A stretch of DNA of 61,742 nucleotides from Chromobacterium sphagni (GTDB lineage: Bacteria > Pseudomonadota > Gammaproteobacteria > Burkholderiales > Chromobacteriaceae). The stretch covers positions 1-61,742 of the forward strand of contig NZ_MKCT01000016.1 of the NCBI RefSeq assembly GCF_001855555.1. Reading direction: 5' to 3'. Positions 1-61,742 of this stretch are shown in pieces; the first letter of the stretch is position 1, and every line of letters starts with the position of its first letter. The position numbers and the translations under genes are program-made. Under the pieces are notes generated by a model that saw only the letters and a program-made list of their open reading frames with translations, had not been told where the DNA came from and did not search any database.

Positions 1-262
1 CGGCCAGCAGCTGAGCGACATCGTCGAATCCAGCCGCCGCACGCTGGAGCTGGTGCGGGGCATCTCGCAGGAGGCCACCACCCAGGCGCACCGGGTGGGC
101 GGCATCAACGAGGCGATGCAGCGCGTCAATCAGTTGTCGCAGGGCAATGCCGCCGCCAGCGAGCAATTGTCGGCGGCGGCGCAGGAGGTGGCGATGCGGG
201 CCGACAGCCTGCGCCGGCAGATGCAGTACTTCCAGCAAGGGCCGGATGGCAGGCAGGCCTAG
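1..262 (+). CDS. Methyl-accepting chemotaxis protein, C-terminal fragment
   Basis: The frame is open from the left edge (first full codon at base 2) and ends at TAG 260-262, so only about 86 C-terminal residues are visible. They read as the descending helix of a chemoreceptor signalling domain: runs of Q, S, A and E with the pattern SQGNAAASEQLSAAAQEVA, followed by a short tail. The heptad-like small-residue helix and the ending after an R/Q-rich segment are typical of bacterial MCPs. The sensor region and start lie outside the window, so ligand and topology cannot be judged. Family assignment is fairly safe from the helix pattern alone. Confidence 0.8.
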   Translation, partial: GQQLSDIVESSRRTLELVRGISQEATTQAHRVGGINEAMQRVNQLSQGNAAASEQLSAAAQEVAMRADSLRRQMQYFQQGPDGRQA

Positions 263-295
263 CCTGCGCGGCGCCGCATGATGCGGCCCGGATGT

Positions 296-327
296 AAAAA
301 TCCCGACCGGCCGAGCGCGGTCGGGAT
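296..327 (-). terminator. Intrinsic terminator of the leftward ABC importer operon
   Basis: A perfect 10-bp stem (ATCCCGACCG / CGGTCGGGAT, arms 300-309 and 318-327) with an 8-base loop is followed on the minus strand by TTTTT. It lies about 25 bases beyond the ATPase stop codon, so it terminates the leftward transport operon. On the plus strand there is no U-tract after the stem. Confidence 0.8.
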
Positions 328-353
328 GGCATCTGCGGCGGTTTGGCCCGCGC

Positions 354-1358
354 TCAGCGCACTTCGCGCAAGTCGTCGCGGGAGATTTGCAGCCGCACCT
401 GGGTGCCGCTGGACAGCAGGTCGCCGGCGTTGCGGTTGAGCCGGTCCACCTGCAGCATGGTGCCGCCGGCGTCCACCTGGTAGCGGATGATGCTGCCCAG
501 CAACTGGTGTTGGCGGATCACCGCCGGCAGCGTGTCTTCGCCGCCGTGCTCATGCCCCACCAGCTGGATGGATTCGGGGCGTATCGCCAGGTGGCCCTGG
601 ATTTCCAGACCCAGCAGCGCATGGCTCTGCTGCGCGGACAGCAGGTTGTAGTTGCCCATGAAGCGGGCGACGAACTCGGTGGCCGGCTGGGTGTAGATGG
701 TTTCCGCCGCCCCCTCCTGCTCCACCTTGCCCTGGTTCATCACGAAGATGCGGTCGGACATGGTCAGCGCCTCTTCCTGATCGTGAGTGACGAAGATGGT
801 GGTCAGGCCCAAGCGGCGCTGGATGTCGCGGATCTGCTCGCGCAGGTTTCTGCGGATGCGGGCGTCCAGCGCCGACAGCGGCTCGTCCAGCAGCAGGATG
901 CGCGGCTCCACCACCAGCGCGCGCGCCAGGGCGACGCGCTGGCGTTGGCCGCCGGACAATTGGTGCGGGTAGTGGCGCTCGCGGCCGTTCAATTCCACCA
1001 GCGCGATCACTTCCGCCACCTTGCGGCGGATCTCGTCGGCCGAGCGCTTCTGCATTTTCAGACCGAAGGCGATATTGGCCGCCACGTCCATATTGGGGAA
1101 CAGCGCGTAACTCTGGAACACCATGCCGATGCCGCGCTTTTGCGGCGACAGCCGGGTGATGTCCTCGCCCTGCAGGGTAATGCTGCCGCCGCTCGGGCTT
1201 TCGAAGCCGGCGATCATGCGCAGCACGGTGGTCTTGCCGCAGCCGGACGGGCCGAGGAAGGTGACGAACTCGCCGGCCTCCACCCGCATGTTGAAATCGT
1301 GTACCACGGCCTGCTGGCCGAATTGCTTGTTCAGATGCTTGATCTGCAGATATGCCAT
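354..1358 (-). CDS. ABC importer ATP-binding protein (PotA/FbpC type)
   Basis: 334-residue ATPase that would power the two adjacent permeases. Visible motifs: Walker A GPSGCGKTT (about residue 36), signature LSGGQRQR, Walker B with ILLLDEPLSALD, and the H-loop FVTHDQEEA. A C-terminal extension of about 100 residues fits a TOBE-type regulatory domain of the CUT1/PotA/FbpC group. It is the last gene of a leftward operon ordered binding protein, permease, permease, ATPase, 20 bases after the preceding permease. The substrate class (polyamine, ferric iron, phosphonate or another small molecule) cannot be told from the ATPase. Confidence 0.9.
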   Translation of the reverse strand: MAYLQIKHLNKQFGQQAVVHDFNMRVEAGEFVTFLGPSGCGKTTVLRMIAGFESPSGGSITLQGEDITRLSPQKRGIGMVFQSYALFPNMDVAANIAFGLKMQKRSADEIRRKVAEVIALVELNGRERHYPHQLSGGQRQRVALARALVVEPRILLLDEPLSALDARIRRNLREQIRDIQRRLGLTTIFVTHDQEEALTMSDRIFVMNQGKVEQEGAAETIYTQPATEFVARFMGNYNLLSAQQSHALLGLEIQGHLAIRPESIQLVGHEHGGEDTLPAVIRQHQLLGSIIRYQVDAGGTMLQVDRLNRNAGDLLSSGTQVRLQISRDDLREVR

Positions 1359-1378
1359 GATGGTTCCGTAGCGGGAGC

Positions 1379-2179
1379 TTAGTGTTGGTCGGCCGCCAGG
1401 GCGGCGCGGTTGCGGCTGACCACCTGCATCAGGCCCATCGCCGCCCAGGTGACCAGGAAGGCGATGATGGCCAGCGCGGCCGGCTCGTAGGCGCGGTTGG
1501 CGCCGATCAGCTGCAGATAGGGGCCGAAGGCCGGGCGCGCCAGCAGGCTGGCCAGCGTGAACTCGCCGATGACGATGGCGAAGGTCAGGAAGGCGCCGGA
1601 CAGGATGGCGGTTTTCAGATTGGGGAAGATCACCAGGCGCAAGATGTCGAACCAGCCGCTGCCCAGGCTTTGCGCCGCCTCGGTCAGCGAGCGCACGTCT
1701 ATCGCCGCGAGGCCGGTGTCTACCGAGCGGTACAGATAGGGCATGGCCAGCGTCACGTAGCCGAACACCAGCAACAGGTCGGTGCCGCGCTCGTTGCCGG
1801 TCAGCGGCAGCCAGCCGCCGCTGCCGTAGAGGCGCAGGTAGCCGAACACCAGCACGATGGCCGGGATCACCAGCGGGAGCAGGGTGATGAACTCGATCAG
1901 CGGGCGCAGCCTGGGCAGCTTGAGCTGGACCCAGAACGCCGTGGGCACCACCAGCAGGATGCCGACCAGGATGGTCAGCAGCGCCAGCACGGCGGAATAG
2001 CCGAAGCTCTGCTGGAAGCCGGGGTCGGTCAGCACCACCTTGTAGGCTTCGAAGCTGTAGCCCTCGCGGCGCATCTTCAGGCTGAATTCAAAAGTGGCCA
2101 GCAGCGGCAGCAGGAAGTAGCCGCCTCCCAGCAGGATGGCGATCCAGGCGCCCAGGCGCGAAGTAGCGGTGGTTTTCAT
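1379..2179 (-). CDS. ABC importer permease (second inner-membrane subunit)
   Basis: 266-residue integral membrane protein with about six hydrophobic segments. It has a binding-protein-dependent transport (EAA-loop) motif, AAQSLGSGWFDILRLVIFP, that docks on the ATPase. The start MKTTATSRLG at 2179 overlaps the stop of the preceding permease by four bases (ATGA), a sign of translational coupling. A longer upstream open frame exists but is a shadow of the first permease. PotC/FbpB-like subunit of the importer; substrate unknown. Confidence 0.88.
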   Translation of the reverse strand: MKTTATSRLGAWIAILLGGGYFLLPLLATFEFSLKMRREGYSFEAYKVVLTDPGFQQSFGYSAVLALLTILVGILLVVPTAFWVQLKLPRLRPLIEFITLLPLVIPAIVLVFGYLRLYGSGGWLPLTGNERGTDLLLVFGYVTLAMPYLYRSVDTGLAAIDVRSLTEAAQSLGSGWFDILRLVIFPNLKTAILSGAFLTFAIVIGEFTLASLLARPAFGPYLQLIGANRAYEPAALAIIAFLVTWAAMGLMQVVSRNRAALAADQH

Positions 2180-3084
2180 GCGGACTCCCGGTGGCTGCGC
2201 TTGCGCAGCCAGATGTAGCCGGCATTGGCGCTGCCGGTGATCAGAACCATGCCCAAAGCCAGCGCGTAACCCAGGTTCTGGTCGTGCAGCACGTCGCCGT
2301 GGATCTGGGCGTACAGCAGGATGGTGACGATGTTGAGAGAGCTGCCGGTCAGCGCGTAGGCGGTGGCCACCGCGCCGAAGGCGTTGGCGAACAGTAGCAG
2401 CGCCGCGCCCACCAGGCTGGGCCATAGCACCGGCAGCGCGATGTGGCGCCAGTAGGCCAGCGGCGAGCCGCCCAGGCTTTCGCAGGCTTCGCGCCATTCG
2501 TCTTTCAGGCCCTCCACCGCCGGGGCGATGATCAGCACCATCAGCGGAATCTGGAAGTACAGATAGGTGAGGGTGAGGCCGGCGAAGCTGAGGATGGTGA
2601 AGCCGCTGCCGTACAGGTCGAAGTCCAGATATTTGCGCAGCAGCATGGTGACCAGACCCATCCGGCCCAGCGTGGACAGGAAGGCGAAGGCCAGCGGGAT
2701 GCCGGCGAAGTTGGACGCCACCCCGGAAAAGGTGGTCAGCGTCGGGCGGATCCAGCCGGGCAGGCCGCCGCGGATGGCCGCCAGCGCCAGCAGCAGACCC
2801 AGCGCGGTGCCGAGCGCGGCGGAGGCGGCGCTGATCTCGAGGCTGATGCGGTAGGCGCTGAGGATATTGGGCTCGAACAGGCGGATGATGTTGCCCAGCG
2901 TGAAGTTGCCTTGCGCGTCCTGGAAGGCACCCACCATCAGCATGGCGGTGGGCAGGATCAGGAACAACAGCGCGAACAGCAGGAAGGGCGCCACGCCCAG
3001 CCAGGACAGGATGGCGCTGCGTTGCGGCTTATTGCTGGAGAGGCTGGTGCGGGGAGGGGACATGGTGTCGGATGATGCGGCCAT
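2176..3084 (-). CDS. ABC importer permease (first inner-membrane subunit)
   Basis: 302-residue membrane protein. A hydrophilic N-terminus of about 25 residues is followed by a strong membrane segment and at least five more. The EAA-type cytoplasmic loop reads EACESLGGSPLAYWRHIALP. It pairs with the downstream permease, with which it overlaps by four bases. The gene is separated from the binding-protein gene by 69 bases that contain a stem-loop, so its expression is probably lower than that of the binding protein, as is usual for such operons. Confidence 0.88.
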   Translation of the reverse strand: MAASSDTMSPPRTSLSSNKPQRSAILSWLGVAPFLLFALLFLILPTAMLMVGAFQDAQGNFTLGNIIRLFEPNILSAYRISLEISAASAALGTALGLLLALAAIRGGLPGWIRPTLTTFSGVASNFAGIPLAFAFLSTLGRMGLVTMLLRKYLDFDLYGSGFTILSFAGLTLTYLYFQIPLMVLIIAPAVEGLKDEWREACESLGGSPLAYWRHIALPVLWPSLVGAALLLFANAFGAVATAYALTGSSLNIVTILLYAQIHGDVLHDQNLGYALALGMVLITGSANAGYIWLRKRSHRESA

Positions 3085-3107
3085 CGATGTGTTTTCTCTT
3101 GCCAGGT

Positions 3108-3130
3108 AAAAGGGCCGCCTTCGGCGGCCC
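3108..3130 (-). terminator. Leaky terminator/attenuator between binding-protein and permease genes
   Basis: GGGCCGCC / GGCGGCCC (3112-3119 and 3123-3130) forms an 8-bp GC stem with a 3-base loop, followed on the minus strand by TTTT. Because it sits inside the operon, just after the binding-protein stop, it probably stabilises that message and reduces read-through into the permeases. Inferred from position and structure only. Confidence 0.6.
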
Positions 3131-3153
3131 GATACGATGCTGCTGGATCAGGC

Positions 3154-4254
3154 TTACTTGACGCTGCTTCCCACCACGCTGTCCCACTGCTTGGTGATGC
3201 CGGCCTTGTAGCTTTCCTGCTGCTCTATGGTGGGGAACACCGCTTTCTTGTAGGCGGCGGCGTCCGGCAGCTTGCTCATCAGATCAGCCGGAATCTTCTT
3301 CTTGGCGGTCAGGTCGTTGAAGCGGATCGGATGGCAATAGCCCTTCAGCCAGGCCACTTGGCCTTCGTCGGAGTACAGGTATTCCATCCACAGCTTGGCG
3401 GCGTTGGGGTGCGGTGCGTAGGCGTTGATGCCTTGCGCGTAGACGCCGGCCACCACGCCGGTCTTCGGCACGATCACTTCAACCTTGGGGTTGCCCTTCA
3501 GGGTGTCGCGGTCGGCCAGCGCGTTGTAGTCCCAGCGCACGATGATGGGGGTGGTGCCCTGGGCCAGCGAGGCGGCCTTGCCGATCACCGGCACGAAGTT
3601 GCCGTTCTTGTTCAATTGCGAGAAGAACTTCAGGCCGGCGTCGGCGGACTTGTTCACGTCGCCCTTGGCCTGCGACAGGCCGGCGGCGAATACGCCCTGG
3701 ATGGCCTGGTTAGCGGCGCGCGGGTCGCCGGCCAGCGCCACGGCGTTCTTGAATTCGGGCTTCAAGAGGTCGGCCCAGTCGGCCGGAGCCTTGCTGATCA
3801 GGTCCTTGTTGACCTGGAAGGTCAGCACGCCGTAGTAGTCGCCATACCAGTAGCCTTCCTTGTCCTTGGCGTTGTCGGGGATGGATTTCCAGGTGGATAC
3901 CTTGTAAGGCTGCAGCAGGCCCTGGGCCTTTGCCTGCGGGCCGAAGGACAGGCCGACGTCGATCACATCCGGCGTTTGCGGGCCCTTGTTGTTCTTGTTG
4001 GCCTTGATGGCCTCTAGCTCGTCGGCGGAGCCGGCGTCCGGGTTCAGTTCGTTCACCTTGATGCCGTATTTGGCCTTGAAGCCGGCGATCACGTTGCCGT
4101 AGCCGCACCAGTCGTGCGGCAGGCCGATCACGGTCAGTTCGCCTTCCTTCTTGGCGGCCTGCACCAGCGCGGCCAGATTGTCCGCCAAAGCGGAGTTGGC
4201 GATCATGCTCAGCGCGCCGACTACGGCGGCGTAACCCAGTTTGTTCTTCATCAT
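3154..4254 (-). CDS. Periplasmic ABC substrate-binding protein
   Basis: 366 residues with a signal peptide (MMKNKLGYAAVVGALSMIANSALA, likely cleaved after ALA) and the two-lobed extracellular solute-binding fold of the PotD/FbpA/PhnS type. A WCGYG segment lies early in lobe 1 and a conserved C-terminal aromatic/charged region follows. A purine-rich GGGGAG stands directly upstream; translation may begin at either of the two consecutive ATGs. It is the first gene of the importer operon and lies just after the hcn terminator, so it has its own promoter region (4255-4380). Ligand unknown. Confidence 0.85.
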   Translation of the reverse strand: MMKNKLGYAAVVGALSMIANSALADNLAALVQAAKKEGELTVIGLPHDWCGYGNVIAGFKAKYGIKVNELNPDAGSADELEAIKANKNNKGPQTPDVIDVGLSFGPQAKAQGLLQPYKVSTWKSIPDNAKDKEGYWYGDYYGVLTFQVNKDLISKAPADWADLLKPEFKNAVALAGDPRAANQAIQGVFAAGLSQAKGDVNKSADAGLKFFSQLNKNGNFVPVIGKAASLAQGTTPIIVRWDYNALADRDTLKGNPKVEVIVPKTGVVAGVYAQGINAYAPHPNAAKLWMEYLYSDEGQVAWLKGYCHPIRFNDLTAKKKIPADLMSKLPDAAAYKKAVFPTIEQQESYKAGITKQWDSVVGSSVK

Positions 4255-4379
4255 TGCTCCCCTTCATTGGCCATTGGCTTATCAAAACTTATGCGATGGT
4301 ATGAGGGATTGATGACAAATACACGTCAGTAATATGACAAAATGGTTTCAGTGCTGGACAAGTGGCGGCGAGTCGGAAG

Positions 4380-4411
4380 AAAAAGCCGCCGCGGCGCCAG
4401 GCCGCGGCGGC
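4380..4411 (-). terminator. Intrinsic terminator of hcnABC
   Basis: A 10-bp GC stem (GCCGCCGCGG / CCGCGGCGGC, arms 4385-4394 and 4402-4411, 7-base loop) is followed on the minus strand by CTTTTTCTTC. It begins about 10 bases after the hcnC stop codon and separates the cyanide operon from the ABC importer. Confidence 0.85.
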
Positions 4412-4421
4412 CGGAGCGGGC

Positions 4422-5678
4422 TCAGGCGTGGGCCGGTTCGAGCGGCGCCTCCGCGTTCTGGCGGTCGAAGCGGCTGGCCAGGAAAGGGCGGATGTCCAGC
4501 GGCAATGCCTCGTGGTGAGCCAGCTTGTCCAGCAGCACGCCGGTGATGGCCGAGGTGAGGATGCCGGTGCGGAAGTGGCCGCAAGCGTTCAGATAGCCTT
4601 CCACGCCGTCCACCGGCCCCAATATCGGCAACTCGTCCGGCGTGCCGGGGCGCAGGCCGGCCCAGCAGCGCTTGATGTTGATGTTCTTCAGTTCCGGCAG
4701 GCAGCGCACCGCGCCCTGCACCAGGCCGTTGATCTCGGGATAAGTGGTGCTTATGTCGTATCCCTTGTCCTCGGTGGTGCTGCCGATCAGGATTTCGCCG
4801 TTGTCCTTCTGCGCGATGTAGCAGTCGCTGGTGGTGATGCAGCCGCGCAAGAGCTTGGGCATTTTCTCCGACAACACGATCTGGCCTTTCACCGGCTTCA
4901 CCGGGATGGACGTGCCGGTGGCCCACTGGCACAGCTCGTCCGCCCATGAGCCGCCGGCGTTGATCAGCGTGCCGCAAGAAAATTCGCCGGCCTCGGCGGT
5001 GCGCACGCCGACGACGCGGCTGCCCTGGCGGAGCACGCCGGTGACGTTGGTGTTGAAGTAGATGTCCACGCCGTTCTGCCGCGCCGCCTCGGTGTAGGCG
5101 TCGGTCAGGCGGAAGGGGCTGACTTGGTGGTCGCACAGGAATTCCAGCGCGCCTTGGGCGCTGTGGCTGATATAGGGCTCGTTCTCGCGCAGCTGCGCCT
5201 GGTCCAGCCAGCGCACCTGGCTGGAAAGGTGGGGAATCTGCGCGGCGATATGCTCGGCGTACAGTTGGTCTTCCTCGTCGTAGATGACGAACTTCAGTCC
5301 GGTCTCCTCGAACTTGAAGTCCATTCCATGCTTGGCCAGCAGCTCCTGGTGCAGCGCAGGATACAGCGCGTTGGAGGCCAGCGCGAAGTCGAAGAAGCTT
5401 TGCGGCAGGATGTGCGGCGCGCTGGCGCTGACCGTCACGGCCGAGCCGGCGGCCTCGCGCTTGTGTTTGGCGGAGGTCATGCGGAAGAAGATCACGCCGC
5501 AGCCCAGGCCGACTGATTCGCCTATCGCCCACAGGCCGCCGGCCGAGGCGCGCGAGGCGTTGCCCGGCCGTTTGGCGTCTATCAGGGCGATTTTCAGGTT
5601 GCCGCGTTTGGACAGCTGGTAGGCGCAGGAGGCGCCGATGACGCCGCCGCCGGCGATCACGATATCGTACTGCTTCAT
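4422..5678 (-). CDS. hcnC: Hydrogen cyanide synthase subunit HcnC
   Basis: 418-residue FAD-dependent oxidoreductase of the DAO/glycine-oxidase superfamily. The N-terminal dinucleotide-binding motif is GGGVIGAS (residues 10-17), followed by RASAGGLWAIGESVGLGCG and, near the end, GYLNACGHFRTGILTSAITG. With HcnA and HcnB it forms the membrane-associated complex that oxidises glycine to HCN and CO2. Length and sequence closely resemble the Pseudomonas HcnC I remember (about 417 residues). It starts one base after the hcnB stop and is the last gene of the operon. Confidence 0.95.
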   Translation of the reverse strand: MKQYDIVIAGGGVIGASCAYQLSKRGNLKIALIDAKRPGNASRASAGGLWAIGESVGLGCGVIFFRMTSAKHKREAAGSAVTVSASAPHILPQSFFDFALASNALYPALHQELLAKHGMDFKFEETGLKFVIYDEEDQLYAEHIAAQIPHLSSQVRWLDQAQLRENEPYISHSAQGALEFLCDHQVSPFRLTDAYTEAARQNGVDIYFNTNVTGVLRQGSRVVGVRTAEAGEFSCGTLINAGGSWADELCQWATGTSIPVKPVKGQIVLSEKMPKLLRGCITTSDCYIAQKDNGEILIGSTTEDKGYDISTTYPEINGLVQGAVRCLPELKNINIKRCWAGLRPGTPDELPILGPVDGVEGYLNACGHFRTGILTSAITGVLLDKLAHHEALPLDIRPFLASRFDRQNAEAPLEPAHA

Positions 5679-5679
5679 G

Positions 5680-7086
5680 TCAAACCTCTTCCGTCTGTTG
5701 GGTGGCCATGGACTGGAAAGCCGAGAACGGCAGCGGGTCCAGCGGGAAGCGCGGCCGGATCCAGCCCACGTCCTTCTTGCCGGTGTGTTCGCGCAGCCTG
5801 TCGCTGCAATAGCCGACGCACATCTTGCCCTGGCAGTCGCCCATGCTGACGCGGGTGCGCATCTTCAGGCTGATCAGGTCGTTCACGCCTTGCTCCAGCG
5901 CGTTATCTATGTCCTGGCGGGTGGCGTGCTCGCAACGGCAGATCACCGTGTCCGGCCGGGGCAGCGCCAACTGGCCGGCGCCGCGGCGGGTGAAGCGGTC
6001 TATGCCGACGCGGAAGCGCAGGATCGCTGCCAACTGGTCCAGGCAGGCGCGGCGCTGCTGCATGGCTTGCTGTTCGCTGAGGATGTGGCGCTGCCAAAGA
6101 ATGGACAGCGCGGCGATGCGGCCGGACAGCATCGCCGCCTCGCCGCCCCTCAGGCCGCCGATGTCGCCGGCCAAGTGGATGTGAGGCTGGCTGCTGCGTT
6201 GCCAGTCGTCGTTGACCGGCTTGAGGAAGCCATCGTCGTGGTACTGGTGCTCCAGGCCCATCTGCTGGGTCAACTGGGTGCGCGGGATGAAGCCGTAACC
6301 CACGGCCAGGGTCTGCGCCGGCAGGCGGCGCTGCTGCGACAGGTCGGCGTTCCAGTCGGCGTCATAGGGCGCGACGGTGATTTCTTGCAGCTCGGCCGAG
6401 CCGCTGCCCTCTACGATGCCCCAGCCGTAATGCAGCGGGATGCCGTGGCGCTTCAGGTAAGCCACCATGCTCAGGCCGTCCAGGAACAACTGCGGCTGGT
6501 TGAGCAGGACGATGGCCTCCTTGGCCAGCCGGCCGAAGGCGCAGGCTTCATAGACGCCGGCGATTTCGGCGCCGGCGCGGTGCAACTGGCAGGCCACCAG
6601 CGGCAGCAGCGGGCCGGTGCCTGCCAGCGCGGTGCGGCCCAACGGCTTGACCACGCCGCTCTTGATTTGCAGCTGCAGGCCGCCCAGCATGATCACGCCG
6701 GGCAGGGTCCAGCCGGGGAAGGGCACGCTGCGTTCGTGGCATCCCGCGGAGAGCAGCAGCTGCGAGTAGGGTACCGGTTGTACCCACTCATCCGGCGAGA
6801 GGGCGAACAATTGGCCGCCGTCGCCGCCGACGACGCGGGTGTTCAGGCGGATGTCGATCTGCGGGCGGAATTGTTCGAACTCGCGGTGCAGCGCCTGCAT
6901 ATTGTCGCGGTAGCGCTCTCCCAGATAATCCAGCACCACGCCCTGGCGCAGCGGGCCGCGGTAGACCACCCCGCCCAAGCGGGAGGCCTCGTCCAGCAGG
7001 ATGCTGTGCACGCCATGGCGCGCCAGCTCCATCGCAGCGGACATGCCGGCCGGGCCGCCGCCGACGATTACCGGTTTGCCGTTCAT
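5680..7086 (-). CDS. hcnB: Hydrogen cyanide synthase subunit HcnB
   Basis: 468-residue flavoprotein of the pyridine nucleotide-disulphide oxidoreductase type. An FAD-binding motif VGGGPAGMSAA lies at the start, and a C-terminal cysteine cluster (CRCEHATRQD, then CQGKMCVGYC) fits a BFD-like [2Fe-2S] site. It is the large partner in glycine oxidation to cyanide. The chosen start MNGKPVIVGG at 7086 overlaps the hcnA stop by four bases (ATGA). The open frame continues further upstream, but that part only shadows hcnA. Confidence 0.94.
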   Translation of the reverse strand: MNGKPVIVGGGPAGMSAAMELARHGVHSILLDEASRLGGVVYRGPLRQGVVLDYLGERYRDNMQALHREFEQFRPQIDIRLNTRVVGGDGGQLFALSPDEWVQPVPYSQLLLSAGCHERSVPFPGWTLPGVIMLGGLQLQIKSGVVKPLGRTALAGTGPLLPLVACQLHRAGAEIAGVYEACAFGRLAKEAIVLLNQPQLFLDGLSMVAYLKRHGIPLHYGWGIVEGSGSAELQEITVAPYDADWNADLSQQRRLPAQTLAVGYGFIPRTQLTQQMGLEHQYHDDGFLKPVNDDWQRSSQPHIHLAGDIGGLRGGEAAMLSGRIAALSILWQRHILSEQQAMQQRRACLDQLAAILRFRVGIDRFTRRGAGQLALPRPDTVICRCEHATRQDIDNALEQGVNDLISLKMRTRVSMGDCQGKMCVGYCSDRLREHTGKKDVGWIRPRFPLDPLPFSAFQSMATQQTEEV

Positions 7087-7394
7087 TTCAGGCCCTCCGT
7101 GTTCAGGCGGTTGCCGGCGGTTTCCACCCGCATGCCGGGCTGCACCACGGTCTGGCAGGCGCGGCGCTTGTGGCGGCCGTCGATGCGCACCTGGCAGCAA
7201 TGGCAGACGCCCATGCCGCAGTAGGAGCCGGCAATCTGCTGGTTGTCGTTGCGGCTGAGCTGGCGCAGGCCGACAGCGTTCAGCACGCTGAGCACGGTTT
7301 CGCCGGCTGCGGCGGCAACCGGCTGGTTGTTGACGTGTATGGTCAATGTCTGGCCCTGCAGGGCCTGAATGTCGTGATTGCGGTGTAAGGACAT
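7083..7394 (-). CDS. hcnA: Hydrogen cyanide synthase subunit HcnA
   Basis: 103-residue small [2Fe-2S] ferredoxin-like subunit. The cysteine motif CGMGVCHCCQV and the later RRACQTVV supply the cluster ligands. It is the first gene of the operon, with ribosome site AAGG eight bases before ATG 7394. In Pseudomonas hcnABC is controlled by low oxygen (ANR), quorum sensing and Gac/Rsm, and in Chromobacterium by the CviI/CviR acyl-homoserine lactone system. No convincing ANR palindrome is visible upstream, and only a LuxR-type half-site can be argued. Confidence 0.95.
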   Translation of the reverse strand: MSLHRNHDIQALQGQTLTIHVNNQPVAAAAGETVLSVLNAVGLRQLSRNDNQQIAGSYCGMGVCHCCQVRIDGRHKRRACQTVVQPGMRVETAGNRLNTEGLK

Positions 7395-7928
7395 GAAGCA
7401 CCTTGCTGAATGATTGGTCTGGCAGGTTGTTCGCTTTTTACTGAATGGGAAGGCCCGCCAGCTTCCTCCCGCATCCAGTATTTCCGCAGCAACCTAGGGT
7501 CAGAAACCGTTGCGGTTAGCTGCTGAAAGCCTATGGTCTTATGTTTTTATAACAATAATGCTTTTAGCATGTGGACAATGTGGTTTGTTTAATAAAAGTC
7601 AACTTTTAGATTTAATTCCTAAAAAAGTGACAGGCAGACAGACTGTCTGTCACTTTTCCGCACTGGAATCATCGCATGGCAGATATTCTGGTTTCTTAAT
7701 GAAAACTCACAAAGTAAGCCGCAGAGAAAATCTTTAACTAAAACGGATATGTTTTATGCCCCTGGCGGCTACAAATGCTTACATGCGGAAACCTAAATCC
7801 TGCTGAAGACGGACCGGCTCGGTGTAATGCTGTCGTCAGGCCCGGGTGGATGCCGGGACAGAATTGCCGCCGCGCAGCCATAGCCGGGAAGGCCGTGGCA
7901 TGGCGAAGAATCGTTGAGGAGAAAAGGA
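7395..7928. other. Divergent gap between hcnA and the paralogue pair
   Basis: 534 bases without a supportable protein gene. Bases 7540-7760 are clearly AT-richer than the surroundings. The stretch holds the leftward hcn promoter region (next to 7394-7510), an orphan hairpin with A/T flanks (7623-7657), two smaller dyads (ATGCTTTTAGCAT near 7558-7570 and AAAAGTCAACTTTT near 7595-7608) and the rightward leader of the lipoprotein gene. A 75-codon open frame at 7510 has no good start site and no recognisable protein pattern, so it is not called. Confidence 0.6.
7623..7657 (+). terminator. Orphan terminator-like hairpin
   Basis: A 15-bp stem with one G-U pair (AAAAGTGACAGGCAG / CTGTCTGTCACTTTT) and a 5-base loop is flanked by A and T runs, so it could terminate RNA from either direction. 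No protein gene runs into it: hcnA is transcribed away to the left and the paralogue pair away to the right. It may end a small RNA starting near 7545. Alternatively it could be an operator, since its core resembles dyads bound by TetR-type regulators. The strand is a guess. Confidence 0.55.
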
Positions 7929-8447
7929 ATGAAATTGAAAAATGCTGGCATCAAGTGGCTGGGGCCGCTGATCGCCGCCGCCAGCCTGAGCGCCTGCGTG
8001 GTGACGCCGCCGCGCGCCCAGGTGGCGTATCAGCCGGCGACGGTGCGGCTAGAAATGCCGCGCGACTGGCGCCCAGCCGAGCATCCATATTACCTGCATG
8101 CAATGAGCGATCTGCGCCAGGCCAGGGCCTATCTGGCGCGGCAGGATTATCCGCAAATCATGGAGGACGAGCGCCACGCGGTGGCCGAGATCGACGCCGC
8201 GCTGGGTGAGATGCAGCGTGCGGCTTTCGAAGACGGCAAGCAGCCCTGGCGCTACGAGCAGCCCGACGCGCGCCTGAGTCCCACCGACCGTTTCCACAAG
8301 GCGCTGGAATTGCTTGGCTCGGCTCGCCGCGACGCCAGCCATCAAGAGGACGACCCGTGGGTGCGCGATCTGCAGCACCGCATCCTGCACCATGTCGATG
8401 CCGCGCACCATGCGGTACAGCAGGCCATCGACGACGCTTTGCGCTGA
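7929..8447 (+). CDS. Putative lipoprotein, first of two tandem paralogues
   Basis: 172 residues with a lipoprotein signal: basic start, hydrophobic core and lipobox LSAC (Cys about residue 23). The mature part is helical and rich in H, R, D and E, with HPYYLHAMSDLRQAR, then DERHAVAEIDAAL and a C-terminal HHVDAAHHAVQQAIDDAL. The same framework recurs in the next gene (HPYYLHAM.DLR.AR, DERHAV.EI, EDDP, HH.D.A..A), so the two arose by duplication. Start chosen at ATG 7929 behind GAGGAGAAAAGGA rather than an upstream TTG. No function can be assigned; an envelope location is likely. Confidence 0.75.
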   Translation: MKLKNAGIKWLGPLIAAASLSACVVTPPRAQVAYQPATVRLEMPRDWRPAEHPYYLHAMSDLRQARAYLARQDYPQIMEDERHAVAEIDAALGEMQRAAFEDGKQPWRYEQPDARLSPTDRFHKALELLGSARRDASHQEDDPWVRDLQHRILHHVDAAHHAVQQAIDDALR

Positions 8448-8484
8448 GCGCAAGCCCGATACCCGGTCTTACAAGGAGAGCAAG

Positions 8485-8988
8485 ATGAAATTGTCCGGAA
8501 TACTGATGATGTTGATGGTGGCCGCGGCCGGCAATGCGGTTCTGAGCAGCCAGGCTTTGGCCGACGGCTGGCGCGATGGCGATGCCTGGACCTGGCAGCA
8601 GCACCAGTGGCATCCCGAGGAGCACCCCTACTATCTGCACGCAATGACCGATCTGCGCACCGCGCGCGATCTGCTGGCCCGTCCGGACTATCCGCGGGTG
8701 ATGAATGACGAGCGCCATGCGGTGGACGAGATCAACAAGGCCTTGCGCAAGATGCGCGACGCCGCCATCGACGACGGCAAGAACGTGGATGACCGCATGC
8801 CGCCGGACGCGCGCTGGAGGCCGGAAGATCGCTTCCACCAGGCCAAGGTGCTGCTGGACAAGGCCCGCCAGGACGCTACCCATCATGAAGACGACCCCTA
8901 CCTGCGCTCCTTGCAGCGTGACATCGTCCATCACATAGACGAGGCGCGGCGCGCCATCGACTACGCGGTGTCCGACGCGCTGCGCTGA
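8485..8988 (+). CDS. Putative periplasmic protein, second tandem paralogue
   Basis: 167 residues, starting at ATG 8485 behind AAGGAGAG. It has an ordinary Sec signal peptide (MKLSGILMMLMVAAAGNAVLS, cleavage likely after ALA) instead of the lipobox of its neighbour, so the pair would place one copy on a membrane and one in the periplasm. The helical body repeats the HPYYLHAMTDLRTARDLLA and DERHAVDEINKAL patterns. The gap to the first gene is 37 bases, so they are probably cotranscribed. Function unknown. Confidence 0.75.
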   Translation: MKLSGILMMLMVAAAGNAVLSSQALADGWRDGDAWTWQQHQWHPEEHPYYLHAMTDLRTARDLLARPDYPRVMNDERHAVDEINKALRKMRDAAIDDGKNVDDRMPPDARWRPEDRFHQAKVLLDKARQDATHHEDDPYLRSLQRDIVHHIDEARRAIDYAVSDALR

Positions 8989-9073
8989 GTCCCGGCCGGC
9001 CGCCGGCATGTGACGGCAGATTGGGCTTGCGTTACCATCGGGCGGATAATAAAGCCTGATGGAGTATTCTAAA

Positions 9074-10069
9074 ATGAGCCGAATTCTGGCGCTCTACACC
9101 GGCGGTACCATAGGCATGGACCACACTCCGGAAGGCCTGGCGCCCGTGCCAGGCCTGCTGCCGCGCCTGCTGCAGCGTTTCGCCCGCCCGGGCCTGGAGT
9201 TCGACATTGTCGAATTCGAGCATCTGATAGATTCCTCCTCCCTCGCTCCCCGGCAGTGGAACCAGATCATCGATGCCCTTGCCGCGCGCTACGACGCCTA
9301 TGACGGCTTCGTCGTGATTCATGGCACCGATACCATGGCTTATACCGCCAGTGTGCTGGCCTTCGCCTTGCAAGGCTGGAAGAAGCCGGTGGTGCTGACC
9401 GGCGCCCAACTGCCGCTGGTGCATCCGCGTTCCGACGGCTGGGCCAATCTGGCCGATGCGCTGGAGGCGGCCTGCCAGCCGGATCTGCATGAAGTGGCGG
9501 TGGCTTTCGACCGGCTGCTGCTGCGCGGTTGCCGCGCGCGCAAGCTGGACGTGGAGCGCTTCGCTGGTTTCGCCAGCCCCAACGACCAGCCATTGGCCGA
9601 GTTCGCCATCCATGCCCATTGGCATCGCCAGCGCTGGTTGCCAGGCGAAGGAGAGCGGCGCGAGCTGCGAGTGGATGAAAATCTGAAGCTGGCGGCGCTG
9701 ATGCTGACGCCGGGCCATGGCGGCGCGCTGGCTGGCCAGATTCTGCAGCAAGGCGGCCTGGATGGCGCCATCCTGCTCGCTTACGGCAGCGGCAATGCGC
9801 CCGCCGATCCCGCCTTATTGGCTGGCATCAAGGCGATGGCCGAACGCGGCTGCCCGGTGCTGACCCTGACCCAGGTGGTGCGGGGCGGCGTGGAGGTGGG
9901 GGCTTATGCCGCCAGCCAGCCGCTGGCGCGCGCCGGTGCGCTGCCCGGCGCCGACCTGACGCCGGAGGCGGCGCTGGCCAAGCTGCAGGTGCTGCTGTCC
10001 GCCGGACATGCGCCGGCGGAACTGGCCCTCAGGCTGCGGAGGCCGCTGCGCGGCGAGATGAGCGCCTGA
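9074..10069 (+). CDS. ansA: L-asparaginase (type I, cytoplasmic)
   Basis: 331-residue asparaginase/glutaminase-family amidohydrolase converting L-asparagine to aspartate and ammonia. Both catalytic segments are visible: TGGTIGM at residues 10-16 (nucleophilic Thr) and HGTDTMAYTAS at about residues 85-95. There is no signal peptide and the length matches E. coli AnsA (about 338), so it is probably the cytosolic form. ATG 9074 is preferred because GGAG lies nine bases upstream; an in-frame ATG at 9059 has no ribosome site. Monocistronic, followed by a repeat whose first motif can form a terminator. Confidence 0.9.
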   Translation: MSRILALYTGGTIGMDHTPEGLAPVPGLLPRLLQRFARPGLEFDIVEFEHLIDSSSLAPRQWNQIIDALAARYDAYDGFVVIHGTDTMAYTASVLAFALQGWKKPVVLTGAQLPLVHPRSDGWANLADALEAACQPDLHEVAVAFDRLLLRGCRARKLDVERFAGFASPNDQPLAEFAIHAHWHRQRWLPGEGERRELRVDENLKLAALMLTPGHGGALAGQILQQGGLDGAILLAYGSGNAPADPALLAGIKAMAERGCPVLTLTQVVRGGVEVGAYAASQPLARAGALPGADLTPEAALAKLQVLLSAGHAPAELALRLRRPLRGEMSA

Positions 10070-10095
10070 CGCCTGACCATGCTTCAGCAGGGTTG

Positions 10096-10566
10096 CCTAA
10101 AAAATGGGCAGCCCTTTTTTATCTTCAGGCTTCAACGACTTGGCGGGCTTTTCCACAGCGCGTCCACATGGCTTTGCACTGCTGGTGTGGGGAAAGGCGA
10201 AGGTTCTCGCGCCGATGGCGCGGGGGTGGTTTGCCGCGTGGCGATTAAAAAATAGGCGGAGGGCGGGAGTCGGCGTCAAATCAGCCACTTGCCCCGTTTG
10301 TCCACATGTCGCGCACAGGATTGTGTACCGCAAGTGGGGATTCCGCCGGCTGCGGGCATGGTCGATTCCGCTTAAAAAACAGGCAGTGCTGTTTTGCGCT
10401 TGCAGTTCAGTGGTTTGCCTCACCTATCCACAATGCGCCCACACGGCTTTGCACCGGCATTGGGGAAAAAGTTCCCGCTTGCTTAAAAAACAGTCAGCGC
10501 GGCGAATGGCCTGATAGTTCAATGGCTTGTCTGGCTTGTCCACAGTCAGCTCACAGCCCTGTCCCC
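10096..10566 (+). repeat. DnaA-box-like repeat cluster, units 1-4
   Basis: Four direct repeats. Each opens with motif A, YTTAAAAAA-like (starts 10096, 10244, 10371, 10482), followed after 53-54 bases by motif B, a DnaA-box-like nonamer (TTTTCCACA 10149, TTGTCCACA 10298, CTATCCACA 10424, TTGTCCACA 10536). Behind B comes a second CACA-containing half (for example CTCACAGCC at 10550). The bases between are only loosely conserved, but the A-to-B distance is fixed. In units 1 and 3 motif A can pair with a downstream T-run to give a weak terminator hairpin. Two further units lie at 11224 and 11336, beyond the NadR-like gene. Confidence 0.8.
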
Positions 10567-10605
10567 GCAAGCTGTGAAAATCCGGGAAAGCTGGGCGCGC
10601 CGGGG

Positions 10606-10611
10606 TATAAT
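10606..10611 (+). promoter_or_regulatory. Candidate -10 box for the NadR-like gene
   Basis: A perfect TATAAT stands 60-70 bases before the start of the kinase gene, just after repeat unit 4. No good -35 hexamer is seen at the usual distance, so this is only suggestive. Confidence 0.25.
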
Positions 10612-10676
10612 GGCCGGCTCGGTTCCGGTGACTGCTGGCGGCGTCTGCCGGCGGCCGCGGACAGGATGTGTGGAAG

Positions 10677-11228
10677 ATGCGGCAGAGTCAGGTCGGCGGG
10701 CCGATCCGGGTGGCGATAGTCGGCCCGGAGTCCAGCGGCAAGAGCACGCTGGCTGAGGCGTGGGCCGAGCGTTTGAGGCGGGAAGGCCGGCGCGCCGCCT
10801 GGGTGGCGGAATACTCGCGTGCCTATTATGCCGATCGGCCTTATATTTCCAGCATGGCGGACATTGAGGCGATAGCCGCGGGCCAGTTGACGGCGGAGGC
10901 GCGGGCAGCCTGCGGCGCCGACATCCTGTTGTGCGACACCACCGTGCTTACCTGCAAGATCTGGGCGGAAGTGGCTTTCGGCCGGGCATCTCCCGCGTTG
11001 CTGCGGCTGTACCGGCCGCAGGATTACGCGCTTACCTTGCTGACCCGGCCGGACATGCCGTGGCAAGCCGATCCGCTGCGCAGCCATCCCACCCAGCGCG
11101 ACTGGCTGCTGGATCTGCACCGGCGGGAATTGGCCGACATGGGGATCGCCGCCGTCGAACTGGCGGGCGGACCGGAGGAAAGGCTGGAGCGGGCGGGGCA
11201 GGCACTTTTGCCGCTGCTGGCTGCCTAA
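10677..11228 (+). CDS. NadR-like AAA ATPase / nicotinamide riboside kinase-type protein
   Basis: 183 residues corresponding to the kinase-like P-loop domain found at the C-terminus of NadR. Walker A is GPESSGKST (residues 16-24), followed by WVAEYSRAYYADRP, a motif typical of this group, and ILLCDTTVLTCKIW as the Walker B strand. The DNA-binding and adenylyltransferase domains of full NadR are absent, so a stand-alone ribosylnicotinamide kinase role is possible but unproven. ATG 10677 is used because AGGA lies ten bases upstream; GTG 10668 is in frame but too close to it. The stop codon TAA is part of motif A of repeat unit 5. Confidence 0.7.
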   Translation: MRQSQVGGPIRVAIVGPESSGKSTLAEAWAERLRREGRRAAWVAEYSRAYYADRPYISSMADIEAIAAGQLTAEARAACGADILLCDTTVLTCKIWAEVAFGRASPALLRLYRPQDYALTLLTRPDMPWQADPLRSHPTQRDWLLDLHRRELADMGIAAVELAGGPEERLERAGQALLPLLAA

Positions 11229-11420
11229 AAAATAAGCGAATGAAAAAGCGGTTGTGGAATCAGCGGTTTGCCGCGCTTGTCCACAACGACTCCACAGCCT
11301 TGTCCGTCGGCGGCGTGGATAGCCGGCAAGAGCTGCCTAAAAAATGGGCGACGAAAAAAAGATCAGACAGATTAAGGGCTTGGCGGCCTTGTCCACAGGC
11401 CGCTCACAAGCCTGTCCAGA
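11224..11420 (+). repeat. DnaA-box-like repeat cluster, units 5-6
   Basis: Two more copies of the repeat seen at 10096-10566. Motif A starts at 11224 (CCTAAAAAATAAGCGA) and 11336 (CCTAAAAAATGGGCGA). Motif B is TTGTCCACA at 11277-11285 and 11389-11397, again exactly 53 bases after A, each followed by a second half (CTCCACAGCC 11290, GCTCACAAGCC 11402). Unit 5 supplies the stop codon of the NadR-like gene, and unit 6 ends about 14 bases before the S4-domain gene. Confidence 0.8.
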
Positions 11421-11433
11421 ATAGGTGTGCAAA

Positions 11434-11649
11434 ATGAAAGAAACGTTCCGGCTCAACAGCGAATACATCGCCTTGTGCGATCTGCTCAAGGCCTGCAATG
11501 TCTGCCAGTCCGGCGGCGAGGCCAAGCACTTCATCGCCGAGGGCAATGTGCAGGTGGATGGCGCGCAGGAACTGCGCAAGACCTGCAAGATCCGCGCCGG
11601 CCAGCAGGTGAGCGGCGATGGTTTCCATATCCAGGTCGAGGCCGTCTGA
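11434..11649 (+). CDS. ybcJ: S4-type RNA-binding protein, YbcJ family
   Basis: 71 residues forming a small S4-like RNA-binding domain. The pattern IALCDLLKACNVCQSGGEAK, then IAEGNVQVDG and RKTCKIRAGQQV, parallels E. coli YbcJ (70 residues) along its whole length. Such proteins bind RNA and are loosely linked to ribosome or rRNA handling, but the exact role is not settled. First gene of a compact group with the next two genes (1-base gap, then overlap). Confidence 0.85.
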   Translation: MKETFRLNSEYIALCDLLKACNVCQSGGEAKHFIAEGNVQVDGAQELRKTCKIRAGQQVSGDGFHIQVEAV

Positions 11650-11650
11650 G

Positions 11651-11848
11651 ATGGATGACGCAACGGACGCCATGCCGGAGCCGCCGTTCGAGGTGGACGA
11701 CGACATGTGCTGCGGCAGCGGCTGCGATCCGTGCATCCTGGATATTTACCAGCAGGAGTTGCGCGAATACCGCACGCGGCTGGCCGCCTGGCGGCAGCGC
11801 GAGGCGCTGCGGCGGGCTCAGGCAGGAGAGGCTGATGGCCGGCATTGA
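11651..11848 (+). CDS. Small oxidoreductase-like (PF09791-type) protein
   Basis: 65 residues centred on CCGSGCDPCILDIYQQELREY, the cysteine-rich signature of the oxidoreductase-like N-terminal domain family. The four cysteines could bind a metal or cluster, but no activity is established for the family. The start directly follows the ybcJ stop, and the 3' end overlaps the next gene by 14 bases, so translation is probably coupled. Confidence 0.75.
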   Translation: MDDATDAMPEPPFEVDDDMCCGSGCDPCILDIYQQELREYRTRLAAWRQREALRRAQAGEADGRH

Positions 11849-12692
11849 TCTGCATTTTCATTCCCGCGTCTCGGACGGCGCGCTGTCGCCCACCGAGGTG
11901 ATAGACCGCGCCGCCGCGCGCGCGCCCAGCCTGCTGGCGCTGACCGATCACGACTGCACCGCCGGTCTGGCCGAGGCGGCGGCGGCGGCGGCGGGGCACG
12001 GCATCGATTTCCTCAACGGCGTCGAGGTGTCGGTCACCTGGGGTCGGCATACCGTCCACATCGTCGGACTGGGCATAGACCCCGGTTTTCCGCCCTTGGC
12101 CGCCGGTCTGCAGCGCATCCGCGACGGCCGGGTGGAGCGGGCGCGGCAGATGGGCGAGTCGTTGGCGGCCGCCGGCATCGCCGGAGCCTTCGAAGGCGCG
12201 ATGCGCTGGTGCGACAATCCGGACATGATAGGCCGCACCCATTTCGCCCGCCATCTGGTGGACTCGGGCGCGGTCAAGGATGTGCGCACCGTGTTCCGCA
12301 AATTCCTGACGCCGGGCAAGCCCGGCTACGTCGCCCACGACTGGGCCGGCCTGGAGGATGCGGTGGGCTGGATCACCGGCGCCGGCGGCATGGCGGTGAT
12401 CGCCCATCCCGGCCGTTACGACATGGGTCGCACGCTGATCGAGCGGCTGATCCTGGACTTCAAGGCGGCGGGCGGAGAAGGAGTCGAGGTGGCCTGCGGC
12501 AGCCACAGCCTGGACGACATGCACAAATTCGCGCTGCACGCCGAACGGCACCAGTTGTATGCCAGCAGCGGCAGCGACTTCCACGCGCCGGGAGAAGGCG
12601 GGCGCGACGTCGGCTACACCGAAGCGCTGCCGCCGCTGTGCCGGCCCGTCTGGCAGGCGCTGAGCGCGCGCATCATCAGGCCGGCGGCCTGA
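11835..12692 (+). CDS. rnm: PHP-domain 3',5'-nucleoside bisphosphate phosphatase
   Basis: 285-residue PHP phosphoesterase related to E. coli YciV/RNase AM. Metal-binding signatures are visible: DLHFHSRVSDG (residues 5-15), LTDHDC, VEVS, VIAHPGRY and GSDFHAPG. A C. violaceum member of this family (Cv1693, from memory) was shown to hydrolyse 3',5'-bisphosphonucleosides, and the E. coli relative also trims RNA 5' ends. ATG 11835 follows CAGGAGAG and lies inside the previous gene. The neighbouring YciO gene is also a YciV neighbour in enterics. Confidence 0.88.
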   Translation: MAGIDLHFHSRVSDGALSPTEVIDRAAARAPSLLALTDHDCTAGLAEAAAAAAGHGIDFLNGVEVSVTWGRHTVHIVGLGIDPGFPPLAAGLQRIRDGRVERARQMGESLAAAGIAGAFEGAMRWCDNPDMIGRTHFARHLVDSGAVKDVRTVFRKFLTPGKPGYVAHDWAGLEDAVGWITGAGGMAVIAHPGRYDMGRTLIERLILDFKAAGGEGVEVACGSHSLDDMHKFALHAERHQLYASSGSDFHAPGEGGRDVGYTEALPPLCRPVWQALSARIIRPAA

Positions 12693-12705
12693 CAAGGACA
12701 CCATC

Positions 12706-13329
12706 ATGGCCCAGTTTTTCGTGATCCATCCTGACAATCCGCAGGCGCGGCTGATCCGCGAGGCGGTGAAAATCCTGCGCGAGGGAGGGGTGATCGCCTA
12801 CCCCACCGACTCCTGTTACGCGCTGGGCTGCGCGCTGGGCGACAAGGCGGCGATGGAGCGCATCCTGCAGATCCGCGGCCTGGATCTGAAGCAGCGCCTG
12901 ATGACGCTGGTCTGCCACGACCTGTCCGAACTGGCCAATTACGCCCGGGTGGACAACAGCCAGTTCCGCCTGCTCAAGAGCGCGACGCCCGGCAGCTACA
13001 CCTTCATCCTGCAGGCCAGCCGCGAAGTGCCGCGCCGCACCCTGCACCCCAAGCGCTCCACCATAGGCCTGAGGGTGCCGGACCACAAGGTGGCGCTGGC
13101 CTTGCTGGAAGATCTGGGCGAACCGATATTGTCCTGTACCCTGATGCTGCCGGGCGATGCCGAGCCGCTGTCCGACCCCTATGAAATCCGCGAGCGGTTG
13201 GAGCATCTGGTGGACGCGGTGATAGACGGCGGCTGGTGCGGAACCGAGCCCACCACCGTCATCGACATGACCGACGGCGTGGAACTGGTGCGCCAGGGAA
13301 AGGGCGCGCTGGCGCCCTTCGGTCTTTGA
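12706..13329 (+). CDS. yciO: YciO, TsaC/Sua5-related nucleotide-binding protein
   Basis: 207 residues, the same length as E. coli YciO (206) and alike throughout: MAQFFVIHPDNPQARLIREA at the start, GGVIAYPTDSCYALGC, TPGSYTFILQASREVPRR, TIGLRVP and a C-terminal PTTVIDMTD. The TsaC/Sua5 fold makes threonylcarbamoyl-AMP for the t6A tRNA modification, but YciO proteins are weak or alternative members whose role is less clear. It follows the PHP phosphatase after 13 bases. Confidence 0.88.
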   Translation: MAQFFVIHPDNPQARLIREAVKILREGGVIAYPTDSCYALGCALGDKAAMERILQIRGLDLKQRLMTLVCHDLSELANYARVDNSQFRLLKSATPGSYTFILQASREVPRRTLHPKRSTIGLRVPDHKVALALLEDLGEPILSCTLMLPGDAEPLSDPYEIRERLEHLVDAVIDGGWCGTEPTTVIDMTDGVELVRQGKGALAPFGL

Positions 13330-13354
13330 TTCATTCTTCAATCTTCGGAAAACT

Positions 13355-13999
13355 ATGCAGTCACTTTCATTGATTCAGCAACTGGCGATCTCCATCCTGC
13401 CCATCCTTTTCGCCATCACCGTGCCGGCCGGCGCGCAGGCCTATATGGCCGACCACCTGGGCGACCGCACCGCCTTCATGACCGGCCGCCGCACTTTCAG
13501 CCCGCTGGCGCACATCGATCCGGTGGGCTCCATCCTGCTGCCGCTGGTGGGCGTGGCGCTGGGCGGCTTCATCATCGGCTGGCCCAAGTCGCTGCAGCTC
13601 AACGCCGGCGCCATGCGCAAGCCGCGCACCGCATTGGCCAAGGTGGCACTGGTGACACCGCTGGCCAATCTGGCGATGGCGCTGTTGTGGGCGGTGCTGA
13701 TCCTGGCGTCCAGCCATGTGCCCGACTATTTTGGCGAGCCGCTGGCGCTGATGGCGCTGGTGGGCGTCAAGATCAACGTGGCGCTGATGATCTTCACCCT
13801 GATTCCGCTGCCGCCGCTGCCGGGCGGGGTGATTCTGCAGGCGCTGCTGCCGCAGCGCGCCGCCTGGCAATTTTCCAAGGTCGAGCCCTACAGCTTCTGG
13901 ATACTGCTGCTGCTGATGTTCAGCGGCATCCTGGGCAAGGTGCTGCTGCCGCTGGTTCAGCTGATTTTCCAGTTGATCGTGGGGGTGGTGGCATTCTGA
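13355..13999 (+). CDS. Catalytically dead site-2 protease paralogue (M50 pseudoprotease)
   Basis: 214-residue, five-to-six-helix membrane protein aligning over its length with the intact M50 protease next door (shared AHIDPVGSILLPL / KHIDPVGTVLLPL, GGFIIGWPK / GGFIFGWAK, alternating hydrophobic segments). All expected active-site residues are gone: the zinc motif HEAAH of the neighbour reads PAGAQ here, and the LDGGR aspartate becomes LPGGV. The frame is intact and membrane topology is kept, so it is probably an expressed non-catalytic protein rather than a pseudogene. Confidence 0.85.
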   Translation: MQSLSLIQQLAISILPILFAITVPAGAQAYMADHLGDRTAFMTGRRTFSPLAHIDPVGSILLPLVGVALGGFIIGWPKSLQLNAGAMRKPRTALAKVALVTPLANLAMALLWAVLILASSHVPDYFGEPLALMALVGVKINVALMIFTLIPLPPLPGGVILQALLPQRAAWQFSKVEPYSFWILLLLMFSGILGKVLLPLVQLIFQLIVGVVAF

Positions 14000-14082
14000 G
14001 CGGCGGCTGACCGGCCGCTCGGGTTGGTCAAACTGCCGGCGCGCCGTCATTTCGACGGCGGGCGGCAAGGAGAGGAGAGCCC

Positions 14083-14724
14083 ATGGTCGATTTCAACCAG
14101 CTGGTCCAGCAGATAGCCATCTATGCCTTGCCGGTGCTGTTCGCTATCACGCTGCATGAGGCGGCGCACGCTTACGCGGCGCGCCGCTTCGGCGACAACA
14201 CCGCCTACATGCTGGGGCGGATGACGCTCAATCCGCTCAAGCACATCGACCCGGTCGGCACCGTGCTGCTGCCGTTGCTGTCGCTGATGATGGGCGGCTT
14301 TATCTTCGGCTGGGCCAAGCCGGTGCCGGTGAATTTCAGCGCGCTGCGCAAGCCGCGCCAGCACAGCCGCTGGGTGGCCGCAGCCGGGCCGCTGGCCAAC
14401 TTCGCCATGGTATTCCTGTGGGTGGGCCTGCTGAAGCTGGCGCTGTACAGCCACACCGCCTACAGCGAGCCGCTGCTGTTGATGAGCAAGGCCGGCATAG
14501 CCATCAACATCTCGCTGATGCTGCTCAACCTGCTGCCCATCCTGCCGCTGGACGGCGGCCGCATCGTCGAGAGCCTGCTGCCGCCCGGCTGGGCCTGGCG
14601 GTATGCGCAGACCGAGCGCTACGGCATGTGGGTTCTGCTGTTGCTGCTGGCCACCGGCAAGCTCGGGATCATCCTGCAGCCGTTTTACGGCTTGATGTAT
14701 GATTTGATCCGAATGTTTTTCTAA
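14083..14724 (+). CDS. Site-2 protease family (M50) membrane metalloprotease
   Basis: 213-residue intramembrane metalloprotease of the compact YwhC/Rv-type M50 group, without PDZ domain. Zinc ligands are present in HEAAHAYAARRFGD (residues 23-36) and in LPLDGGRIVESLLP, and AGPLANF marks the membrane-embedded loop. It would cleave a transmembrane substrate; none can be named. Start ATG 14083 lies behind AAGGAGAGGAG. It follows its inactive paralogue by 83 bases and precedes trpS. Confidence 0.9.
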   Translation: MVDFNQLVQQIAIYALPVLFAITLHEAAHAYAARRFGDNTAYMLGRMTLNPLKHIDPVGTVLLPLLSLMMGGFIFGWAKPVPVNFSALRKPRQHSRWVAAAGPLANFAMVFLWVGLLKLALYSHTAYSEPLLLMSKAGIAINISLMLLNLLPILPLDGGRIVESLLPPGWAWRYAQTERYGMWVLLLLLATGKLGIILQPFYGLMYDLIRMFF

Positions 14725-14802
14725 AACCTTCCGCGGGGCCAGTCCTGCCGCCGGGCGATGCTGGCGGTTTTGCGCGCCCCGCGCCAATGAGAGCAAAATA
14801 GT

Positions 14803-15999
14803 ATGTTCGCCAACCGCATTCTTTCCGGCATGCGCCCCACCGGCAGCCTGCACCTTGGCCACTACCACGGCGTGATCAAGAACTGGGTGGAGTTGCAGCA
14901 CAGTCACGAATGCTTCTTCATGGTGGCCGACTGGCACGCGCTGACCACCAACTTCGACGACGTCTCCATCATCGGCAAGTCCATCAATGAAATGGTGATC
15001 GACTGGCTAGCCTCCGGCGTCGATCCGGAAAAATCCACCATTTTCGTGCAGTCGCGCGTGCCGCAGCACGCCGAGCTGCATCTGGCGCTGTCGATGGTGA
15101 CGCCGCTGGGCTGGCTGGAGCGGGTGCCCACCTATAAAGACCAGATGGAGAAGCTCAGCCACAAGGATCTGACCACCTACGGCTTCCTGGGCTATCCCTT
15201 GCTGCAGGCCGCGGACATCCTGGTGTACAAGGCCGGTCTGGTGCCGGTGGGCGAAGACCAGGTGCCGCACATCGAGCTGACCCGCGAAGTGGCTCGCCGC
15301 TTCAACCACATGTTCGGCCGCGAGCCCAATTTCGAGGAGCTGGCGCGCGCGGCGGCGAAGAAAATAGGCAAGGCCGGCAAAGAGTTCGACCGGTTGCGCA
15401 CCGCCTATCTGCAGGACGGCAACGCGGAGGCGCTGGAAGCGGCGCGCGCGATCCTGGCCGCCAGCCAGAATCTGGGCGGCGCCGACCGCGAGCGTCTGGC
15501 GGGATGGCTGGAGAACAAGGGCAAGACCATCCTGCCGGAGTGCGAGGCCAAGCTGACCGCCGCCTCCAAGATGCCCGGCCTCGACGGCCAGAAGATGTCC
15601 AAGTCCTACGGCAACACCATCACCATGCGCGAGGCGCCGGAGACGGTGAGCAAGAAGATCCGCGGCATGCCGACCGACCCGGCGCGGGTGCGCCGCACCG
15701 ATCCGGGCACCCCGAGCCGTTGCCCTGTTTGGCAGCTGCACGAGGTGTACAGCAACGATGAGACCAAGGCATGGGTCAAGGCGGGCTGTACCAGCGCCGG
15801 CATCGGCTGCCTGGACTGCAAGCAGCCGGTGATAGACGCCGTGGTGCGCGAGCAGCAGCCGATGTTCGAGCGCGCCGAGAAATATCTGGCCAATCCCGGA
15901 CTGGTGGCGGAGATACTTGCCGACGGCAACGCCCGCGCCGAGAAAGTGGCGCGCGCGACCATGTGCGACGTGCGCGAGGCGCTGGGCCTGGGCCGCTAG
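14803..15999 (+). CDS. trpS: Tryptophanyl-tRNA synthetase
   Basis: 398-residue class I aminoacyl-tRNA synthetase charging tRNA-Trp. The HIGH-type motif is SLHLGHYHG (about residues 15-23) and the KMSKS motif is GQKMSKSYGN (about residue 262). It is longer than the E. coli enzyme (334), mainly from an insertion before KMSKS (an Ala/Glu-rich helical stretch around residues 175-245), a pattern found in some other proteobacterial TrpS proteins. No leader peptide or T-box-like structure is seen upstream. Confidence 0.95.
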   Translation: MFANRILSGMRPTGSLHLGHYHGVIKNWVELQHSHECFFMVADWHALTTNFDDVSIIGKSINEMVIDWLASGVDPEKSTIFVQSRVPQHAELHLALSMVTPLGWLERVPTYKDQMEKLSHKDLTTYGFLGYPLLQAADILVYKAGLVPVGEDQVPHIELTREVARRFNHMFGREPNFEELARAAAKKIGKAGKEFDRLRTAYLQDGNAEALEAARAILAASQNLGGADRERLAGWLENKGKTILPECEAKLTAASKMPGLDGQKMSKSYGNTITMREAPETVSKKIRGMPTDPARVRRTDPGTPSRCPVWQLHEVYSNDETKAWVKAGCTSAGIGCLDCKQPVIDAVVREQQPMFERAEKYLANPGLVAEILADGNARAEKVARATMCDVREALGLGR

Positions 16000-16045
16000 G
16001 CCGGCATCGAGGCGGCGCCTGGCCGGGAGGCTGGGCTGCCGCCGC

Positions 16046-17371
16046 TCAACTTTGCTGCAGCAGCTCCGAGACTTCCCGCACCACTTGCACCACGTCGCGG
16101 GCGCCGCTGCGGATTTCGGAAATCGCGCCGCGCGCCTGATCCGCCAGTTGCAGGCTGCTGTGGGTCAGCGTCTGCATCTGCCCCATGGCTTCGATCGCCG
16201 AGCGCGAGTCATCCTGAATGCTCTTGACGATGCCGGAGATCTGGCCGGTGGACTGGCTGGTACGCTCCGCCAGCTTTCTCACCTCGTCGGCCACCACCGC
16301 GAAGCCGCGGCCGGTTTCGCCGGCGCGGGCAGCCTCGATGGCGGCGTTCAAGGCCAGCAGGTTGGTCTGGTCGGCGATGTCGCTGATGGTGTTGACGATG
16401 GAGCCGATCTGGCTGGAGCTGTTGCCCAGTTTGGACAGGATGGTGGACGAGTTCTCCACGCTGTCGGCCACCCGGCTGATTTCGGTGGTGGCCTGCTCCA
16501 GCACGCTGCTGCCCTGGATCGACAGCTGTTCGGTGTTTTCCGAGGCCTGCACCGCGGATTGGGCGTTTTCCGCCTGTTGTTGCAGCCGCTGCATTTGTTC
16601 GCTGATGTCGGTGGCGAATTTCACCACCCGCACCGGCCGGCCGGTGGGGTCCAGCACCGGATTGTAGGTGGCTTGCAGCCAGATCAGTTGGCCGTTCTTG
16701 TCGATGCGGCGGAACTGGCCTTGCAGGAAGCGCCCCTGCCTGAGCTGTTTCCACAGCTCGGCGTATTCCGGGCTGTGCGCATAGGCGGCTTCGCAAAGCA
16801 TCTGGTGGTGCTTGCCTATGACCTCGTTCTTGCCGTAGCCGAACACTTGCAGGAAGTTGTCGTTGGCGTCGAGGATATTGCCCTGCAGGTCGAATTCGAT
16901 CCGCGCCATCGACTGGTCTATCGCGGTGCGCAAAGCCTTGCTGTCCTGTTCCGCCTCGACTTGGCGGGTGATGTCGGTGGCGACCTTGATCACGCCGGTC
17001 ACTTTGCCGGACGCGTCCATGATCGGCGAGTAGTTCGCCTCCAGCCAGACCTCGCTGGCGTCTTTGCGCAGGCGCAGGAAGCGGCCGGATTGGAATTCGC
17101 CGCGAGCAAGCTGCTGCCAGAAGTTGTGGTAGGCCGGGCTGTTGGCGTAGCTGGAGGGGCAGAAGATGCGGTGATGCTGGCCGACGATCTCTTCGCTGCG
17201 GTAGCCCATGGTCTGCAGGAAACTGGCATTGGCGTGGATGATGGTGCCCGAACTGGAAAATTCGATGAGCGCCATCGAACGCTCGATGGCGCTCAGCATA
17301 TTGCGCGCTTTGTCCAGCTCCTGCCTAGTCTGTTCAAGGTTCTGGCTGAGTTTGCGGTTGAAAAAGGCCAT
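16046..17371 (-). CDS. Soluble PAS-PAS chemoreceptor (Aer/BdlA-like)
   Basis: 441 residues without a membrane segment. Two consecutive PAS modules (about residues 25-140 and 145-265, each ending in [11 protein letters not shown] / [11 protein letters not shown]) are followed by an MCP signalling domain with the conserved hairpin [20 protein letters not shown]. The layout matches BdlA/Aer-like receptors that sense internal redox or small ligands and act through CheA/CheW. Start MAFFNRKL at 17371 is chosen because AAGGAT lies eight bases upstream; the open frame runs further 5' without a site. Confidence 0.88.
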
Positions 17372-17497
17372 GGAGAATATCCTTGTCGCGAGCTGTTGTT
17401 GACGAAACCATAATCGAAGCAACTGACTTTTACAGACTAATTCAGCATAAGTAAATTTACGGATTATTTTCCACTGATATTGCGTAAGAACGACGAA

Positions 17498-17528
17498 CGG
17501 CGACCATGCGTGCATGGTCGCCGTTTTT
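17498..17528. terminator. Perfect hairpin below the TonB receptor gene
   Basis: CGGCGACCATGC / GCATGGTCGCCG forms a perfect 12-bp inverted repeat with almost no loop (17498-17523), followed on the plus strand by TTTTT. It lies 20 bases past the stop of the leftward receptor gene and so probably ends that transcript, although the strong U-tract is on the other strand. The orientation is therefore ambiguous. Confidence 0.5.
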
Positions 17529-17548
17529 CTTGCCGGGACGGGAGGGGA

Positions 17549-20137
17549 TCAGTCCAGCTTGTATTGCACGCCCAGCGTGAAGGTGCGTCCGGTGGGGTCG
17601 TACTGGCTGGAGTCGTAATAGATTCCGGCATGCGAATCCCAAGGCGACCGGCGGTTGGCCAGATTCTGCACGGCGGCGGTCAGCGTGACGCGTTTGACGC
17701 CCTTGTAGCTGGCGCTAAGGTTGAAGGTGTTGGAGCTGCCCACCCGGCTCTGGTCGTCCGCGCCGCTGCTGAAGGCCTGGGTGTAGCCGTCAGTGTGGAA
17801 CCAGGTCAGGGTGGACGACCAGTCGTGATTGTCCCAGCTGGCCGACGTCTGGCCTTTCCAGCGCGGCAGCGCGCCCAGCAGGTTGCTGCCGGCGCCTTCC
17901 TGCAGCGCGCCGCCCTGTTGCAGCGGCTGGCGGAAGGACAGCAGGCGGCTCCACTGCGCGGCCAGTGTCAGCCGGCCGCCGGCCAGCTTCCAGCTTTGCC
18001 TCAGGTCCAGGTCGAAGCCCGAGGTTTCGCGGTTCCCCAGGTTGGTGAACTGCTGGGTGATGGTCTGCAGCCGGCCCTGGCTGTCGCGTACGACTTGGCC
18101 GGGGTAGGCGCCGGGGTTGCGCACCAGATTGTCGACGTCTTCCAGGCCAATCACGTCTTTCTGGCGGATCCGGTAATAGTCGATGGCGATGCTGCTGTCC
18201 GCGGTCGGCGACAGCACCAGGCCCAGGTTGGCGTTGGTGGAGTGTTCCGGCTTGATGGCTGGATTGGCCACCACCAGGTGGGTGTAGCCTATGCTCTGGT
18301 TGGGGGTGATCGGATCGTAAGGGTCCTGCACGCTGCCGTAGCTGACCGCGGTGCTGTGGGTGATTTCCGGCAGCGACGGCGCGCGGAAGCCTTTGGACAG
18401 CGAGCCGCGCAGGGTCAGGCTTTGCAGCGGCTGATAGCGCAGCCCCAGCTTGGGCGAGAAGGCGCTGCCGAAGTCGCTGTAGTGGTCGGCGCGGGCGGCG
18501 GCGCTCAGGCTGAGGCTTTTCAGCAGCGGCACGCTCAGCTCGGAGTAGGCGGCCTGCACGTTGCGGGCGCCGTTGATCAGGTCCAGCGCCGGGCGCAATT
18601 CGGTGCCGCTGGTCACTGCGGCCGAGGTGCCGGCGTTCATCATCTCGCGCCGCAGCTGGTAGCCGGCGGCGAAGCCCAGCGGTCCAGCCGGCAACTGCGC
18701 CAGCTCGGTGCTGGCGGTGGCGTCGAAACTGGCGGTGCGGTACCAGGCCGGCCGCAGGGTGTTGATCAGCAGGCTGTCCTTCGTCGCCGCGCTGTTCTGC
18801 GCCGGATCGATGAAGTTGTAGCCGCCGCTGGCCAGCAGCTTCTCATAGGCGTAGCGGTTGACGAAGTTGTACGCGTACTCGCGCAGCCGGCTGTCGGAAT
18901 ACAGGCCCGACACGTCCCAGTCCCATTTGTCGCCGCTGCCTTTCACTCCCGCCAGCAGGCGGCGGAACGACACGCTGTCGGTCTTGTCGCGTTGGCCCAG
19001 GTCGAACAGGGTGGCGCTGATCGGAGTGGGGCCGGCGTTGGGATTGCTGGGGTTGCCGGCCGGCAGCACATTGCTGATGGACGTCAGCGATTGGGTGGCG
19101 GCGTTCCAGGCGCGCAGCGAGCTGGTGACGGACAGCGGCGGCCCGAAGATCTGGTTGCTGTGGCTGGCGCCGTATAGGAATTCGGCATAAGCCTCGGTGA
19201 CGGCGTCCAGCCGGTAGCTGCCATGCAGCGCGGCATGGTAGCGCTCTATGCCCGGCATCAGCGTGGTGTATTGCGCCGGATTGTAGGCCCATACCCGGCC
19301 GCTCTTGCCGGGGTTCAGCGCACCGTAGTCGGTGTCCTGCAGCGGGCCGATGGCGTTGGGAAAGCGCTGGACCGGGTTGCCGTTGTAGTAGTTGGTGACG
19401 TTGCGCACCAGCGATCCGCCCGGTTGGCCGCGGAAGTCGTTGTCCTTCAGCCAGGAAACGTCGGTCTGGTCCAGCCGGTCGCGCTTTTGCGCGTCGAAGG
19501 AGAACCAGAGGTTGTAGCCGTCCTGGCCCAGATCGCCCTTGCCGGCCAGCAGATTGAACTGGCGTTCGTTCTGGCCGGTGCTGGCGTCGCGGCTGACGCT
19601 GGCGCCCAGCTCGGCGCCCTGATAGTCGGAGTAGAGGATGATGTTGACCACGCCGGCGATGGCGTCCGAGCCGTAGATGGCGGATGCGCCGTCCTTGAGG
19701 ATTTCTATCCGCTTCACCGCCTTGAGCGGCAGCGAGTTCAGGTCGACGAAGGTTTCCTGCAATTCCTGAGCGGTGGCGTAGTTGGACACCCGCTTGCCGT
19801 TGACCAGAATCAGCGTGTTGCGCTGGCCCAGGCCGCGCAGCGAGATGCCGGCGGTGCCGGCGGAGAAGCTGCCGGTGTACTGCTCGTTGAAGCTGTTGCC
19901 GCTGTTCACCGCCAGCGAGCGCAGCACGTCGGGCAGACTGCTCTTGCCGCTGGCGGCGATGTCGGCGGCGCTGATCACCTGCACCGGATTGGTCTTGGCC
20001 TTCGAGCTGGCGCGGATATTGGAGCCGGTGACGGTGACGCGCTCCAGCGAATTGTCCTGGGAGGTGGCGTCGGAGGCGAGGGTGGCGAAAGGCAAAGCGG
20101 CGCCCAGCCCGGCCAGCAGCAGGGTGTGTTTCATCAT
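17549..20137 (-). CDS. TonB-dependent outer-membrane receptor
   Basis: 862 residues: signal peptide (first 22, ending FATLASDA), a plug domain with VTVTGSNIR, ISLRGLGQRNTLILVNGKR and VKRIEILKDGASAIYGSDAI, then a long barrel ending in FTLGVQYKLD. Such receptors import siderophores, cobalamin, haem or carbohydrates with TonB energy. The TGSNIR-type plug is common in receptors outside the classic siderophore group. No Fur box or regulator gene is seen nearby, so the substrate is unknown. Transcribed alone, between a chemoreceptor and a small secreted protein. Confidence 0.9.
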   Translation of the reverse strand: MMKHTLLLAGLGAALPFATLASDATSQDNSLERVTVTGSNIRASSKAKTNPVQVISAADIAASGKSSLPDVLRSLAVNSGNSFNEQYTGSFSAGTAGISLRGLGQRNTLILVNGKRVSNYATAQELQETFVDLNSLPLKAVKRIEILKDGASAIYGSDAIAGVVNIILYSDYQGAELGASVSRDASTGQNERQFNLLAGKGDLGQDGYNLWFSFDAQKRDRLDQTDVSWLKDNDFRGQPGGSLVRNVTNYYNGNPVQRFPNAIGPLQDTDYGALNPGKSGRVWAYNPAQYTTLMPGIERYHAALHGSYRLDAVTEAYAEFLYGASHSNQIFGPPLSVTSSLRAWNAATQSLTSISNVLPAGNPSNPNAGPTPISATLFDLGQRDKTDSVSFRRLLAGVKGSGDKWDWDVSGLYSDSRLREYAYNFVNRYAYEKLLASGGYNFIDPAQNSAATKDSLLINTLRPAWYRTASFDATASTELAQLPAGPLGFAAGYQLRREMMNAGTSAAVTSGTELRPALDLINGARNVQAAYSELSVPLLKSLSLSAAARADHYSDFGSAFSPKLGLRYQPLQSLTLRGSLSKGFRAPSLPEITHSTAVSYGSVQDPYDPITPNQSIGYTHLVVANPAIKPEHSTNANLGLVLSPTADSSIAIDYYRIRQKDVIGLEDVDNLVRNPGAYPGQVVRDSQGRLQTITQQFTNLGNRETSGFDLDLRQSWKLAGGRLTLAAQWSRLLSFRQPLQQGGALQEGAGSNLLGALPRWKGQTSASWDNHDWSSTLTWFHTDGYTQAFSSGADDQSRVGSSNTFNLSASYKGVKRVTLTAAVQNLANRRSPWDSHAGIYYDSSQYDPTGRTFTLGVQYKLD

Positions 20138-20403
20138 GGAAAAAGCTTTCTTTGTTATTCGGGAAAGGCGGTCCTGCCCGGATTGCGCGGATAAATCAGC
20201 CGGGCAGCCGGGAACAGTGGCGAGGCGGGGAGTGGTGGCGGAGTGTGGCTGGCATCATCTTTCTGGATACAAAATACATAATGGAATATGCAAAATGTAT
20301 CGACATTGACGATCGTTGTGAAATGAAAGATTCGGATTAGCTAATTCCCGGAGAGGGGAATTGCGCGCCGGCGGCAACGGCCGCCAGCTGGCGCGTGGGG
20401 GGC

Positions 20404-20652
20404 TTATTGTCCGGGGCGCAGCGCCTGCATCTGTTGGCGCTGGGTTTCCATGCAGCTCTTGAGCGCCTGCGGCGTCTGCGCCGCCTGGATGCAGCTTTGG
20501 CTGGTCTGCAGAATCTGGATGCGCTGGGCGTGCTCCTGTAGCAGCTTGGCCTTCATTTCGCCGAAGCGGGCCTGGCCGTGCGGGGCGGAGGCGCCGGGCG
20601 CGGCGCAGGCCAGCATCGGGGCGAGCAGCAGGACGACGGGCAGAATCTTCAT
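20404..20652 (-). CDS. Small secreted protein of unknown function
   Basis: 82 residues, starting at ATG 20652 behind AAAGGAGAG. A signal peptide (MKILPVVLLLAPMLACAA) is followed by a Gln-rich helical mature part with two cysteines (SQSCIQAAQ, LKSCMETQ) spaced to form one disulphide. The small Cys-x-Cys helical layout resembles many periplasmic proteins of unknown role. No domain is recognised. Confidence 0.65.
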   Translation of the reverse strand: MKILPVVLLLAPMLACAAPGASAPHGQARFGEMKAKLLQEHAQRIQILQTSQSCIQAAQTPQALKSCMETQRQQMQALRPGQ

Positions 20653-20710
20653 GGTCTCTCCTTTGCGGTAGGCGTCTTCCGGAGATATACACCATGACCT
20701 GGCCGCGCGC

Positions 20711-21412
20711 TCAGTCCATGGCCTCCACCTCGCCGTCGGCGCCGACGCGGGCGCTGATCACTTTGCCGCTGGCGACGTTGCGCACCCGGATCACCTCGCC
20801 TTTGCGGCCGTTGGCCAGCGCCTCGCCGGCGTTGCTGACCTCTATGCCGTCCTGGCGGGCGACGATGCGCACTTCGCCGCCGCGCTTCACCAGCAGCGGC
20901 GCCTGCAGCTGCTTGCGGCGCAGCAGTTGGCCCTGGCTGAGGGCCGCGCGCGCCGCCAGGCCGAGCGGCGGGCTGGATGCACCGAACAGGTCGGCCGGCT
21001 CGCTGACCGGACGCTGGCTCCAGGCGATGTCCTCTTTCTGCAGCGGCGCGCCGGCGGGCAGGTCGCGCGCGGCGCTGGCCACCCTGGCGTTGACGCTGGC
21101 GCGGACGATGTAGTCGCCGCTCCAGTCCTTGTCCGGACAGCCGACGCTGAAGCGCATGCGGCTGAAGGCGCGGCTGTCCGTTGCCTCCACCCGCCAGGCT
21201 TGGACGCAGGCCGGCAGATCGCGCGGCGGCAGCAGTTGCAGGCGGATGTCGGCCTGGCCCAGCCCGGCGTCGGACAGCCGTTGTTGGATCAGCTGGACGG
21301 CGTGCTGCCGGACGGCTTGTTCGGCGGAGTTGCCGGCCTGAACGGGCAGGGAGAGCAGCAGGCCGAGCAGCGGCCATGCCTGTGTGTATCGTGGTTTCGT
21401 GAATTTTGCCAT
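20711..21412 (-). CDS. flgA: Flagellar P-ring assembly chaperone FlgA
   Basis: 233 residues with a signal peptide (cleavage near VQAGNS). The C-terminal SAF-like domain includes VASAARDLPAGAPLQKEDI and RKGEVIRVRNVASGKVISARV. FlgA escorts FlgI during P-ring formation in the periplasm. It is divergent from flgB, the standard arrangement in beta- and gammaproteobacteria, and supports the identification of the operon to its right. Confidence 0.93.
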   Translation of the reverse strand: MAKFTKPRYTQAWPLLGLLLSLPVQAGNSAEQAVRQHAVQLIQQRLSDAGLGQADIRLQLLPPRDLPACVQAWRVEATDSRAFSRMRFSVGCPDKDWSGDYIVRASVNARVASAARDLPAGAPLQKEDIAWSQRPVSEPADLFGASSPPLGLAARAALSQGQLLRRKQLQAPLLVKRGGEVRIVARQDGIEVSNAGEALANGRKGEVIRVRNVASGKVISARVGADGEVEAMD

Positions 21413-21468
21413 TACAAACCGCGTGGTAATTGTTGCGTATACGATGCCGGGCTCGCTTATTAGTATCG

Positions 21469-21502
21469 CTTTCCAATAGAAAGGCTATTTCTAGTCAATA
21501 GC
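21469..21502. promoter_or_regulatory. Two adjacent dyads in the flgA-flgB divergent promoter region
   Basis: CTTTC-CAATA-GAAAG (21469-21483) is followed directly by GCTATT-TCTAGTC-AATAGC (21484-21502). They lie midway in the 124-base gap between the two flagellar transcription units and could be activator or repressor sites. No sigma-54 (GG-N10-GC) or clear sigma-28 promoter was found here, so the promoters stay unassigned. Confidence 0.35.
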
Positions 21503-21536
21503 TTGAACATGGTAGTGAACTGATAGGGTCAAGGCA

Positions 21537-21893
21537 ATGGGCATGCATCTGGACAAGGCCCTGAGCGTCCACCCCGAGGCCTTGCGGCTGCGGGCGGAGC
21601 GGACCCGGGTGCTGGCGTCGAATCTCGCCAACGAGAACACCCCGGGTTATCAGGCGCGTGACATCGATTTCAAGGCGGCGCTGGCATCGTCAGGCGCCGA
21701 TTCTTCCATGGCGCTGGATGACGGCGGCGGCGATTTGATGTACCGGCTGCCGAACCATCCCTCGCGCGACGGCAACACCGTCGAGCTGGGCGTTGAGCAG
21801 GCCGAGTTCTCGCAGAACGTTTCCGAATTCCAGACCAGCCTCACCTTCATCAATATGAAGCTGCATGGCTTGGCCAAAGTCATCGCGGGGTAA
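21537..21893 (+). CDS. flgB: Flagellar proximal rod protein FlgB
   Basis: 118 residues. Rod-protein signature VLASNLANENTPGYQARDIDFK near the start and a C-terminal helix (FQTSLTFINMKLHGLAKVI) that packs in the rod. It is the first gene of a rightward flg operon continuing to at least flgL. Two in-frame ATGs are possible: 21537 has AAGG only two bases upstream, while 21543 (MHLDKAL) has it at eight, so the shorter form may be the real one. Confidence 0.93.
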   Translation: MGMHLDKALSVHPEALRLRAERTRVLASNLANENTPGYQARDIDFKAALASSGADSSMALDDGGGDLMYRLPNHPSRDGNTVELGVEQAEFSQNVSEFQTSLTFINMKLHGLAKVIAG

Positions 21894-21899
21894 GCAAGC

Positions 21900-22304
21900 A
21901 TGTCATTCCGGGATATCTCGCGCATCGCCGGCTCGGCGATGACCGCGCAGACCGTGCGTCTCAACACGGTGGCCAGCAATCTGGCCAACGCCGACACCGC
22001 CGCCGGCACCGAACAGGCGGCCTATCACGGCCGCAAGCCGGTATTCAGCAGCCAGATGCAGGGCGAGGGCATGGGCGTGCAGGTGCTGGACGTGGTGCAG
22101 AACCAAGAGCCGGTGCGCAAGGCGCACGAGCCGGGCAATCCGCTGGCCGACGCCAGCGGCAATGTTTTCTACAGCAATGTCAACGCGGTGGAAGAGATGA
22201 CCGACATGCTGTCGGCCAGCCGCGCTTTCCAGACCAACGTCGAGGTGCTGTCCAAAGTGAAAAGCATGCAGCAGGACCTGCTGAAGCTGGGAGACAACGC
22301 ATGA
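21900..22304 (+). CDS. flgC: Flagellar proximal rod protein FlgC
   Basis: 134 residues with VRLNTVASNLANADTAAG near the N-terminus and the usual FlgC C-terminal motif VNAVEEMTDMLSASRAFQTNVEVL. It forms the proximal rod with FlgB and FlgF. Six bases separate it from flgB, and its stop overlaps the flgD start by four bases (ATGA). Confidence 0.95.
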   Translation: MSFRDISRIAGSAMTAQTVRLNTVASNLANADTAAGTEQAAYHGRKPVFSSQMQGEGMGVQVLDVVQNQEPVRKAHEPGNPLADASGNVFYSNVNAVEEMTDMLSASRAFQTNVEVLSKVKSMQQDLLKLGDNA

Positions 22305-22993
22305 GCGTGGATCAGGCGCAATCGAAGCCGTTCGCCGCGGGCGGCAACGGCCAGCAAGCGGGCGGGCAGGGTGTGGCTCCGGCCGCCGGCCAGAGCGGCG
22401 GCGGCAACGACATGTTCATGACGCTGCTGCTGGCGCAAATCCGCAACCAGAGTCCGCTGGACCCGGCCGATCCGTCGCAGTTCGTCAGCCAGCTGGCGCA
22501 GATGAGCCAGATGCAGTCCACCCAGGGCATGCTGAGCCAGTTGCAGAGCCAGGGCGCGATGCTGCGCGAGCTGCAGGGCGTGGCGCTAGGCGCGCAGGTG
22601 GGCAAGAACATGCTGGTGCAGACCGACCGCATCCGCAGCGACGGCCAGGGCAGTCTGTCCGGCCGCGTCACCCTATCTGGCGCCGAGGAGCACGCCACGC
22701 TGACGCTGACCGACGCCGCCGGCAAGCGCACCCTGGTCGATCTGGGCAAGCGCGCCGCCGGCGCGTCCGATTTCAGCGTCAAGCTGGCCGACTACGGCCT
22801 TGTCGCCGGGGACTACCAGGTGGAACTCTCCACCGCGTCGAAAAAGGCCGGCCTGCTGGAGTTGCAGGCCGCGGTCAGCGGCGTGCGCCTGCCGGTCAAC
22901 GGCGGCGAGCCGACCATCACGCTGGCAGGCCTGGGCGACTTTCCGTCCTCTTCCATATCCGCCTTGCTGGGCAAGCCCGGCAGTTCCGCTTAA
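22301..22993 (+). CDS. flgD: Flagellar hook-capping protein FlgD
   Basis: 230 residues. N-terminal secretion and capping segment with NPLDPADPSQF-like motif (SPLDPADPSQFVSQLAQMS) and a C-terminal Ig/tudor-like part. FlgD scaffolds hook polymerisation by FlgE and is lost when the hook is complete. The first 35 residues are Gln/Gly/Ala-rich and low in complexity. Overlaps flgC. Confidence 0.94.
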   Translation: MSVDQAQSKPFAAGGNGQQAGGQGVAPAAGQSGGGNDMFMTLLLAQIRNQSPLDPADPSQFVSQLAQMSQMQSTQGMLSQLQSQGAMLRELQGVALGAQVGKNMLVQTDRIRSDGQGSLSGRVTLSGAEEHATLTLTDAAGKRTLVDLGKRAAGASDFSVKLADYGLVAGDYQVELSTASKKAGLLELQAAVSGVRLPVNGGEPTITLAGLGDFPSSSISALLGKPGSSA

Positions 22994-23013
22994 AGCCCGT
23001 TCCGGAGACCACC

Positions 23014-24195
23014 ATGAGTTTTGAAATCGCTCTGTCAGGCATCAACGCCGTCAACAACCAGCTGGGCAGCATCAGCGACAACATCTCCAACTCCGGCACC
23101 TACGGCTTCAAGTCCGGCCGGGTCACCTTCGCCTCTGCCTACGCCGGCAGCCAGGCGATGGGCGTCAACGCCAACGCCAACAACCAGAACATCGGCCGCA
23201 GCGGCGGCGTGGTGTCCACCGGGCGCGCGCTGGACGCCGCCATCGACGGCCGCGGCTTCTTCGTGTCCAAGAGCGTCGCCGGCGCGATGACCTACAGCCG
23301 GGTCGGCATCTTCAACACCGACAAGGACGGCTATCTGGTGGACAACTACGGCGGCCGCATGCAGGGCTATGCCAAGTCCGACGCCGGCGCGCTGGGCGCG
23401 ATCGGCGACATCCAGATCCCTACCGGCAACATCCCGGCCAAGCCCAGCGACTCGCTGCAGTACACCGGCAACATGTCCTCCGGCTGGGCGGTGCAGACCA
23501 TCCCGTTCGACAAGGGCACCAATCAGAGCTTCAACTATTCCAACGTGTCCAACGTCTACGACTCGCTGGGCAACAAGCACAACCTGACGCAGTACTTCTG
23601 CAAGACCGCGGACAGCACCGTCACCGTGCACTACGTGCTGGACGGCAATCCGCTGGCCACCACCACCGACCTCAAGTTCGACACCAACGGCAAGCTGACC
23701 GCGCCGGCGGCGACCGTAGCCCTGAATCTGGGCTCTCCGGCCGGAGCTTCCCCGCTGAGCGTGGCGGTGGACTATACCGGCACCACCCAGTTCGCCGGCG
23801 AGGCCAGCACCAGCCGCAGCGCCAGCAATGGCTACGCGCCGGGCGCGCGCACCGGCGTCAGCCTGGGCGAGAACGGCGAAGTGATCGTCAGCTACAGCAA
23901 TGACCAGAAGATGACGGTGGCGCAGCTGGCCATCGCCAATTTCGCCAACGAGAACGCGCTGACCGCCGGCTCGCAGACCAGTTGGCAGGAGTCGGCCGGC
24001 TCCGGCGCGCCGCTGTTCTCCACCGCCGGCAGCAGCATGGCCGGCAAGCTGGCCACCGGCTCGCTGGAGCAGTCCAATGTCGACGTCACCGCCGAACTGG
24101 TCAGCCTAATGACCGCGCAGCGCAACTACCAGGCCAACACCAAGGTGATCTCGGCGGAAAACCAGGCGATGCAAGCGCTGATGCAGGCGGTGTAA
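23014..24195 (+). CDS. flgE: Flagellar hook protein FlgE
   Basis: 393 residues, close to the usual 400. The N-terminal D0 helix reads FEIALSGINAVNNQLGSISDN, with the rod/hook signature in between. The C-terminal motif SNVDVTAELVSLMTAQRNYQ completes D0. The centre is Thr/Ser/Asn-rich as expected for surface-exposed hook domains. The start at 23014 follows GGAGACC. Exported by the flagellar type III system. Confidence 0.95.
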   Translation: MSFEIALSGINAVNNQLGSISDNISNSGTYGFKSGRVTFASAYAGSQAMGVNANANNQNIGRSGGVVSTGRALDAAIDGRGFFVSKSVAGAMTYSRVGIFNTDKDGYLVDNYGGRMQGYAKSDAGALGAIGDIQIPTGNIPAKPSDSLQYTGNMSSGWAVQTIPFDKGTNQSFNYSNVSNVYDSLGNKHNLTQYFCKTADSTVTVHYVLDGNPLATTTDLKFDTNGKLTAPAATVALNLGSPAGASPLSVAVDYTGTTQFAGEASTSRSASNGYAPGARTGVSLGENGEVIVSYSNDQKMTVAQLAIANFANENALTAGSQTSWQESAGSGAPLFSTAGSSMAGKLATGSLEQSNVDVTAELVSLMTAQRNYQANTKVISAENQAMQALMQAV

Positions 24196-24198
24196 GGC

Positions 24199-24930
24199 AT
24201 GGACGCGCTGATCTACACCGCGATGAGCGGCGCCGACCGCATGTTGAAGGCGCAGCAGATCCACGCCAACAACCTGGCCAACGCCGAGACCGGCGGTTTT
24301 CGCGCCGACATCGACGCCGCCACCAGCCAGGCGGTGCCGGGCTACGGCTACGACGCCCGCCTGCTGAGCCAGAACGCGCCGACCGTGTTGGACAGCCGCA
24401 ACGGCGCGGTGGTGGAGACCGGTCGCGATCTGGACATCGCCTTGCAGGGCGACGGCTTCATGGCCATTTCCGCCGCCGACGGCAGCGAGGCCTACACCCG
24501 CGCCGGCAGCATGGTGGTGGGGCCGGACGGCGCGCTCAGCGTCAACGGCCACCCGGTGCTGGGCGACGGCGGCGCCATCACGCTGCCGGAAGGCTACACC
24601 AAGGTGAGTGTGGCGGCCGATGGCACCATTTCCGTGCTCAATCCCGGCGACACCGAAATGCAGCCGGTGGACAAGCTCAAGCTGGTCAAGCCCGATCCGC
24701 GCGAGGTGGGCAAGAGCGCCGACGGCCTGATCGTCAGCCGCCAGGGCCGGCCGCTGGCCGCCGACGACACCGTCACCGTGCAAGGCGGCCATCTGGAGCG
24801 CAGCAATGTGTCCGCGGTGGAGGAGATGGTGGCCACCATGACGCTCAACCGCAATTTCGAAATGCAGATGAAGCTGTTCAACGCCGCCAGCGACATGAAC
24901 GAGGCGGGCAACCGCCTGGTGCGCGCGTAA
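24199..24930 (+). CDS. flgF: Flagellar proximal rod protein FlgF
   Basis: 243 residues. Start MDALIYTAMSGADRMLKAQQ and NLANAETGGFRADI near the N-terminus; the C-terminal VSAVEEMVATMTLNRNFEMQ is the typical rod-family end helix. Three bases separate it from flgE. Forms the proximal rod. Confidence 0.94.
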   Translation: MDALIYTAMSGADRMLKAQQIHANNLANAETGGFRADIDAATSQAVPGYGYDARLLSQNAPTVLDSRNGAVVETGRDLDIALQGDGFMAISAADGSEAYTRAGSMVVGPDGALSVNGHPVLGDGGAITLPEGYTKVSVAADGTISVLNPGDTEMQPVDKLKLVKPDPREVGKSADGLIVSRQGRPLAADDTVTVQGGHLERSNVSAVEEMVATMTLNRNFEMQMKLFNAASDMNEAGNRLVRA

Positions 24931-24961
24931 GCGCCAACCACACCGATTTGGAGAATTCAGC

Positions 24962-25750
24962 ATGAACCCGGCATTGTGGATCAGCAAAACCGGCATCCAG
25001 GCGCAGGACGCGCGCCTGACCGCCATCGCCAACAACCTGGCCAACGTCAACACCACCGGCTTCAAGCGCGACCGCATGGTGTTCGAAGACCTGTTCTACC
25101 AGGTGGACAAGCAGCCGGGCAGCAAGGTGGACGACAACAACGTCTCGCCGTCCGGCGTGCAACTGGGCAACGGCACCCGGCTGGTGGGCAGCCAGAAGGT
25201 GTTCACCGAGGGCAATCTCACCACCACCGGCCAGTCGCTGGACGTGGCCATCGTCGGTCAGGGTTTTCTGCAGGTGAAGATGAGCAATGGCGAAACCGGC
25301 TACACCCGCGCCGGCCAGCTGCAGCTGAACGCCAACGGCCAGCTGGTGAACGCCCAGGGCCTGCCGCTGGAACCGGAGATCACCATTCCAGCCACCGCCA
25401 CCAAGGTCTCGATCAGCGAGACCGGCGCGGTGTCGGTGACCGAGGGCAGCGGCTCCACACCCACCGACATCGGCCAGGTCACGCTGGCCAACTTCATTAA
25501 TCCCACCGGCCTGTTGGCGCTGGGCGACAACCTGTTCCAGGAAACCGCCGCCAGCGGCAACCCCACCACCGGCAATCCGGGCACCGACGCGCTGGGCAAG
25601 CTCAAGCAGGGCAGTCTGGAAGGCTCCAACGTGCAGGTGGTGGAGGAGATGGTGGACATGATCGCCGCGCAGCGCACCTATGAAATGAACACCAAGGTGT
25701 TGTCGGCCGCCGACAATATGCTGCAGCAGCTGGGTCAGGCGGTGCGATGA
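24962..25750 (+). CDS. flgG: Flagellar distal rod protein FlgG
   Basis: 262 residues, the canonical FlgG size. IANNLANVNTTGFKRDRMVFE near the N-terminus and SNVQVVEEMVDMIAAQRTYE at the C-terminus. It builds the distal rod that spans the periplasm. A GGAG site precedes ATG 24962, and the stop overlaps flgH by four bases. Confidence 0.96.
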   Translation: MNPALWISKTGIQAQDARLTAIANNLANVNTTGFKRDRMVFEDLFYQVDKQPGSKVDDNNVSPSGVQLGNGTRLVGSQKVFTEGNLTTTGQSLDVAIVGQGFLQVKMSNGETGYTRAGQLQLNANGQLVNAQGLPLEPEITIPATATKVSISETGAVSVTEGSGSTPTDIGQVTLANFINPTGLLALGDNLFQETAASGNPTTGNPGTDALGKLKQGSLEGSNVQVVEEMVDMIAAQRTYEMNTKVLSAADNMLQQLGQAVR

Positions 25751-26400
25751 GGCTGATCCGCCTTGCGCCGCTGGCGGTCTTGCTGCTGGCGGCCTGCGCC
25801 CAGTTCCAGCCGCCGCAGCCGGAGCCGGACCCGTTGCCGGACCTGCTGCGGCAGCAGGTCCAGACCAGCCGCGGCGGCGGTGTGTTCACCCCTGCGGGCG
25901 CCTTGTCGCTCACTTCGGACAACCACGCCTTCCGTCCCGGCGACGTGCTGACCGTGGTGCTGGAGGAAACCACCCAGGCCAGCAAACAGGCCGGCACCAG
26001 CTTCGGCAAGAAATCCGGCGCCAAGGTGGCTCCGTCGCTGCTGGGCAATACCACGTTCAACGCCCAGGTGGGCATAGACGCCAGCCGCGACTTCAACGGC
26101 TCGTCCACCTCCACCCAGCAGAACGCGCTGGCCGGCTCCTTGACCGTGGTGGTGCACAAGGTGCTGGCCAACGGCTTGCTGCAGGTGAAGGGCGAGAAAC
26201 AGCTGGCGCTCAACCAGGGCGAGGAAACGCTGCGGCTGGCCGGCTACGTGCGGGTGGAAGACATCGACACCGACAACCGCGTCTCCTCGCTGCGCATCGC
26301 TAACGCCCGCATCGGCTATTCCGGCACCGGCGCGCTGGCCGACGCCAACAATGCCGGCTGGCTGATGAAGTTCTTCACCAGCCCGCTGATGCCGTTTTAA
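25747..26400 (+). CDS. flgH: Flagellar L-ring lipoprotein FlgH
   Basis: 217 residues with a lipoprotein signal (LLLAACAQF, lipid-anchored Cys about residue 18). The family core includes [20 protein letters not shown] and [18 protein letters not shown]. It forms the L-ring bushing in the outer membrane. Translationally coupled to flgG. Confidence 0.95.
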
Positions 26401-26408
26401 GGTCCGTC

Positions 26409-27514
26409 ATGAAACTAGCGTTTTTCCGCCGCCTGCTGGCGGTTGTTTTGCTGGCGGCCTGCCCGCTGGCCGCCTTCGCCTTGCCGTTGCGCCAGATGGT
26501 CAATGTCGAGGGCATCCGCGACAACCAGCTGATAGGCTACGGCATCGTAGTGGGCTTGGACGGCACCGGCGACAACTCGCAGGTGAAGTTCTCCGGCCAG
26601 TCGGTCGCCAACATGCTCAAGCAGTTCGGCCTGAAGATGCCGGAGAAGACCGACACCCGCGTCAAGAACGTGGCGGCGGTGATGGTCAGCGCCAGCCTGC
26701 CGCCCGGCTACAGCCGCGGCCAGACCATAGATGTGACGGTGTCGTCGCTGGGCGACGCCAAGAGCCTGCGCGGCGGCACCCTGCTGCTGACCCAATTGAA
26801 GGCGGCCAACGGCGAGGTGTACGCGCTGGCCCAGGGCAGCGTGGTGATAGGCGGGCTGTCGGCGCAGGGCAAGAGCGGCTCCAGCGTCACCGTCAACACC
26901 CCCACCGCCGGGCGCATTCCCAACGGCGCCAGCATAGAGCGCGAGATTCCCAGCGATTTCGAGCAGGGCGACTCGATCCGCCTCAGCCTGCGCCGCCCCA
27001 GTTTTGAGACTGCCAGCAATGTGGTCAAGGCCATCAACCAGAGTTACGGCAAGATCGCCAGCACCCGCAACGCCACTACGATTGAAGTGAAGGCGCCGAT
27101 CGATCCCACCGAGCGGGTGGCCTTCGTCGCCAGGCTGGAGCGGCTCAACGTCAATGTCGGCGCCGAGCTGCCGCGCGTGGTGTTCAACTCGCGCACCGGC
27201 ACCGTGGTGATCAGCGAAGGCGTCACCGTGCGCGCGGCGGCGGTGTCGCACGGCAGCCTGCGGGTGGTGATCTCGGAAAACCCGATGGTCAGCCAGCCGG
27301 GGCCGTTCAGCAACGGCGACACCAAGGTGGTGCCCAATTCCAGCGTCAACGTGGAACAGGGGCGGGGCGGATGTTCAAGTGGCCGGCCGGCGCCAGCCTG
27401 CGCGCCATCATCGACGCGGTCAACCGCACCGGGGCCACGCCGGACGACGTCATGGCCATTCTGCAGGCGCTGGACCAGGCCGGCGCCATCGACGGCGAAC
27501 TGATAGTGATTTAA
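26409..27514 (+). CDS. flgI: Flagellar P-ring protein FlgI, frameshifted near the 3' end
   Basis: A signal peptide (ending AFALPLRQ) and the full FlgI body ([37 protein letters not shown]) read normally to about 27357. The frame then slips in the G-rich run at 27359-27370. In the original frame the protein ends at 27503 with a nonsense Ser/Arg/Pro tail. In the next frame the standard FlgI C-terminus follows ([32 protein letters not shown]) to TAA 27514. One extra G would restore a 368-residue protein. Sequencing error or a recent mutation are both possible; a true break should abolish P-ring assembly. Confidence 0.9.
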
Positions 27515-27525
27515 GGAAACAGCCG

Positions 27526-27978
27526 ATGTTGAGCAACGATCTGCAAAACCAGAACCTGCCTTCCGGCGGCGACGCCCCGGTGGCGCCGGCCAGCGCCGAA
27601 TACCGCAAGAAGGCGGAAAAGGCCGCCGAACAGTTCGAAGCGCAGTTCGTGCGCGAAATGTTCAAGCAGATGCGCAAGACCACCCGCGAAGTGGCGGGCG
27701 AAGACAGCGTGTTCGCCAACTCGATCAACGGCGACATGCTGGACCTGGCTGACGGCGCGCTGGCCGACCAGCTGGCGCGCCAGCGCGTTTTCGGCGTCGC
27801 CAACGCCATCCTGGCGCAGCTGCTGCCGGCGAATGGGAATATTCCCGTTAAGCCGGAGGGCGCGGCCGTCGCCAGTGACAGTCAAGGCCAAGGCCAAGGC
27901 CAAGGCCAAGGCTATGACCATGGCCATGACCAGGGGCTGGCCGCTTTCGCCACACCGATGTTTCCCCTGAACAAGTGA
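27526..27978 (+). CDS. flgJ: Flagellar rod-capping protein FlgJ, hydrolase domain absent
   Basis: 150 residues. The rod-binding domain is clear (KAAEQFEAQFVREMFKQMRK, and SINGDMLDLADGALADQLAR), but the C-terminal glucosaminidase/muramidase domain usual in gamma- and many betaproteobacterial FlgJ (about 310 residues) is missing. The protein ends instead in a Gln-Gly repeat and an acidic/His tail. A separate peptidoglycan hydrolase would therefore be needed to let the rod through the wall. Start ATG 27526, 11 bases after flgI. Confidence 0.88.
   Translation: MLSNDLQNQNLPSGGDAPVAPASAEYRKKAEKAAEQFEAQFVREMFKQMRKTTREVAGEDSVFANSINGDMLDLADGALADQLARQRVFGVANAILAQLLPANGNIPVKPEGAAVASDSQGQGQGQGQGYDHGHDQGLAAFATPMFPLNK
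27883..27912 (+). repeat. Hexanucleotide microsatellite (CAAGGC)5 in flgJ
   Basis: Five perfect tandem CAAGGC units encode a run of Gln-Gly pairs in the C-terminal tail of FlgJ; related imperfect units (TATGACCATGGCCATGAC) follow. Slippage would change the length in frame, so allelic variation in tail length is likely without loss of the protein. Confidence 0.9.
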
Positions 27979-27991
27979 TGACAGCCAAACC

Positions 27992-29359
27992 ATGCGCATG
28001 ATCAACAACGCGCTGTCCGGCGCGCAGGCCGCACAGGTCGCGCTCAATACGGCCAGCCAGAATATCGCCAACGCGATGACTCCGGGCTATTCGCGCCAGG
28101 GCGTGGTGTTGACCACCCAGGCGCCGGGCACCGGCGACCCCGACAGCGCCGGCTATGGCGTGGCGGTCGGCAGCGTGCGCCGCTTCAGCGACGACTACAA
28201 GAACCTGCTGCAGTGGCAGGCAGGCTCCAGCGTCGGCGAGCAGTCCGCCGCCCAGCCTTACTTCAGCCAGCTGGAGCAGGTGATGGGCAGCGACGGCAGC
28301 AGCCTGTCGGCCGGTTTCGACAAGTTCTTCGCCGCGCTCAACGCCGCCAGCCTGGACTCCAACACCATGCGCGACCAGGTGGTGCGCGAGGCCGGCTCGC
28401 TGGCGCAGCGCTTCAACAACCTGGACGGCGTGCTCGGCTCGCAGCTGGCGGCCATCGCCGAACAGCGCCATGCCACGCTGACCCAGATCAACAGCGCCGC
28501 CGCCAACCTGGCCACCCTCAACGACAAGCTGATGTCGGCCAGGGCGCAGGGCATCAACACCTCCGGCCTGGAGGACGAGCGCGACCGCCAGATCGACTCG
28601 CTGTCGTCGCTGGTGGAGGTGCGGGTGGTGGCCCAGCCGGACGGCAGCAAGAGCGTCAGCCTGAAGAACGGCCTGCCGCTGGTCGCCGGCAACAGCGCCG
28701 CCACGCTGGACAGCGAAGGCCAGCCCGATGGCAGCCAGCAGCTGAAGCTGGCCTTCGGCACCGAGAAGTATTCCATTCCCGGCAGCGGTCTGGGCGGCCA
28801 GCTGGGCGGACTCAACCAGTTCGAAGCCGACAATCTGCGCCCTATCCAGACCCAGGTGCGCGCGCTGGCCGGCGAGCTGGCGAGCCGCGTCAACGCTCAG
28901 TTGGCCAAGGGCTACGACCTGAACGGCCAACCGGGCAAGCCGCTGTTCCAGTACGATGCCGGCGCCGCCCACGGTTTGCTGCAAACCACCGGCATCGCGG
29001 CGGCCGACCTGGGTTTTTCCGCCGATCCGGCCAAGCCGGGCAACAACGATAATCTGCGGGCCATCCTGGCGATCAAGCAGCAGGCTTTCCCGCTGGCCGG
29101 CGTCGGCCAGGTGACGCTGGGCGACGCCTATTCGCAGATGATCGGCCACCTGGCCATTTCCAGCCAGCAGAACAAGTCCGGCCTGGACACCGCCAACGTG
29201 ATCCGGGCCGAGGCCGAGAAGAATTGGCAGGGCACCAGCGGCGTCAACCGCGACGAAGAAGCGGTCAACCTGATCGAATACCAGAAGATGTACCAGGCCA
29301 ATATGAAAGTGATTTCGGTGGCCAACCAGCTGTTCGAAAGCACCCTGGCCATCCTGTAA
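27992..29359 (+). CDS. flgK: Flagellar hook-associated protein 1, FlgK
   Basis: 455 residues, somewhat shorter than enteric FlgK (about 550), mainly in the variable middle. The N-terminal MRMINNALSGAQAAQVALNT with NIANAMTPGYSRQGVVL and the C-terminal SGVNRDEEAVNLIEYQKMYQ are the conserved D0/D1 parts. It forms the first hook-filament junction layer. Confidence 0.93.
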   Translation: MRMINNALSGAQAAQVALNTASQNIANAMTPGYSRQGVVLTTQAPGTGDPDSAGYGVAVGSVRRFSDDYKNLLQWQAGSSVGEQSAAQPYFSQLEQVMGSDGSSLSAGFDKFFAALNAASLDSNTMRDQVVREAGSLAQRFNNLDGVLGSQLAAIAEQRHATLTQINSAAANLATLNDKLMSARAQGINTSGLEDERDRQIDSLSSLVEVRVVAQPDGSKSVSLKNGLPLVAGNSAATLDSEGQPDGSQQLKLAFGTEKYSIPGSGLGGQLGGLNQFEADNLRPIQTQVRALAGELASRVNAQLAKGYDLNGQPGKPLFQYDAGAAHGLLQTTGIAAADLGFSADPAKPGNNDNLRAILAIKQQAFPLAGVGQVTLGDAYSQMIGHLAISSQQNKSGLDTANVIRAEAEKNWQGTSGVNRDEEAVNLIEYQKMYQANMKVISVANQLFESTLAIL

Positions 29360-29367
29360 GGACAAGC

Positions 29368-30276
29368 ATGCGTATCTCCAGCAACCAGTACCAGTCCACT
29401 CTGCGACTGGCCATGCAGAACAGCAGTTCCAGCATGGCCGAGCTGCTGCAGAAGATGTCCAGCGGCAAGAGTATGCTGGTGGCCTCGGAAAATCCCATCG
29501 CCAGCGTGCGCCTGCTGCGCCTGCAGCGCGAGGAGGCGTCCTTGAGCCAGTACCGCGACAATATCGGCGCGCTCAAGTCGCAGCTGTCCAAGAACGAAGC
29601 CTTGCTCGACGGCATCAGCGCCAACCTGCGCGACGCGCGCGACATCCTGGTGGCGGCCGCCAACCAGCCGCCGGCGGAGGATTTGAAGGCGATGGCATCG
29701 CCGCTGATCAGCCTGCGTGACAGCATCCTGTTCGCCGCCAACACCAAGGACAGCGAAGGGCGCTACATGTTTTCCGGCAGCGCCATCAATACCGCCGCCA
29801 TCGCGGTGGACAATACTCAGCCGGCAGGCAGCCGCTACAGCTTCGCCGGCAACACCGACAGCCAGCAGGTGACGGTGGGCGAGGGCGTGACTCAGCCGTC
29901 CAATGTCACGCTGCAGCCGATGGCCGCCTTGCTCAACCAGTTGGACAAGGCGATCGCCACGCTGCAAAGCCCGACGCTGGACAACAAGGACCCCGCCGTC
30001 GGCGCCACCATCCGCGGGGTGATGGACGGCGTGGACAGCGCACTAGGCGATGTCAGCGGCCGCATTTCCGAACTGGGCGGCTCGCAGAACGTTTTGCAGA
30101 CGCTGGATGGCAACCACAACAGCCTTAGCCTGGCCAACCAGCAGAACATTCTGGAACTGGGCAGCCTGGACTACGGCACCGCCTATATGGACATGAACAA
30201 TCTGTCGATGGCCTTGCAGGCCAGCCAGAAGGCCTACGGCAAGGTCAGCCAGCTGACCCTGTTCGACGTGATCTGA
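29368..30276 (+). CDS. flgL: Flagellar hook-associated protein 3, FlgL
   Basis: 302 residues. Flagellin-like D0/D1 helices: MRISSNQYQSTLRLAMQNSS at the start with KMSSGKSMLVASENPIAS, and the C-terminal SLDYGTAYMDMNNLSMALQA. It forms the second junction layer below the filament. Start ATG 29368, eight bases after flgK. Confidence 0.93.
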   Translation: MRISSNQYQSTLRLAMQNSSSSMAELLQKMSSGKSMLVASENPIASVRLLRLQREEASLSQYRDNIGALKSQLSKNEALLDGISANLRDARDILVAAANQPPAEDLKAMASPLISLRDSILFAANTKDSEGRYMFSGSAINTAAIAVDNTQPAGSRYSFAGNTDSQQVTVGEGVTQPSNVTLQPMAALLNQLDKAIATLQSPTLDNKDPAVGATIRGVMDGVDSALGDVSGRISELGGSQNVLQTLDGNHNSLSLANQQNILELGSLDYGTAYMDMNNLSMALQASQKAYGKVSQLTLFDVI

Positions 30277-30286
30277 GTCCGCCGCC

Positions 30287-31321
30287 ATGTCCAGCACGCT
30301 TACCTCGGTCAACCACCCCAGCGCGGACAGGCGCTGGAGCAAGAATGGATCGGCCATCGCGCCGGCAAGCGGCCGCGCCGGTGCCGGCGGCCGCCCCGCG
30401 CTGGCCAGCGCCCAGCCGTCCGCCGCCTCGGCGTCGGGCTGGCGCTACAGCACCCAGCTCAACGAGCAGCTCAGCGCCGCGCAGTGCGCGCAAGGTTTCG
30501 TCGACGACATGCTGCGGCAGCTGGAAAACTTCAAGGGCAGCCTCAGCCAGCAGCTGACTCAGCGCCGGGTGGACTGCGATGGCCTGGCCGAGCAGCGCGA
30601 CCAGCTGCAGCAGGCTTGGCAGCAAAGGCGGGACGACAGCGTCGGCAGCCTGGACGGCCAGCTTAGGCTGAGCCTCGGCGCGCCATCGCGCCAGCTGTTC
30701 GCCGCGCGCGGCCTGGATCTGGACAGCCTGAGCCAGGGTCAATCGGAAACCCTGGTGTTTTCCACCGGCGGCGGCGCGCCGCCCAGCGCGGTGCAGGTGG
30801 GCGCCGGCGTCGGCCGCGAAGACATCCTGCGCCGGCTCAATCAGGCTTTGGGGCCGGCCGGCGTGCGCTGCGAGCTGGACGATCATGGCCGCTTGGGCTT
30901 CAGTTGCAGCGAACAGGACTGGAGCCGGCTGCAAAACGACCTTGTCGTTCGCGGCGGCGGGGTGCGCTTTCCAGGCGGGGTACCGCAACCCTTGGCGCTG
31001 GACGCCGAGCCGCCGGCGCTGGCGCCGGGCCAGTGGCAGGTGGACGACCATGCCCAGGTGCGGCAGACGCTGCAAGGCGTGCTGCGCGCTATCGCCCAAC
31101 TGCAGCAGACGCGCTCCACCATCAACGGCGCCATCGCCGAGGCGCGCCAGTCCATCAGCCAGCTGGCGAAACAGGACGAGCCGAGCTGGGCCGACGCCTT
31201 TGTCAGCGACTTCAACGCCCGCCTCAACCAGAGCGGCGATTTCGGCCATTTGCAGCAACTGGTGCCGGCCTTGCTGGGCATCAGCCGCTACCGGGTGCTG
31301 GCGCTGTTGTCATTGCGCTGA
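30287..31321 (+). CDS. Uncharacterised flagellar-operon protein with a hook-IN-like segment
   Basis: 344 residues, beginning 10 bases after flgL and ending just before the operon terminator, so it is very likely cotranscribed. Layout: a low-complexity Ala/Ser/Gly N-terminus (1-55), helical coiled-coil-like stretch (about 60-125), then GREDILRRLNQALGPAGVRC followed by DDHGRLGFSC (about 175-205). That segment resembles the flagellin/FliD hook-IN motif (loader of N-helix, then GRLxxxS). A second helical region closes the protein. I do not recognise the family; a junction, cap or filament-associated role is inferred from context only. Confidence 0.7.
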   Translation: MSSTLTSVNHPSADRRWSKNGSAIAPASGRAGAGGRPALASAQPSAASASGWRYSTQLNEQLSAAQCAQGFVDDMLRQLENFKGSLSQQLTQRRVDCDGLAEQRDQLQQAWQQRRDDSVGSLDGQLRLSLGAPSRQLFAARGLDLDSLSQGQSETLVFSTGGGAPPSAVQVGAGVGREDILRRLNQALGPAGVRCELDDHGRLGFSCSEQDWSRLQNDLVVRGGGVRFPGGVPQPLALDAEPPALAPGQWQVDDHAQVRQTLQGVLRAIAQLQQTRSTINGAIAEARQSISQLAKQDEPSWADAFVSDFNARLNQSGDFGHLQQLVPALLGISRYRVLALLSLR

Positions 31322-31343
31322 GCGCTGATTTGAGATGCGGACG

Positions 31344-31375
31344 GGCCGCTCCGGCAGGAGCGGCCTTGTTGTTTT
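31344..31375 (+). terminator. Terminator of the flg operon
   Basis: A perfect 9-bp GC stem (GGCCGCTCC / GGAGCGGCC, 31344-31352 and 31357-31365) with a GGCA loop is followed by TTGTTGTTTT. It lies 22 bases after the last flagellar-operon gene. Confidence 0.85.
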
Positions 31376-31462
31376 GCCCGGCCGGCGCGGGGCTGGGATG
31401 TGCGGTTCATACTTCCTTAACATGATAATGTCATCATTCGCGATTTTGCAAAGGAAGCCGCA

Positions 31463-32677
31463 ATGCGCAGCCGCTGCTGGCCGCTAGCCCTGGTAGTGTC
31501 GTCCACGCTGGCCCACGCCGATTTCACCATCCCCGGCTTTGAACTGGTGCATACCGCTCCGCAGCACGCCGGCCTGGATACGCCGGATTTGCGCGACCCG
31601 GCCACGGTATGGGACGAATTGTTCGACTCGGCCCGGAAGCAGATCGCGCTGGAACAGTTCTACGTGGCGGGCGAGGCGGGCGGTAAGCTCGACCAGGTGA
31701 TGGACAGGCTCGAGGCGGCGGGACGGCGCGGGGTCAAGATCCGCTTCCTGATGGAAAAGAAGGGCATGTTCGCCAGCAATCCAGCCACCATAGAGCGTCT
31801 CAAGCGCATCCCAAATCTGCAATACCGTCAGCTCGATTACAACCAGATCACCGGCAACGGCATCATCCACGCCAAGTTCATCGTGGTGGATGGCAGGCAG
31901 GCTTATGTCGGCAGCCAGAATTTCGACTGGCGCTCGCTGCAACACATCCATGAAACCGGTTTGAAGGTGGACGATGCGGTCATGGCCGGCCGGATGCAGG
32001 CTATTTTCGAGCAGGACTGGGCCGCGCAGCAAACGCTCGCCGCCGGCGGCAAGACGGAGCCGCTGCGCAGCGCTATCCTGCCGGCGGACCTGCGCCAGCC
32101 GGCGGTGCTGCTGGCCAGCCCCAATGCCTATAACCCGGACGGCGTCGGCGATTCCGAAACCGCGCTGCCTCGGCTGATGGCGGAAGCGACGCAGGAAGTG
32201 CGCATCCAGCTGCTGGACTACGCGCCGCTGAGCTTCGGCAAGCCGCGCAGCTACTACCCGGTGTTCGACAACGCCATCCGCGGCGCGCTGGCGCGCGGAG
32301 TGAAGGTGAAGCTGATGGTGTCGGACTGGAATCTGGAAAAGCCGGGGGTTGATTACCTGAAAAGCCTGGCGGTGTTGCCCGGCATGGAGGTGCGCTACGT
32401 TACCATTCCGCGCGACGGCTCCTGCATCCCGTTCGCGCGGGTGATCCATAGCAAGACCATGGCGATAGACGGCAGGATCGCCTGGGTGGGCACCAGCAAC
32501 TGGAGCGGCGGCTATATGGACAAGTCGCGCAATCTGGAAGTGGTGCTGCGCAATCCGGCGATGGCCGCCCGCATCGCCGCGCTGCACGAGCAGACCTGGT
32601 CTTCGCCGTTGGCGCAGCCGCTGGAGGCCGGCAAGCAGTACGCGCCGCCCGACAAGGCTTGCCGCCAGGCCTCCTGA
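31463..32677 (+). CDS. Secreted phospholipase D-like protein
   Basis: 404 residues with a signal peptide (cleavage near AHA-D, residue 19) and two HKD-type motifs: HAKFIVVDGRQAYVGSQNFD (about residue 136) and HSKTMAIDGRIAWVGTSNWS (about residue 329). Both keep His, Lys and Asp. The layout resembles PLD3/4-like and bacterial secreted PLD-superfamily proteins, which act on phospholipids or nucleic acids; the substrate is not predictable. Start ATG 31463 behind AAGGAAG. Stands alone between two terminator-like hairpins. Confidence 0.88.
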   Translation: MRSRCWPLALVVSSTLAHADFTIPGFELVHTAPQHAGLDTPDLRDPATVWDELFDSARKQIALEQFYVAGEAGGKLDQVMDRLEAAGRRGVKIRFLMEKKGMFASNPATIERLKRIPNLQYRQLDYNQITGNGIIHAKFIVVDGRQAYVGSQNFDWRSLQHIHETGLKVDDAVMAGRMQAIFEQDWAAQQTLAAGGKTEPLRSAILPADLRQPAVLLASPNAYNPDGVGDSETALPRLMAEATQEVRIQLLDYAPLSFGKPRSYYPVFDNAIRGALARGVKVKLMVSDWNLEKPGVDYLKSLAVLPGMEVRYVTIPRDGSCIPFARVIHSKTMAIDGRIAWVGTSNWSGGYMDKSRNLEVVLRNPAMAARIAALHEQTWSSPLAQPLEAGKQYAPPDKACRQAS

Positions 32678-32684
32678 TCCGTCT

Positions 32685-32716
32685 GCAGCCGTCCGCCGGA
32701 GTGGGCGGATGGCTGC
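32685..32716. terminator. Long hairpin between the PLD gene and asnB
   Basis: GCAGCCGTCCGCC / GGCGGATGGCTGC (13-bp stem with one G-U pair) begins 7 bases past the PLD stop. On the plus strand it is followed by AAAAAT, not U, so termination there would depend on the stem alone; the U-tract lies on the minus strand side. Confidence 0.45.
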
Positions 32717-32890
32717 AAAAATACGTCAACAACCCATTCTTATTACCAGTTTTAGCCGGTGGTTCCGCGCGCGGCGCGCCGCCTGGCATATCCCGAACTC
32801 TCCCGTTCACTAAAATACTTTTTCATTCATGGCGATGCCCTTGCCGGCATGGATGTTCGCTATGGATTCCATCCACGGAGGAGAGCCAAA

Positions 32891-34741
32891 ATGTGCGGAA
32901 TCGCAGGCTGGATCAGTTTTGAGCGGGATGTCAGGGAATACCGCGAAGTCATCGACAACATGACGCGCACCATGCGGCTGCGCGGGCCGGACGCCGAAGG
33001 GGTGTGGCTGGACCACCATGCGGCGCTGGGCCACCGCCGCCTGTCCATCATCGATCTGGAGGGCGGCAGCCAGCCGATGCTGGCCGAGGCGGACGGCAAG
33101 GCGCTGGCCTGCCTGGTGTACACCGGCGAGGTGTACAACTTCCAGGAGCTGCGCAGCGAGCTGATCGGCCTGGGCCACGCCTTCCGCACCCGCAGCGACA
33201 CCGAAGTGGTGCTGCGCGCCTACCTGCAATGGGGCGAAGCGCTGACCGGTCGACTCAACGGCATGTACGCGTTCGCCATCTGGGACACGCGCCAGCAGCG
33301 GCTGCTGCTGGTGCGCGACCGCATGGGGGTGAAGCCGCTGTATTACTATCCGACCGCCGACGGCGTGCTGTTCGGCTCCGAGCCCAAGGCCATCCTCGCG
33401 CATCCGGAAGCGCAGCGCCTGGTGACCGCGGACGGCCTGCGCGAAATGCTGGACCTGGTGAAGACGCCGGAGGCGGCGGTGTTCGCCGGCATGCGCGAGG
33501 TGCGGCCGGGCCAAACCATCACTGTTGACCGCGCCGGCTTGCGCAAGCACCGCTACTGGCAGCTAGAGGCGCGCGAACACGGCGACGACCTGCCCACCAC
33601 CATCCGCACCGTGCGCGAGCTTCTGGATGACATCGTCGAGCGTCAGATCATCGCCGACGTGCCGCTGTGCACGCTGCTGTCCGGCGGGCTGGACTCGTCG
33701 GTGATCACCGCGCTGGCGGCCAGGAGCACCGCCATGCAAGGCAAGGGCAGGGTGCGCTCGTTCTCGGTGGACTTCGTCAATCATGGCATCGAGTTTACCT
33801 CCGACTATCTGCGCGGCTCGCCGGACGCGCCCTTCGTGCGCGATCTGGCCGCCCATGCCGGCACCGAGCATCAGGAAATCCTGCTGGAGAGCCGCGAACT
33901 GGCCGACCCGGCGCTGCGCGCGGCAGTGCTGGGCGCGCAGGATTTGCCGCCAGCCTACTGGGGCGACATGCTGCCGTCGCTGTACAAGCTGTTCGAGGCG
34001 ATCCGCGGCCAATCCACGGTGGCGCTGTCCGGGGAGTCGGCCGACGAGGTGTTCGGCGGCTATCGCTGGTTCCACGACGCGGCCGCGGTGGCGGCCGACA
34101 CCTTCCCCTGGTTGAGCGGCAACGCGGGCTCCTTCTTCGACGGCCAGTCGCTTATCGCGCCTGAGCTGCTGCGGCAGCTGGACATGCCGCGCTTCCGCCG
34201 CGACAGCTACGCCCAAGCGCTGGCCGAGGTGCCGACGCTGGCCACGGACAACGCCAAGGAAAAGCGGATGCGCGAGATCAGCCACATGCACCTGACCCGC
34301 TTCGTGCAGGCGCTGCTGGACCGCAAGGACCGGATGAGCATGGCGGTGGGACTGGAGGTGAGGGTGCCGTTCTGCGATCACCGGCTGGTGGAATACGTGT
34401 TCAACGCGCCGTGGAGCATGAAGAACTTCGATGGCCGCGAGAAGAGCCTGCTGCGCGCCGCCGGCAAGGATGTGTTGCCGGATTCCATTGTCCAACGCGT
34501 CAAGAGCCCGTATCCGGCCACGCAGGACCCGGCCTATGAGCGCGCGCTGCGCGAAGGGCTGGCCAGAGTGCTGGACGACTCGGTCGCGCCGGCTTCATCC
34601 CTGCTGGACCGGACCGCCGTCCGAAGTCTGCTGGACAAGCCATATGGCGCGGTCAGTTCGGCGCCGGAGCGCGCTGGCCTGGAAATGGCGCTGGGGCTGG
34701 ATAACTGGCTGCGCCACCACCAGGTGAAGCTGGGGCTTTGA
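32891..34741 (+). CDS. asnB: Asparagine synthase (glutamine-hydrolysing)
   Basis: 616 residues. N-terminal Ntn glutaminase domain starts MCGIAGW, where Cys2 is the nucleophile after Met removal, which fixes the start at 32891. The synthetase domain carries the PP-loop LLSGGLDSSVIT (about residue 263) and ALSGESADEVFGGYRWFHDA. It makes asparagine (or an amide in a secondary product) from aspartate, ATP and glutamine. No biosynthetic cluster surrounds it, so the primary metabolic role is favoured. A downstream IS-like element begins 10 bases after the stop. Confidence 0.92.
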   Translation: MCGIAGWISFERDVREYREVIDNMTRTMRLRGPDAEGVWLDHHAALGHRRLSIIDLEGGSQPMLAEADGKALACLVYTGEVYNFQELRSELIGLGHAFRTRSDTEVVLRAYLQWGEALTGRLNGMYAFAIWDTRQQRLLLVRDRMGVKPLYYYPTADGVLFGSEPKAILAHPEAQRLVTADGLREMLDLVKTPEAAVFAGMREVRPGQTITVDRAGLRKHRYWQLEAREHGDDLPTTIRTVRELLDDIVERQIIADVPLCTLLSGGLDSSVITALAARSTAMQGKGRVRSFSVDFVNHGIEFTSDYLRGSPDAPFVRDLAAHAGTEHQEILLESRELADPALRAAVLGAQDLPPAYWGDMLPSLYKLFEAIRGQSTVALSGESADEVFGGYRWFHDAAAVAADTFPWLSGNAGSFFDGQSLIAPELLRQLDMPRFRRDSYAQALAEVPTLATDNAKEKRMREISHMHLTRFVQALLDRKDRMSMAVGLEVRVPFCDHRLVEYVFNAPWSMKNFDGREKSLLRAAGKDVLPDSIVQRVKSPYPATQDPAYERALREGLARVLDDSVAPASSLLDRTAVRSLLDKPYGAVSSAPERAGLEMALGLDNWLRHHQVKLGL

Positions 34742-34751
34742 GTCCAGTTTA

Positions 34752-35136
34752 GACCCGCTAACAAAACCTCTTGATGCCGCATCTGGCGGAGATGAAACGG
34801 AAAGTCGTCAGTCAGAAGCTCTGGAAGTCATTGCAGCCGCCACTCCCTCCGCCATCTCGCTCCCACCGGGGCGGGCGGTCACGGCTGGATGATTTTGCAG
34901 CCCTCAATGACATTCTTGTTTGTTCTCACCATGGGATACCCGTGGTGAGGGCAAATAGGATGCCGTTCAGAGCGGACCGATCATCCAAACGGGGACGGCC
35001 CTTACCACGACGACGAGGTGGCATGGGAAGCAGCGGTTGTAACGATTTCCAAAGCTTCTGGGTGACAAGTTGGCGTTTCATGCCGGTCTGACAAGGCTTG
35101 GTGCCAACTTGTTCTGCATGTTTTTGTTAACGGCTC
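34752..35136. mobile_element. Palindromic IS5/IS427-like element made of two transposase 5' halves
   Basis: Ends are imperfect 17-bp inverted repeats (GACCCGCTAACAAAACC at 34752-34768; complement of 35120-35136 reads GAGCCGTTAACAAAAAC), flanked on both sides by TA, a plausible target duplication. Inside, a rightward frame from ATG 34792 (QKLWKSLQPPLPPPSRSHRG, then RLDDFAALNDIL) meets a leftward one from ATG 35081 (QKLWKSLQPLLPMPPRRRGK, then RLDDRSALNGILFALTTGIP). Both are N-termini of related but diverged IS5-type transposases. They fuse head-on at a short palindrome near 34928-34950. No catalytic domain remains, so the element can move only in trans, if at all. Confidence 0.75.
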
Positions 35137-35137
35137 T

Positions 35138-35444
35138 AATGGTATTTACAAAGTAGTACGCATTACAGGCCCATCGCACAACTTTCTTGCTATTCAACTA
35201 ATCGAGCGGGAAGTTGATATCACAGTCTGCCCACTTCCAATAAAAGAAGGGGAAATTCCCAAGGTGGGGAGCGATTAGGTTCTTTCGCAAGTAAAAACAG
35301 GCTTGGCTCTGGTTAACCAAAAAAACTGAGGCGAAGTATTTTGTTTCCTTGGCACAGTTTGTTCCATCCGATACAAACTCCGCAGAAGTTTACGACATGT
35401 TGACTGTTGCTTTGATTCGGAGGATTAGAGAGGGTTGGCGCTAA
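35138..35444 (+). pseudogene. 5'-truncated, frameshifted gene fragment beside the IS-like element
   Basis: A coding-like frame starts abruptly at the element edge (NGIYKVVRITGPSHNFLAIQ, then REVDITVCPLPIKEGEIPK). It hits TAG at 35276, resumes in the same frame (VLSQVKTGLALVNQ), and changes frame in an A7 run near 35319-35325. It ends as AKYFVSLAQFVPSDTNSAEV, then LTVALIRRIREGWR at TAA 35444. Base composition is lower in GC than the neighbours. The shape (small, beta-rich then helix with a DTNSAEVY-like turn) recalls toxin-immunity proteins, but no family is firmly recognised. Three lesions argue for real decay. Confidence 0.55.
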
Positions 35445-35536
35445 TAGCCAGCCCAGCCAAGTAGGGCTGTTTTGCCAGAGATCATGTCCGCGCGTTGAAC
35501 GGGCGGCATCAGCCTGATCGTAGTTTGGTATTGAAG

Positions 35537-35570
35537 ATCGGCGCATTCCCATCGGGGATGCGCCGATTGT
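35537..35570 (+). terminator. Strong hairpin in the accessory patch
   Basis: ATCGGCGCATTCCC / GGGGATGCGCCGAT (14-bp stem with one G-T pair, 3-base loop) is followed by TGTCGTTTCT. It probably ended the transcript of the decayed gene to its left or came in with foreign DNA. Confidence 0.55.
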
Positions 35571-35640
35571 CGTTTCTGAGGATGTCTGGCTGAACTCTTT
35601 CCCCTTTCGAAATCGGCCACAGATTACCCACACTGACGCG

Positions 35641-35732
35641 TGGACGGTTCCGGGAACAGTAGAAAAATTCCCGCCTCACGCCAAAGCCCGCTCAAAGTTC
35701 TCGGGACTGATGACGCCCAAGTTATTGTGGTG
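35641..35732 (-). mobile_element. IS3-family remnant (end of orfB plus terminal repeat)
   Basis: On the minus strand, codons 35732 to 35676 read HHNNLGVISPENFERALA then stop, the typical C-terminal end of IS3-family transposase OrfB (pattern H.xLGxxSPxxFE). Beyond the stop the sequence runs to CTGTTCCCGGAACCGTCCA, a plausible terminal inverted repeat ending in CA at 35641. The rest of the element is missing, so this is a dead fragment. Confidence 0.55.
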
Positions 35733-35758
35733 ACTGATTTTAGATGTATGTTTGGAGT

Positions 35759-35841
35759 CGCTAAAAAAACCTCAGGCGGCCGTTTGTAAGTCGCTGATCT
35801 GCCATGTGCGTCATTGCGCAGAATATAGGTTTTTTTTAGCG
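35759..35841. repeat. 83-bp foldback repeat with poly-A/T arms
   Basis: CGCTAAAAAAACCT (35759-35772) and AGGTTTTTTTTAGCG (35827-35841) are inverted copies differing by one base in the homopolymer, with about 54 bases between. This is the shape of a miniature inverted-repeat element or the two ends of a deleted transposon. No flanking duplication is obvious. Confidence 0.5.
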
Positions 35842-36048
35842 GTCTTAATCTTGAGAGTCCAGATATGTGTTTAGGTAAGGAAAAGGAAAGTAGGGAACTG
35901 GCGATTATTCTAGCGTATAACGCAATTTTTTGGATTATAGCGTGGCGGAATTTTCTGCAGTAATGCGGCGATTCAGTGAGTGGGATGCCTGCTTGGAGAA
36001 TTATGGACTATCCAAAAGTTATTGCAGAGTGGCAAGGGCCGGGTTGAT

Positions 36049-36070
36049 GGCCACACCGTTTGGCGTGGCC
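36049..36070. terminator. Hairpin downstream of the lectin gene
   Basis: GGCCACACC / GGCGTGGCC (9-bp stem with one G-T pair, loop GTTT) lies 26 bases past the stop of the leftward lectin gene. It has no U-tract on either side, so a terminator role is only tentative. Confidence 0.35.
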
Positions 36071-36095
36071 TGCTCCTCAACTGGGGAGACCGGTT

Positions 36096-36440
36096 TTACT
36101 GTGCGGTATTGGATGCCCAGACCGGTATCTTGGGTTCGTAGATCACCAGATTGCCATCATCCTGCATGGTAATGAAGGAGCCGGGTTTGCCGTTGGTGCC
36201 GGTTGCCCACAGCGCCTTGCCATGGAAATCGTAGAGCACGAAGTTGCCGTCAGTCTGCATGATGGCGCGCATGGCGTCCTTGCCATTGGTGTTGGAAGCC
36301 CATAGCGGATGATGATTGGTCATCCGGTACAAAACCAGATTGCCATCGCTTTGCAGAATCAGTTGAAAGGCCCCGCTGGCGGATTGCAAAAACTGATTGA
36401 CGCCAAGGAATTGATTGGGGAGAAGAGTGCTGTTTGCCAT
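36096..36440 (-). CDS. GNA-type (bulb-lectin) mannose-binding lectin
   Basis: 114 residues making up one B-lectin beta-prism domain. All three sugar-binding motifs of the QxDxNxVxY type are intact: QSDGNLVLY, QTDGNFVLY and QDDGNLVIY. There is no signal peptide and no second domain, unlike the tandem-domain LlpA bacteriocins, so it is a stand-alone lectin. Start ATG 36440 is set by GGAG seven bases upstream. It sits alone in an AT-richer accessory patch with IS remnants, which suggests horizontal gain. Role (self-aggregation, host glycan binding or antagonism) unknown. Confidence 0.85.
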   Translation of the reverse strand: MANSTLLPNQFLGVNQFLQSASGAFQLILQSDGNLVLYRMTNHHPLWASNTNGKDAMRAIMQTDGNFVLYDFHGKALWATGTNGKPGSFITMQDDGNLVIYEPKIPVWASNTAQ

Positions 36441-36718
36441 GATGCGACTCCTTTTAATCGGTTGACCAAAATGGATGCGGCACGGAAGTGCAAATTGGTT
36501 TGTGTTGGTTAATACATGGGGCTGACGAATCGGCCCTTGCGATGCGATAGGCATCGGCAGTGGATGCTATGGATTTTTCGCTGTTAAAGCAATATTGGCG
36601 GATTCAGAAAATGAATAAGCCGCCAGGTCACGGTTGAATTCATGTCAAAAAGAGCAGGCGGAATGTGGTAATTTTGAAAAATGTTTTTCTATAGCTGTTA
36701 TTCATTTTTGACGGCTGG

Positions 36719-37162
36719 CTATTTGGGGGGCAAAACCGGCCTTCCTTGCAGCGGCGTGGACAGAATGATGGAGGTGCGGGTTTCCCCCAGATCGTTGAGC
36801 TGGGCCACCAATTGCTCCAGATGGCCGACGTCGCGCGCCAGCAGGCGGAAGATGTAGGAATCGACGCCGGTGACGTGGTGGCACTCCATCACTTCCGGCA
36901 TCGCTTCCAGGCGCGCCAGCAGCGTCTTCTTGTCCGGCTGCGGCACGGTGATCCCCACCAGCGCGGACAGCGCATAGCCGGCGCGCAGCGGCGCCACCCG
37001 GGCGTGGTAGCCGCGTATCACCCCGGCTTCTTCCAGCCGCTTCACTCTTTCCGATACCGCCGGCACCGACAGGCCCACCGTCTGCGCCAGTTCGGTCAGC
37101 GACTGGCGGGCATTGGCCTGCAGCACGGCCAGAATCGCCCAGGATTTGGCGTCCACTTCCAT
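36719..37162 (-). CDS. Lrp/AsnC-family transcriptional regulator
   Basis: 147 residues. N-terminal winged helix-turn-helix (AKSWAILAVLQANARQSLTE, then LAQTVGLSVPAVSERVKRLE) and a C-terminal RAM/ligand domain with GITVPQPDKKTLL and VTGVDSYIFRLLARD. Such regulators sense amino acids. It is divergent from a LysE-type exporter gene 125 bases away and very likely controls it, as in many amino-acid efflux pairs. Confidence 0.9.
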   Translation of the reverse strand: MEVDAKSWAILAVLQANARQSLTELAQTVGLSVPAVSERVKRLEEAGVIRGYHARVAPLRAGYALSALVGITVPQPDKKTLLARLEAMPEVMECHHVTGVDSYIFRLLARDVGHLEQLVAQLNDLGETRTSIILSTPLQGRPVLPPK

Positions 37163-37287
37163 TCGTAAACTCCTTTTGCCATTTGGCTTTGGTTTTCAAG
37201 GCCAGAATAGCTGCTGGGCGAAAATAGCGCATGTGCATCGGCGCGGCATGGCGGCACAGTATGGCATGGTCAACGGGGGAGAAAAAC

Positions 37288-37896
37288 ATGTTCTGGCAAG
37301 CGGCCTGGATAGGCTTGGCGATTGCGGCGCCGGTGGGACCGATAGGCCTGCTGTGCATCAGCCGCACCCTGCGCGGCGGACCGCGCTTGGGTTTGGCCAC
37401 CGGCCTGGGGGCGGCTAGCGCCGATGGGTTGTTTGCGTTGGCGGGAGTGGCCGGCAGCAGCGTGGCGGCGCATTTTGCCGGCCAGCTGGCGCGGCCGCTG
37501 GCTTGGGCCGGCTGTCTGCTGCTGGCCTGGATGGGCGTGGCCACGCTGCGGCGTCCGGCGCCTGGGCCGGCGAGGCGGGAGGAGGGCGCTGCCGGGCTGT
37601 GGCGCGCCTACATCGGCACGCTGTTGCTGACTTTGAGCAATCCGATGACCATTCTGTCCTTCGTCGCGGTGGCGGCCGGCTTGTCCGGCGGCCTGGCGGT
37701 CAGCGGCGCGCAGCAGCTGGCCATCGCCGCCGGGGTGTTTTGCGGCTCCGCCGCATGGTGGCTGATGTTGGCCTATGGCGGCGGCGCTTTGTTGGCGAGG
37801 CTGGGCGCGCGCGGCGGGCGCATGCTGGATGCCGGTTGTGGTTTTATCCTGCTGGGCTTCGCTGCGCTGCTGGCCTTGCGCGCGGCGGGCATCTGA
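37288..37896 (+). CDS. LysE/RhtB-family amino-acid exporter
   Basis: 202 residues, six hydrophobic segments. The N-terminus WIGLAIAAPVGPIGLLCISR carries the family signature (AAPVGPIGL), and LLLTLSNPMTILSFVAV is the second conserved loop. Exports an amino acid or related metabolite. ATG 37288 is preferred, with GGGGGAG just upstream; an earlier in-frame ATG at 37231 has no site. Probably regulated by the divergent Lrp-type protein. Confidence 0.9.
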   Translation: MFWQAAWIGLAIAAPVGPIGLLCISRTLRGGPRLGLATGLGAASADGLFALAGVAGSSVAAHFAGQLARPLAWAGCLLLAWMGVATLRRPAPGPARREEGAAGLWRAYIGTLLLTLSNPMTILSFVAVAAGLSGGLAVSGAQQLAIAAGVFCGSAAWWLMLAYGGGALLARLGARGGRMLDAGCGFILLGFAALLALRAAGI

Positions 37897-37911
37897 CGGC
37901 TTGGCGGCAAT

Positions 37912-37936
37912 GAAAAGGCCCGGCTGAGCCGGGCCT
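37912..37936 (-). terminator. Terminator of the leftward chemoreceptor gene
   Basis: AGGCCCGGC / GCCGGGCCT (37916-37924 and 37928-37936), a perfect 9-bp stem with a TCA loop on the minus strand, followed there by TTTTCATT. It serves the leftward receptor gene and probably also stops the convergent exporter transcript. Confidence 0.75.
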
Positions 37937-37957
37937 GGGGAAGGGCGGGAGGGCCGC

Positions 37958-40039
37958 TTACAGCTTGAAGTGGCTGACCAGCTGCTCCAGTCCGCTGGAT
38001 AGCTCGCGCAGCTGGCGCACCGCCTGGCTGACCTCGCTCACCACTTGGTTGTTGTTCTGCGCCATGCTGCTGATGCGCTCGACATTCTGCGCGATCTCCA
38101 GGCTGGCGCTGGATTGCTCGCGGGTGGCGGCGGCGATGTCGACGATGCTGGTTACCAACTGCTGGTTGTAGCCCTGCACCTCGCGCATCGCCTGGTTGGC
38201 TTCCTCGGCGATGCCCACGCTCAGATCCACCTGCTGGCTGCTGCGTTGCACGTCGCCGACCGCCTGGCGGGTTTCGCTGCTGATGGCTTCAACGATGCGG
38301 GTGATCTGGATGGTGGCTTCGGCGGTGCGGCCGGCCAGGTTGCGCACCTCATCGGCCACTACCGCGAAGCCGCGGCCCAGTTCGCCGGCGCGCGCGGCTT
38401 CGATCGCCGCGTTCAGCGCCAACAGATTGGTCTGGTCGGCGATGTCTTTGATCACGCCGACGATGGTGGTGACTTCGTTGGAGCGCTCGCCCAGGCCGCT
38501 CATCCTGTCCGCCAGCTCGTGCATGCTGTCGGTCATGCGCTGGATCTCGCTGGTGACGCGCTTGACCTTGGCCACGCTCTGTTCGGTCATCTCGCCTGTT
38601 TCGCGCGCGATGTCGCCGGCTTGCTGGGCGGTGCTGGCTATGTGCTGCGCGCCCACCGTCACCTGCTCCACGCTGGCGGCGCTGGCGGTGGCGGCATCCG
38701 ACTGCTGGGCGGAGGCGTCGTGCACCTGGGTGGCAGATCCGCTCAGCCGTGCGGCGGCGTCGGACAACTGGCGGCTTTGTTCGCGCACGTTGACGAACAT
38801 GTCGCGCAGGCTGTCCAGCAGGCGGTTGAAGGCGCTGGCGGTGCGGCCTATCTCGTCGCGGTTGGCGATGGCGATGCGGGTGGTGAGGTCGCCGCCGCCC
38901 TCGGCCAGTTGCTCCATGGTTTCGGCCAGGTGCTTGAGCGGGCGGGTCTGGGTGCGGATGACGATGGTCAACAGCAGCAGGATCAGCGCCAGCGCCAGCG
39001 CGCCGATGGCGATGGCAGTCAGCATTTCCTTGCGGGCGCCGTCGGTGATGGCGGAGGTGGGAACGCTGATGCCCAGGGTCCAGAACTGTCCGGTGTCGGC
39101 TATCTTGATCGGGTGGAAGAAGTGGGTGAAGCCGCCGTCTTCATAGACGAAGTCTTCGCCTTTCTTGATGTCCGCCAGGTGGCCGGCCAGCGCGTCGTCC
39201 TTGGCCACGGCCTTGCCCAGTTGCTCGGCCTGCGGGTGGACCACGTAGGTGCCGCCCTCGGACAGGATGCGGATGAAGCCGGTCTGGTACAGGCGGATCT
39301 GGCCGAAGGATTTCTGCAGCTGGTCCAGAGCCACGTCGGTGGCCGACACGCCGAGCATCTTGCCGGCGTCGTCCTTTATCACTACCGCCAGCGAGCTTTC
39401 CAGCACTTTCTTGCCCTGCACCTCGTAGGGGTAGGGTTCGGTGATGGTGTCGCGGCCACGCTGTTTGGGCACGTAGTAGAAGTCGCCCCAGCCCGGCTTT
39501 TCGTAGTCGGGCTGATAGCTTTCCGGGTGGTCCTTGAACTTGGGGAAGTCCTTGATGCGGTCGGCCGACATCATCACGTCCATCTGCGCCTTGCCCTGCG
39601 GGTTCTTGGTGATGTAGGGCTCGTAGCGGCCGGTGGGGTCGTGGCGCGGCCAGTCCAGGCGGAAGGCGTTGTCGTCGCCATCGAAGGCGTTGGGCTCCCA
39701 CAGCATCCACAGGCCTATCGATTGCGGCGCGTGGTCCAGCAGCTGCAGGATGATGTTGTCGGCTTGCTTGCGGTCGGGCTTGCCGCCGCGCTTGACGCCG
39801 GCGATGGCGTCGGCCAGGTGCTGCGGCAGCAGGAAGCCCTGCGACAGCGTGTTTTCGGCATCCTTGGCGTAGCTGCCGGCCTGTTCCGACGCCAGCTGGT
39901 AGCCGGTGTTTATCGCGGCGCTGTAGTTGAGATGGGCGATCAGGGCGATCATGGCGGCGAAGGCGATGCTGATGGCGCCGGCCGCGACCAGGATGATTCG
40001 GGTACTCAGGCGTCCCCATTGTTGTTGCGCGTGACTCAT
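37958..40039 (-). CDS. Transmembrane chemoreceptor with double-CACHE sensor
   Basis: 693 residues. One membrane helix near residues 15-40, a large periplasmic region (to about 345) with features of a dCACHE_1 domain ([20 protein letters not shown], then [20 protein letters not shown]), a second helix, a HAMP segment ([20 protein letters not shown]) and an MCP signalling domain with [20 protein letters not shown]. Such receptors often bind amino or organic acids. Start [10 protein letters not shown] at 40039 follows AGGTAA. Ligand unknown. Confidence 0.9.
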
Positions 40040-40215
40040 GACAATTACCTGCGAGGCTGCTGGTTGATTCGAGTGCTGCACGAAACCGGACTAGTACGTA
40101 TAAATTCTTATTTAAAGCGAATATACGGTTTCCCAAGTCTTCAGGCAATCACCGGATGGCCGCCAGCGGCGGGTGGTCTGATCCGGTGGCGTCATCGGCG
40201 CGGGGAGAGGCGGGG

Positions 40216-41057
40216 TCAAAAGGAGAGCGAGTCCCGCTCTTCCTGACCCGACATATCGCCGGGTTCGCCCACTATCAGCGGGTTGGGCGCGCGCCACGCG
40301 CCGGTCCTTGCCCGGATAGTCCAGCCGCGACAGGAAGTAGCGGATGCCGCCCAACCGGGCGCGCTTCTTGCCGTCGGATTTCTCCACCGTCCACGGCGCG
40401 TCGCCGCTGTGGCTGTGGAAGGACATCGCCTGCTTGGCGGCGGTGTAGTCGCCGCACTTGTCGAGCGACAGGATGTCGATGGGCGACAGCTTCCAGTGCT
40501 TGGGCGGATCGTCGCGGCGCGAGATGAAGCGGCGCAACTGCTCCTCGCGGCTGACCGAAACCAGAACTTGAACGGCTTGATGCCGCTGTTGACCAGCATC
40601 CGCTCCAACTGCGGCGTCTGGCGCATGAATTCCAGGTATTGACGGGCGTCGCAGAAGCCCATCACCCGCTCCATTCCGGCGCGGTTGTACCAGGAGCGGT
40701 CGAAGAACACGATCTCGCCGGCGCTGGGCAGATGGGGATGCAGCGCTTGATGGTGCCGCCCTTGCCGGCGGCGTCGCGGCCTTCGAACAGGATGACGATT
40801 TTCTGCCCGCTTTCCTTCACCCAACTCTGCACTTTCAACAGCTCGATCTGCGGCTCCTGCTTCAGCCTTTCGTATTCGGCGCGGCGCATGCGGTTGCTGT
40901 GTGAATAGCTGGCCGGCAGCTCGGCGCTGCCGTGCGGCGCCAGAGCCAGAGCCACCGGCTGCTGTGCTGGCTGATCTCCACCGATTCGTCGTGCGCGCGC
41001 GCCACGATGCGGCTGGCGCTGGCCAGGCGCGTCTCGCGCCGACGGGTGGCGTTTCAT
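40216..41057 (-). pseudogene. ppk2: Polyphosphate kinase 2 gene, degenerate
   Basis: Pieces of a PPK2 lie in three frames. Walker A is intact ([17 protein letters not shown]), but the next 30-40 residues of the family are deleted, so it joins, out of frame, directly to [21 protein letters not shown] one-base loss in a T-run near 40557-40560 shifts frame before [19 protein letters not shown], and another change near 40285-40305 precedes the end ([20 protein letters not shown]). PPK2 enzymes transfer phosphate between polyphosphate and nucleotides. With a deletion plus several frameshifts the gene is not functional. Confidence 0.88.
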
Positions 41058-41127
41058 CGCAAAATATTACAAACGCATTCCGGCTGGTTTACAGTGGCGG
41101 CGTGGTGTCCATCCAGGGAGAGAGTCG

Positions 41128-41829
41128 ATGTGGTCAGTGCAGATGCATCAGGTTTGCAAGCATTACCGGCTGGACCAGGTGACGGTGCCGGCGCTGCAGG
41201 ATGTCGAGCTGGCGGTCAGGCCGGCCTGTTTCACCGTGCTGTCCGGGCCATCGGGCAGCGGCAAGACCACGCTGCTGAATCTGATCGGCGGGGTGGATCA
41301 GCCCGACAGCGGGACCATCCTGGTGGCGGGACAGGACATCGCCCGGCTGGATGACGACGCGCTCAGCGATTTCCGCGCCCGCCACATCGGCTTCATTTTC
41401 CAGAACTTCAACTTGCTGCCGGTGCTGTCGGCGTATGAGAACGTCGAATATCCCTTGCTGCTGGCCAGGGTGTCGGCAGCAGAGCGTAAGGCGCGGGCGA
41501 TGGCCTTGTTGGACGCGGTAGGCCTGGCCGACAAGGCGCGGCAGCGGCCCGGCCAGCTGTCCGGCGGCCAGCGCCAGCGGGTGGCGATCGCCCGCGCGCT
41601 GGCGCACCGGCCTTCGCTGGTGCTGGCGGATGAGCCCACCGCCAATCTGGACAGCCAGACCGGCGCCGGCATCCTGGCGCTGCTGCGCGATCTGCAGCGG
41701 CAATACCAGTTGACGGTGGTGTTTTCCTCGCATGATCCGCAGGTGATCGCCGCCGCTGACGACCACTATCAGGTGCGCGACGGCCGCGTCAGCCGCGCCG
41801 ACGCGCAATTGCGCAAGGAGATGGCATGA
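41128..41829 (+). CDS. ABC transporter ATPase (LolD/MacB type)
   Basis: 233 residues. Walker A GPSGSGKTTLL (about residues 40-50), Q-loop FIFQNFNLLPVLSAYENVEY, signature LSGGQRQRVAIARAL and Walker B LVLADEPTANLD: the features of the LolD/MacB/FtsE class, which pulls on FtsX-type permeases rather than importing solutes. Start ATG 41128 follows AGGGAGAG. It overlaps the permease gene by four bases and opens a four-gene envelope cassette. Confidence 0.92.
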   Translation: MWSVQMHQVCKHYRLDQVTVPALQDVELAVRPACFTVLSGPSGSGKTTLLNLIGGVDQPDSGTILVAGQDIARLDDDALSDFRARHIGFIFQNFNLLPVLSAYENVEYPLLLARVSAAERKARAMALLDAVGLADKARQRPGQLSGGQRQRVAIARALAHRPSLVLADEPTANLDSQTGAGILALLRDLQRQYQLTVVFSSHDPQVIAAADDHYQVRDGRVSRADAQLRKEMA

Positions 41830-43202
41830 ACACCCTGAAACTGGCCTGGCGCAATCTGCTGCGCAACCGCCGCCGCACGCTGGCCACGCTGGGCACCATG
41901 GTGGTGGGCGTGGTGGCGCTGCTCTTGTTCGGCGGCTACAACCGCACCGTGCAATATGGCCTGCAGACCGGCTTCGTCCGCAGCGGCGGCCATTTGCAGA
42001 TCCAGCACCGCGATTATTTTCTTTACGGCAACGGCAATCCGGCCGCCTACGGCATCCGCGACTACCGGCGCGTGATGCGGGTGGTGGAGAACGATCCGAT
42101 ATTGAAACCGATGCTGACGGCGGCGACGCCGACGTTGTCGCTGGGCGGCATAGCCGGCCATTACGCCGCCGGCGCCTCGCGCACCGTCATCGCCCAGGGC
42201 AGCGAGGTGGCCGGGCAGAACCGGATGCGGCGCTGGGACGATTACCATTTCGGCGACAAGCCCAAGACCATAGCCCTGACCGGCACCGCGCCGGACGCGG
42301 CGGTGATAGGGGTGGGCGTGGCGCGGGTGCTGCAATTGTGCGACGCGCTGAAAGTGAAGGGCTGCAGCGCGCCGGTCAAGGCCGCCGGCGGCGGCAACGC
42401 CATGCCGGCCGATCTGCGGGCGCTGTCCGACGCCGCGCCGCAGGCGCTGGCCGACAACCGCATAGAACTGCTGGCTGCCACCGCCGCCGGCGCGCCGAAT
42501 GTGGCGCGGCTGACCGTGGTGAAGGCGCAGAGCATGGGGGTGAAGGAGCTGGACGACATGTACGTCAGTATGCATCTGGCCGCCGCGCAGCGCCTGGTCT
42601 ATGGCGGCGGCGAGCCGCGCGTCACCGCCATCGCGCTGCAATTGAAGCACAGCAGCCAGATTCCGGCGGCGCAGGCGCGGTTGCGGCAGCTGTTCGCCGC
42701 CAGTTTGAAAGACCAGCCGTTGGTCGCCTACGACTTTGCCACGCTGCAGCCGCAATACGGCCAGATCACCGGCATGTTCGGCACCATCTTCGGTTTCCTG
42801 TCCATCCTGATCGGCTGCGTGGCGCTGTTCACCATCGCCAACACCATGAATATGGTGGTGCTGGAGCGCACGGTGGAAATTGGCACGCTGCGGGCGATGG
42901 GGCTGCGCCGCGGCGGCATCCAGCGCCTGTTCCTGTGCGAGGGCGTGATGCTGGGCCTGCTGGGCAGCGTGGCCGGCATCGCGCTGGCGCTGCTGCTGGC
43001 CCAGGTGATCAACCACGCCGGCCTGACCTGGCTGCCGCCTGGCCAGGTGGACCCGTCGCCCATCATGGTGCGGCTGTGGGGCGAGACCAGCATGATGCTC
43101 GCCACCGCGCTGGGGCTGGTGCTGATGGCGACTTTGTCGGCCTGGTGGCCGGCGCGGCGCGCCGCCCGGGCGGTGATCGTGGACGCTCTGCGCCACGCTT
43201 GA
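41826..43202 (+). CDS. FtsX-type ABC permease (MacB/LolC-like)
   Basis: 458 residues. Membrane helix near residues 18-38 (RRTLATLGTMVVGVVALLLF), a periplasmic domain of about 240 residues, then three C-terminal helices with the FtsX signature LERTVEIGTLRAMGLRRGGI. Such permeases use ATP hydrolysis to drive periplasmic movements that extract lipids or lipoproteins or expel substrates. Single permease gene, so presumably a homodimer. Coupled to the ATPase gene; the next gene encodes a LolA-like periplasmic protein. Confidence 0.9.
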   Translation: MNTLKLAWRNLLRNRRRTLATLGTMVVGVVALLLFGGYNRTVQYGLQTGFVRSGGHLQIQHRDYFLYGNGNPAAYGIRDYRRVMRVVENDPILKPMLTAATPTLSLGGIAGHYAAGASRTVIAQGSEVAGQNRMRRWDDYHFGDKPKTIALTGTAPDAAVIGVGVARVLQLCDALKVKGCSAPVKAAGGGNAMPADLRALSDAAPQALADNRIELLAATAAGAPNVARLTVVKAQSMGVKELDDMYVSMHLAAAQRLVYGGGEPRVTAIALQLKHSSQIPAAQARLRQLFAASLKDQPLVAYDFATLQPQYGQITGMFGTIFGFLSILIGCVALFTIANTMNMVVLERTVEIGTLRAMGLRRGGIQRLFLCEGVMLGLLGSVAGIALALLLAQVINHAGLTWLPPGQVDPSPIMVRLWGETSMMLATALGLVLMATLSAWWPARRAARAVIVDALRHA

Positions 43203-43212
43203 GGAGATGGAC

Positions 43213-43977
43213 ATGAACAAGATGTGGATGGCGGCATGGGCGCTGCTCGCCGGCTTGGCTCAGGCCGCGCCGGATGCGCAGACAATACTGGCGAACAGCG
43301 ACGCGGTGCGCAATCCGGGCAAGTCCTTCGGCCTGATCGTGTCGCTGGTGGGCTACAAGGATGGCAAGGAGAACGAGCGCAGCGCGCTGGCGGTGTATTC
43401 GCGCGCCGACCCGAACAACGGCCAGTTCCGCAGTTTGCTGCGCTTTGTCAACCCGGCGCGCGACGCCGGCAAGCTGATGCTGAAGAACGGCAACGACCTG
43501 TGGTTTTACGACCCGGCCAGCAAGGCCAGCGTGCCGATCTCTCCGCAGCAGCGCCTGCTGGGCCAGGCCTCCAACGGCGACGTGGTGACGGTGAACCTGG
43601 CGCTGGACTACCGCGCCGCGCTGGCGGGCGAGGAGGACATCCTGGACGGCGACCGCCAGGCGCGCCATTGCTACAAGCTGCGCTTGACCGCGCGCAACGC
43701 CGGCGTCACCTACCACGCGATAGAGCTGTGGGTGGACACGGCGGGCTACCGCAGCCGCAAGGCCAGGTTCTACGCCGAAAGCGGCGGCCTGCTGAAAACC
43801 GCCTATTACCGGGCCTACCAGCAGGTGCTGGGCCAGGAGCGTCCCACCGAGACGGTGATCATAGACGGTCTCAATCCCAAGTGGGTGACGGTGTTGCGCA
43901 ACAGCGATTTTGCCTGGCGCGAGGTGCCGGAGGCCTGGCTGCAGCGCGACTATCTGCCGCGTTTCCGGGCGGAGTGA
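43213..43977 (+). CDS. LolA-like outer-membrane lipoprotein-sorting family protein
   Basis: 254 residues with a signal peptide (ending AQAAPD) and the elongated half-barrel LolA-like pattern: QTILANSDAVRNP, GNDLWFYDPASKASVPISP, LDYRAALAGEEDILDGD. In the Lol pathway LolA ferries lipoproteins across the periplasm. Proteins of this subfamily (outer-membrane lipoprotein-sorting type, PF17131) usually sit beside FtsX-type ABC genes, as here. ATG 43213 is chosen because GAGGAG stands six bases before it; ATG 43207 directly abuts the site. Confidence 0.85.
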   Translation: MNKMWMAAWALLAGLAQAAPDAQTILANSDAVRNPGKSFGLIVSLVGYKDGKENERSALAVYSRADPNNGQFRSLLRFVNPARDAGKLMLKNGNDLWFYDPASKASVPISPQQRLLGQASNGDVVTVNLALDYRAALAGEEDILDGDRQARHCYKLRLTARNAGVTYHAIELWVDTAGYRSRKARFYAESGGLLKTAYYRAYQQVLGQERPTETVIIDGLNPKWVTVLRNSDFAWREVPEAWLQRDYLPRFRAE

Positions 43978-43980
43978 GCG

Positions 43981-45210
43981 ATGCGGCGCTTGGGAAGGCT
44001 GCTGGCGCTGGCCGGCCTGCTGTCAGGGGCGGCCAGCGCCGACGACGACGCGGCGGCGCTGCAATTGGCCGACCAGACCCAGTTGCCGGCGGAGAAACCT
44101 CGCGATTTGAAACTGCTGCTGGAGGCGGCGGCCATCGCCAGTCCGGGCGCGCCGGGCGGCCAGCGCTTGTCGTTTGACATCCGTTGGGACGGGCGGCTGG
44201 ATCCGGATTGGCGCGCGGTGTTGTCCAATCGCCTGGACCAGAACTTCGCCGATGCGCCGGGCCGCAGCCATGGCGTCGACACGCTGAAAGAGGCTTATCT
44301 CAGCCGCGAGTTCGGCGGCGCCAGCATGCTGGACATTGGCCGCGTCAACACCCGTTACGGCGTGGGGGTCGGTTACAACCCGACCGACTTTCTGGGCGAG
44401 GGCACGGTGCGCTCGGTGGTGTCGGCCGATCAGGCCAGCTTGCGGGAGAACCGGCTGGGCAACGCCATGCTGCGCTGGCAGCGGCTGTGGGACAATGCCT
44501 CGCTGACGGCGATCTGGTCGCCCAAGCTGGCCGATGGCCCCAGCGGCAATGGCATGAGCCTGGATTTCGGCGCCAGCAATCCGCGCGAGCGGGCGCTGCT
44601 GGTCTACAGCTACCGCTTTACCGAAGCGCTGAACCCGCAATGGTTGCTGTTGCAGGAGCAGGGGTGCTCGCCGCAACTGGGTTTCAATCTGTCGCGGGTG
44701 CTGGGCGACTCCACCGTGGCCTACATCGAGTGGGCCGGCGGCAGGCAGGCGCCGCAATGGCGGCAATGGCTGGGGCAGGAGGGCGATGGCTGGAGCAACC
44801 GGCTGGCGAGCGGCCTCACCTGGACCGGCGGCAATAAGCTGAGCCTTACGCTGGAAGGCGAGTACGATGGCGGCGCGCCGGATTCGGCCAGTTGGCGGCA
44901 ACTGCAGGAGAGTCCGTTCTATGGCTTGTATCGCATGCGCATGGCCACCAGCACGGCCTTGCTCACCCGGCGCGGCGCGCTGTTGCGCGCCAGTTGGCAG
45001 GACGCGCTGGCGGACAATCTGGACCTGACCGCCATGCGCGGCGTCAGCCTGGTGGATCATAGCGGGATGAACTGGGCCGAGGCGCGCTATCATCTGGGCC
45101 CGGTGGATCTGGCGCTGCAGTGGCAGCGCTTCGACGGCGGCGCCTTGAGCCAGTATGGCGCCGGGCCGGCGAAGCAGGCATGGCAGCTGGTGTTCGATTA
45201 TTTCCACTGA
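43981..45210 (+). CDS. Outer-membrane beta-barrel protein of the ABC/LolA-like cassette
   Basis: 409 residues with a signal peptide (cleavage near ASA-DDD) and many alternating amphipathic strands rich in aromatic girdle residues (TVAYIEWAGGRQAPQWRQWL, VDLALQWQRFDGGAL), ending in WQLVFDYFH, an aromatic-terminal C-end like that of barrels folded by BAM. No porin family is recognised. It starts three bases after the LolA-like gene, so the operon encodes inner-membrane motor, periplasmic carrier and outer-membrane end-point together. Confidence 0.75.
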   Translation: MRRLGRLLALAGLLSGAASADDDAAALQLADQTQLPAEKPRDLKLLLEAAAIASPGAPGGQRLSFDIRWDGRLDPDWRAVLSNRLDQNFADAPGRSHGVDTLKEAYLSREFGGASMLDIGRVNTRYGVGVGYNPTDFLGEGTVRSVVSADQASLRENRLGNAMLRWQRLWDNASLTAIWSPKLADGPSGNGMSLDFGASNPRERALLVYSYRFTEALNPQWLLLQEQGCSPQLGFNLSRVLGDSTVAYIEWAGGRQAPQWRQWLGQEGDGWSNRLASGLTWTGGNKLSLTLEGEYDGGAPDSASWRQLQESPFYGLYRMRMATSTALLTRRGALLRASWQDALADNLDLTAMRGVSLVDHSGMNWAEARYHLGPVDLALQWQRFDGGALSQYGAGPAKQAWQLVFDYFH

Positions 45211-45219
45211 GGTGAAATC

Positions 45220-46241
45220 ATGAGTGCATACCAACGCTGGTCCGGCGAATTGCGCGAGCTTGCCGTCTGCAGCGCGATCAACCTGGCTATCGCCCTGTTT
45301 TTTTCCTCGCTTGGCGGTTGGGGATGCTGTACGACAACCTGCTGATTTCGTTTTGCATCGGCTATAGCTGCTGGCTGACCGGCAGCCTGCTTGGCGGCTG
45401 GCTCAAGCTTAGCCGAATCGTCGTCTATCTGGCGGTGCTGTTGTTCAGCGTGCCTTTCGGTTTCAAGCTGGCGGCCTGGCTGGGCGCTTTCGACGTGTTG
45501 GCGCGCGCCTTCCGCGTGCCGGAGCGAGCGTATCTGTTTTTGCTGCCGACATTTCTGGTGGTGACCTTCGCCATGGCCGTCAGCATGCTGTACTACCGCT
45601 CGCAGGCGCTGGCGGGCGAGCTGGAAGCCACGCGCCGGCGCGAGGCGGAAAGCCGCGAAGCCCAGACCGCCGCCCAATTGGCGCTGCTGCAGGCGCAGAT
45701 CGAGCCGCATTTCCTGTTCAACACCCTGGCCAACGTGCAAAGCCTGATCGAGATGGATCCGCCCCGCGCCTCCAGCATGTTGGGGCATCTCAATACCTAT
45801 CTGCGCGCCAGCCTGGCGCGCAGCCGCAACGCCGGCGGCACGCTGGGGCAGGAGCTGGAGTTGGTGTCGGCCCTGTTGGACATCGCCGCCATCCGCATGG
45901 GCGAGCGGCTGCAAGTGAAGCTGGAAGTGGACGAGGCGCTGAAAGCGCTGCCCTTGCCGCCGCTGTTGCTGCAGCCTTTGGTGGAAAACGCGCTCAGGCA
46001 CGGCCTGGAGCCCAGCGTGACCGGCGGCGAGCTGGCGATCTTCGCCGAGCGCCAGGACAAGTTTCTGCGCCTGGGCGTCAGCGACAGCGGAGTGGGAATC
46101 GCCGAATCCTCGCCGCCCGGCGTCGGCTTGGCCAATATCCGCGAACGGCTGGCGGCGCTGTACGGCCCGGCGGCGCAATTGCGGCTGATGCCGCGCCAGC
46201 CGCATGGTGTGCTGGCCGAACTGGTATTGCCGCTTGCATAA
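45220..46241 (+). CDS. LytS-type sensor histidine kinase, frameshifted in a T-run
   Basis: The start ATG 45220 (behind GAGGTG) reads MSAYQRWSGELRELAVCSAI into a first membrane helix, then loses frame in a run of seven T at 45298-45304. One more T restores LFFFLAWRLGMLYDNLL and the rest. The downstream frame carries further helices, the PF06580 kinase H-box (QIEPHFLFNTLANVQSLI), N-box PLVENALRHGLEPS and GVGLANIRERLAALYG. It would phosphorylate the LytTR regulator encoded next. If the shift is real, translation could only restart at TTG 45318 or ATG 45324, losing part of the sensor. Confidence 0.85.
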
Positions 46242-46268
46242 TCATTCTTTGCCCGACAGGAAGTCTCC

Positions 46269-46991
46269 ATGCCCACCGCGCTGATCGCCGACGATGAAGC
46301 CTTGCTTGCCGCCGCGCTGCAAAACGCCTTGTACAGGCTGTGGCCGCAGTTGGAGATCGTCGCGGTCGCGCACGACGGCGTGACGGCGTTGGCCGACATC
46401 AACCGGCTGCGGCCGGACTTCGCCTTTCTCGACATACGCATGCCTGGCGTGGACGGCATGGCCGTGGCGAAAAGCGTGTCCGGCTGCCGGGTGGTGTTCG
46501 TTACAGCCTACGACCAGTTCGCGTTGCAGGCATTCGAGGCCGAGGCGGCGGACTACTTGATGAAGCCGCTGGACGATGTCCGCCTGCTGCGTTGCATCGC
46601 CCGGCTGCAGAGCCAGCTGCCGGCGCCGGAAAAAGCGCCGCAGCCGGCCAGGATGGAGGCCCGAGGCTGGCTCAACTGGATCACCGCCGGGCTGGGCAAC
46701 AGCAAGCGGCTGATCCCGGTGGACGAGGTGCTGTATTTCAAGGCCAGCGACAAGTACACCGAATTGGTGCTGGTCGGAGAAACCCAGCTGATCCGCACGC
46801 CGCTGAAGGAACTGGCGGCGCGGCTGGACCCCGGCCAGTTCGTCCAGATCCACCGCGGCTTGATCGTGCGGCTCGCGGCGGTGCAGGGCATAGAGCAGGA
46901 CATGCTGGGACGCAGCTTCGTCCAATTGAAGGACGGCGGCGAGAGGCTGCCGCTCAGCCGCAGCTTCGCCGGCCAGTTCAAGGCGATGTAG
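46269..46991 (+). CDS. LytTR-family response regulator
   Basis: 240 residues. Receiver domain with acidic pair ADDEA (residues 7-11), phosphoacceptor in FLDIRMPGVDG (about residue 55), and LMKPLDDVRLL. A linker with Pro/Ala leads to a LytTR DNA-binding domain (about 135-238) marked by EVLYFKASDKYTELVLVGE and VQIHRGLIV. It pairs with the LytS-type kinase and lies directly after the ABC/LolA-like/barrel cassette, which it may control. Confidence 0.92.
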   Translation: MPTALIADDEALLAAALQNALYRLWPQLEIVAVAHDGVTALADINRLRPDFAFLDIRMPGVDGMAVAKSVSGCRVVFVTAYDQFALQAFEAEAADYLMKPLDDVRLLRCIARLQSQLPAPEKAPQPARMEARGWLNWITAGLGNSKRLIPVDEVLYFKASDKYTELVLVGETQLIRTPLKELAARLDPGQFVQIHRGLIVRLAAVQGIEQDMLGRSFVQLKDGGERLPLSRSFAGQFKAM

Positions 46992-46994
46992 CGT

Positions 46995-47495
46995 CTACTT
47001 CAGCAGTTCGAAAATCTTCGGCAGCTCCGGCTCGCCGTCCATATACGGGGCCTCGCGCAGATAGCCCACCTGGCGCAGGCTGCGCACCAGCACCTTGCCG
47101 CTGTCCGGGTAGAAGCACACTTCACTGGCGTGGTTGGGCCCCATGCCCAGGTAGACCAGATCCTGGTCAAACGGGTTGGCCAGCTGGTGGGCGATGCCGG
47201 TGCCGGCGGGACAGGACAGGCAATCGCCGGGGCCTACCTCGCAGATATCGTCGCCGTAGCGGAACACGCCGCGTCCGGACAGGATGTAGAACACCTCGTC
47301 CTCCAGCGCGTGGCTGTGGAAGGGGCAGCCGGCATGGCCCGGCGGCAGACGGGTGAGATTGACTCCCAGTCGGCCCTTGCGATCCTCCATCGCCGGTGTC
47401 AGCGGTTTGTAACCGCCGCCCCAGTGCGCGCCCTCCTGATGATCCTTTTCTTCAACCTCGCTGACATTCACCACATTGGCGGGTCTTGCGCACAT
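46995..47495 (-). CDS. Cupin-domain protein
   Basis: 166 residues with a single beta-barrel cupin core. Motif 1 is FHSHALEDEVFYILSGRG, giving His, His and Glu for metal binding, and motif 2 is GDCLSCPAGTGIAHQLANPF, ending in His. No partner domain identifies a reaction; dioxygenase, isomerase or sensor roles are all possible. The gene converges on the response-regulator gene (3 bases apart) with no room for separate terminators. Confidence 0.8.
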   Translation of the reverse strand: MCARPANVVNVSEVEEKDHQEGAHWGGGYKPLTPAMEDRKGRLGVNLTRLPPGHAGCPFHSHALEDEVFYILSGRGVFRYGDDICEVGPGDCLSCPAGTGIAHQLANPFDQDLVYLGMGPNHASEVCFYPDSGKVLVRSLRQVGYLREAPYMDGEPELPKIFELLK

Positions 47496-47523
47496 GTCGA
47501 TTCTCTGGTTTGATTTGGCCTAT

Positions 47524-47540
47524 TTATGCTTTTGGCATAA
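47524..47540. promoter_or_regulatory. Dyad upstream of the cupin gene
   Basis: TTATGC-TTTTG-GCATAA, perfect 6-bp arms, lies 29 bases before the leftward cupin start, where it would overlap the promoter. A plausible operator; no regulator gene is adjacent. The rest of 47541-47750 shows no gene. Confidence 0.35.
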
Positions 47541-47750
47541 TAATTCCTTGGGAAAAAGGCATCGCGATGCGCCTACCCCCTGTCTCATCCCCGGCTGTTC
47601 GACTGCCTGCGCCGCCAAAAATCAAGCTGTCGCGCGTCGGTCCGGCGGCAGGATCGCCGTCGCCGCCTGTCCGCCTGCGGTCGGTAATGCAGCTGGACGG
47701 GGACATTCCGCGACCGGATTCGAGCCTGCGCTGGCGCGGTGTGGGATTGG

Positions 47751-47774
47751 GGCCGGGAGGGTCGTCTCCCGGCC
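47751..47774 (-). terminator. Hairpin downstream of the GNAT-like gene
   Basis: GGCCGGGAG / CTCCCGGCC (9-bp perfect stem, 6-base loop) stands 10 bases beyond the stop of the leftward gene at 47784. No U-tract follows, so it is a weak intrinsic terminator or an mRNA 3' end stabiliser. Confidence 0.45.
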
Positions 47775-47783
47775 GATGGCGGG

Positions 47784-48539
47784 TCAGACTTGCCCGCGTT
47801 TCTGTTTGCGGATGCGCAGCCAGCGGAATACCGCGTGCGCCACGGAAACCGGCGACAGCGGCACCAGCGCCAGCAGTCCGTCGCCCAGGCGGTAGCCGGG
47901 GTTCATGCTGAGGAAGAAGCGGTCGGACGGCTTGGTGGAGCGCTGCCAGAACTGGTGGTCGTCCTTGCTGTCGCGCGTCAGGATGCCCAGATTGGCGATG
48001 AAGGGCCGTTCGGGAGAAACCGGATTGATGTTGAAGCTGGCGAAAAGCTCGCATGCCTTGGCCGCCAGCGGGTGGCGCTCGTCCTGGCCAGGCGCCGGCC
48101 AGAACCCGCGGGCGAACTTGTGCAGCACGCCGTAGCTGGAAGGGTGCAGCATCACGCCGAAGAAATACATGGGGTGCAAGGGGTGGCTCAGCCAGTTGTA
48201 CAGCACCTGAAGCATCATGAAGGAGAAATTGCTGTTTTTGCCGCGGTATTCCTTGTACAGGCCAGACTGGATGCGCAGCACGCTGCAAGTGCGGCCGCCG
48301 ATCTGGCGGCGGAAGCGGTGCATCGTACAGTAGCCGACCAGGCGCCGGCTCGCGTCGCGGTGCAGCAGCAGGCTGCTGTGCTCGGCGGGCGGGGAGAAGA
48401 TCATGGCGTTGAAGGTGTCGAAGTCGGTGCCGGCGAAGATGGCATCGTGCACCTGGAACAATTCGCGGGCCAATTTCTCTTTTTGCGCCGGCTCCAGCTT
48501 GGCGGGCAGCACGCGGGTGGAGTGGATGATGTCGGCCAT
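47784..48539 (-). CDS. GNAT-fold protein of unknown substrate
   Basis: 251 residues, start ATG 48539 behind AAAGGGAA. The central part (RLVGYCTMHRF, then VLRIQSGLYKEYRGKNSNFS) fits the beta4-alpha3 core of an acetyltransferase fold, with YRGKN in the place of the acyl-CoA pyrophosphate loop. The rest has many aromatic residues (LYNWLSHPLHPMYFFGVMLH) and matches no family I know. No catalytic assignment is made. Confidence 0.6.
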   Translation of the reverse strand: MADIIHSTRVLPAKLEPAQKEKLARELFQVHDAIFAGTDFDTFNAMIFSPPAEHSSLLLHRDASRRLVGYCTMHRFRRQIGGRTCSVLRIQSGLYKEYRGKNSNFSFMMLQVLYNWLSHPLHPMYFFGVMLHPSSYGVLHKFARGFWPAPGQDERHPLAAKACELFASFNINPVSPERPFIANLGILTRDSKDDHQFWQRSTKPSDRFFLSMNPGYRLGDGLLALVPLSPVSVAHAVFRWLRIRKQKRGQV

Positions 48540-48632
48540 TTCATTCCCTTTTGTTGCGTTGCAGCATTGAAATGGGGCGATCATATAAACCGGCTGTAGC
48601 AGTGGCTACTGGCCTTTTTGATTAGCAAATAT

Positions 48633-48656
48633 CATTTTATTATTTAAATTAAAATG
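48633..48656. promoter_or_regulatory. AT-rich inverted repeat upstream of the GNAT-like gene
   Basis: CATTTTA (48633-48639) and TAAAATG (48650-48656) are perfect inverted arms around an AT-only spacer, about 95 bases before the leftward gene start. It lies in the only strongly AT-rich piece of the 48540-48783 gap and is probably promoter/operator DNA. Confidence 0.35.
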
Positions 48657-48783
48657 ACATTGAAATTTATGGATTTTCCGATGGCGGCCGCCTGATTGCG
48701 TCACGATCGCTGTCCATTTTGCCAGCCGGCAGGGTGTCGGGGGGAGAGAACCGCAGGCGACCGGAAGCCTCCTGCCTGGAGGC

Positions 48784-49710
48784 TCAGTAGCCTTGCTGGC
48801 GCTGCACGCGACCGTCGGCCTCTTCGCCGCGCGCCAGTTGCCGCAGTTTGCCGACAATCTGCGCCACCGCCTCCTGGCGCAGCGTGATGGCGGCAATGTG
48901 CGGAGTGACGGTAACGGACGGGTGATGCCAGAGCGGGTGGCCGTGGGGCAGGGGCTCGACGGCGAACACGTCCAGTTGGGCGCAGCGCAGGTGGCCGTTG
49001 TTCAGCAGGGCCAGCAGCGCGTTCTGATCCACCAGGTCGCCGCGGCCGGCGTTGATCAGCATTGAGCCGGGTTGCATCAGCGACAGCCGCTCGCCGTTCA
49101 GCAGGCCGCGGGTCTGCGGCGTGGATGGCAGCAGGCAGGCCACCACCTGGCTGGTCTCCAGCAATTTTTCCAGGCCGGACTCGCCATGCAGGCTGTGCAC
49201 GCTGTGGATATGCTTGGGACTGCGGCTCCAGCCGCTTACCGGATAGCCGTCGCGGACCAGCGCCTTGGCTACCGCCGTGCCGATCTCGCCCAGCCCCAGG
49301 ATGCCGACATGCACGTCGGCAGGCGGCCTGGGGGCCAGCATCCGCCACTGTCCGGCCGCCTGCTGGCGGCGGTAGACATCCATATTGCGCTGATAGCCCA
49401 GCACGCCGTAACGGACGTATTCGGTCATCTGGCCGGCCATGCCGCTGTCGAGCAGCCGGTATAGCGGCATGCCGTCCGGCAGGTCGGCCCGGCCTAGCAG
49501 CTTGTCCACGCCGGCGCCCAGCGCGAAAATGGCTTCCAACCGCGGCAGGCTGGCGATCAGCCCGTCGGGCACGCCCCAAACGATCAGGTAGCGGACGGCA
49601 TTCAGGCAGGCTTCGTTGACGTCGACGAAAAGTTGTTCCGGCATGGCGGCGCGGAACAGTTCGAGATAGGTGGCGACTTCCTTCGGGTTGGGAGTGTGGA
49701 CCAGAATCAT
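48784..49710 (-). CDS. ghrA: Glyoxylate/hydroxypyruvate reductase A (D-2-hydroxyacid dehydrogenase)
   Basis: 308 residues, the usual GhrA length. NAD(P)-binding loop VGILGLGEIGTAVAKALV (about residues 137-154), catalytic Arg/Glu/His context in MLINAGRGDLVDQNALL, DVFAVEPLPHGHPLW and TPHIAAITL. It reduces glyoxylate and hydroxypyruvate. A short stem (AGCCTCC/GGAGGCT, 48766-48784) begins at the stop codon and may help terminate. Confidence 0.9.
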   Translation of the reverse strand: MILVHTPNPKEVATYLELFRAAMPEQLFVDVNEACLNAVRYLIVWGVPDGLIASLPRLEAIFALGAGVDKLLGRADLPDGMPLYRLLDSGMAGQMTEYVRYGVLGYQRNMDVYRRQQAAGQWRMLAPRPPADVHVGILGLGEIGTAVAKALVRDGYPVSGWSRSPKHIHSVHSLHGESGLEKLLETSQVVACLLPSTPQTRGLLNGERLSLMQPGSMLINAGRGDLVDQNALLALLNNGHLRCAQLDVFAVEPLPHGHPLWHHPSVTVTPHIAAITLRQEAVAQIVGKLRQLARGEEADGRVQRQQGY

Positions 49711-49795
49711 GGCTTGGCTTCATGGTTGGGTATGCCTGCAGTATACGCCGCCCATCGCAGGGCCTGCCAAATCGGTCGCGGCGCTATCGGCGCGA

Positions 49796-50566
49796 TCACT
49801 GGACGGCGTAGCGCTCGCCGAGGCGGCGCATGGCGCCGATCAGCCGGGTTTCGATGTCCTCGCCGCGCTCCAGCTGTTCGGTGGCGTGCCGCAGCAATTG
49901 CGGATGGCCGCCGATCAGCACGGAATGCCTGGCGGCGGCAAACATGGACAGGTCGTTGCTGTCGTTGCCGAAGCAGACCAGCTGTTCCGCCTCGATGCCA
50001 TGGCGGCGCAGGGCGCTCATCTTGCTGACGCCGGCGGCGGTGATGTCGACGATCTGCTGGTCTGAGTGGTGGTGGATATGGATGTCGTCGCGGCTGCTCA
50101 GCGCCTGTTTCAGGCCATCGCCATCGGCGCATTCGGTTACCAGCAGCTTCACCGGCTGATGAATCTCGCCGCGCGGCACATGCCTGGCGCGGCGCTGCGG
50201 GTCCACCAGCGCCATGAAGGGGTGGTCGGGTTCGCCTTGGTAATGGTAATGCCAGGCTAGGTCCACCAGATAGGATGCGGCGTGCTGTTCCGCCAGCGCA
50301 AACAGCTGTTGCAGCGTGTCGTCGGCCAGCAGGCTGATGGCGGTCAGTTCGCCGCGGTGGTAGGTCATCGCGCCGTTGGAGCCGACGAACAGGCCGTCGT
50401 GAAAGCTCGGGTCCAGCAGGTGCAGGATGTCGCGGTAGGGGCGGGCGGAGGCGAAGCCTATCTGGTGCCCTTGCCGCTCCAGCTCTGCCAGCGCGCGCTG
50501 GATGGCTGGGCTGATGCTGCTGCCGTTGAAGCAGATGGTGCCGTCTATGTCGAAGATGAAGTGCAT
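49796..50566 (-). CDS. HAD-superfamily phosphatase, Cof type
   Basis: 256 residues. Motif I is FIFDIDGTICFNG (Asp nucleophile and Asp+2 at residues 6 and 8), motif II GFASARPYRD, and motif IV FGNDSNDLSMF with a preceding Lys region (GVSKMSALRRHG): the Cof/YbiV class of sugar- or nucleotide-phosphate phosphatases with a C2 cap. Start MHFIFDIDG at 50566 gives the family N-terminus; a longer form from ATG 50608 (MANAAPPL) has a better AGG site and is possible. Substrate unknown. Confidence 0.85.
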   Translation of the reverse strand: MHFIFDIDGTICFNGSSISPAIQRALAELERQGHQIGFASARPYRDILHLLDPSFHDGLFVGSNGAMTYHRGELTAISLLADDTLQQLFALAEQHAASYLVDLAWHYHYQGEPDHPFMALVDPQRRARHVPRGEIHQPVKLLVTECADGDGLKQALSSRDDIHIHHHSDQQIVDITAAGVSKMSALRRHGIEAEQLVCFGNDSNDLSMFAAARHSVLIGGHPQLLRHATEQLERGEDIETRLIGAMRRLGERYAVQ

Positions 50567-50912
50567 GCGGTTCGCGCTGTTGAAAAGAGGTGGGGCGGCG
50601 TTGGCCATTTTCAGCCTGGAACGGGATTGGGCGGATGCTTCCCGCCAATGGTTCCATGGACATCGCCGGTATCGGCCAGGCGGGCAGTATACAAGCGGCA
50701 TGATCCGGCTGTGAACGGGATTCCGCATCTTCTTGCCGCCGCGCATGGCCGGTGTTTGCGCTAGGTGCAAACCGTAGGCGGGCGATTGCCTGTTGCCGCT
50801 CCGATGCCGCCGGCCTATATCTGGGTGAAATCCATCTTGTCCGTTCTGTCCGCATGAAAATCAGATGACGGCGGGTGGCTGTATTTCCCAGAGGCGGCGG
50901 GAGGCAGGTGCG
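50567..50912. other. Divergent gap between two HAD genes
   Basis: 346 bases holding the promoters of two oppositely directed HAD-type genes. No further gene, strong hairpin or repeat is seen. The leftward gene may extend 42 bases into this stretch if the upstream ATG 50608 is used. Confidence 0.5.
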
Positions 50913-52136
50913 ATGATAGGCAAGGACATGCAGTATCTGCTGGGCGACCGGAGCTTGCGGGCGCTGACGGCGCTGCCGGAGTTGCGCGGCGCCGCCGGCG
51001 TGCTGGGCAGCGATGTCGAGGGGCCGCTGTTTTTGGGCGACTTCATCGCCGAGGCGCTGTCGGCCAGGGTCCGGCCCCGCCACGGCGCCATCGAGGCCGT
51101 GCCATCCTATGGCCAGATCCTGTATCAGGAAGGCTATGCCGCCTTTACCGAAACCACCATAGGTCTGCGCCGGCCGTTGCGCCGTGTCGGCGGCGGGCCG
51201 CCGGGGTGCCGCTATACCTGGGTGCAGGAAGGGACCGACACCATTCTCGCCTTGCCGATGCTGCTGGCCAGCGGCGTTGACTACGCGTATCTGGACGGAC
51301 TGGCGCGCGGCAGCGCGGCCACCCCCGGCGCGGCCGAACTGGTCCGCGAGCTGGAGCGCCGGGGCATGCCAGTGGTGGGCATCACCACCGCGCCGCAACA
51401 GCCATATCGCAATCTGGTCGAGCGCAACGGGCTGCTGGCGCGGGAGCGCATTATCGGCTCGCCGTTTCCCTTGAACGAGACCCGCGAGCTGTTGCAGGGG
51501 AGGCGGCGCTGGGATGATGAAATCGGGATGGTCTGCCGCTATCTGGACGACGCCTTCGCCATCATCGACGGCTACTCGGAAATACACAGCCGGCATGGCG
51601 AGCGTTCGCGGCGCCTGTCCGATGCCGGCCGGCGTCTGCTGCGGGCGCGCTTCCTCAAGCATTGCCGCGACGAGCTCGGCATTTCCTACGATCCGGCGGA
51701 ACGGCGTGGCCGGACCGCGTCCACCCTGCTGGGCGAGATCATCGAAGCCTGCGCGATGGTGGGCGACCGCGCCAAGGCTGCGATAGCCTTGAATCTTGGC
51801 CGCTCGCTGCGTGATGGCGCGCTGGTCGCCATGGGCGACGGCGGCAACGATGTGCAGATGCTGCGGCGAGCGCCGCTGTCGATAGGCGTGAACGGTCCTG
51901 ACGCCGCCAGGGCGGCCAAGATAGCGGTGGTCACCGCCGACATGGGCTGCGTGCTGCCCATCCTGAGGCAGATCATCGAGGGCGAACGCGATGTCAACGC
52001 CATCATCGGCCGCGCTCAGGCCGAGGTCGGCGAGGCGGCATGGATACACCGCGGCGGCGAGCATCTGGCGCCGGAGTCGCTGGCGCGCCACCGCGACATG
52101 AAAAGACGGCTGCGCGGCGAGTTCGTCACTTACTGA
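50913..52136 (+). CDS. HAD-like protein with EhaR-type motifs
   Basis: 407 residues, start ATG 50913 behind GGGAGGCAGG. HAD-like motif I appears as LGSDVEGPLFLGDFIAEAL (DxEGP rather than DxDGT) and motif IV as ALVAMGDGGNDVQML. A large helical insertion lies between. The DxEGP form is what I recall from archaeal EhaR-like HAD proteins and some bacterial relatives; phosphatase activity is plausible but untested. Four bases separate it from a DMT exporter gene, so the two are probably cotranscribed. Confidence 0.6.
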   Translation: MIGKDMQYLLGDRSLRALTALPELRGAAGVLGSDVEGPLFLGDFIAEALSARVRPRHGAIEAVPSYGQILYQEGYAAFTETTIGLRRPLRRVGGGPPGCRYTWVQEGTDTILALPMLLASGVDYAYLDGLARGSAATPGAAELVRELERRGMPVVGITTAPQQPYRNLVERNGLLARERIIGSPFPLNETRELLQGRRRWDDEIGMVCRYLDDAFAIIDGYSEIHSRHGERSRRLSDAGRRLLRARFLKHCRDELGISYDPAERRGRTASTLLGEIIEACAMVGDRAKAAIALNLGRSLRDGALVAMGDGGNDVQMLRRAPLSIGVNGPDAARAAKIAVVTADMGCVLPILRQIIEGERDVNAIIGRAQAEVGEAAWIHRGGEHLAPESLARHRDMKRRLRGEFVTY

Positions 52137-52140
52137 GCCC

Positions 52141-53031
52141 ATGTTACCCCCTTTAGCCCGCCGTTTGCCCGCGCCGGCCCAACGCGGCGAAGCGGCCGCA
52201 CGGCTTTCCCGGCTGGCGCTGGGCGCGGCGCTGGGCCTGTTGTCCATGGCTTGCGTGCAATTGGGGTCGGCCTGGTCGGTGCCGGCGATGCGGGAGCTCG
52301 GCCCGTTCAGCCTGACATGGCTGCGGCTGAGTTGCGCGGCGGTCTTGCTGGCGGCGCTGGTGCGTCCGCCGCTGCGGGAATTGGCGCGCGGGCATCGCGG
52401 CTTGATCCTGGGCTTGGGCGGGGCGATGGCCGGCATGATGTTGTGCTTCTTCGCCGCGCTGCGCAGCATGCCGCTGGGGCTGACGGTGGCCGTCAATTTC
52501 CTGGGGCCCTTGCTGGTGGCGGTGGCTGGCGCGCGCCGCCGGCTGGATCTGGCTTGGCCCTTGCTGGCTCTGCTGGGCGTGCTGTTGCTGGCCAGGCATC
52601 AGGGGCAATGGCAGGCCGATGCGGCGGGACTGGCGTTTGCCGCGGCGGCGGCGGCCTGCTGGGGCGGGTACATCGTGCTGATGAAGCGGGCGGGGCAGGT
52701 GTTTCGGGGGCTGGACGGCTTGACGGCGGCGCTATTGGCCGCCGCCTTGCTGTCTGCGCCGTTCGGGCTGGCCGGCCATGCGCTGCCCAGCCCGCGGCAA
52801 TTGGCCGCGGTGGCGGAGCTGGCGCTGCTGATGCCCTTGCTGCCCTATGTGCTTGAGATCAGCGCCTTGCGGCTGATGCCGGCGGCGTCCTTCGGCATCC
52901 TGAGCAGCGCCGAGCCGGCCATTGCGGCGTTGGCAGGCTATCTGCTGCTGGCGCAGGCGATCGCGCCGGCGCAGATGCTGGGAGTGCTGTTGGTCGTGGC
53001 CGCCAGCCTGGGCGCGCTGACGCTGGCTTGA
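52141..53031 (+). CDS. DMT-superfamily (EamA/RhtA-like) exporter
   Basis: 296 residues with about ten hydrophobic helices in two EamA repeats (LGLLSMACVQLGSAWSVPAM early; AFAAAAAACWGGYIVLMKRA in the second half; LPYVLEISALRLMPAASFGI near the end). RhtA-like members export threonine/homoserine or related metabolites. It closely follows the HAD-like gene. Substrate unknown. Confidence 0.85.
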   Translation: MLPPLARRLPAPAQRGEAAARLSRLALGAALGLLSMACVQLGSAWSVPAMRELGPFSLTWLRLSCAAVLLAALVRPPLRELARGHRGLILGLGGAMAGMMLCFFAALRSMPLGLTVAVNFLGPLLVAVAGARRRLDLAWPLLALLGVLLLARHQGQWQADAAGLAFAAAAAACWGGYIVLMKRAGQVFRGLDGLTAALLAAALLSAPFGLAGHALPSPRQLAAVAELALLMPLLPYVLEISALRLMPAASFGILSSAEPAIAALAGYLLLAQAIAPAQMLGVLLVVAASLGALTLA

Positions 53032-53188
53032 ATGGCATGAATGGAGCGGTTGCGTTTCTGGATTCGTATTAAGTTGCCAGTTTTTGTCGTAATCAGAACG
53101 CTCCTGCCTAAAAGTTGAATATTCACATTAAATATTCAGTGGCATTTGACGATATCGCATTGAGAGAACATGGTGCGAAAGGCGTGAA

Positions 53189-54799
53189 ATGGCGGTGAGC
53201 GGAGGGTTTCCCATAAATTTGCAGCCGCAGGTGGCAATGCGGCCCGCTTGGGCTGGCGTGCGGGTGGCGGGGGCGGCGACTGCGGCCGGAAACGATGCGC
53301 CGGCGCCGTTGCTGGACAGCAAGGGCCTGGAGGTGGGCTCGCCGGAATCGCGTTATGGCCTGAGCATGCAGACGCTGCAGCTCTTGAAGCAATACGATGT
53401 GCGCAATATGTCGGGCAAGGACCTGGATGCCTTGAGCGAGGTAATGCTTGCACAGGGAGACATGGCCGGCGACGTGGCCGGCGCCATCAGCAGCGACATC
53501 GAGTCCAAAGGCTGGAACACCGCGGGCGACAGCAATGCGCTGGAAATTTTCGCCAAGCGCCGCGACGACGCGATGGCCAGCGTCAAGGCCGGCGAAATCA
53601 CAATGCGCTTGGCCGATTTCCCGTTGAAGACGAACGCGCGGGTGCGGGAGGCGCTGGAGAAGCTGGCCGGCATACACGACGCGCTGCAAGGCGACGGCAG
53701 CGTGCAGGCTGCCGCTTCCGACAGCATGAGCCAGGCGCTGGAACTCAAGCGCTTCAACGACTGGACGCGCATTGAGCAACAAGGGGCGGAGCCGGGCCAG
53801 CCCCCTGCAACTTATGATCAGAAAACCGCGGACGCGGTCATGAATACCCTGCAGCGGCTGGGCGTCAAGCTGCCGCCGGCGGACGACAAGGTCGGGGCCG
53901 GCGATCCGATGGCTCAAGCCTGGAGCGCTTATCAGGCCTGGCGGGCGCAGCACCCGGACGGCAAGCTGCAGATAGACTTGCAAGCAGCAGCGGACAAGGC
54001 GGCGGACCCGTCCAAGCCCGAGCCAACCGAAGCGCCGGCCGCCGCGGCGCAACCCGCCACTCCTGCCTCCATGAAGAGGCAGGCTCAGGCGCTGGTCCAG
54101 GGCGCTCAGCTGCAGGCGCAGTATGGCATGAGCCTGCCCATGCTGCAGCTGCTCAAGGGCTTCGATGTCGCCAATGCTTCCGTGGACCAGGTGAAGCAGC
54201 TGGGTCAGTTGCTGCAGGGCAATGGCGCGTTGTCGCAGGACGATGCGGATTCATTGCTGCCCTTGACTCAGCGCGGCATGGTGGACACGATCGGCTATTA
54301 CCGTCGCGATCTGAGCTGGCTTGCCGATGCCCAGCAGCATGGCATCGTTCCGCAATACCGGACGGCGCAAGGCATGGCGGATCTGGCGAACGTGGCGGGG
54401 CGCGCCCGCAACGACCAGCAGGCCCAGGCGGTGCTGGACCGGCTGGCCGGCTTGCATCAGGCGCTGCAGGGCGACGATAGGGTGCAGGCGGTGGCCGACG
54501 GCGGTTTGCAGCAGGCCAGCGACCTGGCGGCGTTCAATGTCTGGGCGCAGGTGGAGCGGCAGGGCGCGCGCAGCGGCGACAGTGCCCAGCCGGAGTTCCG
54601 CAGCCGGCAGGATGTGGACGGGATCTTCCGTACGCTGCAGCGCATCGGGGTGGAGTTGACGCCGCTGGACGGCGACGCCAATGTCAGCCAGAAGCTGGCG
54701 CAGGCCTGGAAGGACTATCAGGGCTGGAGCCGCAGCCATCCGGACGCGCAGCCGGCGCTGCAACTGGCACCTGCTGCGCGCATCAATGATTTTGCCTGA
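53189..54799 (+). CDS. Uncharacterised Cys-free protein with a duplicated 215-residue domain
   Basis: 536 residues, no cysteine, no signal peptide, rich in Ala, Gln, Asp and Leu. Residues about 55-267 and 311-528 are diverged copies of one helical domain: YGLSMQTLQLLKQYDV / YGMSLPMLQLLKGFDV, LAGIHDALQGD / LAGLHQALQGD, NTLQRLGVKL / RTLQRIGVEL, AWSAYQAWRAQHPD / AWKDYQGWSRSHPD. An Ala/Pro-rich linker separates them. No family is recognised. Absence of cysteine and of a Sec signal fits a type I, III or VI secreted protein, but that is speculation. Its upstream gap (53032-53188) is AT-richer. Confidence 0.75.
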   Translation: MAVSGGFPINLQPQVAMRPAWAGVRVAGAATAAGNDAPAPLLDSKGLEVGSPESRYGLSMQTLQLLKQYDVRNMSGKDLDALSEVMLAQGDMAGDVAGAISSDIESKGWNTAGDSNALEIFAKRRDDAMASVKAGEITMRLADFPLKTNARVREALEKLAGIHDALQGDGSVQAAASDSMSQALELKRFNDWTRIEQQGAEPGQPPATYDQKTADAVMNTLQRLGVKLPPADDKVGAGDPMAQAWSAYQAWRAQHPDGKLQIDLQAAADKAADPSKPEPTEAPAAAAQPATPASMKRQAQALVQGAQLQAQYGMSLPMLQLLKGFDVANASVDQVKQLGQLLQGNGALSQDDADSLLPLTQRGMVDTIGYYRRDLSWLADAQQHGIVPQYRTAQGMADLANVAGRARNDQQAQAVLDRLAGLHQALQGDDRVQAVADGGLQQASDLAAFNVWAQVERQGARSGDSAQPEFRSRQDVDGIFRTLQRIGVELTPLDGDANVSQKLAQAWKDYQGWSRSHPDAQPALQLAPAARINDFA

Positions 54800-54823
54800 G
54801 GGCGTGCCGCCTGTCGGACAGCG

Positions 54824-56170
54824 TTACGTTACCGCGCCCTCGGCATGCAGCACGTGTTCCAGCGCGGCGAAACAGGCCGGATCGATGGCGCAGCCCAGAT
54901 ATTGGCGCATGATGTCCAGCGTGTGCGGGATGGGGGTTGGCGGGTGGTAGGGGCGCTCGGCGTTGATGGCGTCGAAGATGTCCGCGGTGGTGATGATGCG
55001 GGTCTCCAGCGCGATGGCGTCGGCTGTCAGGCCGCGCGGATAGCCGCCGCCGTCCAGCCGTTCGTGGTGGGCGCCGGCCATGCGCGCCAGCTCTTCGAAA
55101 GATTCTATGCGGCTGAGGATGGCCTCGGTGTAGCCGGCGTGGCGTTTCATCGCCACCCATTCGTTGGGCGTCAGTTTGCCGGGCTTGTCCAGAATGGTGT
55201 TGCTGACGCCCAGCTTGCCCACGTCGTGCAGCAGCGCGCCGCGCTTGAGCCAGCGCCGACGGGTCGGCTCTATCTCCAGATACGCGGCGATGCGGTCGGC
55301 GTAATGTCCCACGCGCAGGCTGTGGCCGGCGGTGAACGGGCTTTTGGAGTCCACCACCAGACCGAATCCTTCGGCGATTTCGTCCAGATAGTCCTCGTCC
55401 AGCGGCACCTCGCATTGCGAAGGCTCCAGCGCCAGCACTGCCTGTTCGATGTCGTCGGCCTCCAGCTGGCGCCAGAAGTCCTCATCCTGGCTTATGCTGC
55501 GGAAAGCCTGTATCAGCTCAGGATCGAACCAGCTGCCGGCTCGGTTCGCCGCCTCGTTCCGCGCGGTGCCGCGGCCATGGGTGGCGTGCAGCACGTCGAT
55601 CACCTGGGCCAGCAGCGTGATGCGGGCATTCAGCGGAATGGCCTCGCCGCTCAGGCCGAGCGGTCTGCCGGAGCCATCCCAGTGTTCGTCCAGGTTCTGG
55701 ATGCCGAGCGCCACGTTTTCATTGAAGCGCAGCTGGCGGGCGATGTCCGCGCCGCGGTGGCAGCGGGTGTTGATCAGCTCGTCCGCCATTTCCTTGCCGT
55801 GTCGCAGCACATTGAAGATGGAGGCCGCGCGCTGGCGCCAGCCGTCGGCATGGGTGCCGGTGTTGTTGAAGACGAAGCCCAGCACCTGCGGCAGGCTGGT
55901 GCCCACCAGCTTGAATTCCTGCTTGAAGCTGCGGTCGTCGGCGAGATAGAGCTCGCTGATGCGGGCGGCGTTGCTGCTGCAGCCCAGGTCTTTCAGCAGG
56001 ATGGCGTAGTACAGGTCCCACAGCTGCTGCGCCTCCAGCCCGATGGCGCGGCCGATGTGCATCCCTATCCAGCAGCTGCGCACGCAATGTCCCTCCGGCT
56101 GGCCTTCGGTGATGTCCAGCGCGTAGCTTAGCGCGCTGATCAATTGCGACAGTTTCAGGGTGGCGGCCAT
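54824..56170 (-). CDS. HD-GYP cyclic-di-GMP phosphodiesterase with a degenerate N-terminal HD domain
   Basis: 448 residues with two related halves. The C-terminal half is a canonical HD-GYP: HSLRVGHYADRIA, LLHDVGKLGVSNTIL and HHERLDGGGYPRGL (HHExxDGxGYP). The N-terminal half repeats the pattern in eroded form (ILLKDLGCSSN in place of LLHDxGK, and EHWDGSGRPLGL in place of the GYP motif), so it is probably a regulatory pseudo-HD module. Predicted to hydrolyse c-di-GMP and promote motility over biofilm. Monocistronic, convergent with the duplicated-domain protein. Confidence 0.9.
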   Translation of the reverse strand: MAATLKLSQLISALSYALDITEGQPEGHCVRSCWIGMHIGRAIGLEAQQLWDLYYAILLKDLGCSSNAARISELYLADDRSFKQEFKLVGTSLPQVLGFVFNNTGTHADGWRQRAASIFNVLRHGKEMADELINTRCHRGADIARQLRFNENVALGIQNLDEHWDGSGRPLGLSGEAIPLNARITLLAQVIDVLHATHGRGTARNEAANRAGSWFDPELIQAFRSISQDEDFWRQLEADDIEQAVLALEPSQCEVPLDEDYLDEIAEGFGLVVDSKSPFTAGHSLRVGHYADRIAAYLEIEPTRRRWLKRGALLHDVGKLGVSNTILDKPGKLTPNEWVAMKRHAGYTEAILSRIESFEELARMAGAHHERLDGGGYPRGLTADAIALETRIITTADIFDAINAERPYHPPTPIPHTLDIMRQYLGCAIDPACFAALEHVLHAEGAVT

Positions 56171-56444
56171 GGGCGCTCCGCGACGGGTACCTAATCTTTA
56201 TGCCTTGGTAGTTGGGGTTTTGCAATCCCAGACGATGGCCGGGAGGATGCATGGCTATGAATGGTCGGTTTCGCGGGATAAGCGGGCGCTATGCTGAATC
56301 GACTCGATGGCGCCTATGGCCTCCGGCATGGCTGACGCGGGCCGGGATCATGCCGTCTTGCCTTGGAGAAAAGGCCGGCGTGGCCGATGGTTTTGCCGCG
56401 CGGTTTTTTCCAATCGCCAATCCTGTCCCTGGGGGCGCGCATCG

Positions 56445-56893
56445 ATGGAGGCCGCCGTTAGCTTTGATCCTCTTTCGCCCGATGGTTTTTCGGCGCTGGC
56501 CGAGCTGGCCGGCGCGATCTGGCGCCGCCATTTCATCGCCATGATCAGCATCGAGCAGATCGAGTACATGCTGGCCGGCCGCTAAGCCCCTGACAAGCTG
56601 CGAACTTATCTGGATGCGGCGGACTGCTGGTTGCGGCTGCTGAAGCTGGAGCAGCTCTACCTGCTGCAAGAGATGCATGGCCAGCGCTTGGGGGGGGGAT
56701 GGATGATGGACGAGGTGGCGGCCACCGCCCGCGCCACGGGCGGCAATGCGCTGATGCCGACCGTCAACAGACACAACTCCGGCGCCATCGCGGTTTACGA
56801 GCGGCGCGGCTTCTGGTTGCGGGAGGAAGCGGTGTTCGATATCGGCAACGGCTTCATGATGGACGATTCTGTGCTGGAAAAATGCTGGAGTGA
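56445..56893 (+). pseudogene. GNAT acetyltransferase gene, degenerate
   Basis: Starts MEAAVSFDPLSPDGFSALAE (56445), a usual GNAT N-terminus with WRRHFIAMISIEQIEYMLAG. It meets an in-frame TAA at 56583, continues in the same frame (PDKLRTYLDAADCW), and then lacks about 30 residues of the core before LKLEQLYLLQEMHGQRLGGG. The C-terminal core (NRHNSGAIAVYERRGFWLRE, FDIGNGFMMDDSV) is recognisable. An A5 run at 56878-56882 shifts past the expected stop (TGA 56891). Three lesions mean it is probably dead. Confidence 0.75.
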
Positions 56894-57037
56894 GGTGCGC
56901 CTGGCGGCGGCACGGCATGTTTTGCGGCAGGGGGCGACAGCCGGTCTGCCATCATCGCAGCAGCGAAAGGGCGAGCCATTCGGCTTGCCCTTTGTTCGCT
57001 TTGGAGGCGTTGCAGAGGAAACCTGGCTCCTGATTGC

Positions 57038-58513
57038 TCAGGTCCCGCAAAACGTCCGATACCCTTCCGCCACTTCCGGCGCGGCCGGCAGAGCGTAGCG
57101 CTGCAGTCCTTCCCGTTCGGTGAAAGGATCGCGCAGCGCCTCCAGCAGTTTCAGGGTCGAATCCATGTCGCCGCGTTCGCTGGCGGCGTCCAGCGCTTCC
57201 TCGACCAGATGGTTGCGCGGGATGTAGAGCGGACTGTGCCTGCGCATTGCAGCGGCGACGTCGACGGCGCGGCGCGTCTTGATGGCGAGGCGCGTCAGCC
57301 ATTGCAGCAGCCACGGCTCCAGCTCCTCCGGGGTGGGGAACAGCGCGGCCAGCGGCGCGCGCCGGCCTTCGGCGGCGTCGGCCAGATAGCGCCAGGCCAG
57401 CGTGTGGTCGACGCCTTGGGCGGCCAGCAGCGTCAGCCAGTCTTCGGCCAGCTCCATGTCGCCTTCCTTCGCGTCGATCAGGCCCAGCTTGAGGCGAGCC
57501 TGGGCCAGCCAGTGTTCGCGGTAGCGCTCGGAGAAGCCTTCTATCGCCGCGGTGGCGGCGGGGACCGCGCTGGCCGGGTCGTCCGGCGCGATCAGCGGCA
57601 GCAGGGTTTCGGCGAGGCGGGCCAGATTCCATTGCGCGATGGCCGGCTGGTTGCTGTAAGCGTAGCGGCCGTTGCGGTCTATCGAGCTGAACACGGTGTC
57701 CGGGTGGTGCGCGTCCATGAAGGCGCAGGGGCCGTAGTCTATGGTTTCGCCGGACAAGGCCATATTGTCGGTGTTCATCACGCCGTGGATGAAGCCGGCG
57801 TGCATCCAGCGCGCGATCAGTTCGGCCTGGCGCTCGCTCACAGCCTGCAGCAGTTCCAGGTAGCGCTTGTCTGCGCCGGCGAGCTGGGGGTAGTGGCGGG
57901 CTATGGTGTAGTCGGCCAGTTTTTGCAGCATGTCGCGCTCGCCGCGGATGGCGAAGTACTGAAAGGTGCCGACGCGCAGATGGCTGGCGGCGACGCGGGT
58001 CAGCACCGCGCCGGGCAGTGGCCGCTCGCGGTGCACGGTTTCGCCGGTGGCCGCCACCGCCAGCGCGCGGGTGGTGGGGATGCCAAGAGCCTGCATCGCC
58101 TCGCCCAGGATCAGTTCGCGCAGCATCGGCCCCACCGCCGCCTTGCCGTCGCCGCGGCGCGAAAACGGCGTCGGGCCGCTGCCCTTGAAGGCGATGTCGC
58201 GGCGTTGGCCGGCGGTGTCGATCACTTCGCCCAGCAGCATGGCGCGGCCGTCGCCCAGCGCCGGCGACAGGCCGCCGAACTGGTGGCCGGCGTAAGCCTG
58301 TGCTATGGTTTGCGCGCCGTCCGGCAGCGCCGCGCCGGAGAAGACGGCGGCTAGCTCCGCCTCGCCGGCATTGGCGGTGTCCAGGCCCAGCTCGGCCGCC
58401 AGCGCGGCGTTCCAATACAGCAGCTTCGGCGACAGCGGCGTGTCCGGCTGTGTTGGCTCGTAGGCGCCGGGCAGGTCGCGGGCGTAGCTGTGGTCGAAGG
58501 CGATGCGGATCAT
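57038..58513 (-). CDS. selO: SelO/YdiU protein adenylyltransferase
   Basis: 491 residues, a pseudokinase-fold enzyme that AMPylates proteins and is linked to redox stress. Family motifs: AQAYAGHQFGGLSPALGDGR, AFKGSGPTPFSRRGDGKAAV and HGVMNTDNMALSGETIDYGP (the catalytic-loop Asn/Asp region). Bacterial SelO proteins often end in Cys-x-x-Cys near the C-terminus; here the end reads GYRTFCGT with a single Cys. Start ATG 58513 lies behind AAGGA; an open extension further upstream has no site. Confidence 0.9.
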   Translation of the reverse strand: MIRIAFDHSYARDLPGAYEPTQPDTPLSPKLLYWNAALAAELGLDTANAGEAELAAVFSGAALPDGAQTIAQAYAGHQFGGLSPALGDGRAMLLGEVIDTAGQRRDIAFKGSGPTPFSRRGDGKAAVGPMLRELILGEAMQALGIPTTRALAVAATGETVHRERPLPGAVLTRVAASHLRVGTFQYFAIRGERDMLQKLADYTIARHYPQLAGADKRYLELLQAVSERQAELIARWMHAGFIHGVMNTDNMALSGETIDYGPCAFMDAHHPDTVFSSIDRNGRYAYSNQPAIAQWNLARLAETLLPLIAPDDPASAVPAATAAIEGFSERYREHWLAQARLKLGLIDAKEGDMELAEDWLTLLAAQGVDHTLAWRYLADAAEGRRAPLAALFPTPEELEPWLLQWLTRLAIKTRRAVDVAAAMRRHSPLYIPRNHLVEEALDAASERGDMDSTLKLLEALRDPFTEREGLQRYALPAAPEVAEGYRTFCGT

Positions 58514-58735
58514 GGTGAAATCCTTGTTGTTTACCGTGTTCTTGGCGCGTCCGCTGCCGGACGGCTGATCAGGACAGGGCTCGTCTGGACGGTGGCGGCA
58601 ATGCCGGCGTCGCTGGCGCAGGGTCTGAATGTCCATGACGATATCCTAATCCCGTGCGGCCAGGCTCTTGAATTTTTCTTTGCGCCTTTTCTTGCTCAAC
58701 TTTCCGGCGGGAGGAGCGCAAGACGGAGGACAGCG

Positions 58736-58758
58736 AAAAGCCGCCCATCGGGCGGCTT
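58736..58758 (-). terminator. Terminator of ygiQ
   Basis: AAGCCGCCC / GGGCGGCTT (arms 58738-58746 and 58750-58758) forms a 9-bp stem with a 3-base loop and is followed on the minus strand by TTCGC. It starts 10 bases after the ygiQ stop. The remainder of the gap to selO (58514-58735) shows no gene. Confidence 0.75.
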
Positions 58759-58767
58759 GGTCGGCGC

Positions 58768-61032
58768 TTAACGGCTGCGGCCGGTTTTGCCTCCAGGCTT
58801 GCCGCCGCTGGTTTTGGCGGCGGCCGGCTTGCCCGAGTATGGCTTGGCGCCGCCGGCGGCCGGTTTGCCGCGCGCTTGAGCGTGGGCTGGAGCGCGTTGC
58901 TGTCCCGGCGTCTTGCCGCGCGCGGCCGGCGCGCCCATGCGGTGGCGCACCGCGGCGGCCTTGTCGCCAGGCGGCGTCGGCGGAATCAGGCAGTGTTTGC
59001 TGTGGCCGATCAGGTCGGCGCGGCCCATCTGGATCAGCGCGTCGTGGATGATCTGCCAGTTGTCGGGATGATGATAGCGCAGGAAGGCCTTGTGCAGCTT
59101 GCGGCGGTAGCCGTCGCGCACCACGTCGACCTTTTCCGAGCTGCGCGACAGGCGCTTGAGCGGGTTGCGGCGGGTGTGCCACATGGTGGTGGCCATCGCC
59201 ATCGGCGTCGGGGTGAAGGTCTGCACCTGGTCCAGGCGGAAGTTGTTCTTCTTCAGCCACAGCGCCAGATTCATCATGTCCTCGTCGCTGGTGCCGGGGT
59301 GGGCCGCGATGAAGTACGGAATCAGATACTGTTCCTTGCCGGCCTGGCGGGAAAAGCGCTCGAACAGCTCTTTGAACTTGTCGTAGGCGCCCATGCCCGG
59401 CTTCATCATCTTGGACAGCGGGCCGTCCTCGGTGTGCTCCGGCGCGATCTTCAGATAGCCGCCGACATGGTGCTGCACCAGCTCCTTGATGTATTCGGGC
59501 GAACGCACCGCCAGATCGTAGCGCAGGCCGGACTGGATGTTGATCTTCTTCACTCCCGGCAAGGCGCGCGCCTTGCGGTACAGCTGGATCAGGTGGCTGT
59601 GGTCGGTATTGAGGTTCTCGCAGATGTCCGGGTACACGCAGGACAGTTTTCTACAGGAGCTCTCGATCTTCGGGTCCTTGCAGCTGAGGCGGTACATGTT
59701 CGCCGTCGGGCCGCCCAGGTCGGAGATGTGGCCGGTGAAGCCCGGCGTCTTGTCGCGGATTTCCTCGATCTCGTGCAGGATCGACTCTTCCGAGCGGCTC
59801 TGGATGATGCGGCCCTCGTGCTCGGTGATGGAGCAGAAGGTGCAGCCGCCGAAACAGCCGCGCATGATGTTGACCGAATACTTGATCATCTCCCAGGCCG
59901 GGATGTGGGCGTCGCCGTAGGCCGGGTGCGGGTTGCGGGCGTAGGGCAGGCCGTAGACGAAATCCATTTCCTCGGTGGTGAGCGGAATGGGCGGCGGAGT
60001 CAGCCACACGTCGCGCTCGCCGTGCGTCTGCACCAGCGCGCGGGCGTTGCCCGGGTTGGATTCCAGGTGCAGGGTGCGGCTGGCGTGGGCGTACAGCACC
60101 GGATCGTGGGCAACGGCCTCGAACGCCGGAATCCGGATCACGGTCTTGGCGCGCTCGGCGCGGCGCTTGGCCAGGCGCTCCTCGCGCGATTCTATGCGTA
60201 TCACCTGCGGCTTGCTGGGGTCGATGCCGGCGGTGGCCTTGGCCGCCTGTTCCGGAATCTCTTCGTATGGGTTCAGGTGCGGATCGACGCGGCCGGGCAG
60301 GTCGACCACGCTGGAGTCCATCTCCTGCCACTCCTCGTCCGGGCGCCAGCCCTGCGGCACGATGAAGGCGGTGCCGCGGATGTCGCGCATCTCCGACAGC
60401 TTTTCGCCGCGGGAGGCGCGATGGGCGATCTCCACCAGCGCGCGCTCGGCGTTGCCGTACAAGAGGATGTCGGCCTTGGAGTTGACCAGCACCGACGGCC
60501 GCACCTTGTCGCTCCAGTAGTCGTAGTGGGCGATGCGGCGCAGCGACGCTTCGATGCTGCCTATCATCACGCCGACGCCGGGGTAGGCTTCGCGGCAGCG
60601 CTGCGCGTAGACGGTGACGGCGCGGTCCGGGCGCTTGTTGGGCTCGGCGTTGGGGGTGTAGGCGTCGTCGGAGCGGGCGCGGCGGTCGGCGGTGTAGCGG
60701 TTGATCATCGAATCCATATTGCCGGCGGTGACGCCGAAGAACAGGTTCGGTCTGCCCAGTTCGCGGAACGCGTCGGCGCTGTGCCAGTCCGGCTGGGCGA
60801 TGATGCCGACGCGGAAGCCCTGCACTTCCAGCAAGCGGCCCACCAGCGCCATGCCGAAGCTGGGATGGTCGATATAGCAGTCCCCGGACACCAGGATGAT
60901 GTCGCAGGAGTCCCAACCCAGCTGGTCCATTTCGGCGCGGGTCATCGGCAGGAACGGGGCGGTGCCGAAACGGCTGGCCCAGTACTTGCGGTAGGAGGAA
61001 ATCGGTTTGGCGGCGGCTTGCGGAGTTGTCAT
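58768..61032 (-). CDS. ygiQ: YgiQ-family radical SAM protein
   Basis: 754 residues. N-terminal cobalamin-binding-like region ([20 protein letters not shown]), then the radical SAM core with the [4Fe-4S] cysteine motif [10 protein letters not shown] (Cys-x3-Cys-x2-Cys, about residue 397) and [14 protein letters not shown] before it. The C-terminal 60 residues are a Gly/Pro/Lys/Ala-rich basic tail. YgiQ/UPF0313 proteins are widespread, but their reaction is unknown. Start ATG 61032. Divergent from the Kdo hydroxylase gene. Confidence 0.92.
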
Positions 61033-61091
61033 GCGATCACGTCTAATTCGGGCAGCCGGCTATTTTGCCAGAATCCGGCAAAAAAATCAGC

Positions 61092-61107
61092 ATAAACAAT
61101 TGTTTAT
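61092..61107. promoter_or_regulatory. Perfect 16-bp palindrome in a divergent promoter region
   Basis: ATAAACAATTGTTTAT is a perfect palindrome in the AT-rich part of the gap between ygiQ (leftward, starts 61032) and the Kdo hydroxylase gene (rightward, starts 61318). Placed 60 bases before ygiQ, it may be an operator; no regulator is encoded nearby. Confidence 0.4.
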
Positions 61108-61317
61108 TATGGCGAATCGCCCGGCTGGCTGTAGGGATTTTACATTTGGCGATATGCGCATGGTTTTGTGATGGAAATCAAGGATCTTGCGCGAAGGCAC
61201 CGCCCGGCGGATGCCCGGGGCATGAGTTTGGTGTACCCTTGCGGGCTTGTGCGACGCGGCAAAGCGTCCGCCCGCCGCGCCGGGCGCATTTTATCGATCA
61301 GGATCAAGGAGGGAATC

Positions 61318-61742
61318 ATGGGTGAACGTATCGTGAGCGTGGCGGGAGGGGAGCGCGCGCTGGTGCAAAAACTGGAGGCGGGCGCCGTGCTGCATGTGCC
61401 CGATTTCGGCTTCACCCTGAGCGCGGCCGAGCAGGCGCTGCTCGATCCGGCCCTGTCCGATCCCAAGCGCAAGAACATCAGCCTGGAGCCGGGCAACGGC
61501 GCGCTGCACGGCGTGCTGGGCGGCGCGGACAAGGAGAGGGCGGTACGGGCGCTGATCTCGCGCTACCAGCGGGCGGCGGCCGATCTGCTGGCCCAGGTGC
61601 TGCCCGAATATCAGGGCAAGGTGCGCCCGGCGCCCACCAGCCTGCGCCTGGTGCGGGTGGAAGACCGCAAAACCTCCTGGCGCAAGGACGACAGCCGCCT
61701 GCATGTGGACGCCTTCCCGTCGCGCCCAACCTATGGCGAGCG
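61318..61742 (+). CDS. Kdo hydroxylase family protein, N-terminal part
   Basis: Starts ATG 61318 behind AAGGAGGG and runs off the right edge, giving about 141 residues. The segment KTSWRKDDSRLHVDAFPSRP carries a His-x-Asp pair of the kind used for Fe(II) in the 2-oxoglutarate-dependent Kdo dioxygenase (KdoO) family. The enzyme would convert the Kdo sugar of lipopolysaccharide to Ko, altering the inner core. The second His and Arg lie outside the window. Confidence 0.75.
   Translation, partial: MGERIVSVAGGERALVQKLEAGAVLHVPDFGFTLSAAEQALLDPALSDPKRKNISLEPGNGALHGVLGGADKERAVRALISRYQRAAADLLAQVLPEYQGKVRPAPTSLRLVRVEDRKTSWRKDDSRLHVDAFPSRPTYGE

Follow-up and report, generated by a model that had tools for sequence, protein, structure and literature searches.

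A conserved six-fold array of predicted Fis, IHF and DnaA sites in Chromobacterium: a probable DnaA control locus with DARS2-like geometry

In the literature consulted, the control of DnaA by the DARS and datA loci has been worked out in Escherichia coli, where DARS2 regenerates ATP-DnaA with IHF and Fis, and according to a review DARS-like sequences occur in many proteobacteria (PMC10380432). DARS1 and DARS2 share the spacing of their core boxes, with box I opposite to boxes II and III (PMC5742627), and the head-to-head pair of boxes is described as essential in DARS (PMC10380432). In E. coli MG1655, DARS1 lies between bioD and uvrB and reads TTATCCACT, 5 bp, inverted TTATCCACA, 3 bp, inverted TAATACACA. 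DARS2 lies between rppH and mutH, an interval that also holds ygdT, and reads TTATTCACC, 5 bp, inverted CTATCCACA, 3 bp, inverted TTCTTCACA; beyond this core lie two IHF-like sites separated by 3 bp, and then a Fis consensus. This assignment of the DARS2 boxes was made here and agrees with the IHF pair at 3 bp described in PMC4245941; further right, there is another set of boxes that resembles it. None of the titles among the literature matches listed refers to a DnaA-control array from Neisseriales or Chromobacterium.

Here we describe an array of six cassettes in Chromobacterium sphagni. The window analysed is a whole contig of 61,742 bases from a 4.74-Mb genome. Judged from its sequence, the locus is probably a DnaA control locus built from predicted Fis, IHF and DnaA sites.

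Layout of the array and its predicted sites

An initial annotation of this DNA had reported six pairs of motifs, A and B, and all six copies of each are found where it placed them; a repeat search independently recovers six copies with a unit of 46 nt. Each copy is a cassette of about 100 bp. It begins with a Fis-type site (motif A); an IHF-type core lies 20-21 bp further on, and another 6 bp separate this core from four DnaA-box-like nonamers (D1 to D4) in a 9-2-9-3-9-5-9 spacing with the last one inverted. Motif B is the first nonamer, D1, and reads TTTTCCACA, TTGTCCACA, CTATCCACA, TTGTCCACA, TTGTCCACA and TTGTCCACA in units 1 to 6, starting at 10149, 10298, 10424, 10536, 11277 and 11389. 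The features are as follows.

9059..10069, + strand: asparaginase family gene, upstream of the array
10095..10109, + strand: unit 1 Fis-type site GCCTAAAAAATGGGC, matches the published consensus and contributes to a terminator-like hairpin downstream of the asparaginase gene
10130..10142, + strand: unit 1 IHF-type core CTTCAACGACTTG, 2 mismatches to WATCARNNNNTTR
10149..10194, + strand: unit 1 nonamers, D1 10149-10157, D2 10160-10168, D3 10172-10180, inverted D4 10186-10194
10243..10257, + strand: unit 2 Fis-type site GATTAAAAAATAGGC, matches the published consensus
10279..10291, + strand: unit 2 IHF-type core AATCAGCCACTTG, 0 mismatches to WATCARNNNNTTR
10298..10343, + strand: unit 2 nonamers, D1 10298, D2 10309, D3 10321, inverted D4 10335-10343 (weak)
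10370..10384, + strand: unit 3 Fis-type site GCTTAAAAAACAGGC, off the published consensus (C for T)
10405..10417, + strand: unit 3 IHF-type core, 2 mismatches
10424..10469, + strand: unit 3 nonamers, D1 10424 (CTATCCACA), D2 10435, D3 10447, inverted D4 10461-10469
10481..10495, + strand: unit 4 Fis-type site GCTTAAAAAACAGTC, off the published consensus (C for T)
10517..10529, + strand: unit 4 IHF-type core, 2 mismatches
10536..10581, + strand: unit 4 nonamers, D1 10536, D2 10547, D3 10559, inverted D4 10573-10581
10668..11228, + strand: AAA_28 ATPase gene between units 4 and 5, its stop codon inside the unit 5 Fis-type site (11223-11237)
11223..11237, + strand: unit 5 Fis-type site GCCTAAAAAATAAGC, matches the published consensus
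11258..11270, + strand: unit 5 IHF-type core AATCAGCGGTTTG, 0 mismatches to WATCARNNNNTTR
11277..11322, + strand: unit 5 nonamers, D1 11277, D2 11288, D3 11300, inverted D4 11314-11322 (CTATCCACG)
11335..11349, + strand: unit 6 Fis-type site GCCTAAAAAATGGGC, matches the published consensus
11370..11382, + strand: unit 6 IHF-type core GATTAAGGGCTTG, 2 mismatches
11389..11434, + strand: unit 6 nonamers, D1 11389, D2 11400, D3 11412, inverted D4 11426-11434 (TTTTGCACA, full consensus)
11434..11649, + strand: S4_2 domain protein gene, downstream; its ATG is touched by the unit 6 D4 (11426-11436)

The initial annotation gave the distance from A to B as 53-54 bp. The constancy holds, but taken as a 15-mer resembling GCYTAAAAAAYRGGC, motif A starts 54 or 55 bp before B in all six units. 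Motif A itself is real; its Fis-type character had gone unrecognised. The bases between A and B had been regarded as free sequence; instead they hold an IHF-type core, TCARNNNNTTG, 6 bp before B in five units and with one change (TTAAGGGCTTG) in unit 6. A second CACA half after B had been noted correctly, but it is one of three further DnaA-box-like nonamers. The proposal that selection acts on protein-DNA geometry at this locus is supported.

The pattern TTGN6TTNTCCACA has five perfect matches in the genome, all within the array. With one mismatch allowed, it has 62 forward and 42 reverse matches versus 14 and 14 in the reversed control, so that loose B-like sites are common elsewhere in this genome. 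The exact A-gap-B pattern occurs four times, always in the array (control, 0), and no cassette match away from the array was found in this genome at up to 2 mismatches. Scattered genome-wide copies of this pattern, which the initial annotation had named as the mark of an ordinary dispersed repeat, are therefore absent. The same exact pattern is present in all 19 genus genomes, this one included.

For statistics on the sites we aligned 108 units from a profile search (28 bits or more), consisting of the array units of 19 genomes and two units at a second locus of one genome. The arrays have six units in twelve genomes, five in six and four in one. The Fis-type form used, GNNYRNWWWNYRNNC, is our working assumption of the motif and is looser than the published GNNYANNNNNTRNNC; the Fis and IHF motifs used in the searches are partly looser than the published GNNYANNNNNTRNNC and WATCAANNNNTTR. 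Motif A fits GNNYRNWWWNYRNNC in 106 of the 108 units, the two misses being L037:5921 and L041:4775. The published Fis consensus is found at -54/-55 in 87/108 genus units, 39/86 units of other genera and 23/64 units of other families, as compared with 0.03-0.05 per offset elsewhere; in the window, units 1, 2, 5 and 6 fit it and units 3 and 4 do not. The AT centre of motif A varies between A6, T6 and mixtures of the two across the 108 units, with the G, YR, YR and C positions retained. Such a pattern of variation would be that of a Fis dimer site.

The IHF-type core lies at -19 to -7 from D1. Mismatches to WATCARNNNNTTR number 0 in 16 units, 1 in 36, 2 in 45, 3 in 10 and 6 in 1. Against the published consensus WATCAANNNNTTR, there is 1 mismatch in 35 units, 2 in 53, 3 in 18, 4 in 1 and 7 in 1; sites without mismatch number 0/108 in the genus, 3/86 in other genera and 2/64 in other families. 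When units were chosen by Fis, D1 and D2 with IHF unused, the best IHF offset was -19 both in the genus (n=64, mean 7.39 of 9) and in other families (n=31, mean 7.16 of 9). For the DnaA boxes, offsets 0, 11 and 23 on the forward strand and 37 on the reverse strand are among the ten best-scoring and form the D1-D4 series with gaps of 2, 3 and 5; the remaining top-ten offsets are the reverse read of D1, shifts and an A-tract. The mean number of matches to the DnaA consensus (of 8) is 7.19 for D1, 6.52 for D4, 4.77 for D3 and 4.72 for D2. What persists in D2 is mainly CACA, and in D3 chiefly the T, T and C of positions 2, 4 and 6 of the box.

The repetition could also be read as a structured RNA, a small-RNA array or a dispersed or mobile repeat, which we regard as highly improbable. 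Motif A is palindromic and some units are about 112 bp apart. Pairing within the palindrome, compared with 500 shuffles, shows a weak excess at two positions, 5 and 4 (reached by 9 and 12 shuffles in the genus, and by 11 and 46 in other families), and none at positions 6, 3 and 7. Against this, no Rfam family matches at gathering scores (a search to E 10 returned two sub-threshold hits at E 1.5), the RNAalifold consensus fold of 33 units chosen from the 108 contains 0 pairs, and no match was found in the phage collection. A toxic small RNA family of Betaproteobacteria, considered as a candidate, has neither an Rfam nor a literature match and was rejected. The initial annotation had also considered that two units form weak terminators and that the repeat marks transcript ends. 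Only unit 1 scores as terminator-like (1 found versus a mean of 1.8 in shuffles), and this single site, together with the lack of consensus RNA pairs, speaks against a general role of that kind. The hairpin spans 10089-10115 in the window; many other genomes of the genus likewise have a T-run after unit 1.

Conservation and spread of the cassette

The array is syntenic at one place in all 19 genus genomes searched. Among the twelve six-unit genomes, the most similar unit from a different genome occupies the same array position in 71 of 72 cases, and mean unit identity is 0.74 for the same position versus 0.54 otherwise. The units are therefore old and have been kept individually, and the same orthology indicates no recent spread, which counts against a mobile repeat. 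A second locus with one or two cassettes was observed in one genome (L042:4677-4908, G007), and single pattern matches occur in several other genus genomes.

Within the genus the neighbourhood is syntenic. In the closest relative fetched (G016), the S4 protein is 96% and the AAA_28 protein 84% identical. All 18 genus relatives have S4_2 next to the array, and 17 each have asparaginase (the contig ends in G009) and AAA_28. Units 4 and 5 are separated by about 0.7 kb in most genomes with six units, by 1.1 kb in L041, and by about 3.9 kb in G008 and G012 (L031, L035), all six units being kept in the latter two. This synteny, the contact of the unit 6 D4 with the S4 start codon and the location of unit 1 within a terminator-like site would suit a local function, in which transcription of the asparaginase, AAA_28 or S4-domain gene would be under the control of these sites. 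We nevertheless consider this very unlikely. A search for promoters of the sigma-70 type found 0 in 10000-11500. G014 keeps 4 units, with AAA_28 not found within its 12-kb stretch, and cassettes of other families occur without these genes: eight window proteins were sought in 20 other-family stretches (1.6-5 kb) and none was found in 19 (the other, G191, retains asparaginase, S4 and PHP). None of the eight was found at eight 8-kb Chitinimonas/Parachitinimonas loci or two Iodobacter loci, and a Laribacter MAG keeps the neighbourhood without AAA_28. Because the cassette is kept where the adjoining genes differ, it is unlikely to be an element of the neighbouring genes.

A composite pattern (IHF, D1 and D2, up to 2 mismatches) matches 61/61 family genomes from 10/10 genera, with one control match. 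At least three matches on one strand are present in 59/61; of the two exceptions, G027 (61% complete) has a single match, perhaps due to chance, and G046 (84% complete) has two. In an order-wide search 99/399 genomes match, 13 of them from the same family; outside the family, 16/386 have at least three matches on one strand, not always on one contig (G318: three contigs). Reversed-control matches occur in about 10 order genomes and never more than one in each, and single composite matches across the order may be chance. A scan of named genomes, with a search pattern that also includes part of D3, yielded 46 stretches from Chromobacterium, Aquitalea, Vogesella, Paludibacterium, Crenobacter, Craterilacuibacter, Laribacter, Iodobacter, Chitinimonas and Parachitinimonas, as well as one stretch labelled Neisseriaceae and one labelled Xenophilus. 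Two more of the 46, from a Pyrinomonadaceae MAG and from AM_0268, have neither the Fis-type site nor D4. The 23 named loci from other genera, among them the Laribacter MAG and the Neisseriaceae-labelled stretch, have the Fis-type motif in 77/86 units and D4 in 75/86. The corresponding counts are 22/27 and 24/27 for Chitinimonas plus Parachitinimonas, and 2/2 and 2/2 for Iodobacter.

The held-out sample consisted of 20 stretches from 17 of the 86 matching non-family genomes, a non-random choice of clustered or clean cases. Its 64 units were anchored on IHF, D1 and D2 (up to 3 mismatches), leaving Fis, D3 and D4 unused. The Fis-type motif is found at -54 in 42/64 and at -55 in 3/64 units, as compared with a mean of 0.13 (max 6) at other offsets; for the published Fis consensus, the other offsets give a mean of 0.04 (max 2). 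D4 reaches at least 6 of 8 matches in 89% of units versus a mean of 2.8% (max 22%) in control windows, and D3 has T at positions 2 and 4 in 35/64. The distance from Fis to D1 is 54 or 55 bp in 105/108 genus, 77/86 other-genera and 45/64 other-family units. Among units with a Fis-type match, 227/228 have one of these two distances and one has 65; 30 units across the three sets have no Fis-type match in reach.

Chromosomal position and comparison with DARS2 and datA

An oriC-like cluster is matched in 10/10 genomes. In the genome studied it is the densely DnaA-boxed L055 (C1:865800-867200), which is probably oriC; dnaA is on the same contig, some 236 kb away. A dif-like site was found in 9/10 genomes, the miss being this draft genome (G020 has two, of which the better was used), and it lies opposite the oriC-like cluster, at 0.48-0.51 of the circle, in the 9 genomes. 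With another DnaA-box cluster opposing the dif-like site, we infer that the array is not the replication origin. A further observation on the same contig is L056:448-619, where seven same-direction DnaA-box-like nonamers lie within about 170 bp.

The array is located at 0.551-0.677 of the oriC-dif arm in 6 Chromobacterium genomes and at 0.359-0.412 in 3 genomes of the next genus. For E. coli, the arm fractions are 0.64 for DARS1, 0.42 for DARS2 and 0.19 for datA, as computed from the map minutes in the legend of PMC4585315 with ter set at 36 min. Judged from the strand and the arm of the array, units read in the Fis-to-D4 direction along the fork in 9/9 genomes. The genome encodes a Fis-like protein that shares 49% identity with E. 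coli Fis across residues 25-96; its Fis-family HTH exceeds the Pfam cut-off, and the protein falls just short of the NCBIfam Fis cut-offs (98.0 of 99; 110.1 of 122). IHF-alpha and IHF-beta are above their cut-offs, five of the six HU/IHF-family genes having been scanned. An Hda-like protein is also present (scan of a 67-aa piece).

Compared by geometry, the reversed Chromobacterium unit (D4, 5, D3, 3, D2, 2, D1, 6, IHF, 20-21, Fis) has the same order and the same core gaps as E. coli DARS2, with the IHF-type site on the box III side and the Fis-type site beyond it. The distance from the Fis site to the IHF core is 23 bp in DARS2, by a consensus match made here, versus 20-21 bp in the cassette, and both loci are mid-arm. 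The differences are also clear. DARS2 is a single element in E. coli, whereas six tandem cassettes are found here. The cassette adds a strong box, D1, between core and IHF, and the core-to-IHF distance is 58 bp in DARS2 versus 17 bp here (D2 end to IHF core). D3 and D2, the counterparts of boxes II and III, score 4.77 and 4.72 of 8 versus 7-8 for all six E. coli DARS core boxes. The host is outside the gamma-proteobacteria, where PMC4245941 and PMC8682772 place the DARS2 core and Fis. The cassette shares its core box geometry with DARS1 too; DARS1 can act without added factors in vitro (PMC5742627), whereas the cassette keeps Fis-type and IHF-type sites. Given the weak core boxes, the differing core-IHF distance, the 0/108 perfect matches to the IHF consensus and the cleaner core beside priA described below, the array is only DARS2-like, and not a proven DARS.

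The relation to DnaA proposed by the initial annotation is supported; it also suggested a datA-like role. Like datA, the array combines a DnaA-box cluster with an IHF site and is mostly intergenic. By this reading, the IHF bend beside D1 would build ATP-DnaA oligomers on D1-D2-D3 and promote ATP hydrolysis. The IHF-type core 6 bp from D1 agrees with it. So do the strong and weak boxes at 2-3 bp intervals, which suit head-to-tail assembly of ATP-DnaA as at oriC (PMC8682772); an oriC-type oligomer platform likewise combines a strong box with weak ones spaced 2-3 bp apart next to IHF. The existence of a separate DARS-like core before priA also favours this reading. Yet datA is described as needing boxes flanking IHF on both sides (PMC4585315), whereas the nonamers of a unit are all on one side, the D4 of the preceding unit lying outside each unit. 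The Fis-type site is not named as a datA feature in the parts of the literature consulted, and the array is not near the origin (0.36-0.68 of the arm versus 0.19). DARS2 is the better fit in its combination and order of Fis, IHF and DnaA sites, in the gaps of 3 and 5 bp between boxes and in its location midway along the arm, and we regard the datA-like reading as rather unlikely. Somewhat less likely still is simple titration, by which the array would merely hold DnaA and delay initiation, with IHF and Fis tuning its occupancy. Six strong D1 and moderate D4 boxes in one place would serve that end; titration alone, however, needs neither a rigid Fis-IHF-DnaA spacing across families nor an inverted D4 at 5 bp.

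Of these readings we tentatively favour, at somewhat short of even confidence, that the six cassettes act on DnaA in the manner of E. coli DARS2. What was found comprises the sites, their spacing, order and conservation, the mid-arm position, and a gene set encoding a Fis-like protein, the two IHF subunits and an Hda-like protein; that proteins bind the sites, and in which direction the nucleotide changes, we infer. Motif A would be occupied by Fis and the TCARNNNNTTG core by IHF, and the IHF bend would bring the Fis end towards the DnaA cluster, consisting of the strong D1, weak D2 and D3 at 2-3 bp intervals, and the moderate inverted D4 five bp on. D3 and D4 would be the counterparts of DARS boxes II and I, and D2 of box III, and DnaA bound there head-to-head would be driven to release ADP, raising ATP-DnaA before the next initiation. 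Fis might link this reactivation to growth rate, and the six copies might raise its capacity. The cassette probably helps to time chromosome replication.

A broader and more speculative possibility is that Chromobacteriaceae, Chitinimonas and their relatives use multi-copy Fis-IHF-DnaA cassettes as a copy-number-tuned replication timer, distinct from the single E. coli DARS2. If so, the number of cassettes per genome (mostly 3 to 8, by pattern count) would set the speed of DnaA recharging, and the locus of the element would differ between families. Outside the gamma-proteobacteria, a conserved six-fold cassette that relies on the same proteins would mean that such control is older or has arisen again. 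The array also offers a natural fixed-geometry repeat for studying the effects of IHF bending, Fis and box spacing on DnaA, and of cassette number on initiation.

A second DARS-like core near priA

The canonical DARS core pattern, searched with at most 3 mismatches, has one match in the genome, at C17:263454-263488 with 2 mismatches. It reads TTGTTCACA, 3 bp, TTATCCACA, 5 bp, inverted CTGTGCACA, the boxes being at 555, 567 and 581 of L057 (C17:262900-264000), and the gene that follows carries a PriA 3'-DNA-binding domain. This core being the cleaner one, the DARS of this organism may lie elsewhere than in the array; the presence of the core raises the chance that DARS-type control exists here. 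The DNA around the core matches in 18/18 family genomes from 7 genera, with the matches limited to short stretches in the more distant of these; conservation of the core was read from the correctly oriented alignment rows. The core is located at 0.31-0.46 of the arm.
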